Source of the DNA: Akkermansiaceae bacterium
GTDB lineage: Bacteria > Verrucomicrobiota > Verrucomicrobiia > Verrucomicrobiales > Akkermansiaceae
NCBI GenBank assembly: GCA_029253285.1
Contig: JAQWZU010000029.1
Span: forward strand, 1 to 64,000
Length of the DNA stretch: 64,000 bases
Direction of reading: 5' to 3'
Shown: positions 1-64,000 of the stretch, in pieces
Layout: each line of letters starts with the position of its first letter
Numbering within the stretch: position 1 is the first letter of the stretch
Made by a program: the position numbers and the translations under genes
Notes under the pieces: model-generated
Seen by the model: the letters and a program-made list of their open reading frames with translations, nothing else
The model's database searches: none
What the model was told of the DNA's origin: nothing

Positions 1-47
1 GGAGGCAATGTCTTTCCGCTTTCTTGCAGAAGAAGACGTTCCTGAAA

Positions 48-2261
48 TCAATGAGGTATGAATTTCAGGGTAGGCCCGACGGGTAAGCGGAAGGCCGCGT
101 AATCTTCGTGCATGTCAGCGAAGTCCGGAATCACCTCTGAATGATGGTCCCGGACCAGAACAGCGCGAATCACCTCAACATCTGTATGTACCACCGGGGG
201 CAGGCCGTCGAACGAACCCGGATCATGAAAATGGTCTCCGTCTCCAGCCGCAGTGGTCATAGTGAGGCGATAGATCTGACCTGTGCGTAAAGGCAGGGCT
301 TCGGGTAATGAGAAGTAGCGGAACTCGTTTTCGATCTTTCCTTTTGAACCAGCGGGAGCCCCAAGTTTTGCAATTAATCTGGCTTTACCCGAGGCATCGA
401 GTTCTTCCAGACGGATCACATGAGGCGCCGCCAAATCGCTCTTGTTTTTGTTGTCGCCCAGAGATGGGCGGTCTCGATCAAATTCGGTTGGGATATTCCG
501 GGCCGGCCTCACGGGAGCATCTTTATTCTGGTCGTCCCACAAACCCAGATGACTTACGATTCGATCTGTTCGAAGGCGAAACTCGAAGCCAACGTGTCCA
601 TTGATATCGTTGCGCAGATTGTGCCAACCGTCATCGACAATGAGCTTGTCGCTGTCCTCGGGATTCAATTCCCGGCTGTGCCCTCGATTGTGAATTCTCA
701 GCAACTCTGCGGCCAGCTTTCCAGCCCGATCAGAGTGAGCTTCAGTGATATCGCCCCCTTCCTCATAGAGGTTGGATTCGAGATCGTAGTAGGCTTTTGG
801 AATCGAGGCGCCTCGCTGGCCCGGCGAAATGAAAGGCATCGCAAGTCCACCATCGACAAGGAGTTTCTCATGACCTTTCCGAATCGCTAAAACATCATTC
901 GACCACGGCGGTCCAAGGTGGCAGAAGAAGACGCGGGCGCGATTGTCTGGTTTTTCTTTATCCTCTTTCCAATACGCCAGCGAATCGAGGCTGTCGTGGG
1001 CCTCATTCGCAGCGAGAGAATGGCCTGCCACACTCGCCAAAGTCGCGTAAAGATCCGTGAGCGAACAAACATTGCGGTTGATCTTTCCTCCCTCGATATG
1101 GCCTTCCCAATAGACGATCATGGGAACTCGAATTCCGCCCTCCCAAATCTTGGCTTTTTTACTGCGAAGTCCGCCGCTCTCCTGATTTGTCCCCAGGTTG
1201 TCGCCAACGTTGGGTCCATTGTCGCTGGTGAAAATGATCAAGGTATTCTCGATGAGCTTGTGGCCCGGCCAGCGGGGGTCGTTGGTTCCGCGGAGTGTTT
1301 TGATGAGTTCGCCGAAAGCGGTGTCGTTTTCTAGGACCATATCCTCGCGATCGCCCGCGGGTGCTCCGTCTGAATAGCGGCTTTCTCCTTTGATTCGGAT
1401 GCCGGCGATTCGATCGGGAACCGCATAATCGCCGCCAGGATGTCTTTGGTAGTGATTGGCGTTGGGGACGTAATAGAGAAAGAAGGGATTTGGTGCCTTG
1501 GACTGCCGGTCGATGAATGCCAGGACCTCCCGCAAGTAGTCGGGTCCAAGTTTCGAAAGGTCCCAGTCCGGAGCAGCAAGGACCCGTCCTGCCCGGCTTT
1601 TCATTCCTATTCGCTGCATTTTGGAACGGTCGGTGAAGGTCCATCGATCGTTTCGAAAATAGATCCTCGGCTCAAGATCGAGGGGGTCTTCGGTGTTGCC
1701 AGTCACCCCGAAATATTCGTCGAACCCGTGATGGGTCGGACCATCGAGAAAGGGCTTGGTGAAATCCACATCACCGAAGTCATACTCGTCAGCAGCTTTG
1801 CCATGGCCGTCATCGAAGGACATGCCGACGTGATATTTCCCAACCCCGGCGGTGGTATAGCCATTACGCTGTAACATACCGGGAAGTGTCGGGCAGTTGC
1901 GATGGATCATCGGCGTGTTTGGTCCGTGCGGCAACCATCCCTGGTATTTTAAATAAGCCCGATGAGCGAATCTTCCGGTGAGCAGGGAGTATCGGGTCGA
2001 ACTGCACATCGAGGCCGGCGCATGGGCATCGGTGAATAAGACCGCCTGCTTCGCGAAGTCTTCAAGATTCGGAGTTCGCAAAGTTCTTGCGATGGGCTTC
2101 GCATTTGGTCCGAGTGACTTACCCAGGTAAGCGCTGGTATCGCCCAGTCCCATGTCATCCGCCATCATGATGATGATGTTTGGCTGGGCGGGACGTTCAG
2201 CTGCTTCACAGAGGATTGCTGTCCCGAGAATCAGGAGCGCGAGTGCCGGATTCGGAGTCAT
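48..2261 (-). CDS. Secreted sulfatase (formylglycine-dependent)
   Basis: Type I sulfatase of the alkaline-phosphatase-like fold, expected to hydrolyse sulfate esters, probably of a polysaccharide, outside the cytoplasm. A signal peptide covers about residues 1-20. The metal-binding start NIIIMMADDMGLGD sits near 28-41, and the modification motif C86-S-S-T-R90 followed by YSLLTGR fits the CxSxR/CxPxR consensus, C86 being the residue converted to formylglycine. At 737 residues it is longer than a typical ~500-residue sulfatase; the C-terminal ~200 residues are an extension I do not recognise. It is the last gene of a minus-strand operon, and its ATG overlaps the stop of the upstream DUF1501 gene by 4 bp (ATGA), implying translational coupling. 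The substrate cannot be told from sequence. Confidence 0.93.
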   Translation of the reverse strand: MTPNPALALLILGTAILCEAAERPAQPNIIIMMADDMGLGDTSAYLGKSLGPNAKPIARTLRTPNLEDFAKQAVLFTDAHAPASMCSSTRYSLLTGRFAHRAYLKYQGWLPHGPNTPMIHRNCPTLPGMLQRNGYTTAGVGKYHVGMSFDDGHGKAADEYDFGDVDFTKPFLDGPTHHGFDEYFGVTGNTEDPLDLEPRIYFRNDRWTFTDRSKMQRIGMKSRAGRVLAAPDWDLSKLGPDYLREVLAFIDRQSKAPNPFFLYYVPNANHYQRHPGGDYAVPDRIAGIRIKGESRYSDGAPAGDREDMVLENDTAFGELIKTLRGTNDPRWPGHKLIENTLIIFTSDNGPNVGDNLGTNQESGGLRSKKAKIWEGGIRVPMIVYWEGHIEGGKINRNVCSLTDLYATLASVAGHSLAANEAHDSLDSLAYWKEDKEKPDNRARVFFCHLGPPWSNDVLAIRKGHEKLLVDGGLAMPFISPGQRGASIPKAYYDLESNLYEEGGDITEAHSDRAGKLAAELLRIHNRGHSRELNPEDSDKLIVDDGWHNLRNDINGHVGFEFRLRTDRIVSHLGLWDDQNKDAPVRPARNIPTEFDRDRPSLGDNKNKSDLAAPHVIRLEELDASGKARLIAKLGAPAGSKGKIENEFRYFSLPEALPLRTGQIYRLTMTTAAGDGDHFHDPGSFDGLPPVVHTDVEVIRAVLVRDHHSEVIPDFADMHEDYAAFRLPVGPTLKFIPH

Positions 2262-3526
2262 GCGAAGAGATCGAGAACGGGTTGACCCTTGTGCGCCACC
2301 GAGAAGGGACGCTTGCTCGGGCTGTAGAGGACTTGGTCGGTCGGGATACCGAGAGCGTAGGCGATCGTGGCATTGAAATCCGGAATCGTAATCGGTTTTT
2401 CGACCACTTCTTCAGCGCCTTCGGATGTCTTACCAAAGACGTAGCCTCCTTTGAATCCGCCCCCCGCGATGACACTGGTGAAGGCTTGGGGATAGTGGTC
2501 GCGTCCGATGTTGCGATTGACGATCGGAGTGCGCCCAAATTCGGTGGTCAGTACCACCACGGTTTCGTCTAGCTTGCCGCTGCTTTCGAGGTCCTCGAGC
2601 AAGGCCCCCATCGCCTGGTCCATCGTCTGGCATAAGAGAGGCATCGATGTGAAATTATTCGTATGAGTGTCCCAGCCGCTTAAGCTGACTTCAACCGTCC
2701 GTACATTGCTCTCGATCAGACGGCGCGCAAGGAGGCAACCCTGTCCAAATGGATCGTCGCCATAGCGCTGACGTGTTTTCTTGTCCTCCTTGTTAATACT
2801 GAAGGCTGCTAAGTCAGGGCTTTCCATCAGGCGGACCGCGTCGCCATACATATCGCCATAGGCCCGAATCGGCTTGGAGTGATAGCGTTCGAGAAACTCG
2901 ACATCGAGATCCTTGGAGAGGTCGATCCGTCGTTGAAGTCGATCCCCGCGAAGGGAGGACTGGGCATGCTTGAGTCCCGACTTTGGGTCGGAGATCGCGA
3001 GCGGTCCAAACTCGGGCTCAAAGAACCCACCACTCCCGTGGAACCGGCTTTCCTTTCCGATGAAAACGGAACCGGGCATCGTCGGGTTGAGTTTTCCATT
3101 TAGTTTTTGGTTCCACGCACCGAGACCAGGGTGGCGAATGGTGGCTCGCTGCTGGTAGCTGGTGTGCATGAAATAGTTGCCCTTTTCGTGGTCGCCGGTG
3201 GTCGAGGTGAGGGAGTTGATGACACAGAGCTTGTCGGCGTGCTTCGCGAGGCTCGGCAGGTGGCTTGAAACGCGAATGCCATCGACGTTGGAATTGATCG
3301 CCTTGGTCGATCCCTGGTTCTCGTGGTCGGTCTTCAGGTCGAAGGTGTCGATGTGGCTCATGCCACCGGCCATGTAGAGATAGATCAATTGCTTTGCAGG
3401 CTTCTCGCGAGGAGCGATCAGGCTCTTGTCACCGGCGGCGGCGAAAAGGGAATTTGTGCTCACTCCCAGAAAACTCCCGGCAGCAAGCTCGAGGAATCGG
3501 CGACGGTTAAAATCGGATCTATTCAT
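2258..3526 (-). CDS. DUF1501 family exported protein
   Basis: DUF1501 proteins are abundant in Planctomycetes and Verrucomicrobia, have a sulfatase/phosphatase-like fold, and are usually paired with DUF1549/DUF1553 proteins; their biochemical role is unsettled. The N-terminus has a Tat-like motif, R8-R-R-F-L-E-L-A-A-G, before a hydrophobic segment, suggesting export of a folded protein. Family hallmarks are visible: HIDTFDLK near residue 57, SGWDTHTNNF near 283, EFGRTP at 329-334 and RDHYP near 342. Length (422) is slightly short but complete. It lies 18 bp after the DUF1549/DUF1553 gene and overlaps the downstream sulfatase by 4 bp, so the three genes form an operon. Confidence 0.93.
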   Translation of the reverse strand: MNRSDFNRRRFLELAAGSFLGVSTNSLFAAAGDKSLIAPREKPAKQLIYLYMAGGMSHIDTFDLKTDHENQGSTKAINSNVDGIRVSSHLPSLAKHADKLCVINSLTSTTGDHEKGNYFMHTSYQQRATIRHPGLGAWNQKLNGKLNPTMPGSVFIGKESRFHGSGGFFEPEFGPLAISDPKSGLKHAQSSLRGDRLQRRIDLSKDLDVEFLERYHSKPIRAYGDMYGDAVRLMESPDLAAFSINKEDKKTRQRYGDDPFGQGCLLARRLIESNVRTVEVSLSGWDTHTNNFTSMPLLCQTMDQAMGALLEDLESSGKLDETVVVLTTEFGRTPIVNRNIGRDHYPQAFTSVIAGGGFKGGYVFGKTSEGAEEVVEKPITIPDFNATIAYALGIPTDQVLYSPSKRPFSVAHKGQPVLDLFA

Positions 3527-3544
3527 AATGAAGATGAGAAGGGT

Positions 3545-5833
3545 TTATTGGATGAAGAGGAACTGCCGAGAGTTGAGTAAGGCCCAGACGAGATCTTCGA
3601 TTGTTTCTTCGCCATGTGCTTCGAAGTTAATGAGGATTCGCTCGACTTCTCGCTGTGTCGGTTTTCGTGTCAGCATGGCCCGGTAGATTGTCTCGATTTT
3701 TTCCTCAGGGGATGAGACCGCTTCAAGCTGCTTGCCAAGGACTGCGTTGGGATTGGAGATTGCAATGCTCAAGGGACTGTTCAAAAGATAGAGCGCCTGG
3801 GGTACGGAGGCATTGGAGGAAGCGTTCTCGATAACGTCGCGATCGGATTGACCAAAGTCGCGTAGGAAATGTCCCCGCTTTGCTGGCGACTCCAGTTCGA
3901 CGGCACGGGCCATGCCTTTTGCGGTCTCATTGAAGTCCCGGAGGTTTTTGTGTTCGCGTTCGAGCCATCCTTTTCGCTCCGAGGTATCCAATCCTTCCGG
4001 AGGTTTTCTTACCCTGCTTTTTAAGATCTTTGTTGAGGAATCCGCTGGAAGATCAGCAGTCATGCCTGCCATCATGGCGGCGGGAACAGTCCGTCCGCCT
4101 TCGAGATCCACCAGCACAATTTCGCGGCTTCGCCGAATGAACTCACGGTCTTTCATTTTGAGTTCAGCCGTGAGCGCTTTGGCCCTGTCGTTATCGCCAG
4201 CGTCGTAGGCATCAGTGATCCGTTTCTCGTAGTCCGCCTGCTCGGCATAAAGTTTGCGGCGCAGTTCACCGACTTTTTTCATACGAGGGAGAACCTCCTC
4301 GATTGTTCTGCCATTGAGACTGTGATAGGTGGCTCTCATACGGGCCATGCGATCAAGAGTCTTTTGCCGATTGGGGGCATGCTTGTCGACACCGGGAATG
4401 ATGAGCGTGGCGATTGAGTCCCAGATTTGCTCACCGCTCATTCGCTGCATCATCGGTCCGGTAAAAGGGAAAGGCGTCCCGAGGAAGTGATCCTCACCAT
4501 GCATTTCCCGGCGGAAGAGTTCGGTGTGAAAGAGCACGTTCTGGAATGCGCGAAGATCGTAATTTACCTCGCGCATTAATTCCTCGAGGTAGGCCAGTAG
4601 GTCCGGCTGATCGATCGTGGAGATTTCGCTTAAGTCGTCGACCGGTTCGAACAAACCATAACCAAAAGTTCGCTTCCAGAGTCGATTTACGATGACGCGG
4701 GTGAAGCGAGGGTTTTCCGGAGAGGTGAGCCAATTGGCGTAGGCTTTTTTTCGTTCCGACGGGTCGGCGGGGGCCTCAATGTCTGTTCCGAACATCGTCG
4801 CGGGTTTGACGAGGTCATGCGGATCTGCGTCGGCATACTGGTAGTCATGAGGCAATTTGAGATCCGTGTCGGATAGGTGCCTGACTTCCAGATAGGTTGT
4901 CTGGTTGTAAAGCTTTCCGATTGAACCATAGACCGGTTCATTTTTCGACTCGGCCTTCGTTCTTGCAGCGATCCCTCGCAGGGCAAGTTCTCGAAATCTA
5001 GCCTCCGTGAGTTTACTGCGCTCCAAGAATTTTTTAGCGGACTGTTTCGAGAGGAAGGTGTCGATGTCGTCTCCATCATCCAATGACGGAAAGCCTTTCA
5101 CTCCGACAGTGTCGAGGTAGGCGGCTTTCTCTTCCGCTCTCAAAGCCTGGTGAATTCCGGAGCGATGGGGATTGCCCCCGCGATGGTCATATCCATAGGT
5201 GAAGGCGGCCATCTTGAAAAAGTCCATCTGCGTCCACGTGTCGAAAGGATGGTCGTGACATTGGGCGCACTCGAGTCGCGTCCCGAGGAAGATGCGAACG
5301 GTATTCGACATGTTGTCGAGCGGCATTCCGGTATCACGAATGTAATAGCCCGCGGCTGGATTATCGAAGACGAGACCATGTCCCGAGACAAGCTGCCTTA
5401 CCATGTCATCATAGGGCGCGTTCTTCGCGATCTGCTTCTTGATCCACTCTTTGTATTCGATTGTCCAGTGCACCCCTTCCTGAACTCGCAGAAGGTCGGC
5501 CCAGAATTGAAAGTGATGCGCGGTGTAGCCTGCGTCGTTGGCCAGCAATTGCTGAATGAGATGAGAGTTTTTATCAGGATCCGTTGCTTCAAAAAACTGG
5601 TCGGCTTCTTCGATTGTCGGAACCCGCCCGATGATCGCCAGATAAGTTCTGCGGAGAAATTTCTCGTCGGAGATGGTCGGATTTGGAGCGAGTTCCTTGC
5701 CTGTGAGATGGGCGTTGAGGAATGAGTCAATCTTCTCGGCATCCGGACGAGGGTCGAAATCTGCGGCGGCGACACTCGATAGTAAAAGAGTGATGCCGAG
5801 TTGGGATAAAATGAGCAATGCGGTGTTCTTCAT
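3545..5833 (-). CDS. DUF1549/DUF1553 (PSCyt2/PSD1-type) exported protein
   Basis: Large exported protein of the PVC-typical DUF1549 (N-terminal) plus DUF1553 (C-terminal) architecture. Residues 1-23 form a Sec signal peptide. The DUF1549 half contains C189-A-Q-C192-H193 followed by DHPFDTW, a CxxCH haem-attachment-like motif conserved in the family. The region around residues 360-740 is DUF1553-like, with an EEVLPRM/coiled-coil insertion in the middle. No separate PSCyt1 cytochrome c domain is present, so this is the short form of the family (762 residues). It is the first gene of the operon with the DUF1501 protein and the sulfatase. A promoter-region element shared with the upstream sulfatase lies 30-80 bp before its start. 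The function is not experimentally established as far as I know. Confidence 0.92.
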   Translation of the reverse strand: MKNTALLILSQLGITLLLSSVAAADFDPRPDAEKIDSFLNAHLTGKELAPNPTISDEKFLRRTYLAIIGRVPTIEEADQFFEATDPDKNSHLIQQLLANDAGYTAHHFQFWADLLRVQEGVHWTIEYKEWIKKQIAKNAPYDDMVRQLVSGHGLVFDNPAAGYYIRDTGMPLDNMSNTVRIFLGTRLECAQCHDHPFDTWTQMDFFKMAAFTYGYDHRGGNPHRSGIHQALRAEEKAAYLDTVGVKGFPSLDDGDDIDTFLSKQSAKKFLERSKLTEARFRELALRGIAARTKAESKNEPVYGSIGKLYNQTTYLEVRHLSDTDLKLPHDYQYADADPHDLVKPATMFGTDIEAPADPSERKKAYANWLTSPENPRFTRVIVNRLWKRTFGYGLFEPVDDLSEISTIDQPDLLAYLEELMREVNYDLRAFQNVLFHTELFRREMHGEDHFLGTPFPFTGPMMQRMSGEQIWDSIATLIIPGVDKHAPNRQKTLDRMARMRATYHSLNGRTIEEVLPRMKKVGELRRKLYAEQADYEKRITDAYDAGDNDRAKALTAELKMKDREFIRRSREIVLVDLEGGRTVPAAMMAGMTADLPADSSTKILKSRVRKPPEGLDTSERKGWLEREHKNLRDFNETAKGMARAVELESPAKRGHFLRDFGQSDRDVIENASSNASVPQALYLLNSPLSIAISNPNAVLGKQLEAVSSPEEKIETIYRAMLTRKPTQREVERILINFEAHGEETIEDLVWALLNSRQFLFIQ

Positions 5834-5862
5834 TATATCAATCGCGCAGGGTATACCTAGTA

Positions 5863-5911
5863 ACTAAGTTTACGTAGTCAAAAAATTGGCCCCTATTTTT
5901 TGGTTTTTTCA
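5863..5911 (-). promoter_or_regulatory. Shared upstream element, copy 1 (before DUF1549/DUF1553 operon)
   Basis: Read on the minus strand this is an A-run, then TAGGGGCC, a T-run, then ACGTAAACTTAGT. The same order of blocks occurs at 7943-7991 upstream of the second sulfatase. It lies 30-78 bp upstream of the 5833 start, where a promoter or operator would sit. A TTGACT hexamer 16 nt before TAGGTA could be a promoter in this copy. The match is seen directly; the regulatory role is inference. Confidence 0.5.
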
Positions 5912-5928
5912 GGAAAAGACCAGTGCGT

Positions 5929-7803
5929 TCAAGGTCCATTCCGGGTTTCCGGGAATGGTTTAATCTTGGCACGATCGGCGAAACGAATCCACTCTGCGGA
6001 TAACTTGGCGACGATCTCCGGATGTTTTTCCGCGACGTCTTGGGTCTCACTACGATCATTGGTCAGATCGTAGAGCTCCCAGATGATTGGCTCGCTTCGA
6101 TCGTTGTCGGTGACCAGCTTCCAATTTCCCTGGCGAATCGCGGCATGGGTCTCGTGCTGCCAGAAAATTGGACGACCCTCCATTTTTTGATCCGGTTTCT
6201 GGAGATACGGCAGCATACTGATTCCCTCGAGTGGCAGCCGTTTCTTGCCGCCGAAATTCTCCGGATAGGTTGCACCTGCGACGTCCAATAGCGTCGGCAT
6301 GATGTCGACGAAGTGAAAGTAAGGCTGACTTGAGACTTCGCCTCTGGCGCTGAAGCCTTTCGGCCAGTGAACAATTAGTGGAGATGCGATCCCGCCCTCG
6401 TGAGCAAACTTCTTAAACTTCCTAAAAGGTGAGTTTGAATAGGAAGCCCAACCCTGACCCTGGGACGTGGCCCAGCCGCTGAATTTCTTCCATTTTTCGT
6501 AGTTCGACTTCTTGTAACCAACGCCGCCGAGCTTGTCCCTGTGCGACCACGCACCTTCCTCCTTTGCGCCTCGTCTTGTGAACTTGCCATTCCGCCATTC
6601 GCCCTCGACGTAGTCGTATTTCCCGCCTTCGAAGTGTGTTCCGAAGACACCCATCTCACCGGAGCAACCATTGTCCGAGACAAAGAGAATCAGCGTGTTT
6701 TCGTAGACGCCTTTTGCTTTCAGCTTGTCGACCACCCGTCCGATGTTTTCGTCCATGTTGTCAATCTGTGCGTTGTAGATTGCTCGGCGAAAGCGAGCCT
6801 CATTCTTGATCTCCTTTGACAAGTCTTTCCACTTCGGCAGCGGATTGCGATCGGTTCCCGTCTGCATGCCGGGCATGATGCTGACGTTGTTGAAGTAGTG
6901 AATCTCGGGGAGGCGTTGGCCGGATGGAACAACTTTGGCGGCCTTTTGACGTGCGAGCTTTTTCTGTCGCATCTCGTCCCAGCCGTCGCCAAATTCCGCG
7001 ATCCAATCCGGGGTTTGGAGTTTCGCCTCGTACTTCGCGATGGTCTTATCCGGAGCTTCGAGAGGAAAGTGAGGCGCGTTATAAGTCAAGTAGAGGAAGA
7101 AGGGCTTGTCGTCTTCCTTCAGGGCATCGTCGATGTATTCGAGCGCAACGTCGGTGAAGTATTCCGTGGTGTAGAAGTCCTTGTCCGGTTGGTAGGGGTT
7201 TTTCAGGGTTGTTTCGTCATTGTCCCCGGGAATCAAGAGTTTGCCATCCCGGTAAATGTCGCAGCTGCTGAGCACTTTCCAGTAGCTGTCGATGTGGGTG
7301 CGGACGACCGTGGATCGGTCGAAGCCACGGTTCTCGGGGAGCGAGTGGGCGGGGGGATTGCGGTGAGCGGCTGCGTGCCATTTGCCGCTTGTGAACGTGG
7401 TGTAACCCACTTTTTTCAGTGCTTCACCGAGGGTGACACCGTTCTCGTTGAGCGAGCCTTCGTAGCCCGGGCCCCAATCGCGGTAAACCATGAAGCCAAC
7501 GCCAGCCTGATGTTGATAGAGTCCGGTAAGTAGGCTGGCACGAGACGGACAGCAACGCGCCGCGTTGTACATTTGGGTGAAACGAAGGCCGTTCTTCGCC
7601 AAGTTGTCGAGACGGGGAGTTTCGATCTCGCTGCCATAGCAACCGAGGTCCGAGTAACCCAGATCGTCGGCAAGGATGAGGATAATATTTGGTTTCGAAT
7701 TCGACGCGGTTTCTGCGCCGGATGCCACACCGAGGAGATAGAGAAGAGAGAGCGCGATCCAACAGGGAAAGGCGCGGAGAAGGTGAATACGGCTGGTAGT
7801 CAT
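5929..7803 (-). CDS. Secreted arylsulfatase A-type sulfatase
   Basis: Second sulfatase, 624 residues from the chosen start. The frame is open back to 7992, but the ATG at 7801-7803 gives a clean signal peptide (MTTSRIHLL..., cleavage near residue 30), so I prefer it. The metal-binding strand PNIILILADDLGYSDLG is at about 38-54. The formylglycine motif is C84-C-P-S-R88 followed by ASLLTG, the classical CxPSR form. FFLYLTYNAPHFPLEAP and ILFVSDNGC are conserved sulfatase segments further on. The product should be a periplasmic or secreted sulfate-ester hydrolase; the substrate is unknown. It is monocistronic or co-regulated with the DUF1549 operon downstream, since both have a similar ~50-bp upstream element. 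Confidence 0.93.
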   Translation of the reverse strand: MTTSRIHLLRAFPCWIALSLLYLLGVASGAETASNSKPNIILILADDLGYSDLGCYGSEIETPRLDNLAKNGLRFTQMYNAARCCPSRASLLTGLYQHQAGVGFMVYRDWGPGYEGSLNENGVTLGEALKKVGYTTFTSGKWHAAAHRNPPAHSLPENRGFDRSTVVRTHIDSYWKVLSSCDIYRDGKLLIPGDNDETTLKNPYQPDKDFYTTEYFTDVALEYIDDALKEDDKPFFLYLTYNAPHFPLEAPDKTIAKYEAKLQTPDWIAEFGDGWDEMRQKKLARQKAAKVVPSGQRLPEIHYFNNVSIMPGMQTGTDRNPLPKWKDLSKEIKNEARFRRAIYNAQIDNMDENIGRVVDKLKAKGVYENTLILFVSDNGCSGEMGVFGTHFEGGKYDYVEGEWRNGKFTRRGAKEEGAWSHRDKLGGVGYKKSNYEKWKKFSGWATSQGQGWASYSNSPFRKFKKFAHEGGIASPLIVHWPKGFSARGEVSSQPYFHFVDIMPTLLDVAGATYPENFGGKKRLPLEGISMLPYLQKPDQKMEGRPIFWQHETHAAIRQGNWKLVTDNDRSEPIIWELYDLTNDRSETQDVAEKHPEIVAKLSAEWIRFADRAKIKPFPETRNGP

Positions 7804-7942
7804 GTGATGATTTGGAGATCGGTGGTGTTTCGAGCCATCGAGAGAATAAAAGAAGACACCGCGGGTTCGTGTCGAGCGCAGAGTGAGACACGATTCGTTG
7901 TCTTGGATGGATTCTGTGCGACCATGATGGAACCTCTCATAG

Positions 7943-7991
7943 ACTAAGTTCCGTTGGCCGAAAAATCGGCCTATTTTTTTGGGTTTTTTCA
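7943..7991 (-). promoter_or_regulatory. Shared upstream element, copy 2 (before second sulfatase)
   Basis: Minus-strand block order is GAAAAAACCC, A-run, TAGGCC, ATTTTTCGGCC, ACGGAACTTAGT, closely matching 5863-5911. It lies about 140-190 bp upstream of the sulfatase start at 7803. Because the longer frame runs through it, the two copies also give similar spurious peptides (KKPK..G.FF...NLV), which shows that the similarity is at DNA level. A role as promoter or binding site is inferred. Confidence 0.45.
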
Positions 7992-8091
7992 CGACGGAAG
8001 CTCAGCAGGGATTATCATGTGGGCTTGCTTAGCCATCCAATGGTGCCGGGGGCGGCCTCTCGCTCATTCACTTTCATGAGGTCGAGGGAAG

Positions 8092-8295
8092 GTGAGTTCC
8101 GCTCAAATTGGATTGTGGTCGGAGAGGCTTAAAGCTCAACGTGATTCCCTTATTCGCAACGTGACGATCCTCGAGCGGCTGGGATGCCTCGATATGTCGG
8201 GAATGGATAAGCTGCGCCGAGGACTAACGCCCACGATCACCAGAGGGCCTCACGCTAGATCTGTCTCTTTTTCTCAGCTAGAATGCCGAGGGTGA
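8092..8295 (+). pseudogene. Short ORF, possible fragment of an HNH-type protein
   Basis: GTG-started 67-residue frame. Residues about 10-50 (ERLKAQRDSLIRNVTILERL and GMDKLRRGLTPTITRGPHA) read like real protein and recall the region that precedes the DHIIPR motif in small HNH-type proteins. That catalytic motif is absent, and the frame then runs into the antisense 3' end of the neighbouring membrane gene. I read it as a truncated gene remnant; the family assignment is from memory of similar sequences and is weak. Otherwise 7804-8254 holds only the shared upstream element and unassigned DNA. Confidence 0.25.
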
Positions 8296-8578
8296 GGAAT
8301 CCGAGTAGCACAATTGTGAGATACCAGCCATTCTCCAAGCGGGATAGATGGCGATTCAGGTAGCTGGCCAGAGTGACCATCAATAGGCCATAGCCCAAAG
8401 CGCAGACAATCACGAAAAAGCCTACTCGAAAAAGAAAGTGCCATGACTTAGCGATGTTTTTGGAAAACTTAATAAGTTGGTTCCCGTAAATGACCATTAA
8501 AGCCGCCGTCCAGGCCAGACATAATTCGTATCCATGGCCTCGTAAAAACGCGGCTGCTCGGTCGATGACCTCATCCAT
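8255..8578 (-). CDS. Small inner-membrane protein, DUF3392-like
   Basis: 107-residue protein with about three predicted membrane segments (near residues 17-33, 50-72 and 84-100) and a charged C-terminal end LAEKKRQI. The layout, the central KSWHFLFRVGFFVIVCALGYG stretch split by a basic loop, and the C-terminal LAE(K/R)(K/R)RQI ending resemble DUF3392 proteins, known mainly from gammaproteobacteria. Function of that family is unknown. It stands alone between two stretches of debris, so lateral acquisition is possible. Confidence 0.6.
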   Translation of the reverse strand: MDEVIDRAAAFLRGHGYELCLAWTAALMVIYGNQLIKFSKNIAKSWHFLFRVGFFVIVCALGYGLLMVTLASYLNRHLSRLENGWYLTIVLLGFLTLGILAEKKRQI

Positions 8579-8605
8579 ACTGGTGTTTTAGACTGCCGGG
8601 AATTT

Positions 8606-8635
8606 GACTGCTAGGAATTTTCTTTTATTTAGGCG
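8606..8635 (+). repeat. Dispersed repeat, partial copy D
   Basis: GACTGCTAGGAATTTTCTTT followed by TATTTAGGCG matches the left end of the repeats at 10126, 15664 and 15997 and then diverges. A half copy, GACTGCCGGGAATTTGACTG, precedes it directly. Confidence 0.45.
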
Positions 8636-8662
8636 AACTCAACTCCTGCGGTGTAAAGTGTG

Positions 8663-8788
8663 ATGGATCTACTGACTCCGAACAAACGATTCATGCAGAA
8701 CCTAATCGACAGAGATCCTGCAGACCGGATAGCCCCTCTGTTTGAAGCGTGTGATAAAGAACCACGCTACTTCAAGCTGCAGGGTTAA
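8663..8788 (+). CDS. Possible 41-residue small protein
   Basis: Short ATG-started frame beginning MDLLTPNKRFMQNLIDRDP and ending YFKLQG. Composition is protein-like, but no Shine-Dalgarno sequence, domain or neighbour supports it. It may equally be a piece of a decayed gene, since the surrounding 8.0-9.7 kb contains other fragments. Confidence 0.2.
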   Translation: MDLLTPNKRFMQNLIDRDPADRIAPLFEACDKEPRYFKLQG

Positions 8789-8868
8789 ATCATCCTCAGA
8801 GCTTTTCTGGTAACATCAGCAATGCCATGAATACTAGAAGGGGGGTGGCGCTTTTGAGATCTCTCTAA

Positions 8869-9009
8869 TCAGGGACGTCTTCCCTTCTTTCGTTCTGCAC
8901 GCTCTTTCATTTTTTGGATGCGGCGAGCCTCGGTCTTGACCATATTCGCAGCGATAACGAGAATAGGAAGGGGTGCGGCGAGGATCAGGCCGATTTGTAG
9001 GTAGTCCAT
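8869..9009 (-). CDS. Small single-pass membrane protein (46 aa)
   Basis: The frame is open back to 9072, but the ATG at 9007-9009 is preceded by a good GGAGA Shine-Dalgarno eight bases upstream, so the likely product starts MDYLQIGLILAAPLPIL. It has one hydrophobic segment (about residues 3-21) followed by a strongly basic tail (KTEARRIQKMKERAERKKGRR), typical of a small inner-membrane protein with a cytoplasmic C-terminus. No family recognised. Confidence 0.5.
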   Translation of the reverse strand: MDYLQIGLILAAPLPILVIAANMVKTEARRIQKMKERAERKKGRRP

Positions 9010-9072
9010 GTCGAGATTCTCCGGTGTTTGGCAGGCTCGATCCGAATTATGTTTTTGATAAAATAATGTCAA

Positions 9073-9713
9073 GATGATGATTGTGATATTTTAATTGATA
9101 TACTTATTGGCGCGGATGGCGGCGAGTGGCTCTGCTTGGGCGGCTTGTTTTTTGGTGAGAAGAACGGAGCGGACAGGCCAGAAAGGGGATTAATTTGGGC
9201 CAAATAGTTTCATGAAAAAAATCACTCGTGACGTGATGGAGGGACGTTAGGGCAGCGAGGGTTTTCGATTCCTATCTCTTTGTTCGATACAATCAGGGGG
9301 CAATTCGCCCAAGGCTTAGGGTGGGGTTCCAGGTAGCTGGGGTTCGACCGGCTCCAATCAATCTAAGGTTCCTGCTGGTTTGATTGACGTGGCAGGTGTT
9401 GCGGCTGGAGATTTGCACATCCTCGCCCCCAGGAAGGCTAAGAGAAACTAGCCATTGGTAACTCTCTGAACGCTATTTATCAATAATGAAACCACTCGTT
9501 TAAAATCATGTAGCCGAATGCCTCCAACGCTCCTTTGCTGCTCGGAGGCTGTCGGATTTTGAACGGGCACAGAATGGTGGGGTTAAGTCATGGCTGCACG
9601 CTTCGTCTCCATGGGCCGAAATACCCCGATGCTCCTGCCGCCCGACTAACGGGATTGTGTGGAGCTTATTGAATCAAAGCACGTTGTCCGTTTTGACTTC
9701 ACTTGGTTTTTAT
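9073..9713. other. Gene-poor stretch with debris
   Basis: 641 bases without an intact gene on either strand. The only recognisable coding signal is the RCC1-repeat remnant at 9338-9451. The rest has no open frame of note, no repeats shared with the rest of the window and no RNA gene that I can recognise. Confidence 0.6.
9338..9451 (+). pseudogene. RCC1-repeat protein remnant (C-terminal end)
   Basis: The frame reads WGSTGSNQSKVPAGLIDVAG then VAAGDLHILAPRKAKRN and a stop. This matches the RCC1-like repeat of PVC secreted proteins (typically WG.N..GQ..VPAGL.DV.A.AAG..HSLALK). Only one repeat is left, with no start codon or signal peptide, so it is the tail of a deleted gene rather than a functional gene. 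Confidence 0.55.
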
Positions 9714-10088
9714 CTAGGACTCCTTTGACCGAGCTTGTCTAGCAACCTTAAATGACTTGATACATTGAACCACAAAAATTACTGAGACGAGAGACATCGT
9801 GATCATACAACCGGTTGAGAGTTTGAGCTCGAAGTCTCCTTTGATTGCGGTGGGAATGATACGCCCGAGGGGCGCGAGGAATCCAAGAAGCCCAAAAGTA
9901 GCTGCGATATGCATACCTAATTTCAGTTTATCAGGATTCTTTGCAAGAAGGGAGCCCAAAAGAATGGGAACTCCAGCTATTGCTGGAATTAAAGCGGTCC
10001 AGCTCTGCATGCCACCTCCCAAGTAACCTAGAAGAGCAAGCGCTATTAAAATGATTCCGGTGTTTATTCCAGTTTTGGTTATGTTCAT
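9714..10088 (-). CDS. Hypothetical four-helix membrane protein
   Basis: 124 residues with four predicted membrane helices (about 9-26, 30-48, 59-80 and 90-110) and a basic C-terminal tail (KSFKVARQARSKES). The pattern is complete and the initiating ATG gives a short cytoplasmic N-terminus. No enzymatic motif is visible and I do not recognise a named family. It sits alone, ending before unassigned DNA and followed upstream by a dispersed repeat. Confidence 0.65.
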   Translation of the reverse strand: MNITKTGINTGIILIALALLGYLGGGMQSWTALIPAIAGVPILLGSLLAKNPDKLKLGMHIAATFGLLGFLAPLGRIIPTAIKGDFELKLSTGCMITMSLVSVIFVVQCIKSFKVARQARSKES

Positions 10089-10125
10089 GTGATAAAAAGG
10101 CTAGAGAAAAATAACGATTTTGCAA

Positions 10126-10203
10126 GACTGCTAGGGATTTGCTCTTAGCGGAAAGGTCGCGGATACCCGGGTTGGGCGGAAGACATGGGGGAGAAAGGAG
10201 GTT
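10126..10203 (+). repeat. Dispersed repeat, copy A
   Basis: About 78 bp running from GACTGCTAGGGATTTGCTC through AGCGGAAAGGTCGCGGATAC to GGGGGAGAAAGGAGGTT. It is nearly identical to copy B (15664-15740) and similar to copy C (15997-16071), all in the same orientation. It lies just downstream of the 10310-11623 gene. Confidence 0.8.
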
Positions 10204-10309
10204 GCGATCTTGAACAAGCAAGAGGGAAATGATGCGGCTAGGATGCGCAAAGAGCTTTCACAGTCCTTCAGGAAACTGGGGCTGAAACCATAAAGAAATC
10301 GTTTCCTGC

Positions 10310-11623
10310 TCAATATTTCGGAAAGATAGCCGGTGTTGGGAACCGGTCTTCGGGGCTGTTTTTTAACAGGTATTCCTCCCGGGGAATCTGCATCTTGGGC
10401 CAGCTTTGCGGGCGGATTCGGACAACTTTTCCGGGGCGAATGCCTTCGATGATGAGGTCGGTTTCAAACTGGATTTGGATGCCGCTGCTGCCCATGGGGA
10501 TTTGTTTGGAAGTCCGGGTGACCTCAAGAATTTTGCCATTGGAGGCCATATGGCCGGGACCATAGTGGCCGGCGGTGTGCTTCAAAGTGTTTTCGGCTCC
10601 ATTGATTTGTCCCCCGACCCCTTTCTGGAAGTCGGCGTAGAGCGATGGATCCATGCCGCCGAAAAAGGTGGCGGACACGGTGGCCCGCCCAAACTTGCCA
10701 TACGTAATGTCATCGACCATGGCGGGCATCCAGCGACTACGGATAAAGGCTTTGTGCTTCTCGGTCTGAAAATAGGCAGCGTGTTCGATGGACTGATCGT
10801 CCAGCCAGATGTCCGAGACGTGAAATTGTGTGAAAGCCCCACTCAGACCGTCCCCGGGTGCCGGCTTCCAGGTAATGCCAAGTAATACAGGCTGATCCTT
10901 GATCTCTTTCTTGCCGCTTTGAGGCCATACTTTTTCAGAAATTAGATCCGAGACTCGGATTGATTCGCGACCTCGCCAAATACGGGTTGCGGTATCGAAA
11001 GTCATCTTTTCCGGTCCGTACTCTTTTCCACCCTTTTTTTTGGATTCACGTCTGGCAAGGATCGAACCCTCGTTGCCCTTGATCTCCACTTCCAAAAGTT
11101 TCCAGATTAGTCCGTTTCTTCTGCAGTGACTGGGCTCGTCCTCCAGAAGAAGGATGTGGTTCTCTGCGGGGAAAATGCCGGTGCCGCGATAATGTCCTGT
11201 GTTCTTATTCTTGTTGTTGGCCGGCAACACTGGCACGGCGGAGGTCTCGGGGTCCGGCGGCAGGAACCCATGAGCATGAAGAACACTACCCAGCGGAACG
11301 TCACGAAGATCGGCCGGAGCGTTATTATACCGAACAATTCCGTAGGGAAGCATGGCGAAGGGATGGGGGTCGTTGCGGTAAAACTTACCTGTCCCCTCGA
11401 CGCGGATACTGCCCCGGCGGTTGGCGTGGTCTACGAAAATCAGTTCGCCGCGGTAGGCGTGGGCTTTTTCAATGGGTGGGAATTTCCTTTCCTCGGGACG
11501 AAAGATTTCCGTTTCAGATTGTCCGTTAGTGGCGGTTACGTGAACGAGGAGCGCGCAAACAAACGCCGGCAAACGCCTGATTAGGAGCAAAGAACAGGGA
11601 GCGAAAAATAAGTTGGGTTTCAT
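10310..11623 (-). CDS. Secreted protein of unknown function linked to DUF1552/DUF1592
   Basis: 437 residues with a hydrophobic N-terminal segment (about residues 18-34) that fits a signal peptide. I do not recognise a domain. Conserved-looking segments are YRGELIFVDHANRRGSIRVE near 58-77, a GSVLHAHGFLPPD stretch near 113, and IRPGKVVRIRPQSWPKMQIP near the C-terminus. Small beta-rich domains seem likely from the alternating pattern. It lies 99 bp downstream of the DUF1552 gene on the same strand and is probably co-transcribed, so it may act with that exported pair. Its 3' side is bounded by dispersed repeat copy A. Confidence 0.75.
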   Translation of the reverse strand: MKPNLFFAPCSLLLIRRLPAFVCALLVHVTATNGQSETEIFRPEERKFPPIEKAHAYRGELIFVDHANRRGSIRVEGTGKFYRNDPHPFAMLPYGIVRYNNAPADLRDVPLGSVLHAHGFLPPDPETSAVPVLPANNKNKNTGHYRGTGIFPAENHILLLEDEPSHCRRNGLIWKLLEVEIKGNEGSILARRESKKKGGKEYGPEKMTFDTATRIWRGRESIRVSDLISEKVWPQSGKKEIKDQPVLLGITWKPAPGDGLSGAFTQFHVSDIWLDDQSIEHAAYFQTEKHKAFIRSRWMPAMVDDITYGKFGRATVSATFFGGMDPSLYADFQKGVGGQINGAENTLKHTAGHYGPGHMASNGKILEVTRTSKQIPMGSSGIQIQFETDLIIEGIRPGKVVRIRPQSWPKMQIPREEYLLKNSPEDRFPTPAIFPKY

Positions 11624-11722
11624 AGTACGATCTTTAGACTGCGGATGGGAATAATGGCCAGTTCGTTGGCCATGTGGCTCTAGGAAGTGAATGGCGAAAC
11701 GCTTGCCGGGTTGAATTCGGAG

Positions 11723-13078
11723 TCACAACGAAATCAATTTGTTGCTATCGCCGAACTGATCGGTTTCCACGCCCATCTTTTGGGCCATGAGAAGGAGTAG
11801 GTTACTCATGTGGGCATCCGTGTTCGCTGGGCGACTGCAGAGGCGGTAGTGTTCGCCGGGCTTGTCGAGGGCGTAGCCGTTGAAATGGCTCTGGTTGAAG
11901 TCCAGATGACTCCCGTGATTCAGGCCAAGGTCCGTGCCGCCGGCGAGCACCAACGGCAGGTTGGCGTTACCGTGGCTGTGCCCGTAGGACATGCCGCTAC
12001 CGAAGAGCGACATAGTTGAGCCGAGCAATGAATTACCGTTTAGATCCTTGGTTTCCGACAGCCGGGTGAGGAAGTAGCTGAATTGCTCGATGGCGAAGGT
12101 ATCGTAGTTGGTGAGTTTCTCGATGTAGCCTTCATCGCCACCATGGTGGCTGAGCTGGTGGCGCGATTCGGTGATGCCAATTTCTGGAATGGCAAAAGCA
12201 TCGCCTTCGCCGCCAAGGCTGAAGGTGGCCACGCGCGTTACGTCCGTTTGGAAAGCCAGCACCATGAGGTCATAGACTGTGCGAAAATAGTCGCCAGCCT
12301 GCGATTTGGCAATGTCTCGGTTGGTGCGTTTGCGGTCGAAGTCGGAAATCTTGGGCAACGGGGTATCGAGCCAGTCGTCGGCTCGGCGGGTACGAATCTC
12401 GGCTTCACGCACGGAGGTCAGGTATTGGTCCAATCGGCCTTTATCGGCCGTGCCCATCTTCTGCGATAGTTTACGTACTTCAGCGAGGTTATCATCCAGC
12501 ACGCTGGCTTTGCGGCGTAAGGCTTTCCGTTGGGCAGCGATGCCCCCTTTGGGTTCCTCGAAAAGAGACCTGAAAATCTGGCTGCATCGGCGCTGCGCGG
12601 GTAATTGAACGCCGTCCGCGGTCCAGGCGAGGGATCCCTGCGTCAGGGCGATTTCCATAGAGGGATAGCGTGTGTATTGCCCACTGACCTGCGCCATTTT
12701 CTGGTCCACCGAGATGGTGTTGCGGTGCGCCGCGCCAACTTTGGCGCCGGTCAGGAAGATGTTAATGCAGTTGTGGTGGTGCCCCAGACTACCGGGATGG
12801 TGTAGACCGCTGACCGGCGTGATCACGTTGCGGAATTTCTCCAGCGGCTTAAGCGAACGGGAGAAGGTGTAGTCCTTGCCCGATTCGGTGATTTGGTAGT
12901 TGAGCGAATGCACGCCGTTGGCGAGGTAAATGAAGGCACTGCGTTTCGGTGTCGCGGTTTTTTCCTTGGCGTGAAGAGGGATCATGCACTCGAGCATCGG
13001 CAGGGCGATACAAGTGCCCATGGCGCGGAGGGCGTGGCGGCGGTCGATTAGCCAGGATTGGGTCTGAAGGTTGCTCAT
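11723..13078 (-). CDS. DUF1552 family exported protein
   Basis: DUF1552 proteins occur in PVC bacteria and Myxococcales, almost always next to DUF1592-type cytochrome-like proteins; their activity is unknown. The N-terminus has a Tat-like R13-R-H-A-L-R-A-M-G motif and a hydrophobic segment. Family features visible are [28 protein letters not shown] near 95, SVDQKMAQ near 125, [18 protein letters not shown] near 285, and [20 protein letters not shown] near 365. Length 451 is normal. It starts 15 bp downstream of the DUF1592 gene, a clear operon. Confidence 0.92.
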
Positions 13079-13093
13079 GATCTTTTTTCTAGG

Positions 13094-15523
13094 TTAACGT
13101 TTTCGGATTAAATCGGATTGAGCCACGGCTCGGACGATGTCCTTCACACGATATTGATTTTTCTTAGCCTCGCCGGCAATTAAATCCAAGTCATCGCGGT
13201 CATCCACCGTCAGCACCCGGCGCAGGGCGTAGGCGCAAAGGTGCTCAATGAAGGCCCGGGCGATCTGGTCGCGATCCTCCAACAGGAGTTGTTTGAACTG
13301 GACCGAGTCCGCAAATTTCTGGCCATCGGGCATGATGCCCGAAGCATTCACTAACGGATTGGGACCCACGCCGTTGGGCACGTGCTCGTGGGTGCGCCAT
13401 TGGCCGATGGCATCATATTGGTCAAAGGCTAGGCCCAACGGATCAATGGTGCGATGGCAAGCTGCACAGTTCGCGTTCTGGGCGTGTGCCTCGATGCGCT
13501 GCCGGATGGTTATCTTATTACCCTTTGGTGGCACGGGTTCGATGGGATCCACATTGGCCGGGGGCGGCGGTGGGGTTTTGTTGAAGATGGTTTCGCTGAC
13601 CCAAACACCGCGATGCACCGGGCGATGGCGGGTGCCATCCGAAGTGAGGCCGAGCACGGCGCCCATCGTCAGCAGGCCGCCTCGATGATCTTTGGGTTTA
13701 AGCGCCACGCGCTGGAAGCCTTCATTTTTTGGCTCGGGCAGGCCGTAGAAATCGCAGAGCCGGGCGTTGGCCATCGTCCAGTTCGAATCAAGCAGGCTCT
13801 CGATAGTGAGGTTCTTGGTGAGCAGTTCGCGGAAATACTCGACCGGCTCATTGCGCATGCTGATCTCTAGCCAATCATCATAGACGGGGTAGAGTTTCTT
13901 GTCCGGCGGAAACATGCCGACGCGATGCAGCTGCAGCCACTGGCGCGAGAAGTCATCGATGAAACGGTTGATCCGGCCATCCGAGAGCATTCGGTTAACG
14001 GTCTGTTTCAGATCGTCGCCCTTCAAGGTGCCGCCCTTGGCGGCGGTGAACAGCGCGTCATCCGGCATGGAACTCCAGAGGAAATACGAAAGTCGCGAAG
14101 CCAGTTCCTGATTTGTGAGGCGCTCGCGGGGTTGGGGATCGCCTTCCACGAGGTATATGAAATGGCGGGACGTCAGCACGCCCTGCAAGGCGATGCGATA
14201 GGCCACAGCTGGCTCTTCGCCATCTTGAATGGCCGCGTGGTACGAGCCCAGATAATTCTTCAGCTCCTCCGGTTGCACGGCCCGGCGCCAGGCGCGTTCG
14301 GCAAAGCGTTGCAGGTGTTCGGCGACGACTTCGGCAGAGGCATTCTCCGGTGGCAGCACGCCGCGTCGGCGGGATTTCTCCGCGTCGGTCACCAGCGGGC
14401 CTTCCCATTCCACCCAGTCAAGAATCACCGTGGAGAAAATACCGTTTCCATCTCCGTCAAACATCTGCGGGGCATTGGGGTATAAAAGGGCGGTCTCACT
14501 GCTATGGGTAAAAACGTAGGCGTTTCTGCTGGCGAGTGCGTTACGAAAAGCCCCTCCACTCCGGCGGTCAATGACATCAGTTGCTACCACGGCGAAATGC
14601 AGTTGCGTGGGCATCTCCAGAAACACCTCGAGTTCATACACCTGCGGCTTGTCTTCCGGCGCGGTGATGTCCAATTCGAGCAGACCGTCCACGGTCTCTT
14701 CGCTAGTGCGTTTACCAATGCTCAAGTGTGCCGGCTGACCACCGGTCGGGCGGATTCCGCTAGCTTGCAGTCGAAGTTTGTAAAGCCCACTGTGTTCGGG
14801 ACCTGTATTGCCCAGCCAATTGGGAGCAAAGGCAGGTTGTATCCGGCCGGGAAAGAGCAGGTAACGCAGGGGCCGCTTGATGCCTAGCCGGTCGAGGACC
14901 TCCTGTTGTTTCTCTCCGCCGCCATAGCGTAACTCCGCGGCTGTCTTGCGGGCCTTACGGGCCTCGGCCACGGTGGGGGGGAAGGCGCGGTCCAGCACGA
15001 TTTCGGCCGCGCGGTAATAGCGGTCCATGTGCGAAGGCGAAAGGGAAAGCTGCGAACCGATGCGCTCATAGCCGTGCCAGAGGGTATCTTCGTTCAATTC
15101 ACCCGGCTTGGCCGGATCGTATCGCACGCCAAGTAGATCGTAGACGGTGTTCTGGTATTCCTTACGGCTTAGCCGGTAATGCGCTACCGGCGGGCGTTTG
15201 GCCATGCGCGCAGCGCGGCCTTCTCGGATACGTAGGTCCAATTGGGTAATAATATTGCCGATTTCATCAGCGTTCGGCTGCGGTTTATTCTCTGGCGGCA
15301 TTTCGCCGGTATTGATTTTCTCCACGACCTCGGCCCAGAGATGACTGTCCTCGCCCAGCTGGAAATTGCGCGATAGTTGGTCGATCCGCAAGCCGCCTTT
15401 GGACTTTTCCGGTCCGTGACAGGCAACACAATATTTTTGTAAAATGATTTCAAAGTCCGAGTTTACAGCAAAAATTGGTGTCGGCAAAAAAAACAGCATA
15501 CCCAAGACAGCGCGGTGAATCAT
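13094..15523 (-). CDS. DUF1587/DUF1592/DUF1588/DUF1585 cytochrome-like exported protein
   Basis: Multi-domain exported protein of the PVC type. After a signal peptide (residues 1-19) comes a PSCyt1-like cytochrome motif C32-V-A-C-H36 (GPEKSKGGL). DUF1587 follows at about 110-180, then DUF1595/DUF1592 at about 380-590, DUF1588 near 610-700 with [20 protein letters not shown], and DUF1585 at the C-terminus. A second CxxCH site, C686-A-A-C-H690, precedes [15 protein letters not shown] role in haem-dependent redox or polymer degradation in the periplasm is inferred only. It is paired with DUF1552 immediately downstream. Its ATG overlaps the stop of a truncated DUF1501 gene, showing that the operon once began further upstream. 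Confidence 0.92.
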
Positions 15524-15663
15524 GCGAGCACCTCCCAGACCACGTCCCCTTCGACATCTGTGAGCCGGTAATCGCGGCCTGCATACCGGTAAGTCAGCTC
15601 TTTGTGATCGAAGCCCATGAGGTGAAGAATGGTGGCATGGAAGTCATGAACATGCATCGGCTC
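15520..15663 (-). pseudogene. Truncated DUF1501 gene (C-terminal ~47 codons)
   Basis: Upstream of the DUF1592 gene, the minus strand in the frame ending at the TGA at 15520-15522 reads [35 protein letters not shown] and [10 protein letters not shown]-stop. This is the characteristic DUF1501 C-terminus ([12 protein letters not shown]...LTYR..GRD.RLTDV.G.VV). The coding match stops exactly where dispersed repeat copy B begins (15664), so about 90% of the gene has been lost by a rearrangement at the repeat. The stop overlaps the DUF1592 start (ATGA-type), as expected for an ancestral operon. Confidence 0.85.
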
Positions 15664-15740
15664 ACTGCTAGGAATTTACTTTTGGCGGGAAGGTCGCGGA
15701 AACCCGGGTTGGGCGGAAGACATGGGGGAGAAAGGAGGTT
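15664..15740 (+). repeat. Dispersed repeat, copy B (abuts truncated DUF1501 gene)
   Basis: About 77 bp, nearly identical to copy A (10126-10203), including the core AAGGTCGCGGAAACCCGGGT and the end GGGGGAGAAAGGAGGTT. It directly borders the DUF1501 remnant and has copy C 260 bp away in the same orientation. The remaining DNA to 15996 has no gene or feature that I can identify. Confidence 0.8.
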
Positions 15741-15996
15741 TTTGCCTCAAGCAAGGCGAGTGAGATGGCTACGCCAGTGCCTCGAAATAAAGCATGTTGA
15801 TCCGAAATTTTGGGCATAACTTTATCTAACCAGAAAATCTCCTAGGATCTTTCAAAAAGCAATTTTCCCGATAACAGTGGCTTCAAGTATCGATAAGGAA
15901 ATGACCCTGCGCCAAAGATCTATATACCAGATTTAGATCAGACCGACCGCCGTCTGTCCCTCCAAAAATCTATCTCGGGTGGGTTGGTTATTACTT

Positions 15997-16071
15997 CACT
16001 ACGAGGAATTTACTTTTGGCGGAAAGGTCGCGGAAACCAAGGTTTGGCGGAATACATGAGAGAAAAGGTGG
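15997..16071 (+). repeat. Dispersed repeat, copy C
   Basis: Diverged third copy, sharing AGGAATTTACTTTTGGCGGA and AAGGTCGCGGAAACC with copy B, then GGTTTGGCGGAATACATGAG in place of the B sequence. It lies about 110 bp upstream of the LamG gene cluster and may include or border its promoter region. Confidence 0.7.
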
Positions 16072-16184
16072 CAAAAGCCAACGGAATGTGACGAAAACGT
16101 CCATTGTGATGTGATTTCAGTAATTTGCAGAATTGCTATTTTTTGGCTTGGGAGGTGTATTTGGATGAGTATGTTCCACAGCCA

Positions 16185-18224
16185 ATGTTCATAAAGTATG
16201 TGATTTGTGCACTCGGAGCTTGTTTGGCGGCTCAGGCTGATACGGTGGGATTGTGGCGGTTTGACGAAATTAATGCGGCTTTGGATAGTCCGGTTGCGTC
16301 ATCGATCAATACGACCTCACCGGGAACCCTTGATGCCTTGGTTGCCGGAGGTAATCCTCTCTACTCGGACGATGTCCCCGCAGCGGAGATTTTCGATCCG
16401 GTTTCGGGGACAACGTATACAAACCAATTTTCGCTCAACGCTTCGGCGGGAAGCTCCCAACTCAGCATCGAGGATGCCGTTGATTTCAACTCCTCGTTCA
16501 CAGTTGAATTTTTTGTGAAATACGTCGGAGAACCGGGCGGCTACGAGGCAATCATGCAGCGGGTTCAAACATCCGATCTGTCGTGGAAGATTGATTTTGA
16601 TCACGGTGCGAACTCGGCTTTCGGGAGAATTCGGACTCGTTGGGACACCCCAGGCGGAGTAGCGGACGGAGTGGCCGATGCCCTGGTGGATGAGAATGTC
16701 AATTTTGTGTTAGGTCCGCTGGGCAACGTTGCTGCTCCCAAGATTTATGTCGATACCGGAGCCAAGGATGCCGAGGGGCTGGATGTGGGACCTCAGAACA
16801 CCGGGAACCCGAATGATTACGTTTACGATACCACCAACGGCAATCCAAATGATGCCGATGTGGCTCTTCAGGGAGATGGCATGAATGATATTGACGAGTG
16901 GCATCACGTTGCGATGTCGTTTGATCAGGATACCGGCGAAATTAAGTTCTACTTTGATTATCTCCTGAGCCAGACCCGCGCGCTTGCTGACACGGAGGGC
17001 GATGGCTACACCCATCCCGCTGCGCCCATCTTTTTCGGGAAGCTGACCGGGTCCGAATACGGCCTTCTGATGGATGAATTGCGCTATTCCAATGCCATTT
17101 TGACACCGGGAGATTTTCTGCGGGAGCCTATCGTCGGCGCTGGCAACACCGTTGCCCACTGGCGTCTCGAGGAAGAAGGAGCGGTTGACGGAGGTGATGT
17201 GATTGTGGCTGAGAACTCCGTTGGGCCTACCAATTCCGCCGCCCCGAATCAGGGGATTCCCAGGTATTCATCCGATGTGCCCTCTCCCGCAATTTTCGAT
17301 CCAATCTCCAATACAACATTGAGCAACCAGTTTTCGCTCGATGTGACTGAGGCCAATTCACGCCTCCGGGTCGCTAATGATCCATCGTTGAACACCTCGT
17401 TCACCTTGGAGTTCTTCATGAAAGTGATCGATGAACCCGGAGGTTATCACTCATTTTTGAGGAGAAGTCAGGCGGGTGACCTTCGTTGGCAGATTGATTT
17501 TGACCACGCTAACACCGGACCCTTTGGTCGCCTGCGCAGCAGATGGGACACTCCGGGTGGGGAGCCCAACAACCAGAACGAAGCGGGAATCGACGAAAAC
17601 ATCAACTTTGTAGTGGGTCCCCAGGGTGGCGCAAACGTTCCCGGCGACCTCCGCATCTGGGTTGATACCGATCCGGGCGATGGTCTTGTGAGCAGCTACG
17701 ACGATGCCGATTGGTCTAACGATGGAGATGGTGTCAATGATAACGAGGCCTGGCATCACGCGGCGCTTACCTTTGACGAGGACACCGGCGAAGTGGGATT
17801 CTACTTCGATTATGAGTTGATGCAGATCAGGACTCTTTCGGATAGCGAAGCTGATGGATACACCCACCCGGATGCGCCTTTCGATTTTGGAAAGCTTACC
17901 AACGCTGGCTATGGCTTGTTGCTTGACGAGGTTCGTTTTTCCGGAGAAGTCCTTCTTCCGTTTCAGTTCCTTCAGGTCGTCACACCTCCGACTGTTGAGT
18001 TGGAAATCACCTCTCTGGTTTACGATGCGGCCACTCCCAAGGCGACCGTTATTTGGAGCGCCGTTCCTGGTCGAAAGTACAGCCTCGACTATTCCACCGA
18101 TCTTGAAACTTGGTTCGAGTTGCTTGAGGAAGAGGTAGCCACGGAAGAAACCTACACCTTTGTTGATACTGAACTTGAAGGAGGATCTCCAAAGATCTTC
18201 TATCGCGTTCGCGAGATTGAATAA
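16185..18224 (+). CDS. Secreted protein with two LamG-like domains
   Basis: 679 residues from the chosen ATG, which gives a compact signal peptide (MFIKYVICALGACLAAQA, cleavage before DTVG). Longer non-ATG starts at 16125 and 16161 would add an acidic leader, although a GGAGG at 16151 leaves the start uncertain. Two concanavalin A/LamG-like jelly-roll domains follow, at about 20-310 and 325-600, each opening with a WR(F/L)(D/E)E motif and containing (K/Q)IDFDH and DEWHH or EAWHHA signatures. The last ~75 residues are a domain common at the ends of verrucomicrobial secreted proteins (VIWSAVPGRKYSLDYSTDLE). Probably a carbohydrate-binding or surface protein. It precedes a paralogue by 24 bp. 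Confidence 0.85.
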   Translation: MFIKYVICALGACLAAQADTVGLWRFDEINAALDSPVASSINTTSPGTLDALVAGGNPLYSDDVPAAEIFDPVSGTTYTNQFSLNASAGSSQLSIEDAVDFNSSFTVEFFVKYVGEPGGYEAIMQRVQTSDLSWKIDFDHGANSAFGRIRTRWDTPGGVADGVADALVDENVNFVLGPLGNVAAPKIYVDTGAKDAEGLDVGPQNTGNPNDYVYDTTNGNPNDADVALQGDGMNDIDEWHHVAMSFDQDTGEIKFYFDYLLSQTRALADTEGDGYTHPAAPIFFGKLTGSEYGLLMDELRYSNAILTPGDFLREPIVGAGNTVAHWRLEEEGAVDGGDVIVAENSVGPTNSAAPNQGIPRYSSDVPSPAIFDPISNTTLSNQFSLDVTEANSRLRVANDPSLNTSFTLEFFMKVIDEPGGYHSFLRRSQAGDLRWQIDFDHANTGPFGRLRSRWDTPGGEPNNQNEAGIDENINFVVGPQGGANVPGDLRIWVDTDPGDGLVSSYDDADWSNDGDGVNDNEAWHHAALTFDEDTGEVGFYFDYELMQIRTLSDSEADGYTHPDAPFDFGKLTNAGYGLLLDEVRFSGEVLLPFQFLQVVTPPTVELEITSLVYDAATPKATVIWSAVPGRKYSLDYSTDLETWFELLEEEVATEETYTFVDTELEGGSPKIFYRVREIE

Positions 18225-18248
18225 GCACCAAGCAATTAAAAAATAACT

Positions 18249-19190
18249 ATGAAAAAAACATCCCAATGTGTGGTTCTTTGCAGCCTGACACTTGCTTCAT
18301 CACTCCCGGCTTCTACGACAGCCTACTGGCGTCTGGAGGAAGGTATCAATGGCTCCGATGTGACCGCTGCCGTCGACAGCTCCGGAAATGGTTTCGGCCA
18401 GTCATCTCGCTCTGGGAGCCCGAAATACTCAAACAATGTTCCCGGAGCATACATTTTTAATCCGGTGAGCGGGCTCACGTCTCCCAATACCCTCTCTCTC
18501 GATGCCTCGGTTGCAAATTCGCGGATCCGGACTGTCAATGACGCGGCCTTCAACACTTCGTTTACGGCTGAAATGTTTATTCAATTAACCGGCCAACCCG
18601 GCGGATATCATAATTTTATGAGACGACAGGAATCCCTAACAAATCGCTGGCAGATTGACTTCGACCACGCTGCTGGAGGTCCCTTTGGGCGTGGGCGGGC
18701 CCGCCTTGATACTCCGGATGGCGATAATACTAATTTTGTCGTTGGACCGACCGACGGAGCTGCAGTTACGGGAGCCAATCGTCTCTGGGTGGACACTCCG
18801 TTGGGCGATGGAAACCCTGCCAGTTATTCTGGTGACTCTGACTGGGCGACCCAAGGGAATGGAATCAATGATCTTCCAGAGTGGCATCACATTGCTATTA
18901 CTCTGAATACGGTAACCAACAAGTGGAGTTTTTACATGGACTACCAACTTATGCAGACCCGTACGCTTGTGGATACCGACAACAGCGGTTACGCGCACCC
19001 CGGTGGACTCATTGAGTTCGGTAAAGGAGGAGGAGGAGCGACCTATGGGACTTTCATCGACGAGGTCCGCTATTCAGATGGTGTTCTCGATCCAACGCAG
19101 TTTCTTCAGGCGGCAACTTCGATTCCCGAGCCAGGCTCTGCGCTCCTTGTTCTATCAGGAGGATTGGCTCTGGTTCGTCGTCGTCGATAG
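18249..19190 (+). CDS. LamG-domain protein with PEP-CTERM anchor
   Basis: 313-residue secreted protein: a signal peptide (residues 1-21, ending LASSLPAS), one LamG-like jelly-roll domain (about 25-285) of the same type as both neighbours, and a C-terminal PEP-CTERM sorting signal (PEPGSALLVLSGGLALVRRRR region), that is a PEP motif, a hydrophobic helix and an arginine cluster. PEP-CTERM proteins are processed by exosortase and reach the exterior or the exopolysaccharide layer; an exosortase gene is not in this window. It follows the two-domain paralogue by 24 bp and ends before a strong terminator. Confidence 0.88.
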   Translation: MKKTSQCVVLCSLTLASSLPASTTAYWRLEEGINGSDVTAAVDSSGNGFGQSSRSGSPKYSNNVPGAYIFNPVSGLTSPNTLSLDASVANSRIRTVNDAAFNTSFTAEMFIQLTGQPGGYHNFMRRQESLTNRWQIDFDHAAGGPFGRGRARLDTPDGDNTNFVVGPTDGAAVTGANRLWVDTPLGDGNPASYSGDSDWATQGNGINDLPEWHHIAITLNTVTNKWSFYMDYQLMQTRTLVDTDNSGYAHPGGLIEFGKGGGGATYGTFIDEVRYSDGVLDPTQFLQAATSIPEPGSALLVLSGGLALVRRRR

Positions 19191-19203
19191 AATTTTTCTT
19201 CTT

Positions 19204-19240
19204 CAGCCCCCGGGCCGTGCTGCGCCTTCGGGGGCTTTTT
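19204..19240 (+). terminator. Rho-independent terminator after the PEP-CTERM gene
   Basis: GCCCCCG and CGGGGGC form a 7-bp GC stem around a 15-nt loop, followed directly by six T. Unusually, the T-run ends only one base before the next gene's ATG at 19242, so the terminator occupies that gene's ribosome-binding region. Confidence 0.8.
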
Positions 19241-19241
19241 T

Positions 19242-22200
19242 ATGAATATTATTAAACCTCTCTCTGCTCTGGTTATACTACCCTCTGTCTGTTTGGCGGA
19301 GGTTGTGATCAGTGAAATCAACGGTGCCTCGTCGGACCGACTTTTGAAATATTCGGATTCTGGGCAGCCAAGTCTCGGGCCCGGCATCCCTTGGTTTGAA
19401 CGAGCGTTCGATGACTCGGGTTGGCTTGTTGGACCAAGTCCATTTGGTTTCGGGTATGGCGGGGTTTCGACCAACTTGTCTTCTGCCCTTCAGGGAAAGA
19501 CTCCTTCGCTCTATCTTCGCAAAACGTTCAATGTTTCGGCGGCTCAGTCCGCCTCCCTGGCAGATCTGAGTTTGACGACGGAATTTGATGACGGGATCAT
19601 TGTCTTCGTCAATGGCATTGAAGTGTCCCGGTGTAATCTCGGCGCGCCGGGAATGTTTATCTTTTCTGATCAGGTGGCATTCAATGAGGATTCCACCGAG
19701 GGAAGCCCGGTTTCCCTTAATCTCGGGAGAGCTTCGGATGTTCTTTTGGAGGGAGAAAATGTCGTTGCGGTGCAGGTGGGAAACCGGACCACTTCTTCGC
19801 CGATGTATTTCAGCGGGTCACTCCGCATCAACGCCGGCGTGACTTTACTGAATGTTGTTTCCGAAGATTTTTCGACCGCCAACGGGGCGTTCAAAACCCA
19901 TTCGAACGTTGCTGGTTCCATTACCAATACGACCACCGGCACTCCGTTGCCCAATGGTTGGCTCGACCTTTCGCCCTTGGTCTCGAGTGGAAGCAATTGG
20001 ACTGAACTTGAGGTGAGATCGCAATCCGAGGCAGGAGGGGGAGAAGCGGGGGGTGGCGCGGTTTCCTACACGGTTTCAGGTGGGGGAACCTCCGACGACG
20101 CGGTTATTGCTTTTCCGCCGGTTTCGATGGGAACCTACTGGGCGGGTGGAGCGCTGACTACCGCGAATCTCAGCGAGACCCGGGTTTCTTTTCGATTCAA
20201 AGGTGACTCCGGAACTGCGTATGACTTTATCATTGAGTCACCGGATGGTGTTGCTTCGGCAACAGGCTTTCCACTCGTGGCGGCAAGCAGCGACGAAACA
20301 TTGGGTTACTGGAGATTTGATGAGGGAAATGCCTCGAACGGATCAACCATTGCGGTGGCCGCGGATTCTTCGGGCAATGGATTTGATGCTAATCCGAGTG
20401 GGGGTGGCGCGGGTTCTTATTCCACTGATGTTCCGGGGGACCTCATTTTTGATCCACTCGCGAATTCGACACGGAGCAATCAATTTTCCATGGATGTTTC
20501 GGCTTCGGGTCGCCGGATGGCAGCGCCCAATTCGTCGGAATTCAACACCTCGTTCACGGTGGAAATGTTCATCAGGATCGATGAGGAACCGCCGGGATAC
20601 AATTCCTTCCTGAGGCGTCAATCATCGACATCATCACGCTGGCAAATCGATTTTGATCACGCGGGTTCGGGGCCTTTCGGGAGAATTCGTTCCCGCATGG
20701 ATACCCCTGACGGAGACAACACAAATTTCGTGCTTGGACCTGTCGGAGGTTTTTCCGTTCCTTCCGAGCAGAGAATTTGGGTCGATACCGATTCGGGGAA
20801 TGGCTTGGTTTCAAGCTACAACGATCCCTCGGATTGGGCCAATGATGGCAATGGGATCAATGACAGCCCCGGCTGGCATCATGTCGCGCTCTCGCTCGAC
20901 GAAGAGACCGGTGTCGCAAAGTTCTACTTTGACTACGAACTTATGCAGACCCGGACCCTCACCGACAATGATAATAGTGGTTATGTGCATCCTTCGGCCG
21001 TGATCGAGTTTGGGAAATTTAGCTCATCGTATGACATGCTCATCGACGAGGTTCGCTACGCCGGACGACCGCTCGATCCCGATGAGTTTCTTCAAGTTGT
21101 TGCGAGTGCGCCCGAGGTTTGGTCCACCTACGAAGTGGATTTGGGGCAAGCGGATCCCGCGGAGCGGACCGCGTTTATCAACCACCTTAATTCCAACAAT
21201 CTTACCTCGTTTGTTCCAGCCCTGCGGATTCGGGGAGAGAGCTATTCTGAAACTGGCAAAACCCTCACCCTTGATTCCTATAGCGTCGATTACACCCAGG
21301 GTGGTGCGAGTGCCAATCTCATTGTGGGAAATGCCAACTGGCAATACCACCTGGGGACGGCGGAACCCTCCGGCGGGGTTCATGAAACAGCTCTTGAAGT
21401 GGACCGGGCCGAGTTTGTGGATTGGATTGAGTTGGAGAATACCGATGCCTCTGCTGTTGATCTCACAGGGTGGTCGCTCACGGATGATAGCGGGGATTCC
21501 AGCAAGTGGACTTTTCCTCCCGGCACCACGATCCCGGCAAACGGACATCTTCTTGTCCTTGCAGATGATCTCGATCTCACCGGGCTCAGTCCTAATTTTC
21601 TGCACGCCAATTTCAAGCTCGCCCGCGGAGGAGAGTATCTAGCCTTGTTTGATGACTCCGGAGCTCCTCGAACCGAATTTTCGGGAGGCTTTCCGAGGCA
21701 GCTGGATTTTCATTCCTATGGTCTTGAGCCGGGGGGGGGCACCTACGTTTATCTCTCCGGGCCGACGCCGGGTAAAGCCAATGCCGGCCCGTCGTTTGCC
21801 GGAGTGGTGCAGAAACCCGACTTCGATGTTCCAAGCGGATTTCATGCGGGCACAGTAGCCTTGGGGATCACTACCCTTACACCGGGAGCAGTGATCCGAT
21901 ACACAACGGACGGAACGGAGCCGACTCTCACAAACGGGAGCACTTACTCCAGTTCATTGTCACTTCCGCAGATTAATTCACAAACAGCCCACACGATTAG
22001 GGCCCGTGCTTTCTTGTCCGGTCAAATTCCCTCCAGAGTGAAATCAGGCAGCTACCTGGTTGGGCAGAGCTCCAACATCATTTCGGCTCCAGCCATGCTT
22101 TTCACGGCGGATACCGAACGATCGTTCACCAAACCCTACGGGGTTCTCTCAATCGAGGGTGGGAGCTACGTCGATTCAAAATGGGAAGCAGATGACAAGG

Positions 22201-24566
22201 GCGATTACAACATGGCGCGGGAGCGGGGGAGAGCCTTTGAGCGTCCGGCCTTCATTGAATTCTATTCCGCAAACTCGACCTTGGGATTTCGTGAGGACGC
22301 CGGACTTCGAATGTCCGCCAGTAATTATTCCCGACCCCGCATGATCCTGGGCGGTGTTGAGAATTCTCCCTGGGCCACCAATTCGCGGGAAAAGCCTTCT
22401 TTTAACTTGTACTTTCGGGATGAATACGAGGATTCCTCAATTACCTTCCCGATCTTTGGTGAAGACTATCCCGTCGATACTTTTGAGCAGCTTCGTCCCC
22501 GGGCCGGAAAGAACGATATCAACAACCCACACATCAAGGACGAGGTCATCCGCCGGCTATACCTCGATATGGGTAATATTGGTTCGCGCGGGATCTTTAA
22601 TAGTCTGTATTTAAACGGGGAGTGGAAGGGGTTCTACAACACCTGTGAACGACTTCGGGAGCCGTTTTTTCAAGCTCATTATCCGGGTTCCGAAGAATGG
22701 GATATCCGCCAGGCCGGCAATGCCAACGGAGGACTTGCCGAAGGAGACAATGACGCCTGGAATGAACTTAACACCCGCCTGCAGGCTTCCAATGTGAACA
22801 GCCAATCCAACTGGGAAAATGCTCTCAAGCTGGTTGACCCGGTAGCGATGGCTGATTACTTCTTGCTCAATATCTATGGCGCCACGTGGGACTGGCCAAA
22901 TAACAACTGGGTATCGGCCCGGGAACGCTCGGCGAACGGTCGCTATCGCTTTTATGTTTGGGATGCAGAGGGGGCGTTTGGGCATCCACGTCGAACGGGA
23001 AACAACAACAGCAACAAGCCCGTCGACTTCAACACCATCACCCAGGACCTTCTCTCCCGGACAGATTCCACTTCACAAATGTTTCAGCAACTCGAACGTT
23101 GGCCGGAATTCCGCCTGCTTCTTGCCGATCGGATTCACAAGCACTTTTTTCACGGAGGAACCCTCGATGATTCTTCGCCTGCTGCTTCGCACATCAAGGG
23201 AGTGATTGATAACGCGATCTCAGAATTCTCACCTCTTCTGGATGAGCGTTCCAATCAAGCAGTTGATACGGAGTTCTGGGAATATTGGACCAATTCGGGT
23301 TCGTCACGCAGGAGTTATCTTCTTGGACCCAACGATGAGCATTTCCGTGATGCCGGATATTGGCCGAATACCGGTCCACCGGTTTTTAGTCAGCATGGGG
23401 GAGAATTTTCAGCAGGTTTTGAACTGACGATGACTGGTGGTTCGGGAACCATTTTCTATACCACCGATGGCACTGATCCGCGTGAGTTTGGCGGGGTGAC
23501 GGGTGGAACGGCGCTGGTCTATGGCTCATCTGTTGTTCTTCCACAGGCTATTGTGACAGTGAAGGCCCGTCTCCGGAGCCCGGAAGGAGAATGGAGTGCT
23601 CTGACCGAGGCGGAGTTCAAGGTCGGCCTTGTTCAACCGTCTTTCTCGAATCTCGTGATCTCGGAAATCCACTATCATCCGGGAGCGCCCACGACGGCGG
23701 AAGTTGCTGCAGGTTTTTCCGATCCGGATGATTTTGAATTCATTCAGCTAAAGAATATGGGAATTCAAACCCTCGATCTCTCTGAATTGTCATTCACGGA
23801 TGGTATTGGATTTGATTTCGCGACAGGTTTGGTGACTTCCCTTGCTCCGGATGCCACGGTCATTGTAGTGAGGAGTCTTAATGCCTTTAGGCTCCGCTAT
23901 GGAAGCTCATTTGATTCGCTTCTTGTCGGTCAGTTTACCGGAGGCCTCTCCAATGGAGGGGAGCAGATTGTTTTGGAGACGCCTTCCGAAGTCATCCGAT
24001 CGTTCAGTTACGGCGATTCACTTCCGTGGCCGGAGTGTGCGGATGGAGATGGCATCTCGCTGATTCTTCTTGCTCCGGCCTCAAACCCCGATCACTCGCT
24101 TGCTGTCAATTGGATCGGCTCTGCACAGATTGGAGGGCTCCCCGGAGGACAACCCCGGGCGCTCACCTACGCGGAATGGCAGGGTTATTCCTTTGCCGGA
24201 CAGTCCACCGGACCGGAAGATGATCCTGATCTGGATGGTTTACCCAATCTGATTGAGTTTTATTTGGGATCGCTTCCCGGAAAGAACGATGCCTCGAATC
24301 ATGCTCCTCAGGGCTCCTTGGTGGATGATGGAGGGGAGAAATATCTCACCCTCACTTTCTCCGAGGTCGCCGGTCAAAGTGGCTTGAACGGAAGTGTCCA
24401 GGTTTCTACGGATCTTGAGAATTGGAGTTCGGATCCCGAAGACATTGTGGAACTTCTTCCTGCCCTTCCCAATGGCAACGGGAGTCTTCAGCGGACCTTC
24501 CGTGTCCTGACTCCCGTGTCTGCCGACGTAAAGCAATTCGTTCGTCTCAGGGTGATTCAGAACTAG
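19242..24566 (+). CDS. Giant secreted CotH-kinase-family protein with LamG and lamin-tail domains
   Basis: 1774 residues with a signal peptide (residues 1-19, MNIIKPLSALVILPSVCLA). In order: an N-terminal beta domain with FVNGIEVSRCNLG near 125; a LamG module near 350-625 of the same type as in the two upstream genes; a lamin-tail (LTD) domain near 715-830 (EFVDWIELENTD); a chitobiase/hexosaminidase C-terminal-like domain near 865-935 (IRYTTDGTEPT); a CotH-type region near 955-1300 with YLNGEWKGFYNTCERLREPF, WDWPNNNW and YVWDAEGAFG; a second such domain near 1400 (IFYTTDGTDP); and a second LTD from about 1470 (LVISEIHYHPG). CotH in Bacillus is an atypical protein kinase; in these mosaic proteins the role is unproven. 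Probably surface-associated. Confidence 0.9.
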   Translation: MNIIKPLSALVILPSVCLAEVVISEINGASSDRLLKYSDSGQPSLGPGIPWFERAFDDSGWLVGPSPFGFGYGGVSTNLSSALQGKTPSLYLRKTFNVSAAQSASLADLSLTTEFDDGIIVFVNGIEVSRCNLGAPGMFIFSDQVAFNEDSTEGSPVSLNLGRASDVLLEGENVVAVQVGNRTTSSPMYFSGSLRINAGVTLLNVVSEDFSTANGAFKTHSNVAGSITNTTTGTPLPNGWLDLSPLVSSGSNWTELEVRSQSEAGGGEAGGGAVSYTVSGGGTSDDAVIAFPPVSMGTYWAGGALTTANLSETRVSFRFKGDSGTAYDFIIESPDGVASATGFPLVAASSDETLGYWRFDEGNASNGSTIAVAADSSGNGFDANPSGGGAGSYSTDVPGDLIFDPLANSTRSNQFSMDVSASGRRMAAPNSSEFNTSFTVEMFIRIDEEPPGYNSFLRRQSSTSSRWQIDFDHAGSGPFGRIRSRMDTPDGDNTNFVLGPVGGFSVPSEQRIWVDTDSGNGLVSSYNDPSDWANDGNGINDSPGWHHVALSLDEETGVAKFYFDYELMQTRTLTDNDNSGYVHPSAVIEFGKFSSSYDMLIDEVRYAGRPLDPDEFLQVVASAPEVWSTYEVDLGQADPAERTAFINHLNSNNLTSFVPALRIRGESYSETGKTLTLDSYSVDYTQGGASANLIVGNANWQYHLGTAEPSGGVHETALEVDRAEFVDWIELENTDASAVDLTGWSLTDDSGDSSKWTFPPGTTIPANGHLLVLADDLDLTGLSPNFLHANFKLARGGEYLALFDDSGAPRTEFSGGFPRQLDFHSYGLEPGGGTYVYLSGPTPGKANAGPSFAGVVQKPDFDVPSGFHAGTVALGITTLTPGAVIRYTTDGTEPTLTNGSTYSSSLSLPQINSQTAHTIRARAFLSGQIPSRVKSGSYLVGQSSNIISAPAMLFTADTERSFTKPYGVLSIEGGSYVDSKWEADDKGDYNMARERGRAFERPAFIEFYSANSTLGFREDAGLRMSASNYSRPRMILGGVENSPWATNSREKPSFNLYFRDEYEDSSITFPIFGEDYPVDTFEQLRPRAGKNDINNPHIKDEVIRRLYLDMGNIGSRGIFNSLYLNGEWKGFYNTCERLREPFFQAHYPGSEEWDIRQAGNANGGLAEGDNDAWNELNTRLQASNVNSQSNWENALKLVDPVAMADYFLLNIYGATWDWPNNNWVSARERSANGRYRFYVWDAEGAFGHPRRTGNNNSNKPVDFNTITQDLLSRTDSTSQMFQQLERWPEFRLLLADRIHKHFFHGGTLDDSSPAASHIKGVIDNAISEFSPLLDERSNQAVDTEFWEYWTNSGSSRRSYLLGPNDEHFRDAGYWPNTGPPVFSQHGGEFSAGFELTMTGGSGTIFYTTDGTDPREFGGVTGGTALVYGSSVVLPQAIVTVKARLRSPEGEWSALTEAEFKVGLVQPSFSNLVISEIHYHPGAPTTAEVAAGFSDPDDFEFIQLKNMGIQTLDLSELSFTDGIGFDFATGLVTSLAPDATVIVVRSLNAFRLRYGSSFDSLLVGQFTGGLSNGGEQIVLETPSEVIRSFSYGDSLPWPECADGDGISLILLAPASNPDHSLAVNWIGSAQIGGLPGGQPRALTYAEWQGYSFAGQSTGPEDDPDLDGLPNLIEFYLGSLPGKNDASNHAPQGSLVDDGGEKYLTLTFSEVAGQSGLNGSVQVSTDLENWSSDPEDIVELLPALPNGNGSLQRTFRVLTPVSADVKQFVRLRVIQN

Positions 24567-24649
24567 GAATATCATGGTTACAGATGGCGGAAGCTGAAGG
24601 ATTCGTCAGGTCTTTCAGGGGATGAATTTTGGCTGCTTGCCAGGCCCAC

Positions 24650-24734
24650 CTTCGCAAAAACTTCGGCGGGCAGCCTTCGCCAAGGCTCCGTCAAGTCAAG
24701 CTGCTGGCTTGCTCGCCGAAGCCCTGGCGAAGGC
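24650..24734. repeat. Inverted repeat beside the tmRNA 3' end
   Basis: GCCTTCGCCAAGGCT and GCCCTGGCGAAGGCT are near-perfect inverted copies about 45 bp apart, with further complementary CTTCGGCG and CGCCGAAG blocks. On the tmRNA (minus) strand the distal arm is followed by TTTTTGCG, so the structure may terminate tmRNA transcription. REP-like palindromes of this look are common between genes. Confidence 0.5.
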
Positions 24735-25097
24735 TGGTGGAGGCGAGGGGAGTTGAACCCCTGTCCTAAATGCCTTTCACATTAGCGTCTACATGGGTAG
24801 CCGGGCATCTACTGATTTAAGATTTGTCAGGCCTCACCCGGCCCGTCTGACAATCCGATGATCCTGTTTGAGTTTCGCCAATCTTCCCGGATTCCCGAAT
24901 GAGTGACTAGTCTGCTAAGTAGTCGCCCCGCACCGTAACAGACATCAGGATTGGAACGTTGCTGTCAATTAAGCAGCAAGTGCGAGCTCGTTAGAGTCTG
25001 CAATTATTTGTTTTGAACGGCTTTTTTAAGAGGCCAACCGATCAACCTCTCCATGCAGCTAGCGTTTCCAGCGTTCAGTCGAAACCAGAACGCCCCC
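24735..25097 (-). ncRNA. ssrA: tmRNA (transfer-messenger RNA)
   Basis: Rescues stalled ribosomes with SmpB. The 3' end reads GGGGTTCAACTCCCCTCGCC then TCCACCA, a tRNA-like T-arm plus an encoded CCA. The 5' end is GGGGGCGTTCTGGTTTCGAC, the conserved tmRNA start, and GGGGGCG pairs with CGCCUCC to make the acceptor stem. The tag frame is GCA GAC TCT AAC GAG CTC, then GCA CTT GCT GCT TAA at 24969-25001, giving ADSNELALAA, whose LAA end is the usual protease signal. Length about 363 nt, one-piece form. Confidence 0.95.
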
Positions 25098-25187
25098 ACG
25101 TGCTGGGGAAAGGGTGGACCCGGTTTGGAAAAAATTCAACTGAATTGTCGCTCGTGATGTGGTTGGTTTCTTCTTCCGCCAACTAAC

Positions 25188-26603
25188 TTGCCTGAAATTG
25201 TGAATACTTCTCTCTATTGCCATTCCCTCGCCTTGGTCGCGCTGCGCGTATTTGCGGGGCTTCTCGGTGTGACCCTGCTTGTGTCGACCGCTCCGGCCAG
25301 AAAGAAGTTCGATGAGTCGAAGCTGGAGTTTATTGATAACGGAACGATTAAACTGGGAGTGAGTCCGGATCTAGGAGGAGCCATCACCTACCTGTCCAAG
25401 TCAGGTCGTGACAAAAATGTCATCAACAATCATGACTGGGGGAGGCAGATTCAAATGTCCTTTTTTGGTGGTCCCGTGCCCTACGAGGAGAAGGGGCAGA
25501 AGCCGAAAAAGCATTGGGCGCATATTGGCTGGAATCCGATTCAAGCCGGCGATGACTACGGCAATGGATCTCAGATCGTCGAGTTCACCAAAAAGGAGAC
25601 GAGTCTCTACGTGAAGTGCATTCCCAAGCAGTGGCCTTTGAATAACATTCCTGGCGAATGTACTTACGAAAGCTTTGTCGAGCTGAAGGGGAATACGGTT
25701 GAGGTGAAATGCCGGCTTGTGAACGCGCGCTCGGACAAGACCCAGTATCCCGGGAGGCATCAGGAACTCCCTGCGGTTTATACCAACGGAGAGTTTTATC
25801 GCTTGATGACTTATCGTGGTGATCAGCCCTTCACCGGCGACAAGCTTGCCCGGATCTCCAAGAAAGTCGGGAGAGGATTTCCGTGGAAGTATTGGCTAGC
25901 GACGGAAAACTGGGCCGCTTTGGTTAATGATGATGATTGGGGGCTTGGTATTTATAAACCAAACAACAGCTTGTTCATCGGAGGCTTCGCTGGAAAGGAA
26001 GGGCGGGGCGGCACGCATGATTCCCCGACAGGCTACATCGCTCCACTGCATAGGGAGATCCTCGATCACAATATTACTTACGAGTATGACTACTCGCTAA
26101 TTCTTGGCAGTCTCAATGAGATTCGTGGCTACGCTATGGAACAAGCGAAGGGCATAAAGCCTCCGGACTGGAAATTTGAGCGTGACCGTCAGCATTGGCG
26201 ATACCAGGCGGATGGTGGAAAGGGGACGGATGCGGGTTGGCCGATCAAGGGACATCTTCAGCTTGATCTCGGAGAGCCCGGGATTGCAGCGATCAGTCCG
26301 CCGGCTTTGTGGCAGGCAAAAGAGGCCCCGATACTTTTTATTGAGGCTGCGTTTAAGACAGAGCGAAAGGAAGCGATGGTGGCCTGGACAAATTATGAGG
26401 CTGACGGCCACAATCCCGGATTCAAGGCGAAGAACCAGCTTCGGTTCGATATTATTGGGGATGGTAAATTGAGGACATACCAGATCGATTTAAAATCAGC
26501 CCCAACGTACAGGGGGGCATTGAGCTATTTGATGGTGAAGCCGGTGTTTGAGCCGGATCAGGGAGCTTGGGTGAAAATTAAAGGCATTCGTCTGGGGAAA
26601 TAA
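25188..26603 (+). CDS. Secreted protein of unknown function
   Basis: 471 residues from a TTG; a GTG at 25200 is an equally possible start and neither has a clear Shine-Dalgarno. A hydrophobic segment at about residues 13-36 ending STAPA looks like a signal peptide. The body (LEFIDNGTIKLGVSPDLGGA, NHDWGRQIQMSFFGG, YTNGEFYRLMTYRGDQPF) resembles beta-sandwich enzymes of the aldose-epimerase or glycoside-hydrolase-associated kind found in PVC and Bacteroidota genomes. I cannot name catalytic residues. It stands alone between the tmRNA and ribosomal genes, on the opposite strand to the tmRNA. Confidence 0.75.
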   Translation: MPEIVNTSLYCHSLALVALRVFAGLLGVTLLVSTAPARKKFDESKLEFIDNGTIKLGVSPDLGGAITYLSKSGRDKNVINNHDWGRQIQMSFFGGPVPYEEKGQKPKKHWAHIGWNPIQAGDDYGNGSQIVEFTKKETSLYVKCIPKQWPLNNIPGECTYESFVELKGNTVEVKCRLVNARSDKTQYPGRHQELPAVYTNGEFYRLMTYRGDQPFTGDKLARISKKVGRGFPWKYWLATENWAALVNDDDWGLGIYKPNNSLFIGGFAGKEGRGGTHDSPTGYIAPLHREILDHNITYEYDYSLILGSLNEIRGYAMEQAKGIKPPDWKFERDRQHWRYQADGGKGTDAGWPIKGHLQLDLGEPGIAAISPPALWQAKEAPILFIEAAFKTERKEAMVAWTNYEADGHNPGFKAKNQLRFDIIGDGKLRTYQIDLKSAPTYRGALSYLMVKPVFEPDQGAWVKIKGIRLGK

Positions 26604-26746
26604 AAGCTTTGTGAGTTCACTAAAGGCCTGGTTTTGGCTGAATGTTTTTAAGGAATCTTAAATAAATCGGTCATTTTGTGGAAAAGTGCCGGATTCCTCT
26701 TGCCTGTGGGGGGAACTTTGCTACTGAACCCGCCCCGCGAGACCGC

Positions 26747-26769
26747 ATCAGGCGATTTCGTGGCCTGAT
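26747..26769 (+). promoter_or_regulatory. Hairpin in the rpsM leader
   Basis: ATCAGGC and GCCTGAT pair perfectly around a nine-base loop, ending 21 bp before the rpsM ATG. Ribosomal operons are often controlled by a product protein binding a leader structure; S4 does this for the equivalent operon in E. coli. Whether this hairpin is such a site is inference. Confidence 0.4.
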
Positions 26770-26790
26770 TCCTGAATCAACCTTAAGACC

Positions 26791-27159
26791 ATGGCACGAC
26801 TTTTTGGCACAGACATCCCTAATGAGAAGCGCATCGAAGCCTCTCTTCCGTATATTTTTGGCATTGGTCCATCGACCTCGTCAAAGATCCTTGAACACGC
26901 AGGTGTGAATCCAGACATCCGTACTGGTGAGCTGAGCGAAGAGCAACTCGTTAAGATCGCGACTGTGATCCAAAACGAGGGCATCATGATTGAGGGTGAC
27001 CTCCGTCGTGAGCGTCAGGGACAAATGAAGCGCCTCGCTTCGATCAACTGCTACCGCGGAATTCGTCACAAGCGTGGCCTTCCAGTTCGCGGACAGCGCA
27101 CACGCACCAACTCACGTACTCGCAAGGGTAAGCGTAGGACTGTGGGTGTTGCCAAGTAA
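26791..27159 (+). CDS. rpsM: 30S ribosomal protein S13
   Basis: 122 residues, the normal length for bacterial S13. It starts MARLFGTDIPNEKRIEASLP, has the helix-hairpin-helix-like IFGIGPSTSSKIL segment, and the basic tail RGLPVRGQRTRTNSRTRKGK that reaches the decoding region and contacts the P-site tRNA. First gene of rpsM-rpsK-rpsD, preceded by a 187-bp leader with a hairpin. The usual secY, infA or rpmJ neighbours are not upstream. Confidence 0.98.
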   Translation: MARLFGTDIPNEKRIEASLPYIFGIGPSTSSKILEHAGVNPDIRTGELSEEQLVKIATVIQNEGIMIEGDLRRERQGQMKRLASINCYRGIRHKRGLPVRGQRTRTNSRTRKGKRRTVGVAK

Positions 27160-27199
27160 TCCCGTCCGGATTATTTGAATTTACGATTTTATCCATAAC

Positions 27200-27841
27200 A
27201 TGGCTGAAGAAAACAAAAACGAGGAGACCGAGGAAGTCACCGACGCAGCACCAGCTGCCGAGGAAACTCCTGCGGAAACTCCAGCTCCTGAGGTGGCTGC
27301 TGAAGAAGCAGCTCCGGAAGCGTCTGACGAAGCAGCTCCTGCTGCCGAGGGTGAAGATGCTCCTGTTGAGGGCGAAGCAGCCGAGGGCGAAGATGCCCCG
27401 GCCAAGAAAGAGGAGAAGCGCGACATTTTTGCCGAGCTTCTCGGGGAGGAATCACCTGACAAGGTTAAGATTCACAAGTCCAAGAAGAGCAAGAACGTCG
27501 TCAAGGGCATCGTTCATGTCACTGCGACTTTCAACAACACTAGCGTGACCGTGACTGACGAGATGGGCAATACCATCGGTTGGTCCAGCGCTGGTAAGAT
27601 GGGTTTCAGAGGTTCTCGTAAGAGCACTGCTTATGCCGCCCAAGTTGTTTCGCAGGATGCCTGCCGTCAGGCAATGGCTCACGGACTTAAGGAAGTGAAA
27701 GTTCGCGTAAAAGGCCCCGGTGCCGGTCGTGAATCCGCTGTTCGCGCCGTGCAAGGTCTCGGGATTGACGTGAGCCTCATCCTCGATGTTACTGCAGTTC
27801 CGCACAATGGTTGCCGTCCCAAGAAGGCGCGTCGTGTTTAA
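27200..27841 (+). CDS. rpsK: 30S ribosomal protein S11 with acidic N-terminal extension
   Basis: The C-terminal ~120 residues (from about K93, [21 protein letters not shown]) are a complete bacterial S11, with [24 protein letters not shown] and the conserved C-terminal [13 protein letters not shown]. Ahead of it are about 92 residues rich in Glu, Ala and Pro that are not part of normal S11 (about 129 residues). No ATG sits just before the core, and the upstream frame starts right after a suitable gap from rpsM, so the extension is probably translated. Its role is unknown; the strong negative charge is unusual for a ribosomal protein and may be surface-exposed on the platform or removed. Confidence 0.95.
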
Positions 27842-27875
27842 TTCTTCCCACCCTTAATTTTAGAAAGACAGATCA

Positions 27876-28487
27876 ATGGCACGCTATACCGGCCCAAAAG
27901 ATAAGATCAATCGTCGCTTCGGAGTCCCGCTTTTCGGACCTTCGAAAGCTCTCGAGCGTCGTAACTACCCTCCGGGTCCTCACGGACTCCGTTCCGGACG
28001 TCGCAAGAAGTCCGACTACGCAATCGCCCTCGGCGAGAAGCAGAAGCTCAAGTTCATCTACGGTGTTCTTGAGAAGCAGTTCCGTGGATACTACCACGAA
28101 GCTGGACGCCGCCGCGGAATTACCGGTGACATCATGCTTCAGTTGCTTGAGACCCGACTCGACAATGTTTGCTACCGCCTCGGCTTCGGCAATACTCGTC
28201 AGGCAGCTCGGCAGCTTGTGAACCACGGTCACGTTCTCGTGAATGGTAAGAAAGTGGACATCGCTTCCTACCAGGTTCGCTCCGGAGACACGATTCAGAT
28301 TGGCAGCCGTGCTTCTTCACAGCAGCTCGGACTCCGCATGCTCGACCTCACTCAGTCTGTGCCTTTGCAGGACTGGTTGACTCTCGACCGTGAGAAGATG
28401 GAAGGAACCGTCGCACGTCTCCCCGAGACCGAAGACCTTGACTCACCAGTCAACCTCCAGCTTATCGTGGAACTTTACTCACGTTAA
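27876..28487 (+). CDS. rpsD: 30S ribosomal protein S4
   Basis: 203 residues, normal length. Starts MARYTGPKDKINRRFGVPLF; it lacks the Zn-binding cysteine cluster of some S4 proteins. The S4 RNA-binding domain is at about 92-155 (RLDNVCYRLGFGNTRQAARQ, VNHGHVLVNGKKVDI). S4 nucleates 30S assembly and in many bacteria represses its own operon. The gene follows rpsK by 34 bp and is followed by a strong terminator, so rpoA and rplQ, which usually come next, are not in this operon. Confidence 0.98.
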   Translation: MARYTGPKDKINRRFGVPLFGPSKALERRNYPPGPHGLRSGRRKKSDYAIALGEKQKLKFIYGVLEKQFRGYYHEAGRRRGITGDIMLQLLETRLDNVCYRLGFGNTRQAARQLVNHGHVLVNGKKVDIASYQVRSGDTIQIGSRASSQQLGLRMLDLTQSVPLQDWLTLDREKMEGTVARLPETEDLDSPVNLQLIVELYSR

Positions 28488-28510
28488 GTTCAACGCATCC
28501 CAAATTTCAA

Positions 28511-28548
28511 AAACCTTGTCTCGTTTATCGGGACGGGGTTTTTTGTTT
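28511..28548 (+). terminator. Rho-independent terminator after rpsD
   Basis: AACCTTGTC pairs with GACGGGGTT (two G-U pairs) around an 11-nt loop, then a T-run. It ends the rpsM-rpsK-rpsD unit 24 bp after the rpsD stop. Confidence 0.8.
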
Positions 28549-28582
28549 GTCAGAAGGTGAGAAGAGAAGAGGATGGTTTTTA

Positions 28583-29395
28583 ATGAACGGGTTTGTGTGG
28601 CTGATTTGGATTGCGGTGATCATTGGGATCATTTTTTGGGCCTGGGGTGGATTTCGAAAGCAGAAGTTGGCCAAGCTGCGGGCGGAGAATGCCATGAAGA
28701 AATTGAGTGAGGAGGATTGGGGGTTCCTTGAGGAACATGCGCGGATTGCCACGATGATCCCTGAAGAGCTGAAGGAGAGGTTTGTGAAGATTATTCAGGT
28801 CCTGGTCGGGGAGAAAAACTTCGAGGCGTGTGGTGAGTTGGAAGAAGTGACGCGGGAGATGAAAATTGTTGTGATGGCTCAAGCGGCCTTGCTTTTGCTG
28901 GGCCGGGAGCATGATTTTTTCCCGGAATTGAGGAGCGTCTTGATTTATCCGGATGCCTATCAGGGGAAGGTTAAGGATGGAGATGATCAAACGCGGCTCG
29001 GCGAGAGCTGGGATTCAGGGAGCGTGGTGCTTTCGTGGAGGAGTGTTTGGAAGGGGGGCGAGAATCCCGAGGATGGGCACAATGTCGTCATTCACGAGTT
29101 TGCTCATCAGCTGGATCAGGAGAATGACCGGGCCGATGGATTACCCGTGCTGCGGGATCGAAAGGCGATCGGAAACTGGGCGCATGCGTTTTCGGAGGCT
29201 TTCGAGGAGTTCTGCAAGGATCTCGATGCCGGACGTCGTACCGTGATGGACCCATACGGTGCGACCAATCCAGCGGAGTTCTTCTCCGTGGCCACGGAGT
29301 GCTTTTTTGAGAAAGCGAAACAGCTTGAAAAGGAGCACCCTCCGCTTTACCAGCAACTGGCGAAATATTACGGTCTTGATCCCGCCCGTTGGTAA
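28583..29395 (+). CDS. MtfA-like zinc metallopeptidase (M90 family)
   Basis: 270 residues from the ATG at 28583, preceded by a GAGG Shine-Dalgarno; the longer TTG start lies inside the rpsD terminator and is unlikely. A membrane helix at about residues 2-22 anchors the protein, unlike cytosolic E. coli MtfA. The zinc site is H171-E-F-A-H175 (VVIHEFAHQLD), and a downstream conserved segment PAEFFSVATECFFEKA supplies the likely third ligand, as in MtfA/Mlc-titration-factor proteins. Other family segments are VLIYPDAYQG and SGSVVLSWRSVWKG. E. coli MtfA binds the repressor Mlc and is a peptidase; the role here is inferred from family only. Confidence 0.88.
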   Translation: MNGFVWLIWIAVIIGIIFWAWGGFRKQKLAKLRAENAMKKLSEEDWGFLEEHARIATMIPEELKERFVKIIQVLVGEKNFEACGELEEVTREMKIVVMAQAALLLLGREHDFFPELRSVLIYPDAYQGKVKDGDDQTRLGESWDSGSVVLSWRSVWKGGENPEDGHNVVIHEFAHQLDQENDRADGLPVLRDRKAIGNWAHAFSEAFEEFCKDLDAGRRTVMDPYGATNPAEFFSVATECFFEKAKQLEKEHPPLYQQLAKYYGLDPARW

Positions 29396-29545
29396 ATCGA
29401 TAGAAAATGTCGATTCAAGCTGCATTTCTCTTGCAAGAGAGAGCTTGCCTGTGCAGAAAAACCCCGCTCCCCGGGGAGAAGATGGCCAATTGCCTCCATA
29501 GATGTCTTTGCCCCGGTTTTCGGAGTGCTACTAATTTAGATTATC

Positions 29546-30718
29546 ATGGAAAGTCTCTCAAAGCGCGTCGCCTCAGTGACACCGTCACTCACTCTTTCGG
29601 TCACAAATCAAACCAAGGCTCTTAGGGCTGCCGGTGAAGAAGTTTACGGTCTCGCCGGTGGTGAGCCGGATATCGATACTCCTGACTTTATCAAGCAGGC
29701 GGCCTACACCGCTCTCACCGAAGGAAAAACGAAATACACTCCTGCTGCAGGCATTCCTGAATTGCGCGAAGCTCTCTCCGAGAAGCTGAAGCGTGACAAC
29801 AAGGTGAACTACGATCCCAAGCAGATTTGTGTGACCTCCGGGGCCAAGCAGGCTTGCTTTAATGCCATCCTCGCGGTTGTTGAGGAAGGTGACGAAGTGA
29901 TCATTCCTTCGCCATACTGGGTGAGCTACCCCGAGATGGTGAAGCTTGCCGGTGGTGTTCCCGTTTTGGTTGAGACTAAGGAGAGCAACAAGTGGAAGAT
30001 CACCGCGGAAGAGTTCGAAGATGCGATGACTCCCTCGACCAAGATGATTATTCTCAATACTCCGGGCAACCCAACTGGATCAGTTTATTCACGTTCGGAA
30101 ATCGAAGCGATTGTTGAAGTGGCTTCATACGAGGACATTATTATTCTTGCTGACGAAATCTACGAGCACCTCGTCTATGGAGATGCCGAGCACGTGAGTG
30201 TCGCTTCGGTCAACGAAGACGCTTACAATCTGACGATAACCGTCAATGGTTTCTCTAAGTCTCACTCCATGACCGGTTGGCGTGTGGGATACACCGCAGC
30301 TCCTCCGGAATTTGCCGGTGCACTTTCGTCAATTCAGGGACACACTAGTTCCAATGCGACGACCTTCTGTCAGTATGGCGCTTTAGCTGCTCTGAAAGCA
30401 GACGAGTCCGCTGACTTTATCGCCAACCTCAAGGGTGAGTATGACGTTCGTCGTCAATTCATGTTGGCCCGCCTCAAGGCGATTCCCAATGTGAGCGTAG
30501 TTGATCCCAAAGGGGCTTTCTACTTTTTCGTCAACTGCACCAATCTGGGGCTTAAGTCGGTCAATCTTTGCGACAAGTTATTGACTCGCTACAAGGTGGC
30601 CGCTGTTCCAGGGATTGCCTTTGGACACGACATGGGTGTTCGTCTCAGCTACTGCACGACCCTCGATGTTCTCAACGAAGGAGTTTCTCGCTTTGAAGAG
30701 TTCTGTCGTTCGCATTGA
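29546..30718 (+). CDS. aspC: Class I pyridoxal-phosphate aminotransferase (aspartate aminotransferase type)
   Basis: 390 residues, fold-type I aminotransferase of the AspAT 1b subgroup that also occurs in thermophiles and cyanobacteria. Cofactor residues are visible: the lysine of NGFSKSHSMTGWRVGY (K238) forms the Schiff base, NTPGNPTG (N175) and DEIYE (D203) contact the pyridine ring, and the C-terminal GVRLSYC arginine binds the substrate carboxylate. Likely reaction: aspartate plus 2-oxoglutarate to oxaloacetate plus glutamate; relatives can also act on prephenate or other amino acids, so the substrate is a family-level call. Stands as a single transcription unit with its own terminator. 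Confidence 0.92.
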   Translation: MESLSKRVASVTPSLTLSVTNQTKALRAAGEEVYGLAGGEPDIDTPDFIKQAAYTALTEGKTKYTPAAGIPELREALSEKLKRDNKVNYDPKQICVTSGAKQACFNAILAVVEEGDEVIIPSPYWVSYPEMVKLAGGVPVLVETKESNKWKITAEEFEDAMTPSTKMIILNTPGNPTGSVYSRSEIEAIVEVASYEDIIILADEIYEHLVYGDAEHVSVASVNEDAYNLTITVNGFSKSHSMTGWRVGYTAAPPEFAGALSSIQGHTSSNATTFCQYGALAALKADESADFIANLKGEYDVRRQFMLARLKAIPNVSVVDPKGAFYFFVNCTNLGLKSVNLCDKLLTRYKVAAVPGIAFGHDMGVRLSYCTTLDVLNEGVSRFEEFCRSH

Positions 30719-30734
30719 TCCTAATCAATCTACG

Positions 30735-30766
30735 AAAAAGGCGCGGGAGACCGCGCCTCTTTTTGT
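30735..30766 (+). terminator. Bidirectional terminator between aspC and the coiled-coil gene
   Basis: AGGCGCGG, loop GAGA, CCGCGCCT, flanked by AAAAA on the left and a T-rich run on the right, so it can end transcription from both strands. Confidence 0.85.
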
Positions 30767-30785
30767 GATCAGATATCGAGGTGTA

Positions 30786-31289
30786 TTAGGCCTTCTTGGC
30801 TTTTTCTTCCTCGTGTATGGTTGAAGAGTGTCCAATGGAAGGAAGGACTCTGCGGACCAATTTCTTAAGTCCGCCTTCGCCTTCCTCGTAGTCGATTTCG
30901 GCCTGGCGGTGTGCTTTTTCCCAGGCGGGTGCGAAGCCGGGGGCTTGCTCGCGCATCAGGCCGATAGCGTTTTCGATGATGGTGAGTTGGCGGAGTTCGG
31001 CCCGGCCGGGCTTTTGCTGCACTGTTGAGAGATTAACGCGAAGGGTTTCGTTCTGCGCGCGAAGGTCTTCGAGTTTTTTCTGAATGCTCTCGTTTCCTTC
31101 GGCGTTGACCTTGAGTTGGGTATTGAGGTGCTGCTGAAGTTCTTTGCTTTCTTCGGTCACCCGGGCAACTTCTTTCTTGATGTTCCGTCGGGCGGAGAAG
31201 CCTGATTTCCAGGTGAAGAAAGTGACAAGGAGTCCAAGGAGGAGGCCCCCGGCGAAGGGAGTGAAGAGGAATTCTTTCAGTGTTTCCAT
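30786..31289 (-). CDS. Membrane-anchored coiled-coil protein, unknown function
   Basis: 167 residues: one N-terminal membrane helix (about 8-27), then a long charged coiled coil (about 35-95, heptads rich in E/K/Q/L), and a C-terminal globular part (IENAIGLMREQAPGFAPAWE). No catalytic motif and no family I can name. It is downstream of nadA on the same strand, 51 bp after its stop, and ends at a shared bidirectional terminator, so it is probably the last gene of the MidA-like/nadA operon. Confidence 0.7.
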   Translation of the reverse strand: METLKEFLFTPFAGGLLLGLLVTFFTWKSGFSARRNIKKEVARVTEESKELQQHLNTQLKVNAEGNESIQKKLEDLRAQNETLRVNLSTVQQKPGRAELRQLTIIENAIGLMREQAPGFAPAWEKAHRQAEIDYEEGEGGLKKLVRRVLPSIGHSSTIHEEEKAKKA

Positions 31290-31340
31290 AACAATGCGGG
31301 TTGCAGTGTTAGCACTGGTATCCCTCCTTGTCTAGTGATG

Positions 31341-32282
31341 TCACTTCGATTGCTCGAGCATTCTCACCAATGAGACTTCGGCTCGCGCGCGAACGTCTTC
31401 GGGGATCTCCACTTGCGGGCTAAGATTTTCCAAGCAAGCGTGGAGTTTTTCAAGAGTATTCATCTTCATGTAACGGCAATCGGCGCAAGCGCAGTGATCG
31501 GTCGGTCCGGGGATGAGGTTTTTCTCAGGGACTTCTTTTTGGATGCGGTGAAGCATTCCTGACTCGGTGACGACGATGACGTTCTGTGATTCGGCTTCCC
31601 TGCAGAACTTGATCATTTTTTCGGTCGAGCAAACTTCGTCGGCGAGAAGGCGAACGGCTTGCGTGCATTCGGGATGTGCTACCACGACGGCATCGGGATA
31701 CTCGTCCTTGATTTTTTGAATCGACTCACGGGTGAACTCGACGTGGACGTAGCAAGAGCCCTGCCAGAGATCCATTTGGCGACCGGTTTGTTCGATGACC
31801 CATTGCCCGAGGTTGGCGTCGGGCACGAAAAGGATTGGGCGGTTGGCTGGTGCTTGATTGACGATGTGGGGAGCATTTCCCGAGGTGCAAATGACGTCAC
31901 AGAGAGCCTTCACGCCGGCGGAGCAGTTGATGTAGGCGATGACGTAGTAATTCTTCTCTCTGTTCTCATTGAGAAAGGCTTCGAGCTTGTCGGCGGGGCA
32001 GGCTTGTTCGAGGGAGCAACCGGCGTCTTTGTCGGGAAGAACGATCGTTTTGTTCGGATTGAGAATCTTGGCGGTTTCGGCCATAAAGTGGACGCCGCAG
32101 AAGCAGATGACGTCGGCGTCGGTTTCCTGAGCCTTGTATGCCAGACCGAGGGAATCGCCGACGTAGTCGGCGAGATCTTGAATGGAGCCGATTTGGTAGT
32201 TGTGGGCCAGGATGACGGCATTGCGTTCTTTTTTGAGGCGCAGAATATCTTCTTTGAGGTCGAGGACCGGTGCGTCAGGCAT
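31341..32282 (-). CDS. nadA: Quinolinate synthase
   Basis: [4Fe-4S] enzyme condensing iminoaspartate with dihydroxyacetone phosphate to quinolinate in de novo NAD synthesis. The longest frame starts at 32348, overlapping the upstream gene with an atypical leader; the ATG at 32282 (MPDAPVLDLKEDI) fits the family start better and leaves a 37-bp gap. Motifs: ILAHNYQ near 24-30, GDSLGLA, CGVHFMAET, PDKDAGC, VICTSGNA, VHPECT, and TESGM. The cysteine-rich segment HCACADCRYMKMNTLEKL near the C-terminus is typical of one NadA subgroup. About 313 residues. nadB and nadC are not in the window; nadK lies 20 kb away. Confidence 0.95.
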   Translation of the reverse strand: MPDAPVLDLKEDILRLKKERNAVILAHNYQIGSIQDLADYVGDSLGLAYKAQETDADVICFCGVHFMAETAKILNPNKTIVLPDKDAGCSLEQACPADKLEAFLNENREKNYYVIAYINCSAGVKALCDVICTSGNAPHIVNQAPANRPILFVPDANLGQWVIEQTGRQMDLWQGSCYVHVEFTRESIQKIKDEYPDAVVVAHPECTQAVRLLADEVCSTEKMIKFCREAESQNVIVVTESGMLHRIQKEVPEKNLIPGPTDHCACADCRYMKMNTLEKLHACLENLSPQVEIPEDVRARAEVSLVRMLEQSK

Positions 32283-32319
32283 GGCGGGAGTTTCCCGAAA
32301 AGGGATTTGCAAGGCCAGA

Positions 32320-33453
32320 TTAATCGCCGGGAAAGGCGTAATCGACATCTCCCTTGGTCAGCTCGCAAAAGTAAAAGCGGTTTCCAAATTGTCCTGGATG
32401 AATAAGAGTCTGGAATTGACTGACTTCTTTTTGCGATGGCGATTTAAGAAGCCATTCCTTGGCGCAATGGACGAGGAACCGTCCCTGGGCAGTCACCGGG
32501 TGTTGGGTCAGGCCTAGATCGCGTGCGGCATTTTCGACGGAGGTGAAATTGACGTCTTCGGTGAGATCTTGCTCTCCGGGGAAATCGAGAGGGTGGGCGT
32601 TTGACTGGTGATTGCGATAGCAGCGGAGGGTCCCGGCCGAACGGGCGGGGTGATGGAGGGATGCTTCGTCCATTCCGTAGTCGATGAAGGTGAAGAGTCC
32701 TTTTTCGAAGATTCCGGAGAGTGGTCCGAAAAAGGAATTGAGGTCGGGGTCGCCCTCGGTGAGGAATCCGTCGGGAAAATCCCCATCATAAGAGAGATCG
32801 ATGGGATCAGGTAGGGTGGCCCACTGGAAAGCTTTTCCATCATGATCGACGGCGGCTTCCCACCATTCGTTTTGGGTTCTGAGGTAAAGCGGCACGGGGA
32901 GGGCGTCGAGGACCTCATTGGCGACGAGAACGCCGATTTTAGCCTGAATGTCCTTTGGATTCGATGTGATGGTGGCTCGCTCACCGAGGCGATCCTGCAA
33001 AAAGAGACATCTTTGGGGAAGCGGTTCGCTAATTACGTAGTGGATAGCTTTGGCAAACTGCGGATCAAGAGCGGGGAGGTAATCGAGGATATCGAGGGCC
33101 AGAGCTCCGTCGTGGGCTCCTATTTCTACGATGGTAAAGGAATCGGGCGAGCCGTTGGCGGTCCAGAATTTGTGAAAACGTCGCGCGAGGAGCTGACCGA
33201 AGACCGGACCAACGGAAATGCTGGTCATAAAATCGCCCTCCTTGGAGGCCGTGGGCGTCTCTGGTCGGGAATAGTAGCCGTGGGTTGGGTGATAGAGGCA
33301 TTCTGCCATGTAATCATGAAAGGAAGTGGGGCCGTTATTTGAGATTCGCGTAATGAGCTCATTGGCCAAGTCAGAGATTGCCCCGGAGCCGGATCGGGGA
33401 TAAGGAAATGCCTGTTGCAGGCCCACTAGGTTGGCTGTTATGCGAAAGCTCAT
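32320..33453 (-). CDS. MidA/NDUFAF7-like SAM-dependent methyltransferase
   Basis: Class I SAM-dependent methyltransferase of the MidA family (DUF185); the human homologue NDUFAF7 methylates an arginine of respiratory complex I. Visible: SFHDYMAECLYHPTHGYY near 44-61, GDFMTSISVGPVFGQLLARR, the SAM-binding VEIGAHDGALALDILDYL, VLVANEVLDALPVPL, and a C-terminal PGQFGNRFYFCELTKG. The target is unknown here. The ATG at 33451-33453 overlaps the 5' end of the divergent PBP frame; no Shine-Dalgarno is obvious, and starts slightly further in are possible. Followed by nadA after 37 bp on the same strand. Confidence 0.85.
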   Translation of the reverse strand: MSFRITANLVGLQQAFPYPRSGSGAISDLANELITRISNNGPTSFHDYMAECLYHPTHGYYSRPETPTASKEGDFMTSISVGPVFGQLLARRFHKFWTANGSPDSFTIVEIGAHDGALALDILDYLPALDPQFAKAIHYVISEPLPQRCLFLQDRLGERATITSNPKDIQAKIGVLVANEVLDALPVPLYLRTQNEWWEAAVDHDGKAFQWATLPDPIDLSYDGDFPDGFLTEGDPDLNSFFGPLSGIFEKGLFTFIDYGMDEASLHHPARSAGTLRCYRNHQSNAHPLDFPGEQDLTEDVNFTSVENAARDLGLTQHPVTAQGRFLVHCAKEWLLKSPSQKEVSQFQTLIHPGQFGNRFYFCELTKGDVDYAFPGD

Positions 33454-33472
33454 GTTTGGACGAAGGAAAAAG

Positions 33473-35914
33473 ATGAAAAAGCGCAGCTTGTTCAAGCGCA
33501 AGGGCTTTTGGATTTTTACGATTATCTGCCTGACGACAGTGGGGATCGGGAGCTATTATGTCGATAAGGAGTTACAGCCCTATCGTGACATCGCTCAGGA
33601 ATACGACCTCGCGCTGATTCCCGTGGTGGAGCAGCCGAGTTTTATTTTGGACCGTAAAGGACGCGAGCTTGGCCGGATTTTTGTTCAGAACAGACACAAT
33701 ATTCCGTTGGAGGAAGTTCCTCCGGTTTTTGTAAACGCAGTGTTGGCCCAGGAGGACCAGCGGTTTTACGACCATGCGGGCGTGGATTGGGTGGGTGTGG
33801 GCCGTGCGGCATACTTGAATTACAAGAGTGGACGCCGGACCCAGGGGGCGGGAACGCTTACAATGCAGTTGGCTCGAAATGCCTTCAACCTTCTCAATGA
33901 GGCAGAAGACAGGGGGTGGTCGGGATACGAGCGTAAGATTATTGAAGCCTTTCTGGCGCTGAGGATTGAGGAAGATCTCCATTTGCAACTGGAAGGTGAG
34001 TTTCCTGATTTTCTGGAGCGAAAGAAGAAGGTGAAGGAGCAGATTGCCGAGTATTATCTCAACCGCGTCCCTTTTGGGGCGGGATTTTACGGGGTGAGAT
34101 CTGCGGCTCTGGGTTATTTTGGAAAAGAGCCGGTTGACCTGGAAGCTCACGAATGTGCGTCCATTGTCGCTTGTTTGAAGAACCCTTCAAAAATGAACCC
34201 TCTGAAATTTCCCGAGGTTAATCGTAAGAACAGGGATCATGTGCTTCGTCGAATGGCCCAAGAGGGAATGATCACCGACGCGGATCGGGATCGGCTGATT
34301 GCCCTTCCAGTCACGCCGAATCCGAATCCGATTCGACGAGGTAAATCACATTTGTATGAGTTGATTGCCAAGCAGGCAAACCAATTGGTGGGGGAAGAAG
34401 CGCTTTCGCAAGGCGGCTATATCATTCGCACGACTATTGATTTGGCCTACCAGAACAAGGTTGAAGAATCCCTCAGGGCTCAATTGGAAGAAGCCGAGAG
34501 CAGGCCGGGATACCAGCACCAGACGTATCAAGATTTTGATCCGGGGATCAAAAAGAGCCCGGATTATATACAGGGATCTGCGTTGATGGTGGATCACACG
34601 ACCGGAGAGGTTTTGGTTCACGTGGGAGGGCGGGATTATGCTCATTCGCAATATGATTTTGTGGAGCTTGGACGGCGGCCACTGGGAACGGCTCTCTTCC
34701 CTTTTATCTACGCGGCAGCATTTGAAAACGGTTTGAACCCAGCGAGCCAACTATTGGACGAGCAGTTGAATGCCCGTCAGTTGATGGTTGGAGGAATGGA
34801 AGGTGTCGTTGGTGAGTGGGGGATGGAGGTTCGTGAGCCGCATTACGAAGGAGAGATTACCGCACGAAGGGGACTGAATGCCTCGAAAATTTCCGCAACC
34901 GTTGGAATGGGAATTAAATTGGGACTAGAGAAGGTTGTCGGAATGGCCAAGGATTTTGGAATCGATATTTCGAGGGAGAAGTTGCTGAACAGACTTCTTG
35001 TTGGCTGGGATCTCGTGAGTTTGCCGGAGGTTGTTATGGCTTATACTACGTTTCCTAGAGGAGGCTCCCGCGTGGCAAAGACTTATTACATTTTGTCGAT
35101 TCAGGATGGAAATGGAGAGTCGCGGTATCGGTCGGATCTATCCTCGCTTGAGAGTGAGCCGAGTTGCTCCGAGGCAACAGCATTTCAGGTTCACTCGATC
35201 CTAAACGATGTCATGAAGACTGGTAACCTTGCCAGTGTTTCCGATGAACTCACTGATGCCCCATTCTCAGGTGGTGGTAAGTCAGGGACTCCCTACGGAT
35301 TTAGTGATGCCTGGATGGTAGGATACAATAGCCGGATTACCTGCGGGGTCTGGATGGGATTTTATAAGGGAAGCCGTACGCCGATTCATGGCGAGGCATT
35401 TGCCAAGGAACTTGCGTTCCCAGTTTGGAAAGAAGCGATGAATGCGGCCTATTCCGATTTCCGGGGCGGGGAGATTGCCCAACCCGCGTCTGTCGTGCGT
35501 CTTCCGACATGCCGGGTGTCGGGGATGAAGCCGACACGTTATTGCAGCGAAGCAGTGGAGGATCCGGAGACCGGAGAATTGACGTTCCGCTCCACCAGCT
35601 ATCCGGAATATTTTCACAAAGGTAGAGATCATGGGATCTGTGCCATTCACGGAAGTGGAGTGAACCCCGAAGAATTGGCTTCAATTCCGACCCGTCGTGA
35701 GGCCTTGGCGATGATCCCAATTAAGCCCCAGGCGCCATTTTTATTGGGGTTCGACCCATACCAAAGTGAAACTCCAACTTTGGATCCGGAGGTGCAAAGT
35801 GATGAAGATTACGTGGGAGCTGAGAATTTGTTTATCGTCAGAGATAGGGTGAGAGGAGAACGTGAAGCCTTGCTGCGACTCCCTAAGCCGTCGCGATTTG
35901 AACTTAAAAAATAG
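33473..35914 (+). CDS. Class A penicillin-binding protein with degenerate transpeptidase site
   Basis: Bifunctional PBP architecture. Start chosen at ATG 33473 (MKKRSLFKRKGFWIF), preceded by GAAGGA; earlier in-frame starts give a long basic leader. One membrane helix at about 10-30, then a GT51 glycosyltransferase with intact motifs (catalytic E94 in QEDQRFYDHAG, GAGTLTMQLARN, KIIEAFLALRIEE). The transpeptidase domain fold is recognisable, but the SxxK position reads G-T406-A-L-F409-P-F instead of G-S-x-x-K-P-F, SxN reads S471-K-I473, and only KSG (603-605) is kept. The enzyme should polymerise glycan strands but probably cannot cross-link peptides or be acylated by beta-lactams. First gene of an operon with three followers. 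Confidence 0.93.
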   Translation: MKKRSLFKRKGFWIFTIICLTTVGIGSYYVDKELQPYRDIAQEYDLALIPVVEQPSFILDRKGRELGRIFVQNRHNIPLEEVPPVFVNAVLAQEDQRFYDHAGVDWVGVGRAAYLNYKSGRRTQGAGTLTMQLARNAFNLLNEAEDRGWSGYERKIIEAFLALRIEEDLHLQLEGEFPDFLERKKKVKEQIAEYYLNRVPFGAGFYGVRSAALGYFGKEPVDLEAHECASIVACLKNPSKMNPLKFPEVNRKNRDHVLRRMAQEGMITDADRDRLIALPVTPNPNPIRRGKSHLYELIAKQANQLVGEEALSQGGYIIRTTIDLAYQNKVEESLRAQLEEAESRPGYQHQTYQDFDPGIKKSPDYIQGSALMVDHTTGEVLVHVGGRDYAHSQYDFVELGRRPLGTALFPFIYAAAFENGLNPASQLLDEQLNARQLMVGGMEGVVGEWGMEVREPHYEGEITARRGLNASKISATVGMGIKLGLEKVVGMAKDFGIDISREKLLNRLLVGWDLVSLPEVVMAYTTFPRGGSRVAKTYYILSIQDGNGESRYRSDLSSLESEPSCSEATAFQVHSILNDVMKTGNLASVSDELTDAPFSGGGKSGTPYGFSDAWMVGYNSRITCGVWMGFYKGSRTPIHGEAFAKELAFPVWKEAMNAAYSDFRGGEIAQPASVVRLPTCRVSGMKPTRYCSEAVEDPETGELTFRSTSYPEYFHKGRDHGICAIHGSGVNPEELASIPTRREALAMIPIKPQAPFLLGFDPYQSETPTLDPEVQSDEDYVGAENLFIVRDRVRGEREALLRLPKPSRFELKK

Positions 35915-35925
35915 AACCAGAAACT

Positions 35926-37167
35926 GTGTCTGCTAGTAGTGATTCTGAGAAAACCGCGGCGCGTTGGATGCCTTTTCAATGCCCAACTTGTTTTGCCTTA
36001 TTTCGTTTACAGAAAGGAAACGCGGGAAGGCGGGGGCATTGCCCTCAGTGTCACGTGGTTCTGACTGTGCCCGTCTTCGGGAAGGAGTATGCTTCTTTCC
36101 AGGGGCAAAAGAAAACCGCATCTGAGGCAAAAACCATCGCGCTGGCTCGGGTTGAAGATCCGGAGGAAGTTAAATCTTGGAAGGATAGCCCTAGTCAGAG
36201 GAAGAGAAAATATATCGGAGAGTCCGATGAGGTGCTCAATTGGGAAGAAGCCAAAAGTGAGGAGGAGAAACCATATTCATGGATGGTGGCGTGTAGCTGC
36301 GCTTTGATGGTGGCGGTTTTATCGGCGGTTGGGATCTATCTGGTAAAGAATGCCCCCAGTAAAAAAGGATGGTCCACATCTGTTGTGATTGGTGATGCAG
36401 CGAGTGCAGCGGCATTGGAAAAAAGCTTAATACTCCCTGAGAATACAAGCTACCTGAATGAGGAGGGTGTTGATGTTACCAAGAAGAAAGTCGAGGAGTA
36501 TGAAAAATTTGATGTGGTGAAGATTGAAAATGCCGTGAAGAAATTCATGACATCAGGTAGCATCCAGGAGCGTCTTGCATTTACTAGGGATCCGGAGCGA
36601 GTGAAGCCATTGATGGAGAAATATTATGGTAATGAGGAGTTTGAGCCGGAGGGGTTCGAAGAACTCAATCGGGGTCAAATCAGATATCGTGGTAATTTTT
36701 TCACTTCGTTCGTCAGGATTGGAGATTTCTCTTCCGGGGCAATTGCGGTCGAGCGTTTTGAAGATGGCGATGACTTTTCCTATCGGGTGGATTGGGAAAG
36801 TTGGGTGGGATATTGTGAGATGTCGGCAGAGGATCTGATTAGAGCGAAGCCTACGGAACCAAAATTGCTGAGAATCCTACTTCGTCAGGGTTCTTATTAT
36901 AACTACGGGTTTAGCGATGAGCGGGTCTGGGCGGCCTACCGGTTGGGTTTCAGAAACAGCGATCGCGCTTTGTTGGCCTATGTTCGCCGGGACTCAAAGG
37001 AGGGAGAGATTCTTGCTGAGTTATTCCGGGATTCGAAGGAATTGCTTTACACTTTGAAAATTCGCTACCCTGAGAATGCCCGTTCAGGCGATCAAGTGGA
37101 GATTGTCGAGCTATTGGAGCAGGGGTGGATTGAAAATTTGCAAGAAGTAGAAAAGAAAGATGAGTGA
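35926..37167 (+). CDS. Zinc-ribbon membrane protein of unknown function
   Basis: 413 residues, GTG start 11 bp after the PBP gene. A zinc ribbon near residues 18-45 (CPTC, then CPQC 22 residues on) is followed by a linker and a single membrane helix near 124-144 (SCALMVAVLSAVGIYLV). The remaining ~270 residues (VDVTKKKVEEYEKFDVVKIE, IQERLAFTRDPERVKPLMEK) form an extracytoplasmic domain I do not recognise. Zinc-ribbon plus helix plus unknown domain proteins are frequent in PVC genomes. Co-transcription with the PBP suggests an envelope role; this is inference. It overlaps the next gene by 8 bp. Confidence 0.75.
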   Translation: MSASSDSEKTAARWMPFQCPTCFALFRLQKGNAGRRGHCPQCHVVLTVPVFGKEYASFQGQKKTASEAKTIALARVEDPEEVKSWKDSPSQRKRKYIGESDEVLNWEEAKSEEEKPYSWMVACSCALMVAVLSAVGIYLVKNAPSKKGWSTSVVIGDAASAAALEKSLILPENTSYLNEEGVDVTKKKVEEYEKFDVVKIENAVKKFMTSGSIQERLAFTRDPERVKPLMEKYYGNEEFEPEGFEELNRGQIRYRGNFFTSFVRIGDFSSGAIAVERFEDGDDFSYRVDWESWVGYCEMSAEDLIRAKPTEPKLLRILLRQGSYYNYGFSDERVWAAYRLGFRNSDRALLAYVRRDSKEGEILAELFRDSKELLYTLKIRYPENARSGDQVEIVELLEQGWIENLQEVEKKDE

Positions 37168-38548
37168 TTTACCAAGGTCGTCTTATGATAAAGCGCTGGC
37201 CATAAATCTGGATCCATCGATCTACGGGACCTTTGCTGAAATTGGCGCAGGTCAGGAAGTCGCCAATTGGTTCTTCCGCGCTTCAGCAAGTGCTGGAACG
37301 GTGGCAAAAACGATTTCGGCCTATGATATGAAAATTAGCGACGCCCTCTACGGTAAAGGCGAGCGTTACGTTTCCAAGAGTCGTGTCGTGGATATGGTCA
37401 ACTACGAGTATGAATTGCTTGAGGAGCGCCTCGGCGAATCACGTGGGAGTGAGTCGCGCTTTTTTTCATTTGCCAACACCGTAAGGGCGCGTGGCTATCA
37501 GGACTCCGGCGAATGTCATGGATGGTTGGCGGTTCGGTTTCAGGAGCAACTCTTCAAGGAATCGGGAACGATTCTCCTGCATGTGCGATTACTGGATGAG
37601 GAGAATGTCGACCAAATGGAGGCCCTGGGGATTCTCGGAGTGAATCTGATTTGGGCCGCTTATCATCATAGCAGGGATTTGAGCGCGTTTGTTTCCTCAT
37701 TGATCGATTTTCTGTCGGTGGAACGGGTTGAAATCGATATGCTGACTTTTTCGGGTGCACCATTTGCGATGGTTGATAACCGGATTTGTGCCCTCGAGTT
37801 GGTAAGGCAGGGGGTGACTCCTGCTACGGTTTTCATGCCTGATGGCGAGGTTGTTCAGGCGGCCGAGGCGTTTTATAAAACTCCCTTGCTTCTATTGAGG
37901 GGAAGTTTTCTACCGGTTACCAAATTGCATCTGGATATGTTGACGCAGGCCGGGGAGGTTTTTCCCAGTGAAGGAGTTTCCGAAAACGCTCGGCCCTGCC
38001 GCGAAGTTTGTGAGGTTTCATTGAGCAATCTCTTGCGGGATGGTGAGGTTGATTTGGTGTCTTTCCTGGACCGTGCGAATACTCTGCAGGCCTTGGGGAA
38101 GGTTGTGATGATTTCCAATGCTCCCGAGTTCCATCGGGTTGCCGCGATGCTACGGCTCTATACTCGTGAGCCGGTGGGGATGGTTCTGTCAATTGGGCTT
38201 CTTAATGAACTCTTCAAAGAGAAGTGGTCAGAAAATCTTGCGGGAGGGATTTTGGAGTCGTTTGGAAGATTGTTTAAAACCGGGATCGCGCTATTGGTTT
38301 ATCCTTGGCGAAATCGAAATGGGGGTGAGTTGGTGACGGCTGATAATTTTAGAGCCCCCGAGGGATTGAGGCACTTGTATCAGCATTTTTTTGAGAATGG
38401 GATGATTCAGAGTATCGCATGTGGAAACGAGGAACTATTGGAAATGACAGGGAGGCAGATCATGGCAAATGCCTCTGATGGTAAAGAATGGAAAAAGTGG
38501 GTTCCTGAAGAAGCCCGGGCATTGGTGGAATCCCACGCACACGTTTAA
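37160..38548 (+). CDS. Conserved protein of unresolved function (family often mislabelled TonB receptor or NaMN adenylyltransferase)
   Basis: 462 residues, soluble, no signal peptide. It belongs to a well-conserved family that I recognise from Bacteroidota and other phyla, with hallmark segments INLDPSIYGTFAEIGAGQEV (residues 15-34), KTISAYDMKISDALYGKG, SFANTVRARG, GHGWL-like GECHGWLAVRFQ, GILGVNLIWAAYHH, GSFLPVTKLHLDML and NLAGGILESFGRLFK. Database names for the family vary and none is supported by a biochemical study that I know. The high conservation argues for a core enzymatic role. Translationally coupled (8-bp overlap) to the zinc-ribbon gene and 4 bp ahead of the antiporter. Confidence 0.8.
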   Translation: MSDLPRSSYDKALAINLDPSIYGTFAEIGAGQEVANWFFRASASAGTVAKTISAYDMKISDALYGKGERYVSKSRVVDMVNYEYELLEERLGESRGSESRFFSFANTVRARGYQDSGECHGWLAVRFQEQLFKESGTILLHVRLLDEENVDQMEALGILGVNLIWAAYHHSRDLSAFVSSLIDFLSVERVEIDMLTFSGAPFAMVDNRICALELVRQGVTPATVFMPDGEVVQAAEAFYKTPLLLLRGSFLPVTKLHLDMLTQAGEVFPSEGVSENARPCREVCEVSLSNLLRDGEVDLVSFLDRANTLQALGKVVMISNAPEFHRVAAMLRLYTREPVGMVLSIGLLNELFKEKWSENLAGGILESFGRLFKTGIALLVYPWRNRNGGELVTADNFRAPEGLRHLYQHFFENGMIQSIACGNEELLEMTGRQIMANASDGKEWKKWVPEEARALVESHAHV

Positions 38549-38552
38549 GATC

Positions 38553-39806
38553 ATGCATTTACTGGATACTTCGGCCATATTGCTCACACTCGCGGCTGTT
38601 TTTGGATACATTAATCATCGTGTATTCAAGCTTCCGAACAGTATCGGGATTCTTCTCCTGGGATTGGTATTGAGCGCTCTTCTTCTTTTGTTTGGTAACT
38701 TCTGGCCCGCGCTGCGGGATAATGCCGATTCGTTTGTCACTCAGATCGACTTCAACGAAACGGTGATGCAGGTCATGTTGAGCTTTCTGCTGTTTGCCGG
38801 GGCGCTGCACGTGAATCTAAATGATTTGAAAAACCAGAAGTATGTCGTGGCTATTTTAGCCAGCGTTGGCCTGCTTGTTTCCACTCTTCTGGTTGGAAGT
38901 GTGGCATTCTTTGTTTTCAAATGGACCGGGTTGAATGTGCCGTTTCTATGGTGTCTTGTTTTTGGTTCGTTGATCTCGCCGACCGATCCGGTTGCGGTGC
39001 TTGGAATTCTCAAGAAAGTAGGTGTTTCAAAATCGATTGAAACCAAGATCACCGGAGAGTCTTTGTTTAACGACGGAGTCGGAGTTGTCGTCTATATCGC
39101 CTTGATTGGCTTTGCTGTTGGAGGTGGGGACCGGGGTGCGATGGACGTGGGACTTCTTTTTATAGAAGAGGTCGGAGGTGGTTTGTTACTGGGTGGCCTG
39201 CTCGGATATGTTGCCTACCGCATGTTGAAATCCATTGATAATTATCAGGTGGAGATTCTAATTACCCTAGCTTTGGTGACGGGGGGATATCAACTTGCTA
39301 GCTATTTTCATTTTAGCGGTCCATTGGCCATGGTAGTGGCGGGTCTGATGATTGGGAACCATGGTCGGGAGTTGGCGATGAGCGAGACTACAAGGCATCA
39401 TCTTGACCTCTTTTGGGAGTTGATCGATGAGATGCTTAACGCGGTGTTGTTCCTCTTGATCGGACTGGAAATCTTTGTGCTGAGTTGGAATTCCTCGGCA
39501 TTGTTTGCAGGAATCATTTTGATCGGAGTCGTACTTGGCTCAAGAATGGTTGCGGTTTCTTTGCCTGTGATTGTCTTGAAGCGCTCTCGGGAGTTTTCAC
39601 CGGGAATCATTCGGATCCTAACCTGGGGCGGGCTTCGGGGAGGGATCTCCGTGGCTCTGGCTCTCGCTCTTCCCAAGGAGGGGATTGAAGATGGGGTTAG
39701 GCAGGCCATTCTAATGGCGACCTATATCGTGGTCATTTTCTCGATTGCGGTTCAAGGACTCACCCTGAAGCCAGTGATTCTTCGCGCAATGGGCAAAGAC
39801 GGCTAG
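38553..39806 (+). CDS. Na+/H+ antiporter, CPA1/NhaP family
   Basis: Start set at ATG 38553 (MHLLDTSAILLTLAAVFGYI), 4 bp after the previous stop; the longer frame overlaps the preceding gene. About 417 residues with some 12 hydrophobic segments. The CPA1 signature is clear: FGSLISPTDPVAVLGILKK, then TGESLFNDGVGVVVYIAL containing the ND ion-binding pair, and a late WGGLRGGISVALALALP segment. It exports sodium (or potassium/lithium) in exchange for protons across the inner membrane. Last gene of the PBP operon and convergent with the TPR gene, only 5 bp away. Confidence 0.93.
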   Translation: MHLLDTSAILLTLAAVFGYINHRVFKLPNSIGILLLGLVLSALLLLFGNFWPALRDNADSFVTQIDFNETVMQVMLSFLLFAGALHVNLNDLKNQKYVVAILASVGLLVSTLLVGSVAFFVFKWTGLNVPFLWCLVFGSLISPTDPVAVLGILKKVGVSKSIETKITGESLFNDGVGVVVYIALIGFAVGGGDRGAMDVGLLFIEEVGGGLLLGGLLGYVAYRMLKSIDNYQVEILITLALVTGGYQLASYFHFSGPLAMVVAGLMIGNHGRELAMSETTRHHLDLFWELIDEMLNAVLFLLIGLEIFVLSWNSSALFAGIILIGVVLGSRMVAVSLPVIVLKRSREFSPGIIRILTWGGLRGGISVALALALPKEGIEDGVRQAILMATYIVVIFSIAVQGLTLKPVILRAMGKDG

Positions 39807-39811
39807 TTAGC

Positions 39812-42238
39812 CTACTTTTCGCCTTCCTTTTCAGGTTGCTTGATTTCGATAGGATCACCTTTCCAATTTGGGAACCCCTGCTTGAGTTGCAGACGGTATT
39901 GGGCAGCTTTTCCTTCTTCTCCCAGAAGTCTGGCAGACTGGGCTGCGCCGGCGAGGGCCCTTGGTTTGATGAGTGGATCATCGAGAACCATTTGAATTGT
40001 TTTTTGGTAGTCTCGCAGGGCTTGCTCAGGCCGGTTTTGGCGCAGGGCAACTTCCGCTTTGACCAGATGGAGCCCGACGAGATGCGGCCCCCTCACATCA
40101 ATGGCGAGAGCCTTGTTGGTGGTCTCGATGGCCTCGTCGTATTTTGCCAGTCCGATCTGAGAGAGCGCAAGATCGAGCATGGCATCCGCCTCCCATCGTT
40201 TTTCCTGTTTGAGGCCGAGAATGAGCGTCCCGGTTTTCAGAGCTGCGGCAAAATTATTGCTTTCGTTTTGAGCCTTTGCCAAGGTTCGCCAAACTCCGGA
40301 TTTTGTTTTGGTCGGATTTTCGGGATCTGTCGATTTCTCTAAATATGTGACGGCCCCTTTAACATTTCCTTCGTGAAAGAGTTGGACGCCGAGCCAGGAA
40401 AGAATGTGGGGTGGGATTTCCTTGCCGGGGGCGTCTTGGAGGACTCTCTGGATGGCTTTATGGAGGGCTTTGGAATCACGCTGTGCAAAGGCGGAGAGAA
40501 CGAGAATATTTCCTACCGGCTCACTGTAGAATTCTGGCGCAAGATCACGGGCTTTTTCAAGGTAGGGAGCCACATCATCAAGTTCATTTTCCTTGTAGAG
40601 TCCCCATCCAATCCAATAGTTGGCATTTGCGATAGTGTTCTTGGCGATGTCCGGAAAATCTTCAAGGAGCTGACGATAACGCTCAACCATGATGCGATAT
40701 TTCTTTTCTTTCCTGAGAACTCTTGCGCTGCCCTGATAGGCAAATGCGGCCAGAATGGGTTCAGGTCTCATTGCGATGAGTTCTTCGAAGTCCCTAAGCG
40801 CTGAAATTTCATCTCCCAGAGCCAAGATAGCTTCGGCTCGTTTGCCGAGGATCTCCGCTTTGCGAGAATCATCAGGGAAGTCAGCGAGAAAGCGGGTGTA
40901 GCTTCGGTTGGCTCCGTTGAAATCACCGAATTCGCTGAGGCACCAGCCGCGCTTGTAGAGAAGATCGGCCCGGTATTCTTTTTTGATTAGGTTTGACTCG
41001 ACCAAGTTAAAGGTTTCCCCGGCTAATTCGAAATCGCCGGCTTGGTAGAGCGTCTCGGCCTTAAGGAAATTTGCCATGTGAAGGCGCGGGTCGTGCGGGT
41101 TTTTGTTGGCGTATAGTTCAAAGAAAATGTCGACTCTTTCGGAGAGACCATTGTGTTTGAGCAGATAATCACATTCAAGACAGAGGTAGGCGGACTCGAA
41201 TGCCAGTTCGGTGTTGGGGAGGTTGCGGTCAACCCTCCTGAAGGCTGCCCGGGCTTGTTGATATTTCTTAAGCGCGAGAAAGGCACGCCCCGCTCTCATG
41301 GAACGGCGTGCCTCGACTTTTCCTTTGGCGCCATAGTCGCCCATTGAATAGAGCTTGACGACTTCCTGATAGTCTTCTTTGTCGAGGGAAGCCTTCATGA
41401 GCGCGGTTTGAGCCAGCGCTTTGTTGGTTCCCAGACTGATTCGTTGTTCGTTTGTCAGGGATGGATCGTTCGTACGGATCTTCAAGACGGCATGAAGGTT
41501 TTTAGCGGCTTCGTCGCTGAGGCCAAGTTCGGCCGAAGCCAAGCCAACGTAGAACATGGCTTGGGAGCGATAGGTGCTTTTAATGGCTTCCTTGGTGAGA
41601 GGCTTGAGGAGTTTGATAGAGCGTTCCAGTTGTTCATCCAGATAATATTGGTAGCCGAGCATGAAAACAGCCCACTCTTGGTGAGGGTGTTTGGGTTCAG
41701 CGATGATGGTTTTAAGGACTTCAACGACTTCTTTGGTGTGATTAATTTTGAGGAGACATTGAACTCGTTTGGTCAGGGCGCTGAAGCGAAGATCCCGGTT
41801 CGTGACATGTAGGGCGGCGACACCGAAATATTTGGCTGCTTCCGCCCAGTTCTCTTCGATGTAAAAGAGGTAGGCAAGTTGCCGGGCGGCGTTGCCTACC
41901 CATTGACCTTTGAGGTGTCGGTTGATGACGGCCCGGTAGTTGGCTTTAGCCTGATCGAGTTGGCCGAGGGTTTGCAGGGCATGGCCGAGATGAAAGCGGG
42001 CGAGGGGGGCGTGCTGGGATTGGGGAAATTGGGCGAGGAAGTTTTCGTAGAGCCCGACAACGTGCTGTGAGTACTTTGCTTTCTCAAAGCGGTCCTGAAC
42101 TTCCTGCCCGTGGGTATAATATTTTTCGGCGTCGGCAAAGAGGCGGTCTTCGTCCCGGTATTGCGCGGTGGTTGGCATCGCGAAGCTGCAGAAGAAAAGC
42201 AGCGTCAGAACATATCTGGGGGTGAGAAAGCGAATCAT
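39812..42238 (-). CDS. Secreted tetratricopeptide-repeat protein
   Basis: About 808 residues. The ATG at 42238 gives a proper signal peptide (MIRFLTPRYVLTLLFFCSFA, then MPTTAQ); the longer frame adds an implausible leader. Almost the whole length is TPR-like helical repeats, for example QHAPLARFHLGHALQTLGQL near 75, ALRDFEELIAMRPEP near 480, and YDEAIETTNKALAIDVRGP near 715. Likely a periplasmic or outer-membrane-associated scaffold; no partner can be named from sequence. Convergent with the antiporter gene. Confidence 0.85.
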   Translation of the reverse strand: MIRFLTPRYVLTLLFFCSFAMPTTAQYRDEDRLFADAEKYYTHGQEVQDRFEKAKYSQHVVGLYENFLAQFPQSQHAPLARFHLGHALQTLGQLDQAKANYRAVINRHLKGQWVGNAARQLAYLFYIEENWAEAAKYFGVAALHVTNRDLRFSALTKRVQCLLKINHTKEVVEVLKTIIAEPKHPHQEWAVFMLGYQYYLDEQLERSIKLLKPLTKEAIKSTYRSQAMFYVGLASAELGLSDEAAKNLHAVLKIRTNDPSLTNEQRISLGTNKALAQTALMKASLDKEDYQEVVKLYSMGDYGAKGKVEARRSMRAGRAFLALKKYQQARAAFRRVDRNLPNTELAFESAYLCLECDYLLKHNGLSERVDIFFELYANKNPHDPRLHMANFLKAETLYQAGDFELAGETFNLVESNLIKKEYRADLLYKRGWCLSEFGDFNGANRSYTRFLADFPDDSRKAEILGKRAEAILALGDEISALRDFEELIAMRPEPILAAFAYQGSARVLRKEKKYRIMVERYRQLLEDFPDIAKNTIANANYWIGWGLYKENELDDVAPYLEKARDLAPEFYSEPVGNILVLSAFAQRDSKALHKAIQRVLQDAPGKEIPPHILSWLGVQLFHEGNVKGAVTYLEKSTDPENPTKTKSGVWRTLAKAQNESNNFAAALKTGTLILGLKQEKRWEADAMLDLALSQIGLAKYDEAIETTNKALAIDVRGPHLVGLHLVKAEVALRQNRPEQALRDYQKTIQMVLDDPLIKPRALAGAAQSARLLGEEGKAAQYRLQLKQGFPNWKGDPIEIKQPEKEGEK

Positions 42239-42375
42239 GGAAACCGGGATTGTACCAATGGTCATATTGAGAGCGGCACCGATGCCAGAAATTGGCATGT
42301 CTTTCCCTGAAAATCAACCTTTGCAATCGAGGTTGCGGGCTTGCTCATCGGGGAGATTCGGCATATCGCATTGTT

Positions 42376-42678
42376 ATGGAACATCATGTCTATTTTTGGC
42401 TAAAGGAAGATCGTCTCAACCCTGGTGATCTCGAAACCTTTGAAAAAGGGCTCAAAGCGCTCTGTCTTTCGAAAAATATTGCGTCATCCAAATGGGGAAA
42501 GCCTGCTGAAACTCCGGAGCGTCCTGTGACGGATCATTCGTGGAGCTATGGGCTCTCGGTGAAATTCGATTCAATGGAGGCCCATGACCGGTATCAGACC
42601 GGTGATCCGGTGCATGATGTGTTTATCGAGTCCTTTAAGGAATGGTGGGCCAAGGCGCTGGTGATGGACCTCGCCTAA
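42376..42678 (+). CDS. Dabb-domain protein (stress-responsive alpha/beta barrel)
   Basis: 100 residues from ATG 42376 (MEHHVYFWLKEDRLNPGD). The pattern of H-x-V-x-F-x-L/W near the start, a long helix with ALCLSKNIASSKWGKPA, and SWSYGLSVKFDSMEAHDRYQ then DPVHDVFIE near the end is that of the Dabb ferredoxin-like family. Such proteins dimerise; bacterial members mostly have unknown function. It stands alone, divergent from the TPR gene, followed by two hairpins. Confidence 0.85.
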   Translation: MEHHVYFWLKEDRLNPGDLETFEKGLKALCLSKNIASSKWGKPAETPERPVTDHSWSYGLSVKFDSMEAHDRYQTGDPVHDVFIESFKEWWAKALVMDLA

Positions 42679-42685
42679 AAGATAA

Positions 42686-42758
42686 ATGGGAGTAAAGGAA
42701 TCGGACCTTTACCCCCATCTGGATTATCTGCAAAGAACGATGTAAAACTCTTACATCG
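42686..42758 (+). other. Two consecutive hairpins downstream of the Dabb gene
   Basis: First hairpin: ATGGGAGTAAAGG (42686-42698) pairs with CCTTTACCCCCAT (42706-42718), one mismatch, 7-nt loop. Second: CGATGTAA (42738-42745) pairs perfectly with TTACATCG (42751-42758), 5-nt loop. Neither has a T-run, so they are not classical terminators. The remaining bases to 42912 show a possible TATAAT (42812-42817) and no gene. Confidence 0.5.
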
Positions 42759-42912
42759 ATCAAATCTAGAACTAAACGATTCAGTCGGCTGGGCAAGGGA
42801 AAAATGGGCCTATAATGAATTTATTTTGAGCTATTTGCATCCTTGATAACGTGGCCCTTGCAATGTTTCCGATCCCGCTATGTTCCGGAAAGAGTGGTAA
42901 TTAATGAGGACG

Positions 42913-42947
42913 AAAAAACCGCCACCGGGAGAACCGGGTGGCGGTTG
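42913..42947 (-). terminator. Terminator of the bactofilin operon
   Basis: On the minus strand AACCGCCACC is followed by a CCCGGT/CTCCCG-rich loop and GGTGGCGGTT, then TTTT. It lies 25 bp after the bactofilin stop. Confidence 0.85.
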
Positions 42948-42971
42948 GAAAGTTAGCTCGGAGCCAGTTCG

Positions 42972-43589
42972 TTATTTCTGGGGAGCGCCTTGGGTCTTTG
43001 TGTTGTTACCCTGCTGCTGCTGGGGATTTCCCTGTTGCTGCTGAGGTTTTCCCTGTTGCTGCTGAGGCTTTCCCTGTTGGGAAGCCTTGTTTTGCGGAGC
43101 CTCTTTTTGAGGTTGGGCAGTTGGGGTTCCAACTTCCGATTTGCCGACGAAAATTGCCCCTGGTTCGATGGAGAGTGAGCCAGCTTTGACGTCTCCCACC
43201 ATTTCAGCACTGCTTTTGATGTCCACGCGTTCGCTGCAGGAGATGTTTCCATGAACCTTGCCGTAAATGACAACCGATTTGGTTTTCACCTCTGCCTTGA
43301 TGTGGGCGTTTTCGGCGACGGTGAGCGCGCCGTCTGAGGCAATTTTTCCTTCGATACGTCCGTCAACGAGGAGGTCGTTGGTGAACTTAACGGAACCATT
43401 GATGTGGACGTCGTTGCTGAGAATGTTGCGTTGTCCGCCTGAGGCGGGTGCGCTGGCTGAGGCTGTTGCCGGAGCGGCGGCAGGTGCTGCCGCTTGTTGG
43501 GGAGGAGCCGCCGCTGGTGGAGCGAGTGGCTGAGGAGCGGCGGGGGGTTGATCTCCCGCGAGTGACTTACTTTTGATTTTTTCGAACAC
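42972..43589 (-). CDS. Bactofilin-like polymer-forming protein with Gln-rich repeats
   Basis: 205 residues. The bactofilin beta-helix core is at about 52-155 (ILSNDVHINGSVKFTNDLLV, DGRIEGKIASDGALTVAENA, GKVHGNISCSERVDIKSSAEM, VGDVKAGSLSIEPGA). Bactofilins polymerise without nucleotide into cytoskeletal filaments near the membrane, often guiding wall synthesis or shape. Flanks are low-complexity: a Pro/Ala-rich N-terminus (18-50) and a C-terminal tail with a 7-residue repeat, QQGKPQQ, encoded by a 21-bp tandem repeat. It follows the membrane TPR gene by 74 bp on the same strand. Confidence 0.92.
   Translation of the reverse strand: MFEKIKSKSLAGDQPPAAPQPLAPPAAAPPQQAAAPAAAPATASASAPASGGQRNILSNDVHINGSVKFTNDLLVDGRIEGKIASDGALTVAENAHIKAEVKTKSVVIYGKVHGNISCSERVDIKSSAEMVGDVKAGSLSIEPGAIFVGKSEVGTPTAQPQKEAPQNKASQQGKPQQQQGKPQQQQGNPQQQQGNNTKTQGAPQK
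43009..43080 (-). repeat. 21-bp tandem repeat in the bactofilin tail
   Basis: Three 21-bp units (43009-43029, 43030-43050, 43051-43071) starting CCCTG(C/T)TGCTGCTG on the plus strand, plus a partial fourth unit to 43080. In frame they encode the Gln/Lys/Pro repeat of the bactofilin C-terminus. Confidence 0.85.
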
Positions 43590-43663
43590 GGTTCTTAGTT
43601 TCTACGAATTGGATTATATGAGCTAGGGTAGATAGTTTGCAAAGTAGGAAGTGCCGGAGGCGC

Positions 43664-44572
43664 TTAATTTGAGGGTGGGTCCGCTGGAGCGTTTGGTGTT
43701 TCGGGCTTTGGATCCTCAGGGATTGGTGGCTTGGGATCAACAGGCTTGGGATCTTGGGGAGGGGCAGGCTTTGGATCGGCTGGGACGACAGGGACAGGAG
43801 CTTCCGGAACGACAGGCTTTTCAGGGAGGTCGGGATTGGTGGGGAGAGGATCGACTTTAACGGGCTTACTGGCAGCCCCGGGCTTGGGAGCGGGAGGAGC
43901 AGGCTTGACTTCGCTTGGGGCGCTTACTCCCAGAAGCTTGGAGTGACGTTCGGCAATTTGGCGGATGTTGGCATGAATGTCGCCATATTCCGAGGATGCA
44001 CGATCATAATATTCCCCGGCTGCTTCGTCGTTTCCTTCGCCTCGAGCGATGTCACCGAGATAAATTAGGGCCATCGAGCTGATGGCAGCCTTTTCTTCGA
44101 CCGCTTTCCCGTAGTTTTCCTTGGCAGCCTCGAGATTGCCCATTTTATGCTGGTAGGAGGCGAGGGAAGCCAGACCGCTGGCAAACGCCGGGTGGTCGGG
44201 ATACTCGCTGACGAAGGATTCAAGTGTCTTGATGGCCTCAGGTTGTTGCAGGTCTTTCCATTGAAGCTGGGCTTCGCGGAGAAGAGCGGTGCCGCCGGCG
44301 TTGGTTCCGGCTTTTTCGGAAGCCTGGGCTTCCAGTTGGGCAAGAGTGCGTGCGGCGCTGACTTCAGCCGAGTGATTCTCAAGTTCTTGTTGTTTGAGGC
44401 CGTCGATTACTACGTAGGCCACGAGAGCAATGATGAGCATAATTCCAGCGATGATCAGCTTTTTCTGATTGGCATCGAGGAAGGCCTCAAATGAGGATGG
44501 CTCCTGGGAAATTTCACCGATGGGGCTGGGGGCCTGATCGGGTTGAGGCTGCTGTTCAGGTTTTTCGGACAT
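43664..44572 (-). CDS. Membrane-anchored TPR protein with proline-rich tail
   Basis: Start placed at ATG 44572 (MSEKPEQQPQPDQAPSPIGE), about 302 residues. One membrane helix near 38-56 (IIAGIMLIIALVAYVVIDGL) is followed by a TPR/YfgM-like region at about 60-215 (TLESFVSEYPDHPAFASGLA, EAAKENYGKAVEE, LGDIARGEGNDEAAGEYYDR) and a ~85-residue tail of Pro/Lys/Glu/Asp repeats (DPKP, EDPKP). YfgM works with the PpiD/Sec chaperone network in E. coli, a loose analogy only. First gene of the pair with bactofilin; divergent from lpxB. Confidence 0.8.
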   Translation of the reverse strand: MSEKPEQQPQPDQAPSPIGEISQEPSSFEAFLDANQKKLIIAGIMLIIALVAYVVIDGLKQQELENHSAEVSAARTLAQLEAQASEKAGTNAGGTALLREAQLQWKDLQQPEAIKTLESFVSEYPDHPAFASGLASLASYQHKMGNLEAAKENYGKAVEEKAAISSMALIYLGDIARGEGNDEAAGEYYDRASSEYGDIHANIRQIAERHSKLLGVSAPSEVKPAPPAPKPGAASKPVKVDPLPTNPDLPEKPVVPEAPVPVVPADPKPAPPQDPKPVDPKPPIPEDPKPETPNAPADPPSN

Positions 44573-44698
44573 AATGCGACTGTGATAAGAGGAATTAACG
44601 CCTCGGAGCATGGGAAGCAAGCCCTTGTGAGACGATTTACGTCAGGAGTGGTTTTGTGGGTTGGAAATCGAGCCAGCTAGCGTAGCATCCGCAAGTCG

Positions 44699-45832
44699 AT
44701 GAGTTGTTCGGTCTATGTGGTGGCAGGTGAAGTGAGTGGGGATACCCATGGAGCGGAGCTGATGGAAGCGCTTCAATTTGAGCTCGGTGAGGTGGAGTTT
44801 CGTGGCTTGGGTGGAAAGGCCATGGCTGAGCTGGCCGAGGCTGGCGTGTCCGATTGGGTTGATGAGGCTGCGGTGGTGGGATTTATCGAGGTTATTCGGC
44901 GATATGGCTGGTTTAAGGAGCGATTTGATCGAGTTCTGAGGGAAATTCGGGACTGGAAGCCCGAGATTCTCCTACTGGTGGATTATCCAGGTTTCAATTT
45001 GCGTCTGGCAAAGCAGGTCAAGGAATTGTGTCCTGAGACGAAAATAGTTCATTACGTCGCGCCGCAGGTTTGGGCATGGAACCAGAAGAGGATCCCACAA
45101 ATTGCAGCGTCACACGACCTGATGTTGTGTCTCTTTCCTTTTGAAGTTCCACTTTTTCAGCAAGCTGGCCTGAAAACATGTTGGGTTGGGCATCCTTTGG
45201 TGGATGAGTTGGAGGAGAAAAGAATTTCGGAAAGTCGGGAAGACGGCGTGGTGGGGTTATTCCCGGGCAGTCGCCGCAAGGAAGTCAGCCGCATCTTTCC
45301 GCTGATGTTGGAAACGGTAAAGGTGATGCGGAGGAGGGATAAGACGCCGATTCGCTTCAGGACCGCGGCCGCCAGCGAGCGGGTTCAGACCATGATGCTG
45401 GATTTACTGGCGCAGAGTGAGATTCCAGAGGGAGTGGTGGAAATCCAGCTTGGTGAGAGCCAGAGGCTGATGCAGCAGGTCAGTCTGGGCGTAGTAGCAA
45501 GCGGGACCGCGACGCTTGAGGCGGCCTATTACGGATTGCCCTATTGTTTGGTCTATCGGGTGGCTTGGCCGACTTTCCTAATGGCGCGCCAGTTAATAAA
45601 GCTGCCTCATATCGGTTTGATCAATATTCTTGCAGGCCGGGAAGTGGTTCCGGAGTTTATTCAGAATGATGCCAACTCGTATGAACTTGCCGGCTGGCTT
45701 GGAAGGTATCTGGAAGATGAGAATTTGCGAACCAAGCTTCACAAGGAACTCCTGGAGGCAGCCTCTAAATTGGGAGTGACCGGAGTGCATCGGCGTGCGG
45801 CAGATGAAATTTCGAAATTGGTAAAAAGATGA
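44699..45832 (+). CDS. lpxB: Lipid-A-disaccharide synthase
   Basis: 377 residues, GT19 glycosyltransferase joining UDP-diacylglucosamine and lipid X to the lipid A disaccharide at the inner-membrane face. Family segments are visible: VVAGEVSGDTHGAELMEAL at residues 7-25, FRGLGGKAM, VVGFIEV, LLLVDYPGFNLRLAK, HYVAPQVWAWNQKR, WVGHPLVDEL, LFPGSRRKEV, VVASGTATLEAAYYG and HIGLINILAGREVVPEFIQ. Its presence implies a lipopolysaccharide-bearing outer membrane. It overlaps the next gene by 4 bp (ATGA). Confidence 0.97.
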   Translation: MSCSVYVVAGEVSGDTHGAELMEALQFELGEVEFRGLGGKAMAELAEAGVSDWVDEAAVVGFIEVIRRYGWFKERFDRVLREIRDWKPEILLLVDYPGFNLRLAKQVKELCPETKIVHYVAPQVWAWNQKRIPQIAASHDLMLCLFPFEVPLFQQAGLKTCWVGHPLVDELEEKRISESREDGVVGLFPGSRRKEVSRIFPLMLETVKVMRRRDKTPIRFRTAAASERVQTMMLDLLAQSEIPEGVVEIQLGESQRLMQQVSLGVVASGTATLEAAYYGLPYCLVYRVAWPTFLMARQLIKLPHIGLINILAGREVVPEFIQNDANSYELAGWLGRYLEDENLRTKLHKELLEAASKLGVTGVHRRAADEISKLVKR

Positions 45833-46656
45833 GTGAGACGAAAGAACCCAGCAAGGTCAGCGGAATTAAAATTACGCTGGCGGTCATTCCGGCGCTTTTG
45901 ATCGTCTCTATTATCATTGCGCTCTACCTCGGAGCGAATGAAGAGCAGGAGAAGCAGAAGCCGCGGGAGGGAGACGTCACGATTCCAGAGTTGGCCGACT
46001 TTTTGGAGAAGCTAAACCATCGGATTGTCGAGAGAAGCTTTGGTTCGGACGAAGGTGTTCGTGGCTTAAAGCAAACCTGGTCGATGATTCAAGGGACGCT
46101 GGAGCCTCCTAATCTGGGCTACGAAGTGTTCAAAAAAGTTGAGGATATTGCGGCGGGTAAACTTTGGCCGACCTTGTGGGTGAATGTTGGTGCTGCTGAG
46201 CCGAAGGAGATCAATGTCATAGCCGTGCCTTACGGAGTCAGCGGGACTCCGGTGGCTTTTTCGCTTGGGTTGGCGGAATATTACACGATGCACAAGTCTA
46301 AGAAGGGCATCAGGATCGCGTTTTACCCGCCCTTGTTGGAGGGCGATCCTAAGAGCTGGATCTGGGAAAGAATTGGGAAGGAAGAGGAAAGCTTGGAGAG
46401 TCTTCTTATTCTGGAGGGTGGCGGTTCTCCTCTCAATTGGGCTGATATAAAGACTACGGAGAAGTCAGCAGATATTTTGGACCAACTCGTTTCCAAGAAA
46501 GGTTGGGCGGGGAACTTCAAAATTGCGGACGAGCGGGCAGGAGAGATTCATGTCGCTCTTGGGGAGCAGGGGAAAAGCCAAATTGTCAATCATGCTGAAC
46601 GTCTCATCCGGATGATGTCGGTGATGAAAGCCTTGCTGGAGCAGACCGGGAAATAG
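45829..46656 (+). CDS. Membrane-anchored M28-peptidase-like protein without zinc ligands
   Basis: 275 residues, translationally coupled to lpxB by a 4-bp overlap. One membrane helix near 15-33, then a domain whose strand pattern (VNVGAAEPKEINVIAVPYGV, AFSLGLAEYYTMHKSKKGIR, IAFYPPLLEGD) recalls M28 aminopeptidases, where a similar segment carries the zinc-binding HxD and E residues. Those residues are missing here, so if related it should be catalytically inactive. Role unknown; the coupling to lpxB suggests envelope biogenesis, which is inference. Confidence 0.6.
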   Translation: MSETKEPSKVSGIKITLAVIPALLIVSIIIALYLGANEEQEKQKPREGDVTIPELADFLEKLNHRIVERSFGSDEGVRGLKQTWSMIQGTLEPPNLGYEVFKKVEDIAAGKLWPTLWVNVGAAEPKEINVIAVPYGVSGTPVAFSLGLAEYYTMHKSKKGIRIAFYPPLLEGDPKSWIWERIGKEEESLESLLILEGGGSPLNWADIKTTEKSADILDQLVSKKGWAGNFKIADERAGEIHVALGEQGKSQIVNHAERLIRMMSVMKALLEQTGK

Positions 46657-46690
46657 AAAGGCGACTCTGTTACGGGAACAGAATCGCCTG
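46652..46690 (-). terminator. Terminator of gltB
   Basis: On the minus strand AGGCGATTCTGTT, loop, AACAGAGTCGCCT is followed by TTCTATTT. It also lies just after the convergent plus-strand gene. Confidence 0.75.
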
Positions 46691-46713
46691 AAGTGTTTAA
46701 ATCTCTGCCGAAG

Positions 46714-49700
46714 TTAATCGACTGCGACTGCGGCTTCGTGTTCCTCTTCGGCTTTTTCGAGATCGTATTTCTCTTTAGCAATGACACGAATCAACTTGGG
46801 CAGCATATCGTCCCAGTGACTGAGGATTTCCCGGGCTCTCGGTGAGCCGGTTTTCTCGGCGTGGGACTCGACGAGTGCTTTTAGTTCCTCTTTGTCCTGA
46901 GAGCGGCGCACGCGACGAGCGACGACCATTTCGGGGTTCAAGCGGGACTGGAATTTCCCATCGATATCGTAAATGTAGGCAGTGCCTCCTGACATCCCCG
47001 CTCCGAAGTTTTTACCGGTCTTTCCGAGGATGACGGCGAGGCCGTTGGTCATGTATTCGCAACCGTGGTCGCCGACGCCTTCGCAGACGGCGGTTGATCC
47101 GGAGTTACGGACGCAGAATCGTTCTCCAGCCCGGCCGTTGACAAAGAGTTGTCCGCCGGTCGCTCCGTAGAGACAGGTGTTACCGACGATTGAGTTTTCC
47201 GCTGCGATAAAATTTTCGCACATTTCTGCTGGGGGGCGGACGGTGATCTCTCCGTTCGCCATGCCTTTTCCGACGTAGTCATTTCCTTCGCCGATCAGGG
47301 TCAGCTTGATTCCTCCGCAGAGGAAGGTGCCGAATGATTGTCCTGCTGATCCTTTAAAGGTTAGGTTGATAGTGTTGGCTGGAAGATCGTGGTTTCCGTA
47401 TATCTCGGCAACGCGGCCAGCGGTTCGGGTTCCGATATTCCGGTCGGTATTGACGACTTCGTATTCCTTTTCGAAAGGGTCGCGGTCTAGACATCCGGCG
47501 GTGGGATTCCCGGTCGCGGAGCCTCCGGTATGAGCGGCGAGATCCTTGAGGATTTGCAGATCAAGGGCGGGCTTGTGAATACCGTCATTCCGTTCACTGG
47601 TGCAAATCCGAACTGCATCGTCGTCCGCTTTATCGGCAAGAACGGCCGAGAGGTCGATGGTGTTGGCTTTTGGGTGATCGGGGACTTCGCGCTGCTCGAG
47701 ATACTGTTGCGGACGCCCGATGAGGTCGTTCAGTGAACGAACTCCCAGAGTGGCCATGATCTCGCGGGCCTCCTCGGCAACGCCCATCATGAAATTGACG
47801 ACGTGATCAGGAGTTCCCTTGAACTTGGCGCGCCATTTTGGATCGGTGGTCGCAACCCCGACAGGGCAGTTGTTAAGGTGGCACTTGCGAACATAGACGC
47901 AACCCATGGCGATCATCGCTATGGTTCCGAAGTTCATTTGCTCGGCGCCGAGAATTGCGGCGATGATAACATCCCGTCCGGTGCGCAACCCTCCATCGGT
48001 GCGCAGCGTGACAAGATTTCTCAAATTGTTCATCATGAGAACCTGGTGGGCTTCGGAAATGCCGAGTTCCCAGGGAAGTCCGGCATGCTTCGTACTAGAG
48101 AGTGGGGAAGCTGCCGTTCCGCCGTCGTGACCGGAGATCAGGATGTTGTCGGCGCTGGCCTTGGCGACGCCTGCGGCGACGGTTCCCACTCCGGATTCGG
48201 AGACGAGCTTTACGGTGACTTTCGCTCTTGGATTCACTTCCTTGAGGTCGTGAATGAGCTGGGCCAAATCCTCGATTGAGTAGATGTCGTGGTGGGGTGG
48301 GGGTGAGATTAACTGCACGCCGGGTTGCGTATTCCGTAAGCGGGCGATGAGGGCGTTGACCTTGTGCCCGGGAAGTTGTCCCCCTTCGCCGGGCTTGGCA
48401 CCCTGGGCCATTTTGATTTCGAGTTCGTCGGCATTCACCAGGTAGTGAGCCGAGACTCCAAAGCGACCGGAGGCGATTTGCTTGATGTAGGAACGAGCGT
48501 GATCGCCATTGGCGTAAGGTTGGAATCGACGTGGATCTTCGCCGCCTTCCCCTGAATCAGACTTGCCGCCGATGCGGTTCATCGCAATGGCTAGGGTTTC
48601 GTGTGCCTCGGGAGAGAGGGCACCCATCGACATGGCAGCGGTGGTGAAGCGCTTGACGATTTCTTCTGCAGGTTCCACTTCGTTGAGCGAAATACCGGAA
48701 GCGGGAACTTTGAAATCGAGGATGTCTTTGATTGTGATGGGATCGCTCGCGAGAGTGACTTTGACGTAGTCGTCGTAGTCCTCTTTTTTGCCGTCACGGA
48801 CAAAGGTGTGGAAATTCTTGATGACGTCGGTGGTAAGCGCGTGGGACTCGCCGGACTTCCGGTAACGGTTGTATCCGGGGTCGCCGAGATTGAGGGTTTT
48901 CCCTTCTTCAGGATCGACCTCGAAGGCTGCACGATGGCGAACGAGAGATTCTTCGGCAATCTCAGCGAAACCAACTCCGCCGATACGGGAATGTGCGCCG
49001 GTGAAGGCGTAATCGACAACTTCCTTCCCCACTCCGAGCGCCTCGAAAATCTGCGCCCCTTGATAAGAGTTGAGCACAGAGATGCCCATCTTGGACATGA
49101 TTTTAAGGAGGCCTTTTTCAAGGGCCTTGCGGTAATTCGACATCGCTTTCTCGGGAGTGACCTCACCGAGTTTGCCCTTGGTGTCGGTGGCAACAACCTG
49201 ACGAACGGTGGCGAAGCCGAGGTATGGACAGACGGCAGTCGCGCCAAATCCGAAGAGGCAGGCGATCTGGTGGGTGTCGCGGGCTTCGCCGGTATCGACA
49301 ACAACGGAGCAGCGAAGACGCTTGCGGCAACGGTTTAGGTGATGGTGAATTGATCCGGTTGCGAGAAGCGATGGGATTGGAACGCGTTCGGCGGAAGTGG
49401 CGCGGTCGGAAATAATGAGAATCTCGGTGCCATTATCTACCGCAGTTTCGGCTTCGGCGCAGATGCGATCCAGGGCTGTTTTGAGACCGGCTTCACCTTC
49501 GCTGGCAGGCCAAGTGGTATCGATGACGAGTGTCGAAAAGCCGTGTTCGGTCCGGTTAATCACAGTATCGAGTTCTTGTTCAAACAAGATGGCTGATCCC
49601 AGCTGAAGAATACGGGCGTGTTTGGCGGTTTCGGTGAGGAGGTTTTGCTCGGGCCCCAGACCGGCACCAAGGGACATTACGGCCCATTCCCGGATGGGGT

Positions 49701-51294
49701 CGATGGGAGGATTGGTGACCTGGGCAAAAAGTTGCTTGAAGTAAGTGAAGAGAAGACGTGGGTAGCGGGAGAGCGGAGCCAGTGGGATGTCATCTCCCAT
49801 GGAGAATACTGCTTCCTGCGCACCCTTGATCATGGGAGGAAAGACCATATCAAGGTCCTCAGCGGTCACGCCATGAGTGACCTGCTGGCGGGAGAGCTCG
49901 ACCGGTTCGAAATCGACTGAAGGAATATGTGCCTCGTGCGAGGTGAAGTCCTTAAGTTCGATGCGGTGTTCATCAATCCACTTGGCATAGGGCTTCTGCG
50001 CCGCAAGTTGTTCCTTGATCTCACGGTCATTGAAAAATTCTCCGGTTTCAGTATTGGCTGAGATCATCTGGCCGGGACCGAGACGTCCACGACGAATGAC
50101 GCGGTCGCTGGGTAGAACAACGGCTCCGGACTCAGATCCGATGTAAAGGAGCCCATCACTAGTGAGAGTGTAGCGCGACGGGCGCAGGCCGTTTCTGTCG
50201 AGTCCGGCGCACAGAGTGGTTCCGTCAGTGAAGACAAGCCCGGCAGGTCCATCCCAGGGTTCGGCGAAGGAGCGGATGTAGTTGTAGAACGCTCGGACGC
50301 TTTCCGAGATCTCCTGGTCGTGACGGAAGGCCGGAGGAACCAACATGCACATGGCGTGCTCCAGGCGGCGTCCGGAGAGGACGAGAAGCTCAAGAGCGTG
50401 ATCAAGGGAAGCAGAGTCGGATTCTCCGTCGGAGAGGAGATCTTTGAGGAACTTCACATCGTCGCCCCAGATTTCTGACTCGAAAAACTCTTCACGGGAC
50501 GCCATCCAGTTCCTGTTTCCGCGGACGGTATTGATTTCCCCATTGTGGCACATCATCCGGAATGGCTGACCGAGGGGCCAGGCAGGGAAGGTGTTTGTAG
50601 AGAAGCGTTGGTGATAAAGAGAGATGCCGGTTTGGAAGTCGGAATCCTGCAGGTCGCTGTAGAAAGCGCGCAGGGTCGCGGGCATGGCGAGTCCCTTATA
50701 GCTGATGAGTCGGCTGGAAAGGGTGGGGATGTAAAAATTGGCCTGCTCCTTAAACTCACGCTCAACTTCCCTTCGGACGAGGAAAAGGAGACGCTCGAAG
50801 TGATCGGCATCGACGTCGGCAGGACGGCTGACGAGGAGATGGGTGATCATGGGCTGGGTGTCGAGGGCCAGCTTGCCCAATTCATCCGGATTGACGGGGA
50901 CCTCACGCCATCCAATGAAGGGGATATTGCGTCTGGTGAGAACAGCTTCGGTGAAGGACTTAATCTGAGCCGCTCCGTCTTCAGGGAGGAAGTATACCCC
51001 CACTGCGAGATCGTCGGCAGATCCCGAGTAGCCAAACCCAGCCGCAGCCTTGGCAAAAATGGGCCGGGGAATTTGGCAAAGCACGCCGGAGCCGTCTCCG
51101 GTTTTCATATCAGCATCCACGGCACCACGGTGGGTCATGTTGCAGACCGAGGTGATGGCATAGTCGATGATTTGGTAGGACTTCTCGCCATTAAGGTTGG
51201 CAATAGCTCCCATCCCGCAGTTTGCGGTTTCATTGTCCCATTGGTGGAGGGTTCCAGAGCTATCGGGAGTGTGACGAGGATCGTAAAAGTTCAT
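46714..51294 (-). CDS. gltB: Glutamate synthase, large subunit
   Basis: 1526 residues, full-length GltB. It converts glutamine plus 2-oxoglutarate to two glutamates using electrons from a small subunit or ferredoxin. The N-terminal Ntn glutaminase nucleophile is C26 (NCGMGAIANLNG), implying removal of a 25-residue propeptide. The central domain, the FMN/synthase domain (GGKSDSGEGGEDP, KPGEGGQLPGHKV, SPPPHHDIYSIEDLAQLIHD, SGHDGGTAASPLSS) and the Fe-S cysteines (CVYVRKCHLNNCPVGVAT) are present, and the C-terminal GXGXG-type beta-helix domain closes the protein. gltD is not adjacent, so either it is elsewhere or the enzyme is ferredoxin-dependent. Confidence 0.97.
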   Translation of the reverse strand: MNFYDPRHTPDSSGTLHQWDNETANCGMGAIANLNGEKSYQIIDYAITSVCNMTHRGAVDADMKTGDGSGVLCQIPRPIFAKAAAGFGYSGSADDLAVGVYFLPEDGAAQIKSFTEAVLTRRNIPFIGWREVPVNPDELGKLALDTQPMITHLLVSRPADVDADHFERLLFLVRREVEREFKEQANFYIPTLSSRLISYKGLAMPATLRAFYSDLQDSDFQTGISLYHQRFSTNTFPAWPLGQPFRMMCHNGEINTVRGNRNWMASREEFFESEIWGDDVKFLKDLLSDGESDSASLDHALELLVLSGRRLEHAMCMLVPPAFRHDQEISESVRAFYNYIRSFAEPWDGPAGLVFTDGTTLCAGLDRNGLRPSRYTLTSDGLLYIGSESGAVVLPSDRVIRRGRLGPGQMISANTETGEFFNDREIKEQLAAQKPYAKWIDEHRIELKDFTSHEAHIPSVDFEPVELSRQQVTHGVTAEDLDMVFPPMIKGAQEAVFSMGDDIPLAPLSRYPRLLFTYFKQLFAQVTNPPIDPIREWAVMSLGAGLGPEQNLLTETAKHARILQLGSAILFEQELDTVINRTEHGFSTLVIDTTWPASEGEAGLKTALDRICAEAETAVDNGTEILIISDRATSAERVPIPSLLATGSIHHHLNRCRKRLRCSVVVDTGEARDTHQIACLFGFGATAVCPYLGFATVRQVVATDTKGKLGEVTPEKAMSNYRKALEKGLLKIMSKMGISVLNSYQGAQIFEALGVGKEVVDYAFTGAHSRIGGVGFAEIAEESLVRHRAAFEVDPEEGKTLNLGDPGYNRYRKSGESHALTTDVIKNFHTFVRDGKKEDYDDYVKVTLASDPITIKDILDFKVPASGISLNEVEPAEEIVKRFTTAAMSMGALSPEAHETLAIAMNRIGGKSDSGEGGEDPRRFQPYANGDHARSYIKQIASGRFGVSAHYLVNADELEIKMAQGAKPGEGGQLPGHKVNALIARLRNTQPGVQLISPPPHHDIYSIEDLAQLIHDLKEVNPRAKVTVKLVSESGVGTVAAGVAKASADNILISGHDGGTAASPLSSTKHAGLPWELGISEAHQVLMMNNLRNLVTLRTDGGLRTGRDVIIAAILGAEQMNFGTIAMIAMGCVYVRKCHLNNCPVGVATTDPKWRAKFKGTPDHVVNFMMGVAEEAREIMATLGVRSLNDLIGRPQQYLEQREVPDHPKANTIDLSAVLADKADDDAVRICTSERNDGIHKPALDLQILKDLAAHTGGSATGNPTAGCLDRDPFEKEYEVVNTDRNIGTRTAGRVAEIYGNHDLPANTINLTFKGSAGQSFGTFLCGGIKLTLIGEGNDYVGKGMANGEITVRPPAEMCENFIAAENSIVGNTCLYGATGGQLFVNGRAGERFCVRNSGSTAVCEGVGDHGCEYMTNGLAVILGKTGKNFGAGMSGGTAYIYDIDGKFQSRLNPEMVVARRVRRSQDKEELKALVESHAEKTGSPRAREILSHWDDMLPKLIRVIAKEKYDLEKAEEEHEAAVAVD

Positions 51295-51449
51295 TATCTG
51301 GAAGTCGAAAGTAGTGTGCAGAAAGTGTGCCCATTCGCAGGGGGCGGGACTTTAAGGGAGAGTAGGGTGGGTTGCCAAGTGGAACTTGTAAGGGGAATTT
51401 AATCTTTTTTTAGTGAATAAATCCCCAGAAATGCCGCCTTAGCGGAGGT

Positions 51450-51827
51450 GTGATTACCCTGAGAGAGGCCTCGTTCGCCGTATCCATGTTGTTTTTAAGC
51501 TCTTTTGCGGCGCAGGCCGAGCCTTTGAGTCGAGCAAGCGCAGCGAAATTAATCGGGGAGGCAGAGCAAATCCGAGTCAACGAGTTCGTGGTCGGGCCCA
51601 TGTGGTAGGCTGATCGGTAAATCGACAGGAAACCAAGCTCAGCCGACAGAATTTGTGTCACCTTCATCTGTCTCAAGGTTATGGACGGAATTCGTTGGCG
51701 CATCATGTAATATCGCACTTTCTACCATGATGCCGACTGGGGCTGGTATCTGGATGCGGTGACTCCTGATCGTGGCGGTGATAAGGTTGACGTGGTGAGC
51801 CAACATAAGGGGCATTTTCACCTCCGT
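51450..51827 (+). pseudogene. Probable frameshifted remnant of a small secreted protein
   Basis: From a GTG at 51450 (or ATG 51486) the frame reads MITLREASFAVSMLFLSSFA then AQAEPLSRASAAKLIGEAEQ, a signal-peptide-like start, and stops at 51608. Further on, another frame gives YHDADWGWYLDAVTPDRGGD then KVDVVSQHKGHFHLR and a stop near 51830, which also reads like protein. I infer one decayed gene in several frames, but no family is recognised. The rest of 51295-51826 holds the gltB upstream region and nothing else that I can identify. Confidence 0.3.
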
Positions 51828-52939
51828 TAGGCGGAGTTTTCCTCCATTTGCCACTGTTTCATCCCTCCGGCGACGTTGGTAACGTCGTCAAATCCATTGG
51901 CGAGCATCCATTCGGCGGCGCGGGCGCTGCGCATTCCTACGGCGCAGTGGACGAGGTATTTCGTGTCCTTGGGGAGACTGGCCGCGACCTTGGGCCATCC
52001 GCTGAGCGGCAGGAGCTGCGAGCCCTCGATGTGGGCCATGAAGTATTCGTCTTGCTCGCGGACATCGAGGAGGATACCTTCAAATCCCTCGGCGAGTATT
52101 TTACGAAGTTCGAGCGTTGAGATTTCGGGAACAGGTGACATTGGGCAGGATGGTTCGGTGTAGGAGACAGGTTCTTTGATGGTAGCATTTTCGCCGCAGA
52201 GCGGACAGTTGGGATCTTTCTTAATCTTAATTTCGCGAAATGAAGTGTCGAGCGCGCGGTAGTGAACCAAGCGTCCGAGTGGCGGCTTGCCAATTCCGGC
52301 GAGGAGCTTGATCGCTTCCATGGCCTGCAGGCTGCCAATGATTCCTGGGAGCACGCCCAAGACTCCAGCCTCCGCTCATGTCGGGACGGCACCTTCGGGC
52401 GGTGGCTCGGGGAGCAGGCACCGGTAGCAGGGGCCACCGAGGTGTGGGGCGAAGACCGTGACCTGACCTTCGAATTGGGAGATGGCTCCGTGGATGAGAG
52501 GTTTCTTTTGAAAAAAGGCGGCGTCGTTGGCGCAAAAGCGGGTGGGGAAATTATCGGAGCCGTCTAAGATTAGATCATAGCCGGAGAGCAGATCGAGACA
52601 GTTTCCGGTGTCGAAGCGTCCGGAATGTTCGATGATTTTGACGTGCGGGTTGACCCTAGCGAGGCGATCGCGGGCGCTGGCGAGTTTTGGGGTGTCGGTT
52701 CGATCAGTGTCGTGAAGGATTTGGCGGTGGAGATTGGAGAGATCGACTTGATCGGGATCGATGAGGCCTATCGCGCCGACTCCGGCCGCCGCGAGGTAGA
52801 GGATCGCAGGGGAGCCCAGTCCGCCCGTGCCGATGCAGAGAATTGAGGAGTTTTTGAGGCGCTCCTGACCTTCCTCGCCAATTTCATCGAGCATGATCTG
52901 TCGGGAATAGCGGGTCGATTCATCGGGCGTGAGAGGCAT
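51827..52939 (-). CDS. MoeB/ThiF-type adenylyltransferase-rhodanese fusion, probable selenoprotein (in-frame TGA at codon 188)
   Basis: E1-like enzyme that adenylates the C-terminus of a sulfur-carrier protein (MoaD or ThiS type), fused to a sulfurtransferase. Residues 1-187 carry ILCIGTGGLGSPAILYLAAA, the DPDQVDLSNLHRQILH loop and LDGSDNFPTRF. A zinc site is formed by C171/C174 and C245/C248. The rhodanese domain is about 268-370 with active-site loop C332-A-V-G-M-R-S. The frame is open from 52939 to 51827 except for one TGA (52376-52378) exactly where homologues have Cys in the V-P-x-C-A-E-A-G-V-L-G segment. That cysteine is the catalytic-type residue of the ThiF/MoeB/Uba4 family. A SECIS-like hairpin follows. 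A nonsense mutation or sequencing error is the alternative. Confidence 0.85.
52342..52366 (-). promoter_or_regulatory. Candidate bacterial SECIS element
   Basis: Directly after the TGA, the minus strand has a 14-nt spacer, then CTTGGG, loop CGTGCT, CCCAGG. The stem extends outward (GAGT against AATC) with one G-A mismatch to about 10 bp. Stem length, a G in the first two loop positions and a TGA-to-loop distance of 20 nt fit what is known of bacterial SelB-binding hairpins. It lies inside the coding frame, as bacterial SECIS elements do. Confidence 0.65.
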
Positions 52940-53015
52940 GGGGAAACGATGTCTTTGCGGAGAGGATATTCAAGGAACGATTGCGGGTCCTTTACGAGAG
53001 TGATAGATCTTTGGT

Positions 53016-53861
53016 GTGAAAGTCGCTATTGTTGCCCATCCTTATAAGCCTGATGCGCCCGTTGCTGTGGTGAGGGTCCGTGATAGCCTGATAAAAAGGG
53101 GGATTGAAGTGGTTCTCGAAGAGGAGACTGCCAAGTTGGTGCATGAAGAGGGATTGGCTGATTTTTCAGATCAATGTGATTTAGTGATCTCTCTGGGGGG
53201 TGATGGAACCTTGCTTGAAACGCTCCATCGGATTGGTCCGACGGATTTGCCGATCGCTGGCGTGAATATCGGAACGCTAGGATTTTTGACAGCCTGCACT
53301 GACGAGGAGATCGATTCGCTCAGTGATCATTTGGCTTCTGGTGAGCCAAATATTGTCGAGCGGAGTATGCTGCAGGTGGAAATGATCGAGGAAAGCGGCA
53401 AACCCCGGCAATTTTTGGCGCTCAATGAAGTCGTCTTGATGCGGGGTGAGACCGGGCGCTTGGTTTCATTGGAAGCCCGGGTCGATGGCGAGATTTTGAA
53501 TCATTATCGGGCTGACGGCTTGATTGTGGCAACACCGACCGGTTCGACAGCCTATTCCATGGCGGCTGGTGGGCCACTCCTGGGACCACATGCCGGAGTG
53601 TTTGTGATCACCCCGATTTGTCCGCACAGCATGAGTAACCGTTCGCTGGTGGTGGGCGATAATTCCATTATCGAACTTTCTCCCTGTGGAGGCGGCAAAG
53701 AGCCTATTCTATTCTCGGTCGATGGACGCGATATTTTGCGAATCGCGAAGGACAGCGTGGTGAGAGTCTCCTGTCACCCGCAGACCTTGCGACTCGTCCG
53801 GTTGCCCGGCCATTCATTTTACGAAACCCTGCGGAAGAAGCTCCACTGGCACGGAGGGTAG
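53016..53861 (+). CDS. nadK: NAD kinase
   Basis: 281 residues, GTG start (MKVAIVAHPYKPDAPVAVVR). ATP-dependent phosphorylation of NAD to NADP. The diagnostic GGDGT motif is in DLVISLGGDGTLLETLHRIG (about 55-75), the NxE-type segment is FLALNEVVLMRGE, and the glycine-rich catalytic loop is DGLIVATPTGSTAYSMAAGG PLL. HSMSNRSLVV and VDGR near the C-terminus are also typical. Divergent from the MoeB-rhodanese gene, 76 bp apart. Confidence 0.96.
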   Translation: MKVAIVAHPYKPDAPVAVVRVRDSLIKRGIEVVLEEETAKLVHEEGLADFSDQCDLVISLGGDGTLLETLHRIGPTDLPIAGVNIGTLGFLTACTDEEIDSLSDHLASGEPNIVERSMLQVEMIEESGKPRQFLALNEVVLMRGETGRLVSLEARVDGEILNHYRADGLIVATPTGSTAYSMAAGGPLLGPHAGVFVITPICPHSMSNRSLVVGDNSIIELSPCGGGKEPILFSVDGRDILRIAKDSVVRVSCHPQTLRLVRLPGHSFYETLRKKLHWHGG

Positions 53862-53868
53862 TTTGCTG

Positions 53869-54366
53869 TCACCAGCCCATTTCGGCCAGGCGAAGAGAGA
53901 ATTCCTTTTCCTCTCCTTCGTAGTCGATGAGATAGTTGCCAGCCGCGCCACTTGGATTGGTGAGTTGCACGCCCATGGCCCGGAAGCGGGGAGCGTCAGC
54001 GCCACTGCCCTCAGCGGTTTGGTAGTATTTGATCCTTTTGCCCATGATGGTGGCGGAGCGAAAGACTTGCGGCTTGGAAGTTGGAATAAAATTTCCATTC
54101 ACAAGCTTTTGCCCCTCCACATTTGGAGGGTATTGGTGCGAAGCCCACATGCTTTTTTTTGCTAAAATAGTGAGGCGATTCGACGAGTAGGACGGATTGG
54201 TATAGGTCAGCCGGAATCCATCGGATGTTTGCTCGCTCACCGGTTTGCCCCAGGATTTCTGAAGGGCCCGGTTGTGGAGTGTTGGAACTGGCCCGGCGGA
54301 TTTGGCCGGTCCGGTGGAACATTGTGTCAGAATGGGGAGGAAGAATAACAGGATGTATGTCTTCAT
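53869..54366 (-). CDS. Small lipoprotein of unknown function
   Basis: 165 residues with a lipoprotein signal peptide: hydrophobic MKTYILLFFLPILTQC, lipobox L-T-Q-C16. The mature part (HNRALQKSWGKPVSEQTSDG, KKSMWASHQYPPNV, SATIMGKRIKYYQT) has no recognised domain. Convergent with nadK, whose stop is 7 bp away. Confidence 0.75.
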   Translation of the reverse strand: MKTYILLFFLPILTQCSTGPAKSAGPVPTLHNRALQKSWGKPVSEQTSDGFRLTYTNPSYSSNRLTILAKKSMWASHQYPPNVEGQKLVNGNFIPTSKPQVFRSATIMGKRIKYYQTAEGSGADAPRFRAMGVQLTNPSGAAGNYLIDYEGEEKEFSLRLAEMGW

Positions 54367-54556
54367 GGAGAATTAATCTACACGTAGGTTGCAATTCCTC
54401 CAGAAAAAGTGACCGCGACCTTCGTAGGCAGGAAGGTGATTTCCATAGCGTGGATAAGTCAGTTGTTGGTGTTTATTGCTGATCTTGAAACTCGATAAGC
54501 GCAAAAAACGCAGAGCGTGATGCCCTACGTTTGAGAAAATTAAATTCCTTTAGAGC

Positions 54557-54793
54557 TTAGCGGTAGTAAACCGGCTGCTGTTGCTGGGGAGCGTTGGCAT
54601 ATCCGGCAAGTCCACCGGCTCCGGCTCCGATGGCAGCACCTTCGGCGGCGTGTCCGGATTGGTGTCCGATGACTGCTCCAAGGCCTGCTCCGAGGAGCGC
54701 TCCTCCGGCAGCTTGCTGGCTCGGAGTTCCTTGGCAGCTTGAGAAAAGTGCAGTCGAAACGATAGCGCTGAGGGTCAGTAGTGTCTTTTTCAT
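54557..54793 (-). CDS. Glycine-zipper lipoprotein (OsmB/YMGG-like)
   Basis: 78 residues: a lipoprotein signal (MKKTLLTLSAIVSTALFSSC, lipobox F-S-S-C20) then a glycine-zipper stretch of GxxxG repeats (AAGGALLGAGLGAVIGHQSG, AIGAGAGGLAGYA) and a short Gln-rich tail QQQQPVYYR. Such proteins insert as helical hairpins in the outer membrane and are often stress-induced, as with OsmB. It stands alone; no clear terminator is visible between it and 54367. Confidence 0.85.
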   Translation of the reverse strand: MKKTLLTLSAIVSTALFSSCQGTPSQQAAGGALLGAGLGAVIGHQSGHAAEGAAIGAGAGGLAGYANAPQQQQPVYYR

Positions 54794-54939
54794 AAATGGT
54801 AGTTTGTTTAATTTAGCGGTATCTGTATGATCGCTTTTGTTTGTCGAATATTCATGTAAATATACAAAATTTTTCGTCAGCGCAGTTTGATCGGCCTGAT
54901 TCGATAGGTTAAGGTAGGGTCTGCCTCTAAATTAGGGCG

Positions 54940-56100
54940 TTAATGCGATCTGGCATCGCGGAGCCTCGATAGAGTCGTCAAGGCGTATCCCGTTCCGTAA
55001 GGTTGATGGTAATCGTAGAGCGGGTAATCCCACCAGGAGCCGTCTTTTTCCTGTTTGCTTAAAATATGCCGGGATAGATGGGGGATGAATTCCTGCCGGT
55101 CTTTGGGATCGAGCATGAGGAGACATTCCGTGGCATAGTAAAATCCGTAATAGTAGAAGTAGCCTGAGATCGAAAAATGAGTCTCATGGGGAACGGGGCG
55201 CTTTCGGCCAATGTCAAACCATCCCTCGCGGAGACAGAGTCGCCGAAGCCAGTGCTGGATCAATTCATCGGTGACCCGTTTATCACCAAACTTGCGCATG
55301 GCGGCGAAGCAGACCTGGGTGCGCCCGAGGGAACCCGCCGGGCGGTTGATGCCGGAGCGAGGGCGGAGGCGATGATCAAGCGAGTAGACAAAAGACCAGT
55401 CGGCGGTTTTTTGTTGTTCGATGGAACGGAGTCCTCGTTTTACTTCGCGGGCGGGAGGACCGATTCCCATCGTCTCTTCCGCTTCTTTCATCGCGAGAAG
55501 AACAGTGGCCGTAGTGAATGAGGTGGGGATGCCGGAGAAGTGACTTGTGAAACCATCGAAATCCAAATAGCCCCAACCGCCACGAACATCTTCGGTTTTG
55601 TTCAGCATCTGGAATTGTAATTCCGCGAGCTGTTTCAATCGGGAGCGTTTTGCTTCATCATTTTCGTGATAGTTGTAGAGCGCAGAAATGGCTCTCAGGC
55701 CATAGGCGTGTCCCCAGACATTGTAGGTTGTGGTCGGGTCGACATGGCGGAGCTTGGGGAGCTTTTCAAAGAACCATTTTTCGCCCTTTGCGATGGCCGC
55801 TTTGGTCTCAGGTCGCTGGTCTTTGCTGTCGAGAAGACCGGCCAACGCCAAGGCCGATGCGCCACTGCGAAAGGCGAGGTGGGCTTCAGGGACCGGAGCA
55901 TAAATATTGAGACCTTTGGTTCTTGTCGGCCCGCCCCAAGAGCCGTCTTTGTTTTGCTTTCCGATGAGGTAATCAACCCCTCGTTTAATTGAGGTCTCCA
56001 ATTCACCCTCTTTAATTGGTTCGACCTCTTTGAGTGGGGCCAGTTTTTTTTGCTCCGAAAAAAGCGGAGAGAGGAAAAGGAAGAAGATCAGGAAGCGCAT
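54940..56100 (-). CDS. Secreted terpenoid-cyclase-fold (alpha/alpha toroid) protein
   Basis: 386 residues with a short signal peptide (MRFLIFFLFLSPLFS). The body carries squalene-cyclase/prenyltransferase-like helical repeats with QNKDGSWGG and QEKDGSWWDYP QxxDGSW motifs near each end, and AHLAFRSGASALALAGLLDS, YNVWGHAYGLRAISALYN and GRTQVCFAAMRKFGD between. No DXDD cyclase acid motif is seen, so a terpene-cyclising activity is unlikely. Such exported proteins are common in PVC genomes with unknown role. It lies 6 bp after the HlyD-like gene, in the same operon. Confidence 0.8.
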   Translation of the reverse strand: MRFLIFFLFLSPLFSEQKKLAPLKEVEPIKEGELETSIKRGVDYLIGKQNKDGSWGGPTRTKGLNIYAPVPEAHLAFRSGASALALAGLLDSKDQRPETKAAIAKGEKWFFEKLPKLRHVDPTTTYNVWGHAYGLRAISALYNYHENDEAKRSRLKQLAELQFQMLNKTEDVRGGWGYLDFDGFTSHFSGIPTSFTTATVLLAMKEAEETMGIGPPAREVKRGLRSIEQQKTADWSFVYSLDHRLRPRSGINRPAGSLGRTQVCFAAMRKFGDKRVTDELIQHWLRRLCLREGWFDIGRKRPVPHETHFSISGYFYYYGFYYATECLLMLDPKDRQEFIPHLSRHILSKQEKDGSWWDYPLYDYHQPYGTGYALTTLSRLRDARSH

Positions 56101-56106
56101 TTGATC

Positions 56107-57504
56107 CTACTCTGAAGCTGGCAGAAGGATGACTTGATCGGCGGCGATGCCTTCCAGAATCTCCACGTGGTCTCCCGAGGTTTTCCCTAATTTCACCTCG
56201 CGGACCTCGTCTGAGCCGTCAGCCATTTTTAGACGAATGGTGGATTTGTCCCCTTCGGTTTTCACGGCGCTTTTGGGGACCGTGAGGGCCTTTTCATTGC
56301 GGTAGGTGATGAGCTTTACTTTGGCTTTCATGCCACCGACCAAAGGAGAGTCTTTCGGCAGAGTCACTTTCATGGAGAGTTTATATTTCCCGTCTGCCCC
56401 CGGGATGTGGTCGAGACTTGTGATTTCAACCGGGAATGAGGTAGTGCCGATGCCATCCACTTCAGCGCTGCCCTTGTTTCCTGACGCAAGTTGTAAGCGC
56501 TGGTTTTGACCGACTGCTCCGTGAAGATTAAGCGAAACTCCGTTGGTAACAAATGAAACCAGAGCGGTCTTTGCGGGGGCGGTGCCGTTGACGAAGAGGA
56601 ATTTTGAAGTTCCGCCTAGGCTCCATGAGCGTCTGGAAATTTCTCCGTAAAAAATATGCCCGTCAGCTGGCGCCTTAAATGTCAGCCATTTCGCATCAGC
56701 TTCGAGCTCTTCAAGCTTTTTGTCAGCTTCGGTATCTTGTCGTTTTTGTTTAGCGACGGCGTGTCGTTTTTCCTCAAGTATTCGCGGGAGGTTCAGCTTG
56801 GCTGTATCGAACGAAAGCTTGGCAGCATCGAATGCGCGCTCCAAGTCGACGGCTTGTTCCGGGATGGTTTTTTTTAGTGTTCGCGCGGTGGAAAGTTCCA
56901 TTTTTTCGAGGCTGAACCTGGCAGTTTCCACGGAGGAACGTTGGCGCTTGAGAATAATTTCTTCGGTCTCTTCCGTCACGCCGTCCTCTTTATACATTTG
57001 CAGGAGCTGTTTCAGCTCCTCCTCGACATATTCGAGACTGCGCTTCGTTCGTGAGAGACTTTCGCGGGCATTCTTTTCCTGAATCGCCCGGCTGGTTTTC
57101 TTGAAGTAGTCTAATGACTCCTGATGGCGTTCGAAGGCGATTTCTTCTCCTTCAAGTAAACGGGGCGTGGTGATTTCGAGGTCAGCCAATTCGCGTTCGG
57201 CCCGAGCCAAAGCGATCTTGCGGGTCGCGACGGCCTTCTTGCTTTCCGCGAGGAGCTTGTCGTAGTCCTCGTGATCGAAGGCAACGATGGTTTGGCCCTT
57301 TTTCACCGCCGCACCGTGAGGAAGAAGCTCTTTGATTTCGAATTTGCTCCACTGCTCTGGATACAGCTTATGAACGACAACATCGTTGGGAAGGAAGGTG
57401 GCGTCGATGGATAAGCTGGTTTCGAATGGTGAGCTTTTGACGACGTGCTCGCTGGCTGAGAGCACGGCAGTTCCGAGAAAAGAAAAAAGAAAGGTTTTCG
57501 TCAT
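56107..57504 (-). CDS. HlyD-like periplasmic adaptor with long coiled coil
   Basis: 465 residues from ATG 57504, which gives the signal peptide MTKTFLFSFLGTAVLSASE; the longer frame covers the upstream gene's end. Adaptor layout: a biotinyl-lipoyl half-motif near 40-75 (LLPHGAAVKKGQTIVAFDHE), a long alpha-hairpin of about 190 residues (KKAVATRKIALARAERELAD to EKRHAVAKQKRQDTEADKKL), the returning lipoyl half (FKAPADGHIFYGEI), then beta-barrel and membrane-proximal domains (VPKSAVKTEGDKSTIRLKM). Usually such proteins link an inner-membrane exporter to an outer-membrane channel, but no transporter gene is adjacent. Confidence 0.82.
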   Translation of the reverse strand: MTKTFLFSFLGTAVLSASEHVVKSSPFETSLSIDATFLPNDVVVHKLYPEQWSKFEIKELLPHGAAVKKGQTIVAFDHEDYDKLLAESKKAVATRKIALARAERELADLEITTPRLLEGEEIAFERHQESLDYFKKTSRAIQEKNARESLSRTKRSLEYVEEELKQLLQMYKEDGVTEETEEIILKRQRSSVETARFSLEKMELSTARTLKKTIPEQAVDLERAFDAAKLSFDTAKLNLPRILEEKRHAVAKQKRQDTEADKKLEELEADAKWLTFKAPADGHIFYGEISRRSWSLGGTSKFLFVNGTAPAKTALVSFVTNGVSLNLHGAVGQNQRLQLASGNKGSAEVDGIGTTSFPVEITSLDHIPGADGKYKLSMKVTLPKDSPLVGGMKAKVKLITYRNEKALTVPKSAVKTEGDKSTIRLKMADGSDEVREVKLGKTSGDHVEILEGIAADQVILLPASE

Positions 57505-57514
57505 GTTGGTTGGC

Positions 57515-58189
57515 TTAGTGTCTGCGTTGATAACTGCCTTTCCTGGCGAGGTAAAGGGTGCGATTTTTTTTTGATTTTCCAGAAAGCGGGACGAGATCAG
57601 AGACGACCTCAAATCCTGTTTTGCGGAGTTCTTTTTCCAGCGCGGGGTCCGGTCGGTTCATCACGAGTCCGAGAAGGCCGCCGTGTTTGAGTCTTTCGTT
57701 TAGAATTGCAAGGAAGTTGCTCGAGGCGAATGACCAACCCTTTGGTGCGAGAGTGTTGAGGTGGTCCAGGTCGGCAACAACCGCTTGAACGCCGCTGAAT
57801 TCTTCCGAGAGAGGCTCGAAGGGGGACCTATGATCGAAATAGACCCGTTCATCATCGAGGGGATCGGTTGGTAGGTGTTTTGAAATCCAGTCAGGGAGCT
57901 TGCTTGATTCCGGCAGAATGACAAAGGACGCCTTTTGTTGGGGAAGTGCCTCTCGAGCGGCTGCGATGGAGTGACCGAAACCCAGACCGAGAAAAACAAT
58001 ACGTGGCTGGCGGGCCGGGCGGAATGGTTTGGCGACGAGTTCGACCAGCTTGCGGTTGGAGTATCCAAGGTGGCTGGCGTCGATTTGATTACCGCTGCAC
58101 TCAAGAAAGTAGCGCCCGTCGTGCTCGATGAGATCGAGGGGAAGCTGAGTACAGGATTGGGACTGCTCGATGAAATTGCGGGGTTTCAT
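57515..58189 (-). CDS. Spermidine-synthase-like methyltransferase-fold protein
   Basis: 224 residues. Rossmann-like SAM-binding region near 65-85 (PRIVFLGLGFGHSIAAAREA), an acidic segment near 120-140 (RVYFDHRSPFEPL, VQAVVADLDHLNTLAP) and HGGLLGLVMNRPDPALEKEL resemble the spermidine-synthase-like branch of class I methyltransferases. The usual D-x-x-G/GGG donor motif is replaced by GLGFGHS, so the substrate is unclear. First gene of the operon that continues with the HlyD-like and toroid proteins (10-bp gap). Confidence 0.65.
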   Translation of the reverse strand: MKPRNFIEQSQSCTQLPLDLIEHDGRYFLECSGNQIDASHLGYSNRKLVELVAKPFRPARQPRIVFLGLGFGHSIAAAREALPQQKASFVILPESSKLPDWISKHLPTDPLDDERVYFDHRSPFEPLSEEFSGVQAVVADLDHLNTLAPKGWSFASSNFLAILNERLKHGGLLGLVMNRPDPALEKELRKTGFEVVSDLVPLSGKSKKNRTLYLARKGSYQRRH

Positions 58190-58524
58190 TAGGTATTTCG
58201 CGGAATTGCTCCGTGATGGGGAGGGTTGTCTTGTCAGATGGTGAGATAATCCAGTAGAAAAATTCGCAATGAGATTGAGATGGGGTGGTGAGGCAGGTAT
58301 TCATCTCCGCGTATTTGACAGTGAGGTGTGAATAAGTCGTCGGGTTGATCTGTCTTGATTGCTGTAAAACGCCTGATTTTATAACCTCAACGAGCTCTAT
58401 TCGCAATTTATTCACATGGTGAATGAATTGTGAATAGTTGAGAAAAGCGGGGGATAAGAAAATCTCGCGTCTTTGTCCTTGCACCTTGGGCCTAAATAAT
58501 TAGCTTCTGCGCGCACCGCAAGTT
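58190..58524. other. Gene-less stretch with DnaA-box-like sites
   Basis: Contains TGTGAATAA at 58327-58335 (complement of TTATTCACA), TTATTCACA at 58408-58416 and TGTGAATAG at 58429-58437, all fitting or one off the TTATNCACA DnaA box. They flank an AT-rich segment near 58362-58386. A perfect palindrome ATTCACATGGTGAAT overlaps the second box. A possible tRNA promoter lies near 58474-58502 (TTGTCC, then ATAATT after 17 bp). Confidence 0.4.
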
Positions 58525-58601
58525 GGTGGCCGTAGCTCAGTTGGTAGAGCCCCTGATTGTGATTCAGGTTGTCGCGGGTTCAAGTCCCGTCGGTCGCCCC
58601 A
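58525..58601 (+). tRNA. tRNA-His (GTG anticodon)
   Basis: Acceptor GTGGCCG pairs with CGGTCGC, D-arm GCTCAGTTGGTAGAGC, anticodon arm CCTGATTGTGATTCAGG with anticodon GTG, T-arm with GGTTCAAGTCC. The histidine-specific extra G(-1) at 58525 opposite C73 is present, and the CCA end is encoded. Confidence 0.97.
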
Positions 58602-58606
58602 TTCTT

Positions 58607-58642
58607 AAAAAGCCGCTTCTCTTTGTGAGGAGCGGCTTTTTC
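58607..58642 (+). terminator. Terminator after tRNA-His
   Basis: AAAAAGCCGCTTCTC, loop TTTGT, GAGGAGCGGCTTTTT: a long stem flanked by A and T runs, so it probably works on both strands and also ends the convergent membrane gene. Confidence 0.9.
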
Positions 58643-58647
58643 CTGAT

Positions 58648-59256
58648 CTAGAGCGATTGTTGGAAGTCTTTGACCTTTTGGCGGGTGAGGAGGATCCAGG
58701 ACGTAATGGGATAGATCATCATAATGAAAGCCCCGGCCACACCGCCGAATTTGTAGACTAGGCAGAGACTCTTTATGATGGCCTCGTTAGCGCCGGATAC
58801 CCCGTCGCAAAAGGTCTGATAGGCTGGAAAGGCGATGGTGATGATCAGGATGATTGAGGCGATCTTGGCGATGATTGAGAGAAGACTGTATTTGTGGGAA
58901 AGCCCGACGCCCCAGCGGGCGTTGAGAAGCATGGCGAGGCCGCTGGTCAAGAGCATGGTGGCCAGGATCACGCTGAAAATCTCGAAGTAGAGGTTCAGCG
59001 AGAGCGCCTTGTCGAGAGCTTCGAGCGCTTCCGGAGTAAATTCGGCGGGAGCTTCCTTGTCTTGTTGAAATGACTGGAGGATGGAGGTTCTGGGATTGTT
59101 TGAATCTAGTTTGTTGAAAATGATTCCTCCAAATCCCACCGTGGCGACCAAAAAGTGCAGGATCCCGAAGACCGTAACTTGAGAGGGCTTTGGGACCAGA
59201 GGTGAAACGCCATTGACCAGGGTTTCAGACTCCGGAGCTTGGTAGGGATTATCCAT
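58648..59256 (-). CDS. Hypothetical membrane protein with NPYQAP N-terminus
   Basis: 202 residues. The N-terminus MDNPYQAPES is a motif seen at the start of many uncharacterised membrane proteins of Planctomycetes and Verrucomicrobia. Four hydrophobic segments follow (about 29-46, 92-112, 125-145 and 170-190), so it is an inner-membrane protein. No function can be assigned. Its ATG overlaps the longest possible tyrS start on the other strand, which argues for a later tyrS start. Confidence 0.8.
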   Translation of the reverse strand: MDNPYQAPESETLVNGVSPLVPKPSQVTVFGILHFLVATVGFGGIIFNKLDSNNPRTSILQSFQQDKEAPAEFTPEALEALDKALSLNLYFEIFSVILATMLLTSGLAMLLNARWGVGLSHKYSLLSIIAKIASIILIITIAFPAYQTFCDGVSGANEAIIKSLCLVYKFGGVAGAFIMMIYPITSWILLTRQKVKDFQQSL

Positions 59257-59308
59257 GCTTGCCGAGACTAGAGAACGGCTTATGGCGAGGAAAGACGAGA
59301 ATCACGCC

Positions 59309-60523
59309 ATGACGCTTGAATTCCGGTCCAAGGACCGCTTAGCTCTCGCCCGCATGAGTGACGAGGTATTGGCGCAATTGGTTGGCGGAACCGCAAAGGT
59401 CCTTTCGGAAAAAGAATTGGCCGAAAAATTAAAGGAAGGAAGACCCCTCCGGATTAAGCTGGGAGTGGATCCCACCGCGCCGGATATCCACCTCGGACAC
59501 ACTGTGCCGCTTGAGAAGCTGCGCCAGTTTCAACAATTGGGCCACCAGGCGGTGCTAATTATTGGTGATTTCACCGCAACGGTTGGAGATCCCACCGGCC
59601 GGAGCTCGGCTCGTCCGCCTCTCACGCGCGAGGAAGTGCTCTCGAATGCCGAGACATATACGGATCAGGCTTTTAAAATCCTCGATCGTCAGAAAACAGA
59701 GGTCGTCTTTAATGGTGAGTGGTTTCGTAAGATGAGCTATGAAGAGGTTCTCCGGCTTAATGCCCGGGTGACGATGCAGCAAATGCTTCAGCGCGAGGAT
59801 TTCAAGGAACGGATCGCGAAAGGCCAGGAAGTTCGACTTCACGAAATTCAGTATCCCATCATGCAGGGCTGGGACTCGGTGGAAGTGCGCTCCGATGTCG
59901 AAATTGGAGGAACCGACCAGCTCTTCAACATCCTCGTGGGTCGAGATTTGCAAAAAGAAGAGGGACAGCCACAACAGGTTGTCATGCTCATGCCGCTTCT
60001 TGAGGGACTGGATGGGACCAAGAAGATGTCCAAGAGTTCCCACAACTATGTAGGTGTGAACGAGGCCCCCAACGAGATGTTTGGGAAGCTGATGAGTATC
60101 AGCGACGAGTTAATGGATCGGTATTATCTCTTACTGCTCGGATCCGCTCGGGATGCCTCGCTTCATCCGATGGAAGCCAAGAAGGAATTGGCTCGGCTCT
60201 TGGTATCCCGCTATCACAGCGATGAGGGAGCGAAAGCGGCCATCGAATTTTGGAATTTACGCCATAGCAAAGGTGATGTGAGCGTTGGTGCGGTGGATTA
60301 TCGTCCTTCTGGTGACCAGAGTAGTGTTGCGCAGATCGTGCAGTCAGCCTTTCTTGAAGTCTTCGATCTTCAAAAGTCGCTAGGCGAGGTTAAAAAGCAA
60401 TTTATCATTCCCGGAGCAGTGCAGTTGGACGGTGTTAAACTAACCGATCCGGCCGGAACCTTTGAGGCTCAGTCTGGACAAATTCTTCGATTGAGTAAAA
60501 AGCACTCAGTCAAGATAGTTTAA
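59309..60523 (+). CDS. tyrS: Tyrosyl-tRNA synthetase
   Basis: Class I synthetase charging tRNA-Tyr. I place the start at ATG 59309 (MTLEFRSKDRLALARMSDEV); an ATG at 59282 and one at 59255, which overlaps the divergent gene, are also in frame, and none has a decisive Shine-Dalgarno. The HIGH motif is H61-L-G-H in DPTAPDIHLGHTVPLEKLRQ, and KMSKS is at 239-243 (GLDGTKKMSKSSHNYVG). GGTDQLFNILVGR is the tyrosine-site helix. A C-terminal S4-type RNA-binding domain closes the protein (LQKSLGEVKKQFIIPGAVQL). About 404 residues. Confidence 0.96.
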   Translation: MTLEFRSKDRLALARMSDEVLAQLVGGTAKVLSEKELAEKLKEGRPLRIKLGVDPTAPDIHLGHTVPLEKLRQFQQLGHQAVLIIGDFTATVGDPTGRSSARPPLTREEVLSNAETYTDQAFKILDRQKTEVVFNGEWFRKMSYEEVLRLNARVTMQQMLQREDFKERIAKGQEVRLHEIQYPIMQGWDSVEVRSDVEIGGTDQLFNILVGRDLQKEEGQPQQVVMLMPLLEGLDGTKKMSKSSHNYVGVNEAPNEMFGKLMSISDELMDRYYLLLLGSARDASLHPMEAKKELARLLVSRYHSDEGAKAAIEFWNLRHSKGDVSVGAVDYRPSGDQSSVAQIVQSAFLEVFDLQKSLGEVKKQFIIPGAVQLDGVKLTDPAGTFEAQSGQILRLSKKHSVKIV

Positions 60524-60592
60524 CAAATCTGAGGATCTTCGCTGGCCGAGCTTGTCCGCTTGGCGTAGGTTCCGCCCGACAAGATTTTATCT

Positions 60593-62014
60593 ATGAGTGA
60601 CTTTTTCTATGCCCTCCTTCTGATGCTGGTAGTGATCGGGATTTTTAACGTGATCATTTTTGTTCACGAACTGGGTCATTTCTTGGCCGCCCGATGGCGT
60701 GGCCTGCAAGTGGATCGTTTCCAAATCTGGTTCGGGAAGCCGATTTGGAAGAAGGAAATCAATGGCGTGCAGTATGGACTGGGCTGGCTTCCCTTCGGAG
60801 GATTTGTGGCTTTGCCCCAGATGGTCACCATGGAGTCGGTCGAGGGAAGTAATCGCGGCAAAGACGAACTCCCTCCGGTCAGCCCGCTTGACAAAATCAT
60901 TGTGGCCTTCGCGGGCCCGCTTTTCAGTCTTTCCCTCGCCGTTTTGGGATCGCTGTTGGTATGGCAGGTCGGGAAACCCCAGGATGCAATCACTTCAACG
61001 GTAATTGGTGGTGTTGTCGCGGATGGTCCGGCGGACAAGGCCGGTCTCCTTCCGGGGGATAAGATTCTCGAAGTAAATGGGGAGTCGGTGGATTGGTTTC
61101 GCGGAAGTATCTTCAAGGGAGTGCAGGAGCAGGTCATGCTCACTGAGGGGGAAGTAGTGAAGTTTAAGATCGAGCGAGACGGAGAAGTTCAATTTGTGGA
61201 ATCAAAGTTCGATATTGAGGAGACCGCGTTTTTTAGACGGCGTGCTCTTCCTCGGGTTGGGATTGGTGCGGCTGGACCCGCCATCATCGGGGAGATTCTG
61301 GAAGGTGAAAATGAGAGTCCTGCCAAGCGCGCGGGACTGAAAAAGGGAGACCAGGTGATTCAGGTGAATGGCGTCGAGGTCGTGGGAACTCTTCACGTGA
61401 GTCAGTTGTTGGCTGACAATGAATGGAAGCAAAGTGTTTTCCAAGTGAAGCGCGGTGATCAAATTATTGAGTGCAGTGTAACGCCTTTAAAACCGGAAGG
61501 GGAGATGTTTGAGGATCAGGATCCCAAGGTCGGAATTCTTTGGGATTGGCAGGCGAATATCGAGACTGCCATGGTGCATCCAACTCCGTATTTTCAAATT
61601 TTGGACAGCCTGAAGACAATGTGGGTCACGATTTCTAAGGTTACTTCTCCATCTTCACATGTAGGTGTCGATCAGCTTGCCGGTCCGGTTGGAATCGCCC
61701 GAACCAAATACCTCCTCCTCAAGACTGAAGACGGTTGGCTGCGGGTAATGTGGTTTTTCGTCCTCTTTAATGTTAACCTGGCGGTCTTGAATATGCTGCC
61801 CTTACCTGTCCTGGATGGTGGGCACATTGTCATGGCAATTATCGAGTGGGTTCGCGGTCGTCCGGTTAATCAGCGCGTGCTGGAGGTGGTTCAGACTGGA
61901 TTTGCGCTACTCTTAATTGGCTTTATGCTTTTCATCACCACAAAAGACCTTGGGGACACGATTCCATCGGGCGGTAAGGACGGTAAAGTAGTCTGGCCCG
62001 AAGTCGCTCCGTAG
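60593..62014 (+). CDS. rseP: RseP-type site-2 protease (M50 family)
   Basis: 473 residues. Intramembrane zinc metalloprotease that in E. coli cleaves anti-sigma factor RseA and remnant signal peptides. The catalytic helix carries H25-E-L-G-H29 (FVHELGHFLAARW). Two PDZ domains follow, near 135-200 (VVADGPADKAGLLPGDKILE) and 220-300 (SPAKRAGLKKGDQVIQVNGV). The third zinc ligand is in NMLPLPVLDGGHIVMAIIEW near 405. At least four membrane helices. It lies 69 bp after tyrS and ahead of the PIN/TRAM gene. Confidence 0.94.
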   Translation: MSDFFYALLLMLVVIGIFNVIIFVHELGHFLAARWRGLQVDRFQIWFGKPIWKKEINGVQYGLGWLPFGGFVALPQMVTMESVEGSNRGKDELPPVSPLDKIIVAFAGPLFSLSLAVLGSLLVWQVGKPQDAITSTVIGGVVADGPADKAGLLPGDKILEVNGESVDWFRGSIFKGVQEQVMLTEGEVVKFKIERDGEVQFVESKFDIEETAFFRRRALPRVGIGAAGPAIIGEILEGENESPAKRAGLKKGDQVIQVNGVEVVGTLHVSQLLADNEWKQSVFQVKRGDQIIECSVTPLKPEGEMFEDQDPKVGILWDWQANIETAMVHPTPYFQILDSLKTMWVTISKVTSPSSHVGVDQLAGPVGIARTKYLLLKTEDGWLRVMWFFVLFNVNLAVLNMLPLPVLDGGHIVMAIIEWVRGRPVNQRVLEVVQTGFALLLIGFMLFITTKDLGDTIPSGGKDGKVVWPEVAP

Positions 62015-62075
62015 GGGGAGCTTGCTTCCTGAGAGGTGACCTGTCATAGCTACTGCCTCGCTTTTTCTGATAGAG

Positions 62076-63140
62076 ATGAAACGCACCCCTCATTCCGTCA
62101 ACGTCGCCCGGCTCACTTATGTCGTCATCTGTGAACTCGCAGGCTTGGCAATTGCCCTGAGCACCCCCGCAATTGAACTATGGGCCGGATTGTTTGGAGC
62201 GCTGATCGTGGCCGGGTTTTTTATCTTCGTAGAATCCTTGATGAAGGATTTTACGCTGCGTGGGTTTTCAACCGCGACCTTCGGGGTCGCGATCGGATTG
62301 ATCTGCGGATTTCTTCTAAATCGTGTTGGCATCACTGATCTGGTCAAGTTGGCGACGAGTTCCTTCTCGGACGAAAGCATAGGAGATTCACTGGTTCTTG
62401 CTCTCAATGTCGCGATCTACAGTAGTCTGGCATTTTTGGGGGCGGTGCTCGCATTGCGGAGTAGTCAGGAAGATTTTTCTTTCATCATTCCCTATGTCCG
62501 ATTCCGTCAGGATGCCGCCTCGGGACAGCCTCTATTGCTCGATGGCGAGGTCATTATGGACGGGCGGCTCCCACGAATGATGGCGGCTGGATTTTTGACC
62601 GGACGGCTTCTTGTTCCGCAATTCGTGCTAGATGAACTTCAAGTCATGGCCAATTCCGCTGCGGCAGGGAAACGGCAGCGGGGACAACGCGGGTTGGAGA
62701 TTTTGGATGAGCTGCAGAAAAATCCCGGAGTTCCAATTACCATTCATGATGCACGCGGAATTGCCGAGGATGAATCATTTCAGGGGCGACTGGTGCAGTC
62801 CGCTAAGTTGCTCGGAGCGCGCTTGGTGACCACAGATGAGAATCTCACCAAAGTGGCGCATCTCCAGTCGGCGGATATTATCAATCTGAATGATCTCTCG
62901 GACGCTCTGAAGCCAGCCGTGGTGGTCGGAGAGTCGATGCGACTTGCCTTGGTGCGTTCAGGAAAAGACGAACATCAGGCGGTGGGATATATGCCGGATG
63001 GCACCATGATTGTGGTGAATCACGCGATCTCGAAGATTGGCACTTCACAGGATGTCACTGTGATTAGCACGCTTCAGACGAGCGCCGGCCAAATGGTCTT
63101 TGCCGAGCTTCACGATAACGAAGGAGAGAAAGGTGAGTGA
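62076..63140 (+). CDS. Membrane PIN/TRAM-domain protein (YacL-like)
   Basis: 354 residues: about four membrane helices in residues 10-130, then a PIN nuclease-like domain at about 160-285 (EVIMDGRLPRMMAAGFLTGR, VPQFVLDELQVMANS, LGARLVTTDENLTKVA with the conserved acidic residues), and a TRAM-type RNA-binding domain at about 290-350 (GESMRLALVRSGKDEHQAVG, DGTMIVVNHAISKIG). This is the layout of YacL-like proteins, putative RNases of unknown target. Overlaps the following xseA start by 8 bp. Confidence 0.9.
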   Translation: MKRTPHSVNVARLTYVVICELAGLAIALSTPAIELWAGLFGALIVAGFFIFVESLMKDFTLRGFSTATFGVAIGLICGFLLNRVGITDLVKLATSSFSDESIGDSLVLALNVAIYSSLAFLGAVLALRSSQEDFSFIIPYVRFRQDAASGQPLLLDGEVIMDGRLPRMMAAGFLTGRLLVPQFVLDELQVMANSAAAGKRQRGQRGLEILDELQKNPGVPITIHDARGIAEDESFQGRLVQSAKLLGARLVTTDENLTKVAHLQSADIINLNDLSDALKPAVVVGESMRLALVRSGKDEHQAVGYMPDGTMIVVNHAISKIGTSQDVTVISTLQTSAGQMVFAELHDNEGEKGE

Positions 63141-64000
63141 GGTCAAGGCGATCTCAGTAACGCAACTAGCCCGCCGGATTCGGAATCTTCTTGAGATTCA
63201 GGTGGGCGAAATTTGGGTGGAGGGAGAAGTGAGCAATGTTCGCAAGCAATCGAGCGGGCATTGGTATTTTTCGCTGAAGGATGAGTCGGCTCAGATTTCC
63301 TGTGCCATGTTCGGAGCGCGCCGCCGGACCGGTAATGAAGTGATCGAGGATGGCGCGAAGGTGCAGGTTTTTGGGGAGACCAGTTTTTATGAAGCTCGCG
63401 GGAGCACCCAATTGATCGTTAAGAAAGTTCAGGCTGTCGGGCAGGGGGATTTGCAGGCGCGATTTGAGTCACTCAAGAAAAAGCTCAACCAAGAAGGGCT
63501 CTTCGACCAGGACCGGAAGAAGGAATTGCCGGGGTTTCCCAAAGTCATCGGAATCGTGACGTCGCCGACCGGAGCGGCACTCCAAGATATGAAAAACGTC
63601 CTCTCCCGTCGGGCGCCTTGGCTGACGGTTGTGCTTTTCCCGGCCTCGGTTCAAGGGAAAGGAGCCGAGCGTGGGATTGTCCGGGCGATCAGGCGAGCTG
63701 GAAATGCCGGGGCTGAGGGCCTGCCCCAGCCAGAGGTGTTGATTGTAGGACGTGGTGGAGGCTCGCTCGAAGATCTGTGGAATTTTAACGAGGAAATCGT
63801 CGCGCGCGCGATTGCGGATTGTCCTATTCCCGTTGTGAGTGCGGTGGGGCATGAAATTGATTTTACGATTGCGGATTTTGTCTCTGACTTGAGAGCGCCT
63901 ACCCCAAGCGCGGCCGCAGAACTGGTGGCTCCGGATCAGGTCGAGCTGCGGGATCGTCTCGATCGGATGGGTGAGCGATTGACCCGAAGTGTGGAGAGTC
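63133..64000 (+). CDS. xseA: Exodeoxyribonuclease VII large subunit (partial, runs off the window)
   Basis: GTG start overlapping the previous gene by 8 bp, preceded by GAAGGAGAG. The visible 289 codons start MSEVKAISVTQLARRIRNLL with an OB-fold DNA-binding domain (IWVEGEVSNVRKQSSGHWYF, SLKDESAQISCAMF) and the catalytic domain with GIVTSPTGAALQDMKNVLSR, VLIVGRGGGSLEDLWNFNEE, VVSAVGHEIDFTIADFVSDL and RAPTPSAAAELV. With XseB it degrades single-stranded DNA from both ends. The 3' end is outside the window. Confidence 0.96.
   Translation, partial: MSEVKAISVTQLARRIRNLLEIQVGEIWVEGEVSNVRKQSSGHWYFSLKDESAQISCAMFGARRRTGNEVIEDGAKVQVFGETSFYEARGSTQLIVKKVQAVGQGDLQARFESLKKKLNQEGLFDQDRKKELPGFPKVIGIVTSPTGAALQDMKNVLSRRAPWLTVVLFPASVQGKGAERGIVRAIRRAGNAGAEGLPQPEVLIVGRGGGSLEDLWNFNEEIVARAIADCPIPVVSAVGHEIDFTIADFVSDLRAPTPSAAAELVAPDQVELRDRLDRMGERLTRSVES

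Follow-up and report, generated by a model that had tools for sequence, protein, structure and literature searches.

Several studies bear on what a class A penicillin-binding protein (PBP) does when its transpeptidase (TP) is inactive. E. coli PBP1b S510A still polymerizes glycan and supports cross-linking by YcbB (PMC5089857), and pneumococcal PBP2A with an inactive TPase can likewise support class B PBPs (PMC4632607). However, when TPase-dead E. coli PBP1B was mixed with GT-dead PBP1B, cross-linking was not restored (PMC4632607). Therefore, cross-linking by a partner is not automatic. Class A PBPs of Streptomyces without an SxxK motif have also been listed. Their SxN and KTG motifs are mostly conserved, and they were still assumed by the author to act as PBPs (PMC6273383). 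A glycine-containing tetrapeptide is present in the peptidoglycan of V. spinosum (PMC12283558). Our literature searches, on class A PBPs whose TP is inactive and on class A PBPs of Verrucomicrobiota, found nothing directly on the verrucomicrobial lineage in the open-access papers covered, which is weak evidence of novelty.

Here we describe a class A PBP gene in a 64,000-nucleotide stretch of Akkermansiaceae DNA (the window), in which the TP domain has kept its length and lost two of its three motifs. We refer to proteins of this kind as the pseudo-TP type. Sequence-close relatives of the host are Akkermansiaceae, Roseibacillus, Luteolibacter, Haloferula, Persicirhabdus, and Rubritalea.

Domain architecture and transpeptidase motifs

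The gene occupies an open frame of 827 codons on the plus strand, starting from TTG 33431, and a GAAGGAAAAAG stretch precedes the ATG at 33473 (Table 1). The protein begins with the transmembrane anchor of class A PBP architecture, seen both as a hydrophobic segment and as a model helix. Its GT51 glycosyltransferase (GT) domain scored 163 bits against PF00912 (cut-off, 27), and the catalytic residues E108, D109, H115, Q146, K169, and E172 are invariant in 107 nonredundant relatives. The TP fold matched PF00905 at 4.2e-8 (33.2 bits; cut-off, 22.1). These findings bear out the first-pass annotation, which had described an intact GT51 domain followed by a full-length TP domain with no frameshift. 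The protein did not reach the NCBIfam cut-off for PBP_1a_fam (TIGR02074; 354.3 against 508.75 bits) or for Penicillin-binding protein 1C (TIGR02073; 258.6 against 494.2 bits). In an AF2 model (33 sequences; mean pLDDT, 87.1), the GT and TP domains are both folded, and the solved structures that match the model best are PBP1a and PBP1b.

Table 1. Features of the locus, with positions in the window
Feature	Position	Strand	Evidence
Divergent upstream gene	32320..33453	-	Neighbor kept in 104/110 loci, not in Akkermansia
Class A PBP with predicted inactive transpeptidase domain	33473..35914	+	ATG start; open frame from TTG 33431
N-terminal membrane anchor (FWIFTIICLTTVGIGSYYV)	33506..33562	+	Sequence; helix 5-37 in AF2 model
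GT51 glycosyltransferase domain, full set of catalytic residues	33662..34255	+	Pfam PF00912, 5.6e-48; residues invariant in 107 relatives
Transpeptidase-fold domain, full length, noncatalytic by motif	34574..35329	+	Pfam PF00905; AF2 model resembles PBP1a/PBP1b over GT and TP
Former SxxK: T-A-L-F	34688..34699	+	Sequence and orthologue alignment
Clade signature G-E-W-G-M-E	34811..34828	+	Near-invariant in pseudo clade, variable in canonical paralogue
Former SxN: S-K-I	34883..34891	+	Sequence and orthologue alignment
Retained KTG motif: K-S-G-T	35279..35290	+	Sequence and orthologue alignment
Zinc-ribbon membrane protein, adjacent gene 12 bp downstream	35926..37167	+	Zinc ribbon N-terminal, TM helix 119-141, extracytoplasmic domain

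All three TP motifs read exactly as first reported. The nucleophile tetrad is T406-A-L-F409 in ATG numbering (T420 to F423 in the frame from 33431), so that of the motifs of an active D,D-transpeptidase, SxxK and SxN are absent and KTG (as K[ST]G) is present. The Thr lies at the start of helix 400-413 in the AF2 model, and the nucleophile of PBPs sits at the start of the corresponding helix. Within the TP domain and immediately after it, [ST]xxK occurs at two further places only, S514 and S697 (33431 numbering), and neither is conserved in orthologues. Therefore, there is no true SxxK elsewhere in the domain. We infer that the TP domain is catalytically dead and that an acyl-enzyme of the SxxK type cannot form.

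The domain also has conserved residues of its own. A new motif, G-E-W-G-x-E, is nearly fixed in the clade (E462, 99%; G464, 100%; E466, 100%), and near-invariant clade-specific sites include P417, A656, F657, and P685 as well.

Distribution, selection, and phylogeny

Exactly one copy of the pseudo-TP type, stop-free in every case, was found in 119 of 121 Akkermansiaceae genomes that are at least 95% complete. This used a profile of the pseudo-TP type with a threshold of E 1e-85, which the best-scoring canonical protein seen (8.6e-82) narrowly missed. In all full-length Akkermansiaceae copies that we read, the nucleophile position is Thr. Therefore, chance and sequencing error are excluded. The orthologue alignment suggested by the first-pass annotation gave the same result, with Thr and a non-Lys residue conserved in the orthologues. 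In the nonredundant set, Akkermansiaceae members combine Thr with F, L, I, H, or Y at the Lys position and with S/A-K-[IVL] at SxN. One truncated protein departs from the pattern (T..E). Other families of the order and class have Thr with T, L, K, F, V, I, Q, or A, and their SxN position is often GKN, or else SKN, SHN, and similar. Across the clade the Lys position is F, L, T, H, Y, I, V, Q, A, or K (a few distant relatives have Lys, kept or regained), the SxN variants are SKI/SKV/SKL or GKN, and the KTG variants are KSG, KGG, KPG, KTS, and QTS.

Our 107-row alignment was preselected for Thr, so its 107/107 is by construction. An independent figure comes from a quick tree, in which 57 of the 58 clade rows have Thr. 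The exception, L045 (G050:C27:19200-21850), lies in the pseudo clade and reads S-A-F-K, S-K-N, and K-T-G, with G-E-W-A as well. Its motifs suggest that L045 may have an active TP, as an ancestral active form or a reversion. Together with the few relatives that have Lys, it suggests that transpeptidase activity may persist in parts of the wider clade. A separate observation concerns L209 (G286:C4:40800-45000), a second, faster-evolving pseudo-type copy that accompanies the ordinary one in the same genome. It has T-A-F-L, S-K-L, and a changed KTG.

Selection on the two halves was compared among four close relatives (94 to 96% identical). The pseudo-type gene had dN/dS values of 0.05 to 0.11 in the TP domain and 0.05 to 0.14 in the GT domain, and the canonical paralogue had 0.04 to 0.10 and 0.06 to 0.09, respectively. 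The values are similar, and therefore the pseudo-TP is under about the same constraint as an active TP. Mean conservation of TP columns was 0.586 in the pseudo type versus 0.610 in the canonical paralogue. The TP domain is under strong purifying selection. A frameshift, an assembly error, or a pseudogene is rejected by this and by the open frames. The maintained pseudo-transpeptidase on an intact GT domain that had been proposed from the window is thus upheld by a single-copy core gene, purifying selection on the TP domain, and clade-specific invariant residues. The pseudo-TP is a fixed lineage trait and not a decayed gene.

We built a careful tree without the motif columns. Canonical paralogues form one group (support, 97/94), and an order-level pseudo group that includes the Akkermansiaceae is firm (99/99). 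Clean monophyly of all pseudo-type proteins was weakly supported (62/38), and we do not claim it. The quick tree gave a support of 95 for the whole pseudo group except for one long branch, L209. The tree requires two changes in the nucleophile state and five at the Lys position. A single loss of Ser is likely, and the pattern of motifs fits a stepwise path in which Ser changed to Thr first and Lys was then lost repeatedly. Lys may have been regained later.

Neighboring genes and other wall proteins

Three operon partners had been put forward as possibly linked to the PBP: a zinc-ribbon membrane protein, a conserved unknown protein, and an antiporter. The first of these held up, because the zinc-ribbon gene is next to the pseudo-TP PBP gene in 85 of 129 loci of sufficient length, that of A. 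muciniphila among them. Broad linkage did not hold for the conserved unknown protein (35 of 68 loci) or the antiporter (24 of 59), which are linked more locally; neighbors were detected by HMM, and divergent copies may be missing from these counts. The zinc-ribbon protein had no Pfam or NCBIfam match. Conserved features include invariant Cys residues and the motif DWESW, and the protein is modeled with a TM helix and an ordered domain outside the cytoplasm. Foldseek returned only weak OB-fold-like matches (best E, 0.006), which we did not use. The zinc-ribbon membrane protein is a candidate partner and would be the first candidate for a dedicated regulator.

The divergent upstream gene, possibly SAM-dependent-methyltransferase-like, had no NCBIfam match. 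Farther downstream, positions 37160-38548 (plus strand) encode a 462-aa protein with about 73 to 97% identity within the genus, which exceeds the conservation of the PBP. It had no Pfam or NCBIfam match.

In the window's genome, six proteins match PF00905 and four match GT51. The canonical class A PBP that the first-pass annotation had recommended looking for is present (S-I-F-K, S-R-N, and K-T-G-T), as is a PBP1C-like protein (S-T-L-K, S-L-N, and K-T-G-T). There are three class B-type proteins. Two of them (L001 and L002) have SxxK and KTGT by pattern search, and the third (L003) has SCN and KTGT, with an SxxK that escaped the simple pattern. Nine proteins are YkuD L,D-transpeptidase-like. 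About 1.5 kb past the right end of the window lies L008 (G000:C155:64004-67519), a 545-aa protein with an intact GT51 domain and a remnant TP. It is a second TP-defective class A-like protein of this genome, with homologues throughout the genus. In some genomes (e.g., G032, G033, G034, and G027), the short GT51 protein adjoins the canonical class A PBP.

We take genome G168 to be A. muciniphila ATCC BAA-835, from three exact copies of CAGCACGTGAAGGTGGGGAC, a sequence that 131 papers contain along with the name Akkermansia and that is known as the AM1 qPCR primer. Its orthologue has T-A-I-L, S-K-I, and K-T-G-T and contains GILGEWGAE. The genome has three GT51 proteins, namely, a canonical one (S-L-F-K, S-R-N, and K-T-G-T), the pseudo-TP protein, and a 602-aa frame at 1,490 kb. 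It also has nine YkuD proteins. We saw only one class B-type PF00905 protein in G168. L214, a PBP2-like class B PBP of G080, had no close counterpart there, and its best match was 30% identical (to the other class B protein). Elsewhere in the class, the near-complete genomes G066 and G146 had no GT51 matches, and class A PBPs appear to have been wholly lost in some of its lineages.

Proposed role and comparison with known systems

Our preferred reading, with a probability of about 0.7, is that the protein is a dedicated glycan polymerase with a noncatalytic TP module, whose strands would be cross-linked by partners. We favor it because the GT residues are invariant while the TP triad is altered and because the genome also encodes PBPs whose motifs are intact, both a canonical class A enzyme and class B enzymes, together with the nine YkuD proteins. 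The ancestor would have been a bifunctional class A PBP. From its intact residues, the GT51 domain is predicted to polymerize lipid II. The TP domain would be kept to hold, position, or regulate the polymerase and to dock partners. Cross-links between the strands would come from the canonical class A PBP, from class B PBPs, or from the numerous YkuD L,D-transpeptidases. The glycine-bearing tetrapeptide of V. spinosum is compatible with L,D-transpeptidase activity in the group. Nearly every complete Akkermansiaceae genome carries exactly one copy, and the dead half is therefore presumably kept for a reason. We infer the GT activity, the identity of the partners, and the regulatory role.

A tentative alternative is a regulatory pseudoenzyme, in which a remodeled TP cleft would bind a ligand noncovalently (a D-Ala-D-Ala stem, a nascent strand, or a partner) and would gate the GT domain or recruit machinery, with polymerization possibly secondary. 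The KTG Lys and Gly are each retained in 102 of the 106 rows scored, with the Ser and Lys of SxxK lost. In addition, GEWGxE and other clade-specific positions lie between the SxxK and SxN positions, with further ones at F624, A656, and F657, and the TP domain is constrained about as much as an active one. However, a structural need for the fold accounts for the same constraint, and a pure scaffold would not need GT catalytic residues that are all invariant. A broader version, which we consider just as doubtful, is that the TP domain was repurposed family-wide as a ligand-sensing or partner-docking regulator. The regulator would turn the GT domain on and pass strands to L,D-transpeptidases or the divisome, and GEWGxE and the retained KTG would be part of its new binding surface. 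On this broader reading, the class A PBP system would be insensitive to penicillin and would have a membrane partner of its own in the zinc-ribbon protein.

It is very unlikely that the gene is a decaying duplicate on its way to TP loss. The same genomes do hold a GT51 protein whose TP is nearly gone (L008 and the 602-aa frame of A. muciniphila), but the pseudo-TP protein has kept its full length in 119 of 121 genomes, its TP dN/dS is low, and it has new invariant residues. Least probable of all is a TP that is still active by another mechanism, with a Thr nucleophile and another general base such as the KTG lysine: apart from L045 the Thr is near-invariant rather than drifting, and some relatives combine T..K with SKN or GKN and KTG, but the Lys position, SxN, and KTG are all variable, and the Thr may be retained because it caps a helix.

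Under the polymerase reading, beta-lactams should leave glycan synthesis by the pseudo-TP protein unaffected, a point of relevance to wall growth and drug response in A. muciniphila. A class A PBP whose TP is naturally dead throughout a family would demonstrate a selectable, noncatalytic role for the TP fold, which is usually probed only with engineered mutants. Also, annotation as "penicillin-binding protein," or a plain count of class A PBPs (e.g., PMC8406291), would overstate the cross-linking capacity of these bacteria.

The protein shares the order of anchor, GT51 domain, and TP fold with PBP1a-type class A PBPs (A. baumannii PBP1a and E. coli PBP1b; TIGR02074), which include its best solved matches. 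Unlike them, it lacks SxxK and SxN, falls below the TIGR02074 cut-off, and has GEWGxE. The nearest paralogous clade, the verrucomicrobial canonical class A PBP (L004 and L194), has the same architecture but intact SxxK, SRN, and KTGT and no GEWGxE. The Streptomyces class A PBPs also lack SxxK and were not treated as pseudoenzymes (PMC6273383). We liken the two by motif description, and in the verrucomicrobial protein SxN is changed too and the trait has become fixed family-wide. E. coli PBP1b S510A likewise provides, in our model, a GT without a TP, with strands used by other cross-linkers (PMC5089857). However, it is an engineered laboratory mutant, whereas the verrucomicrobial inactivation would be natural and fixed. 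Finally, the monofunctional GT51 enzymes (MtgA/MGT) have the same predicted activity, glycan polymerization without cross-linking. They have no TP domain, whereas the pseudo-TP protein retains a constrained one.
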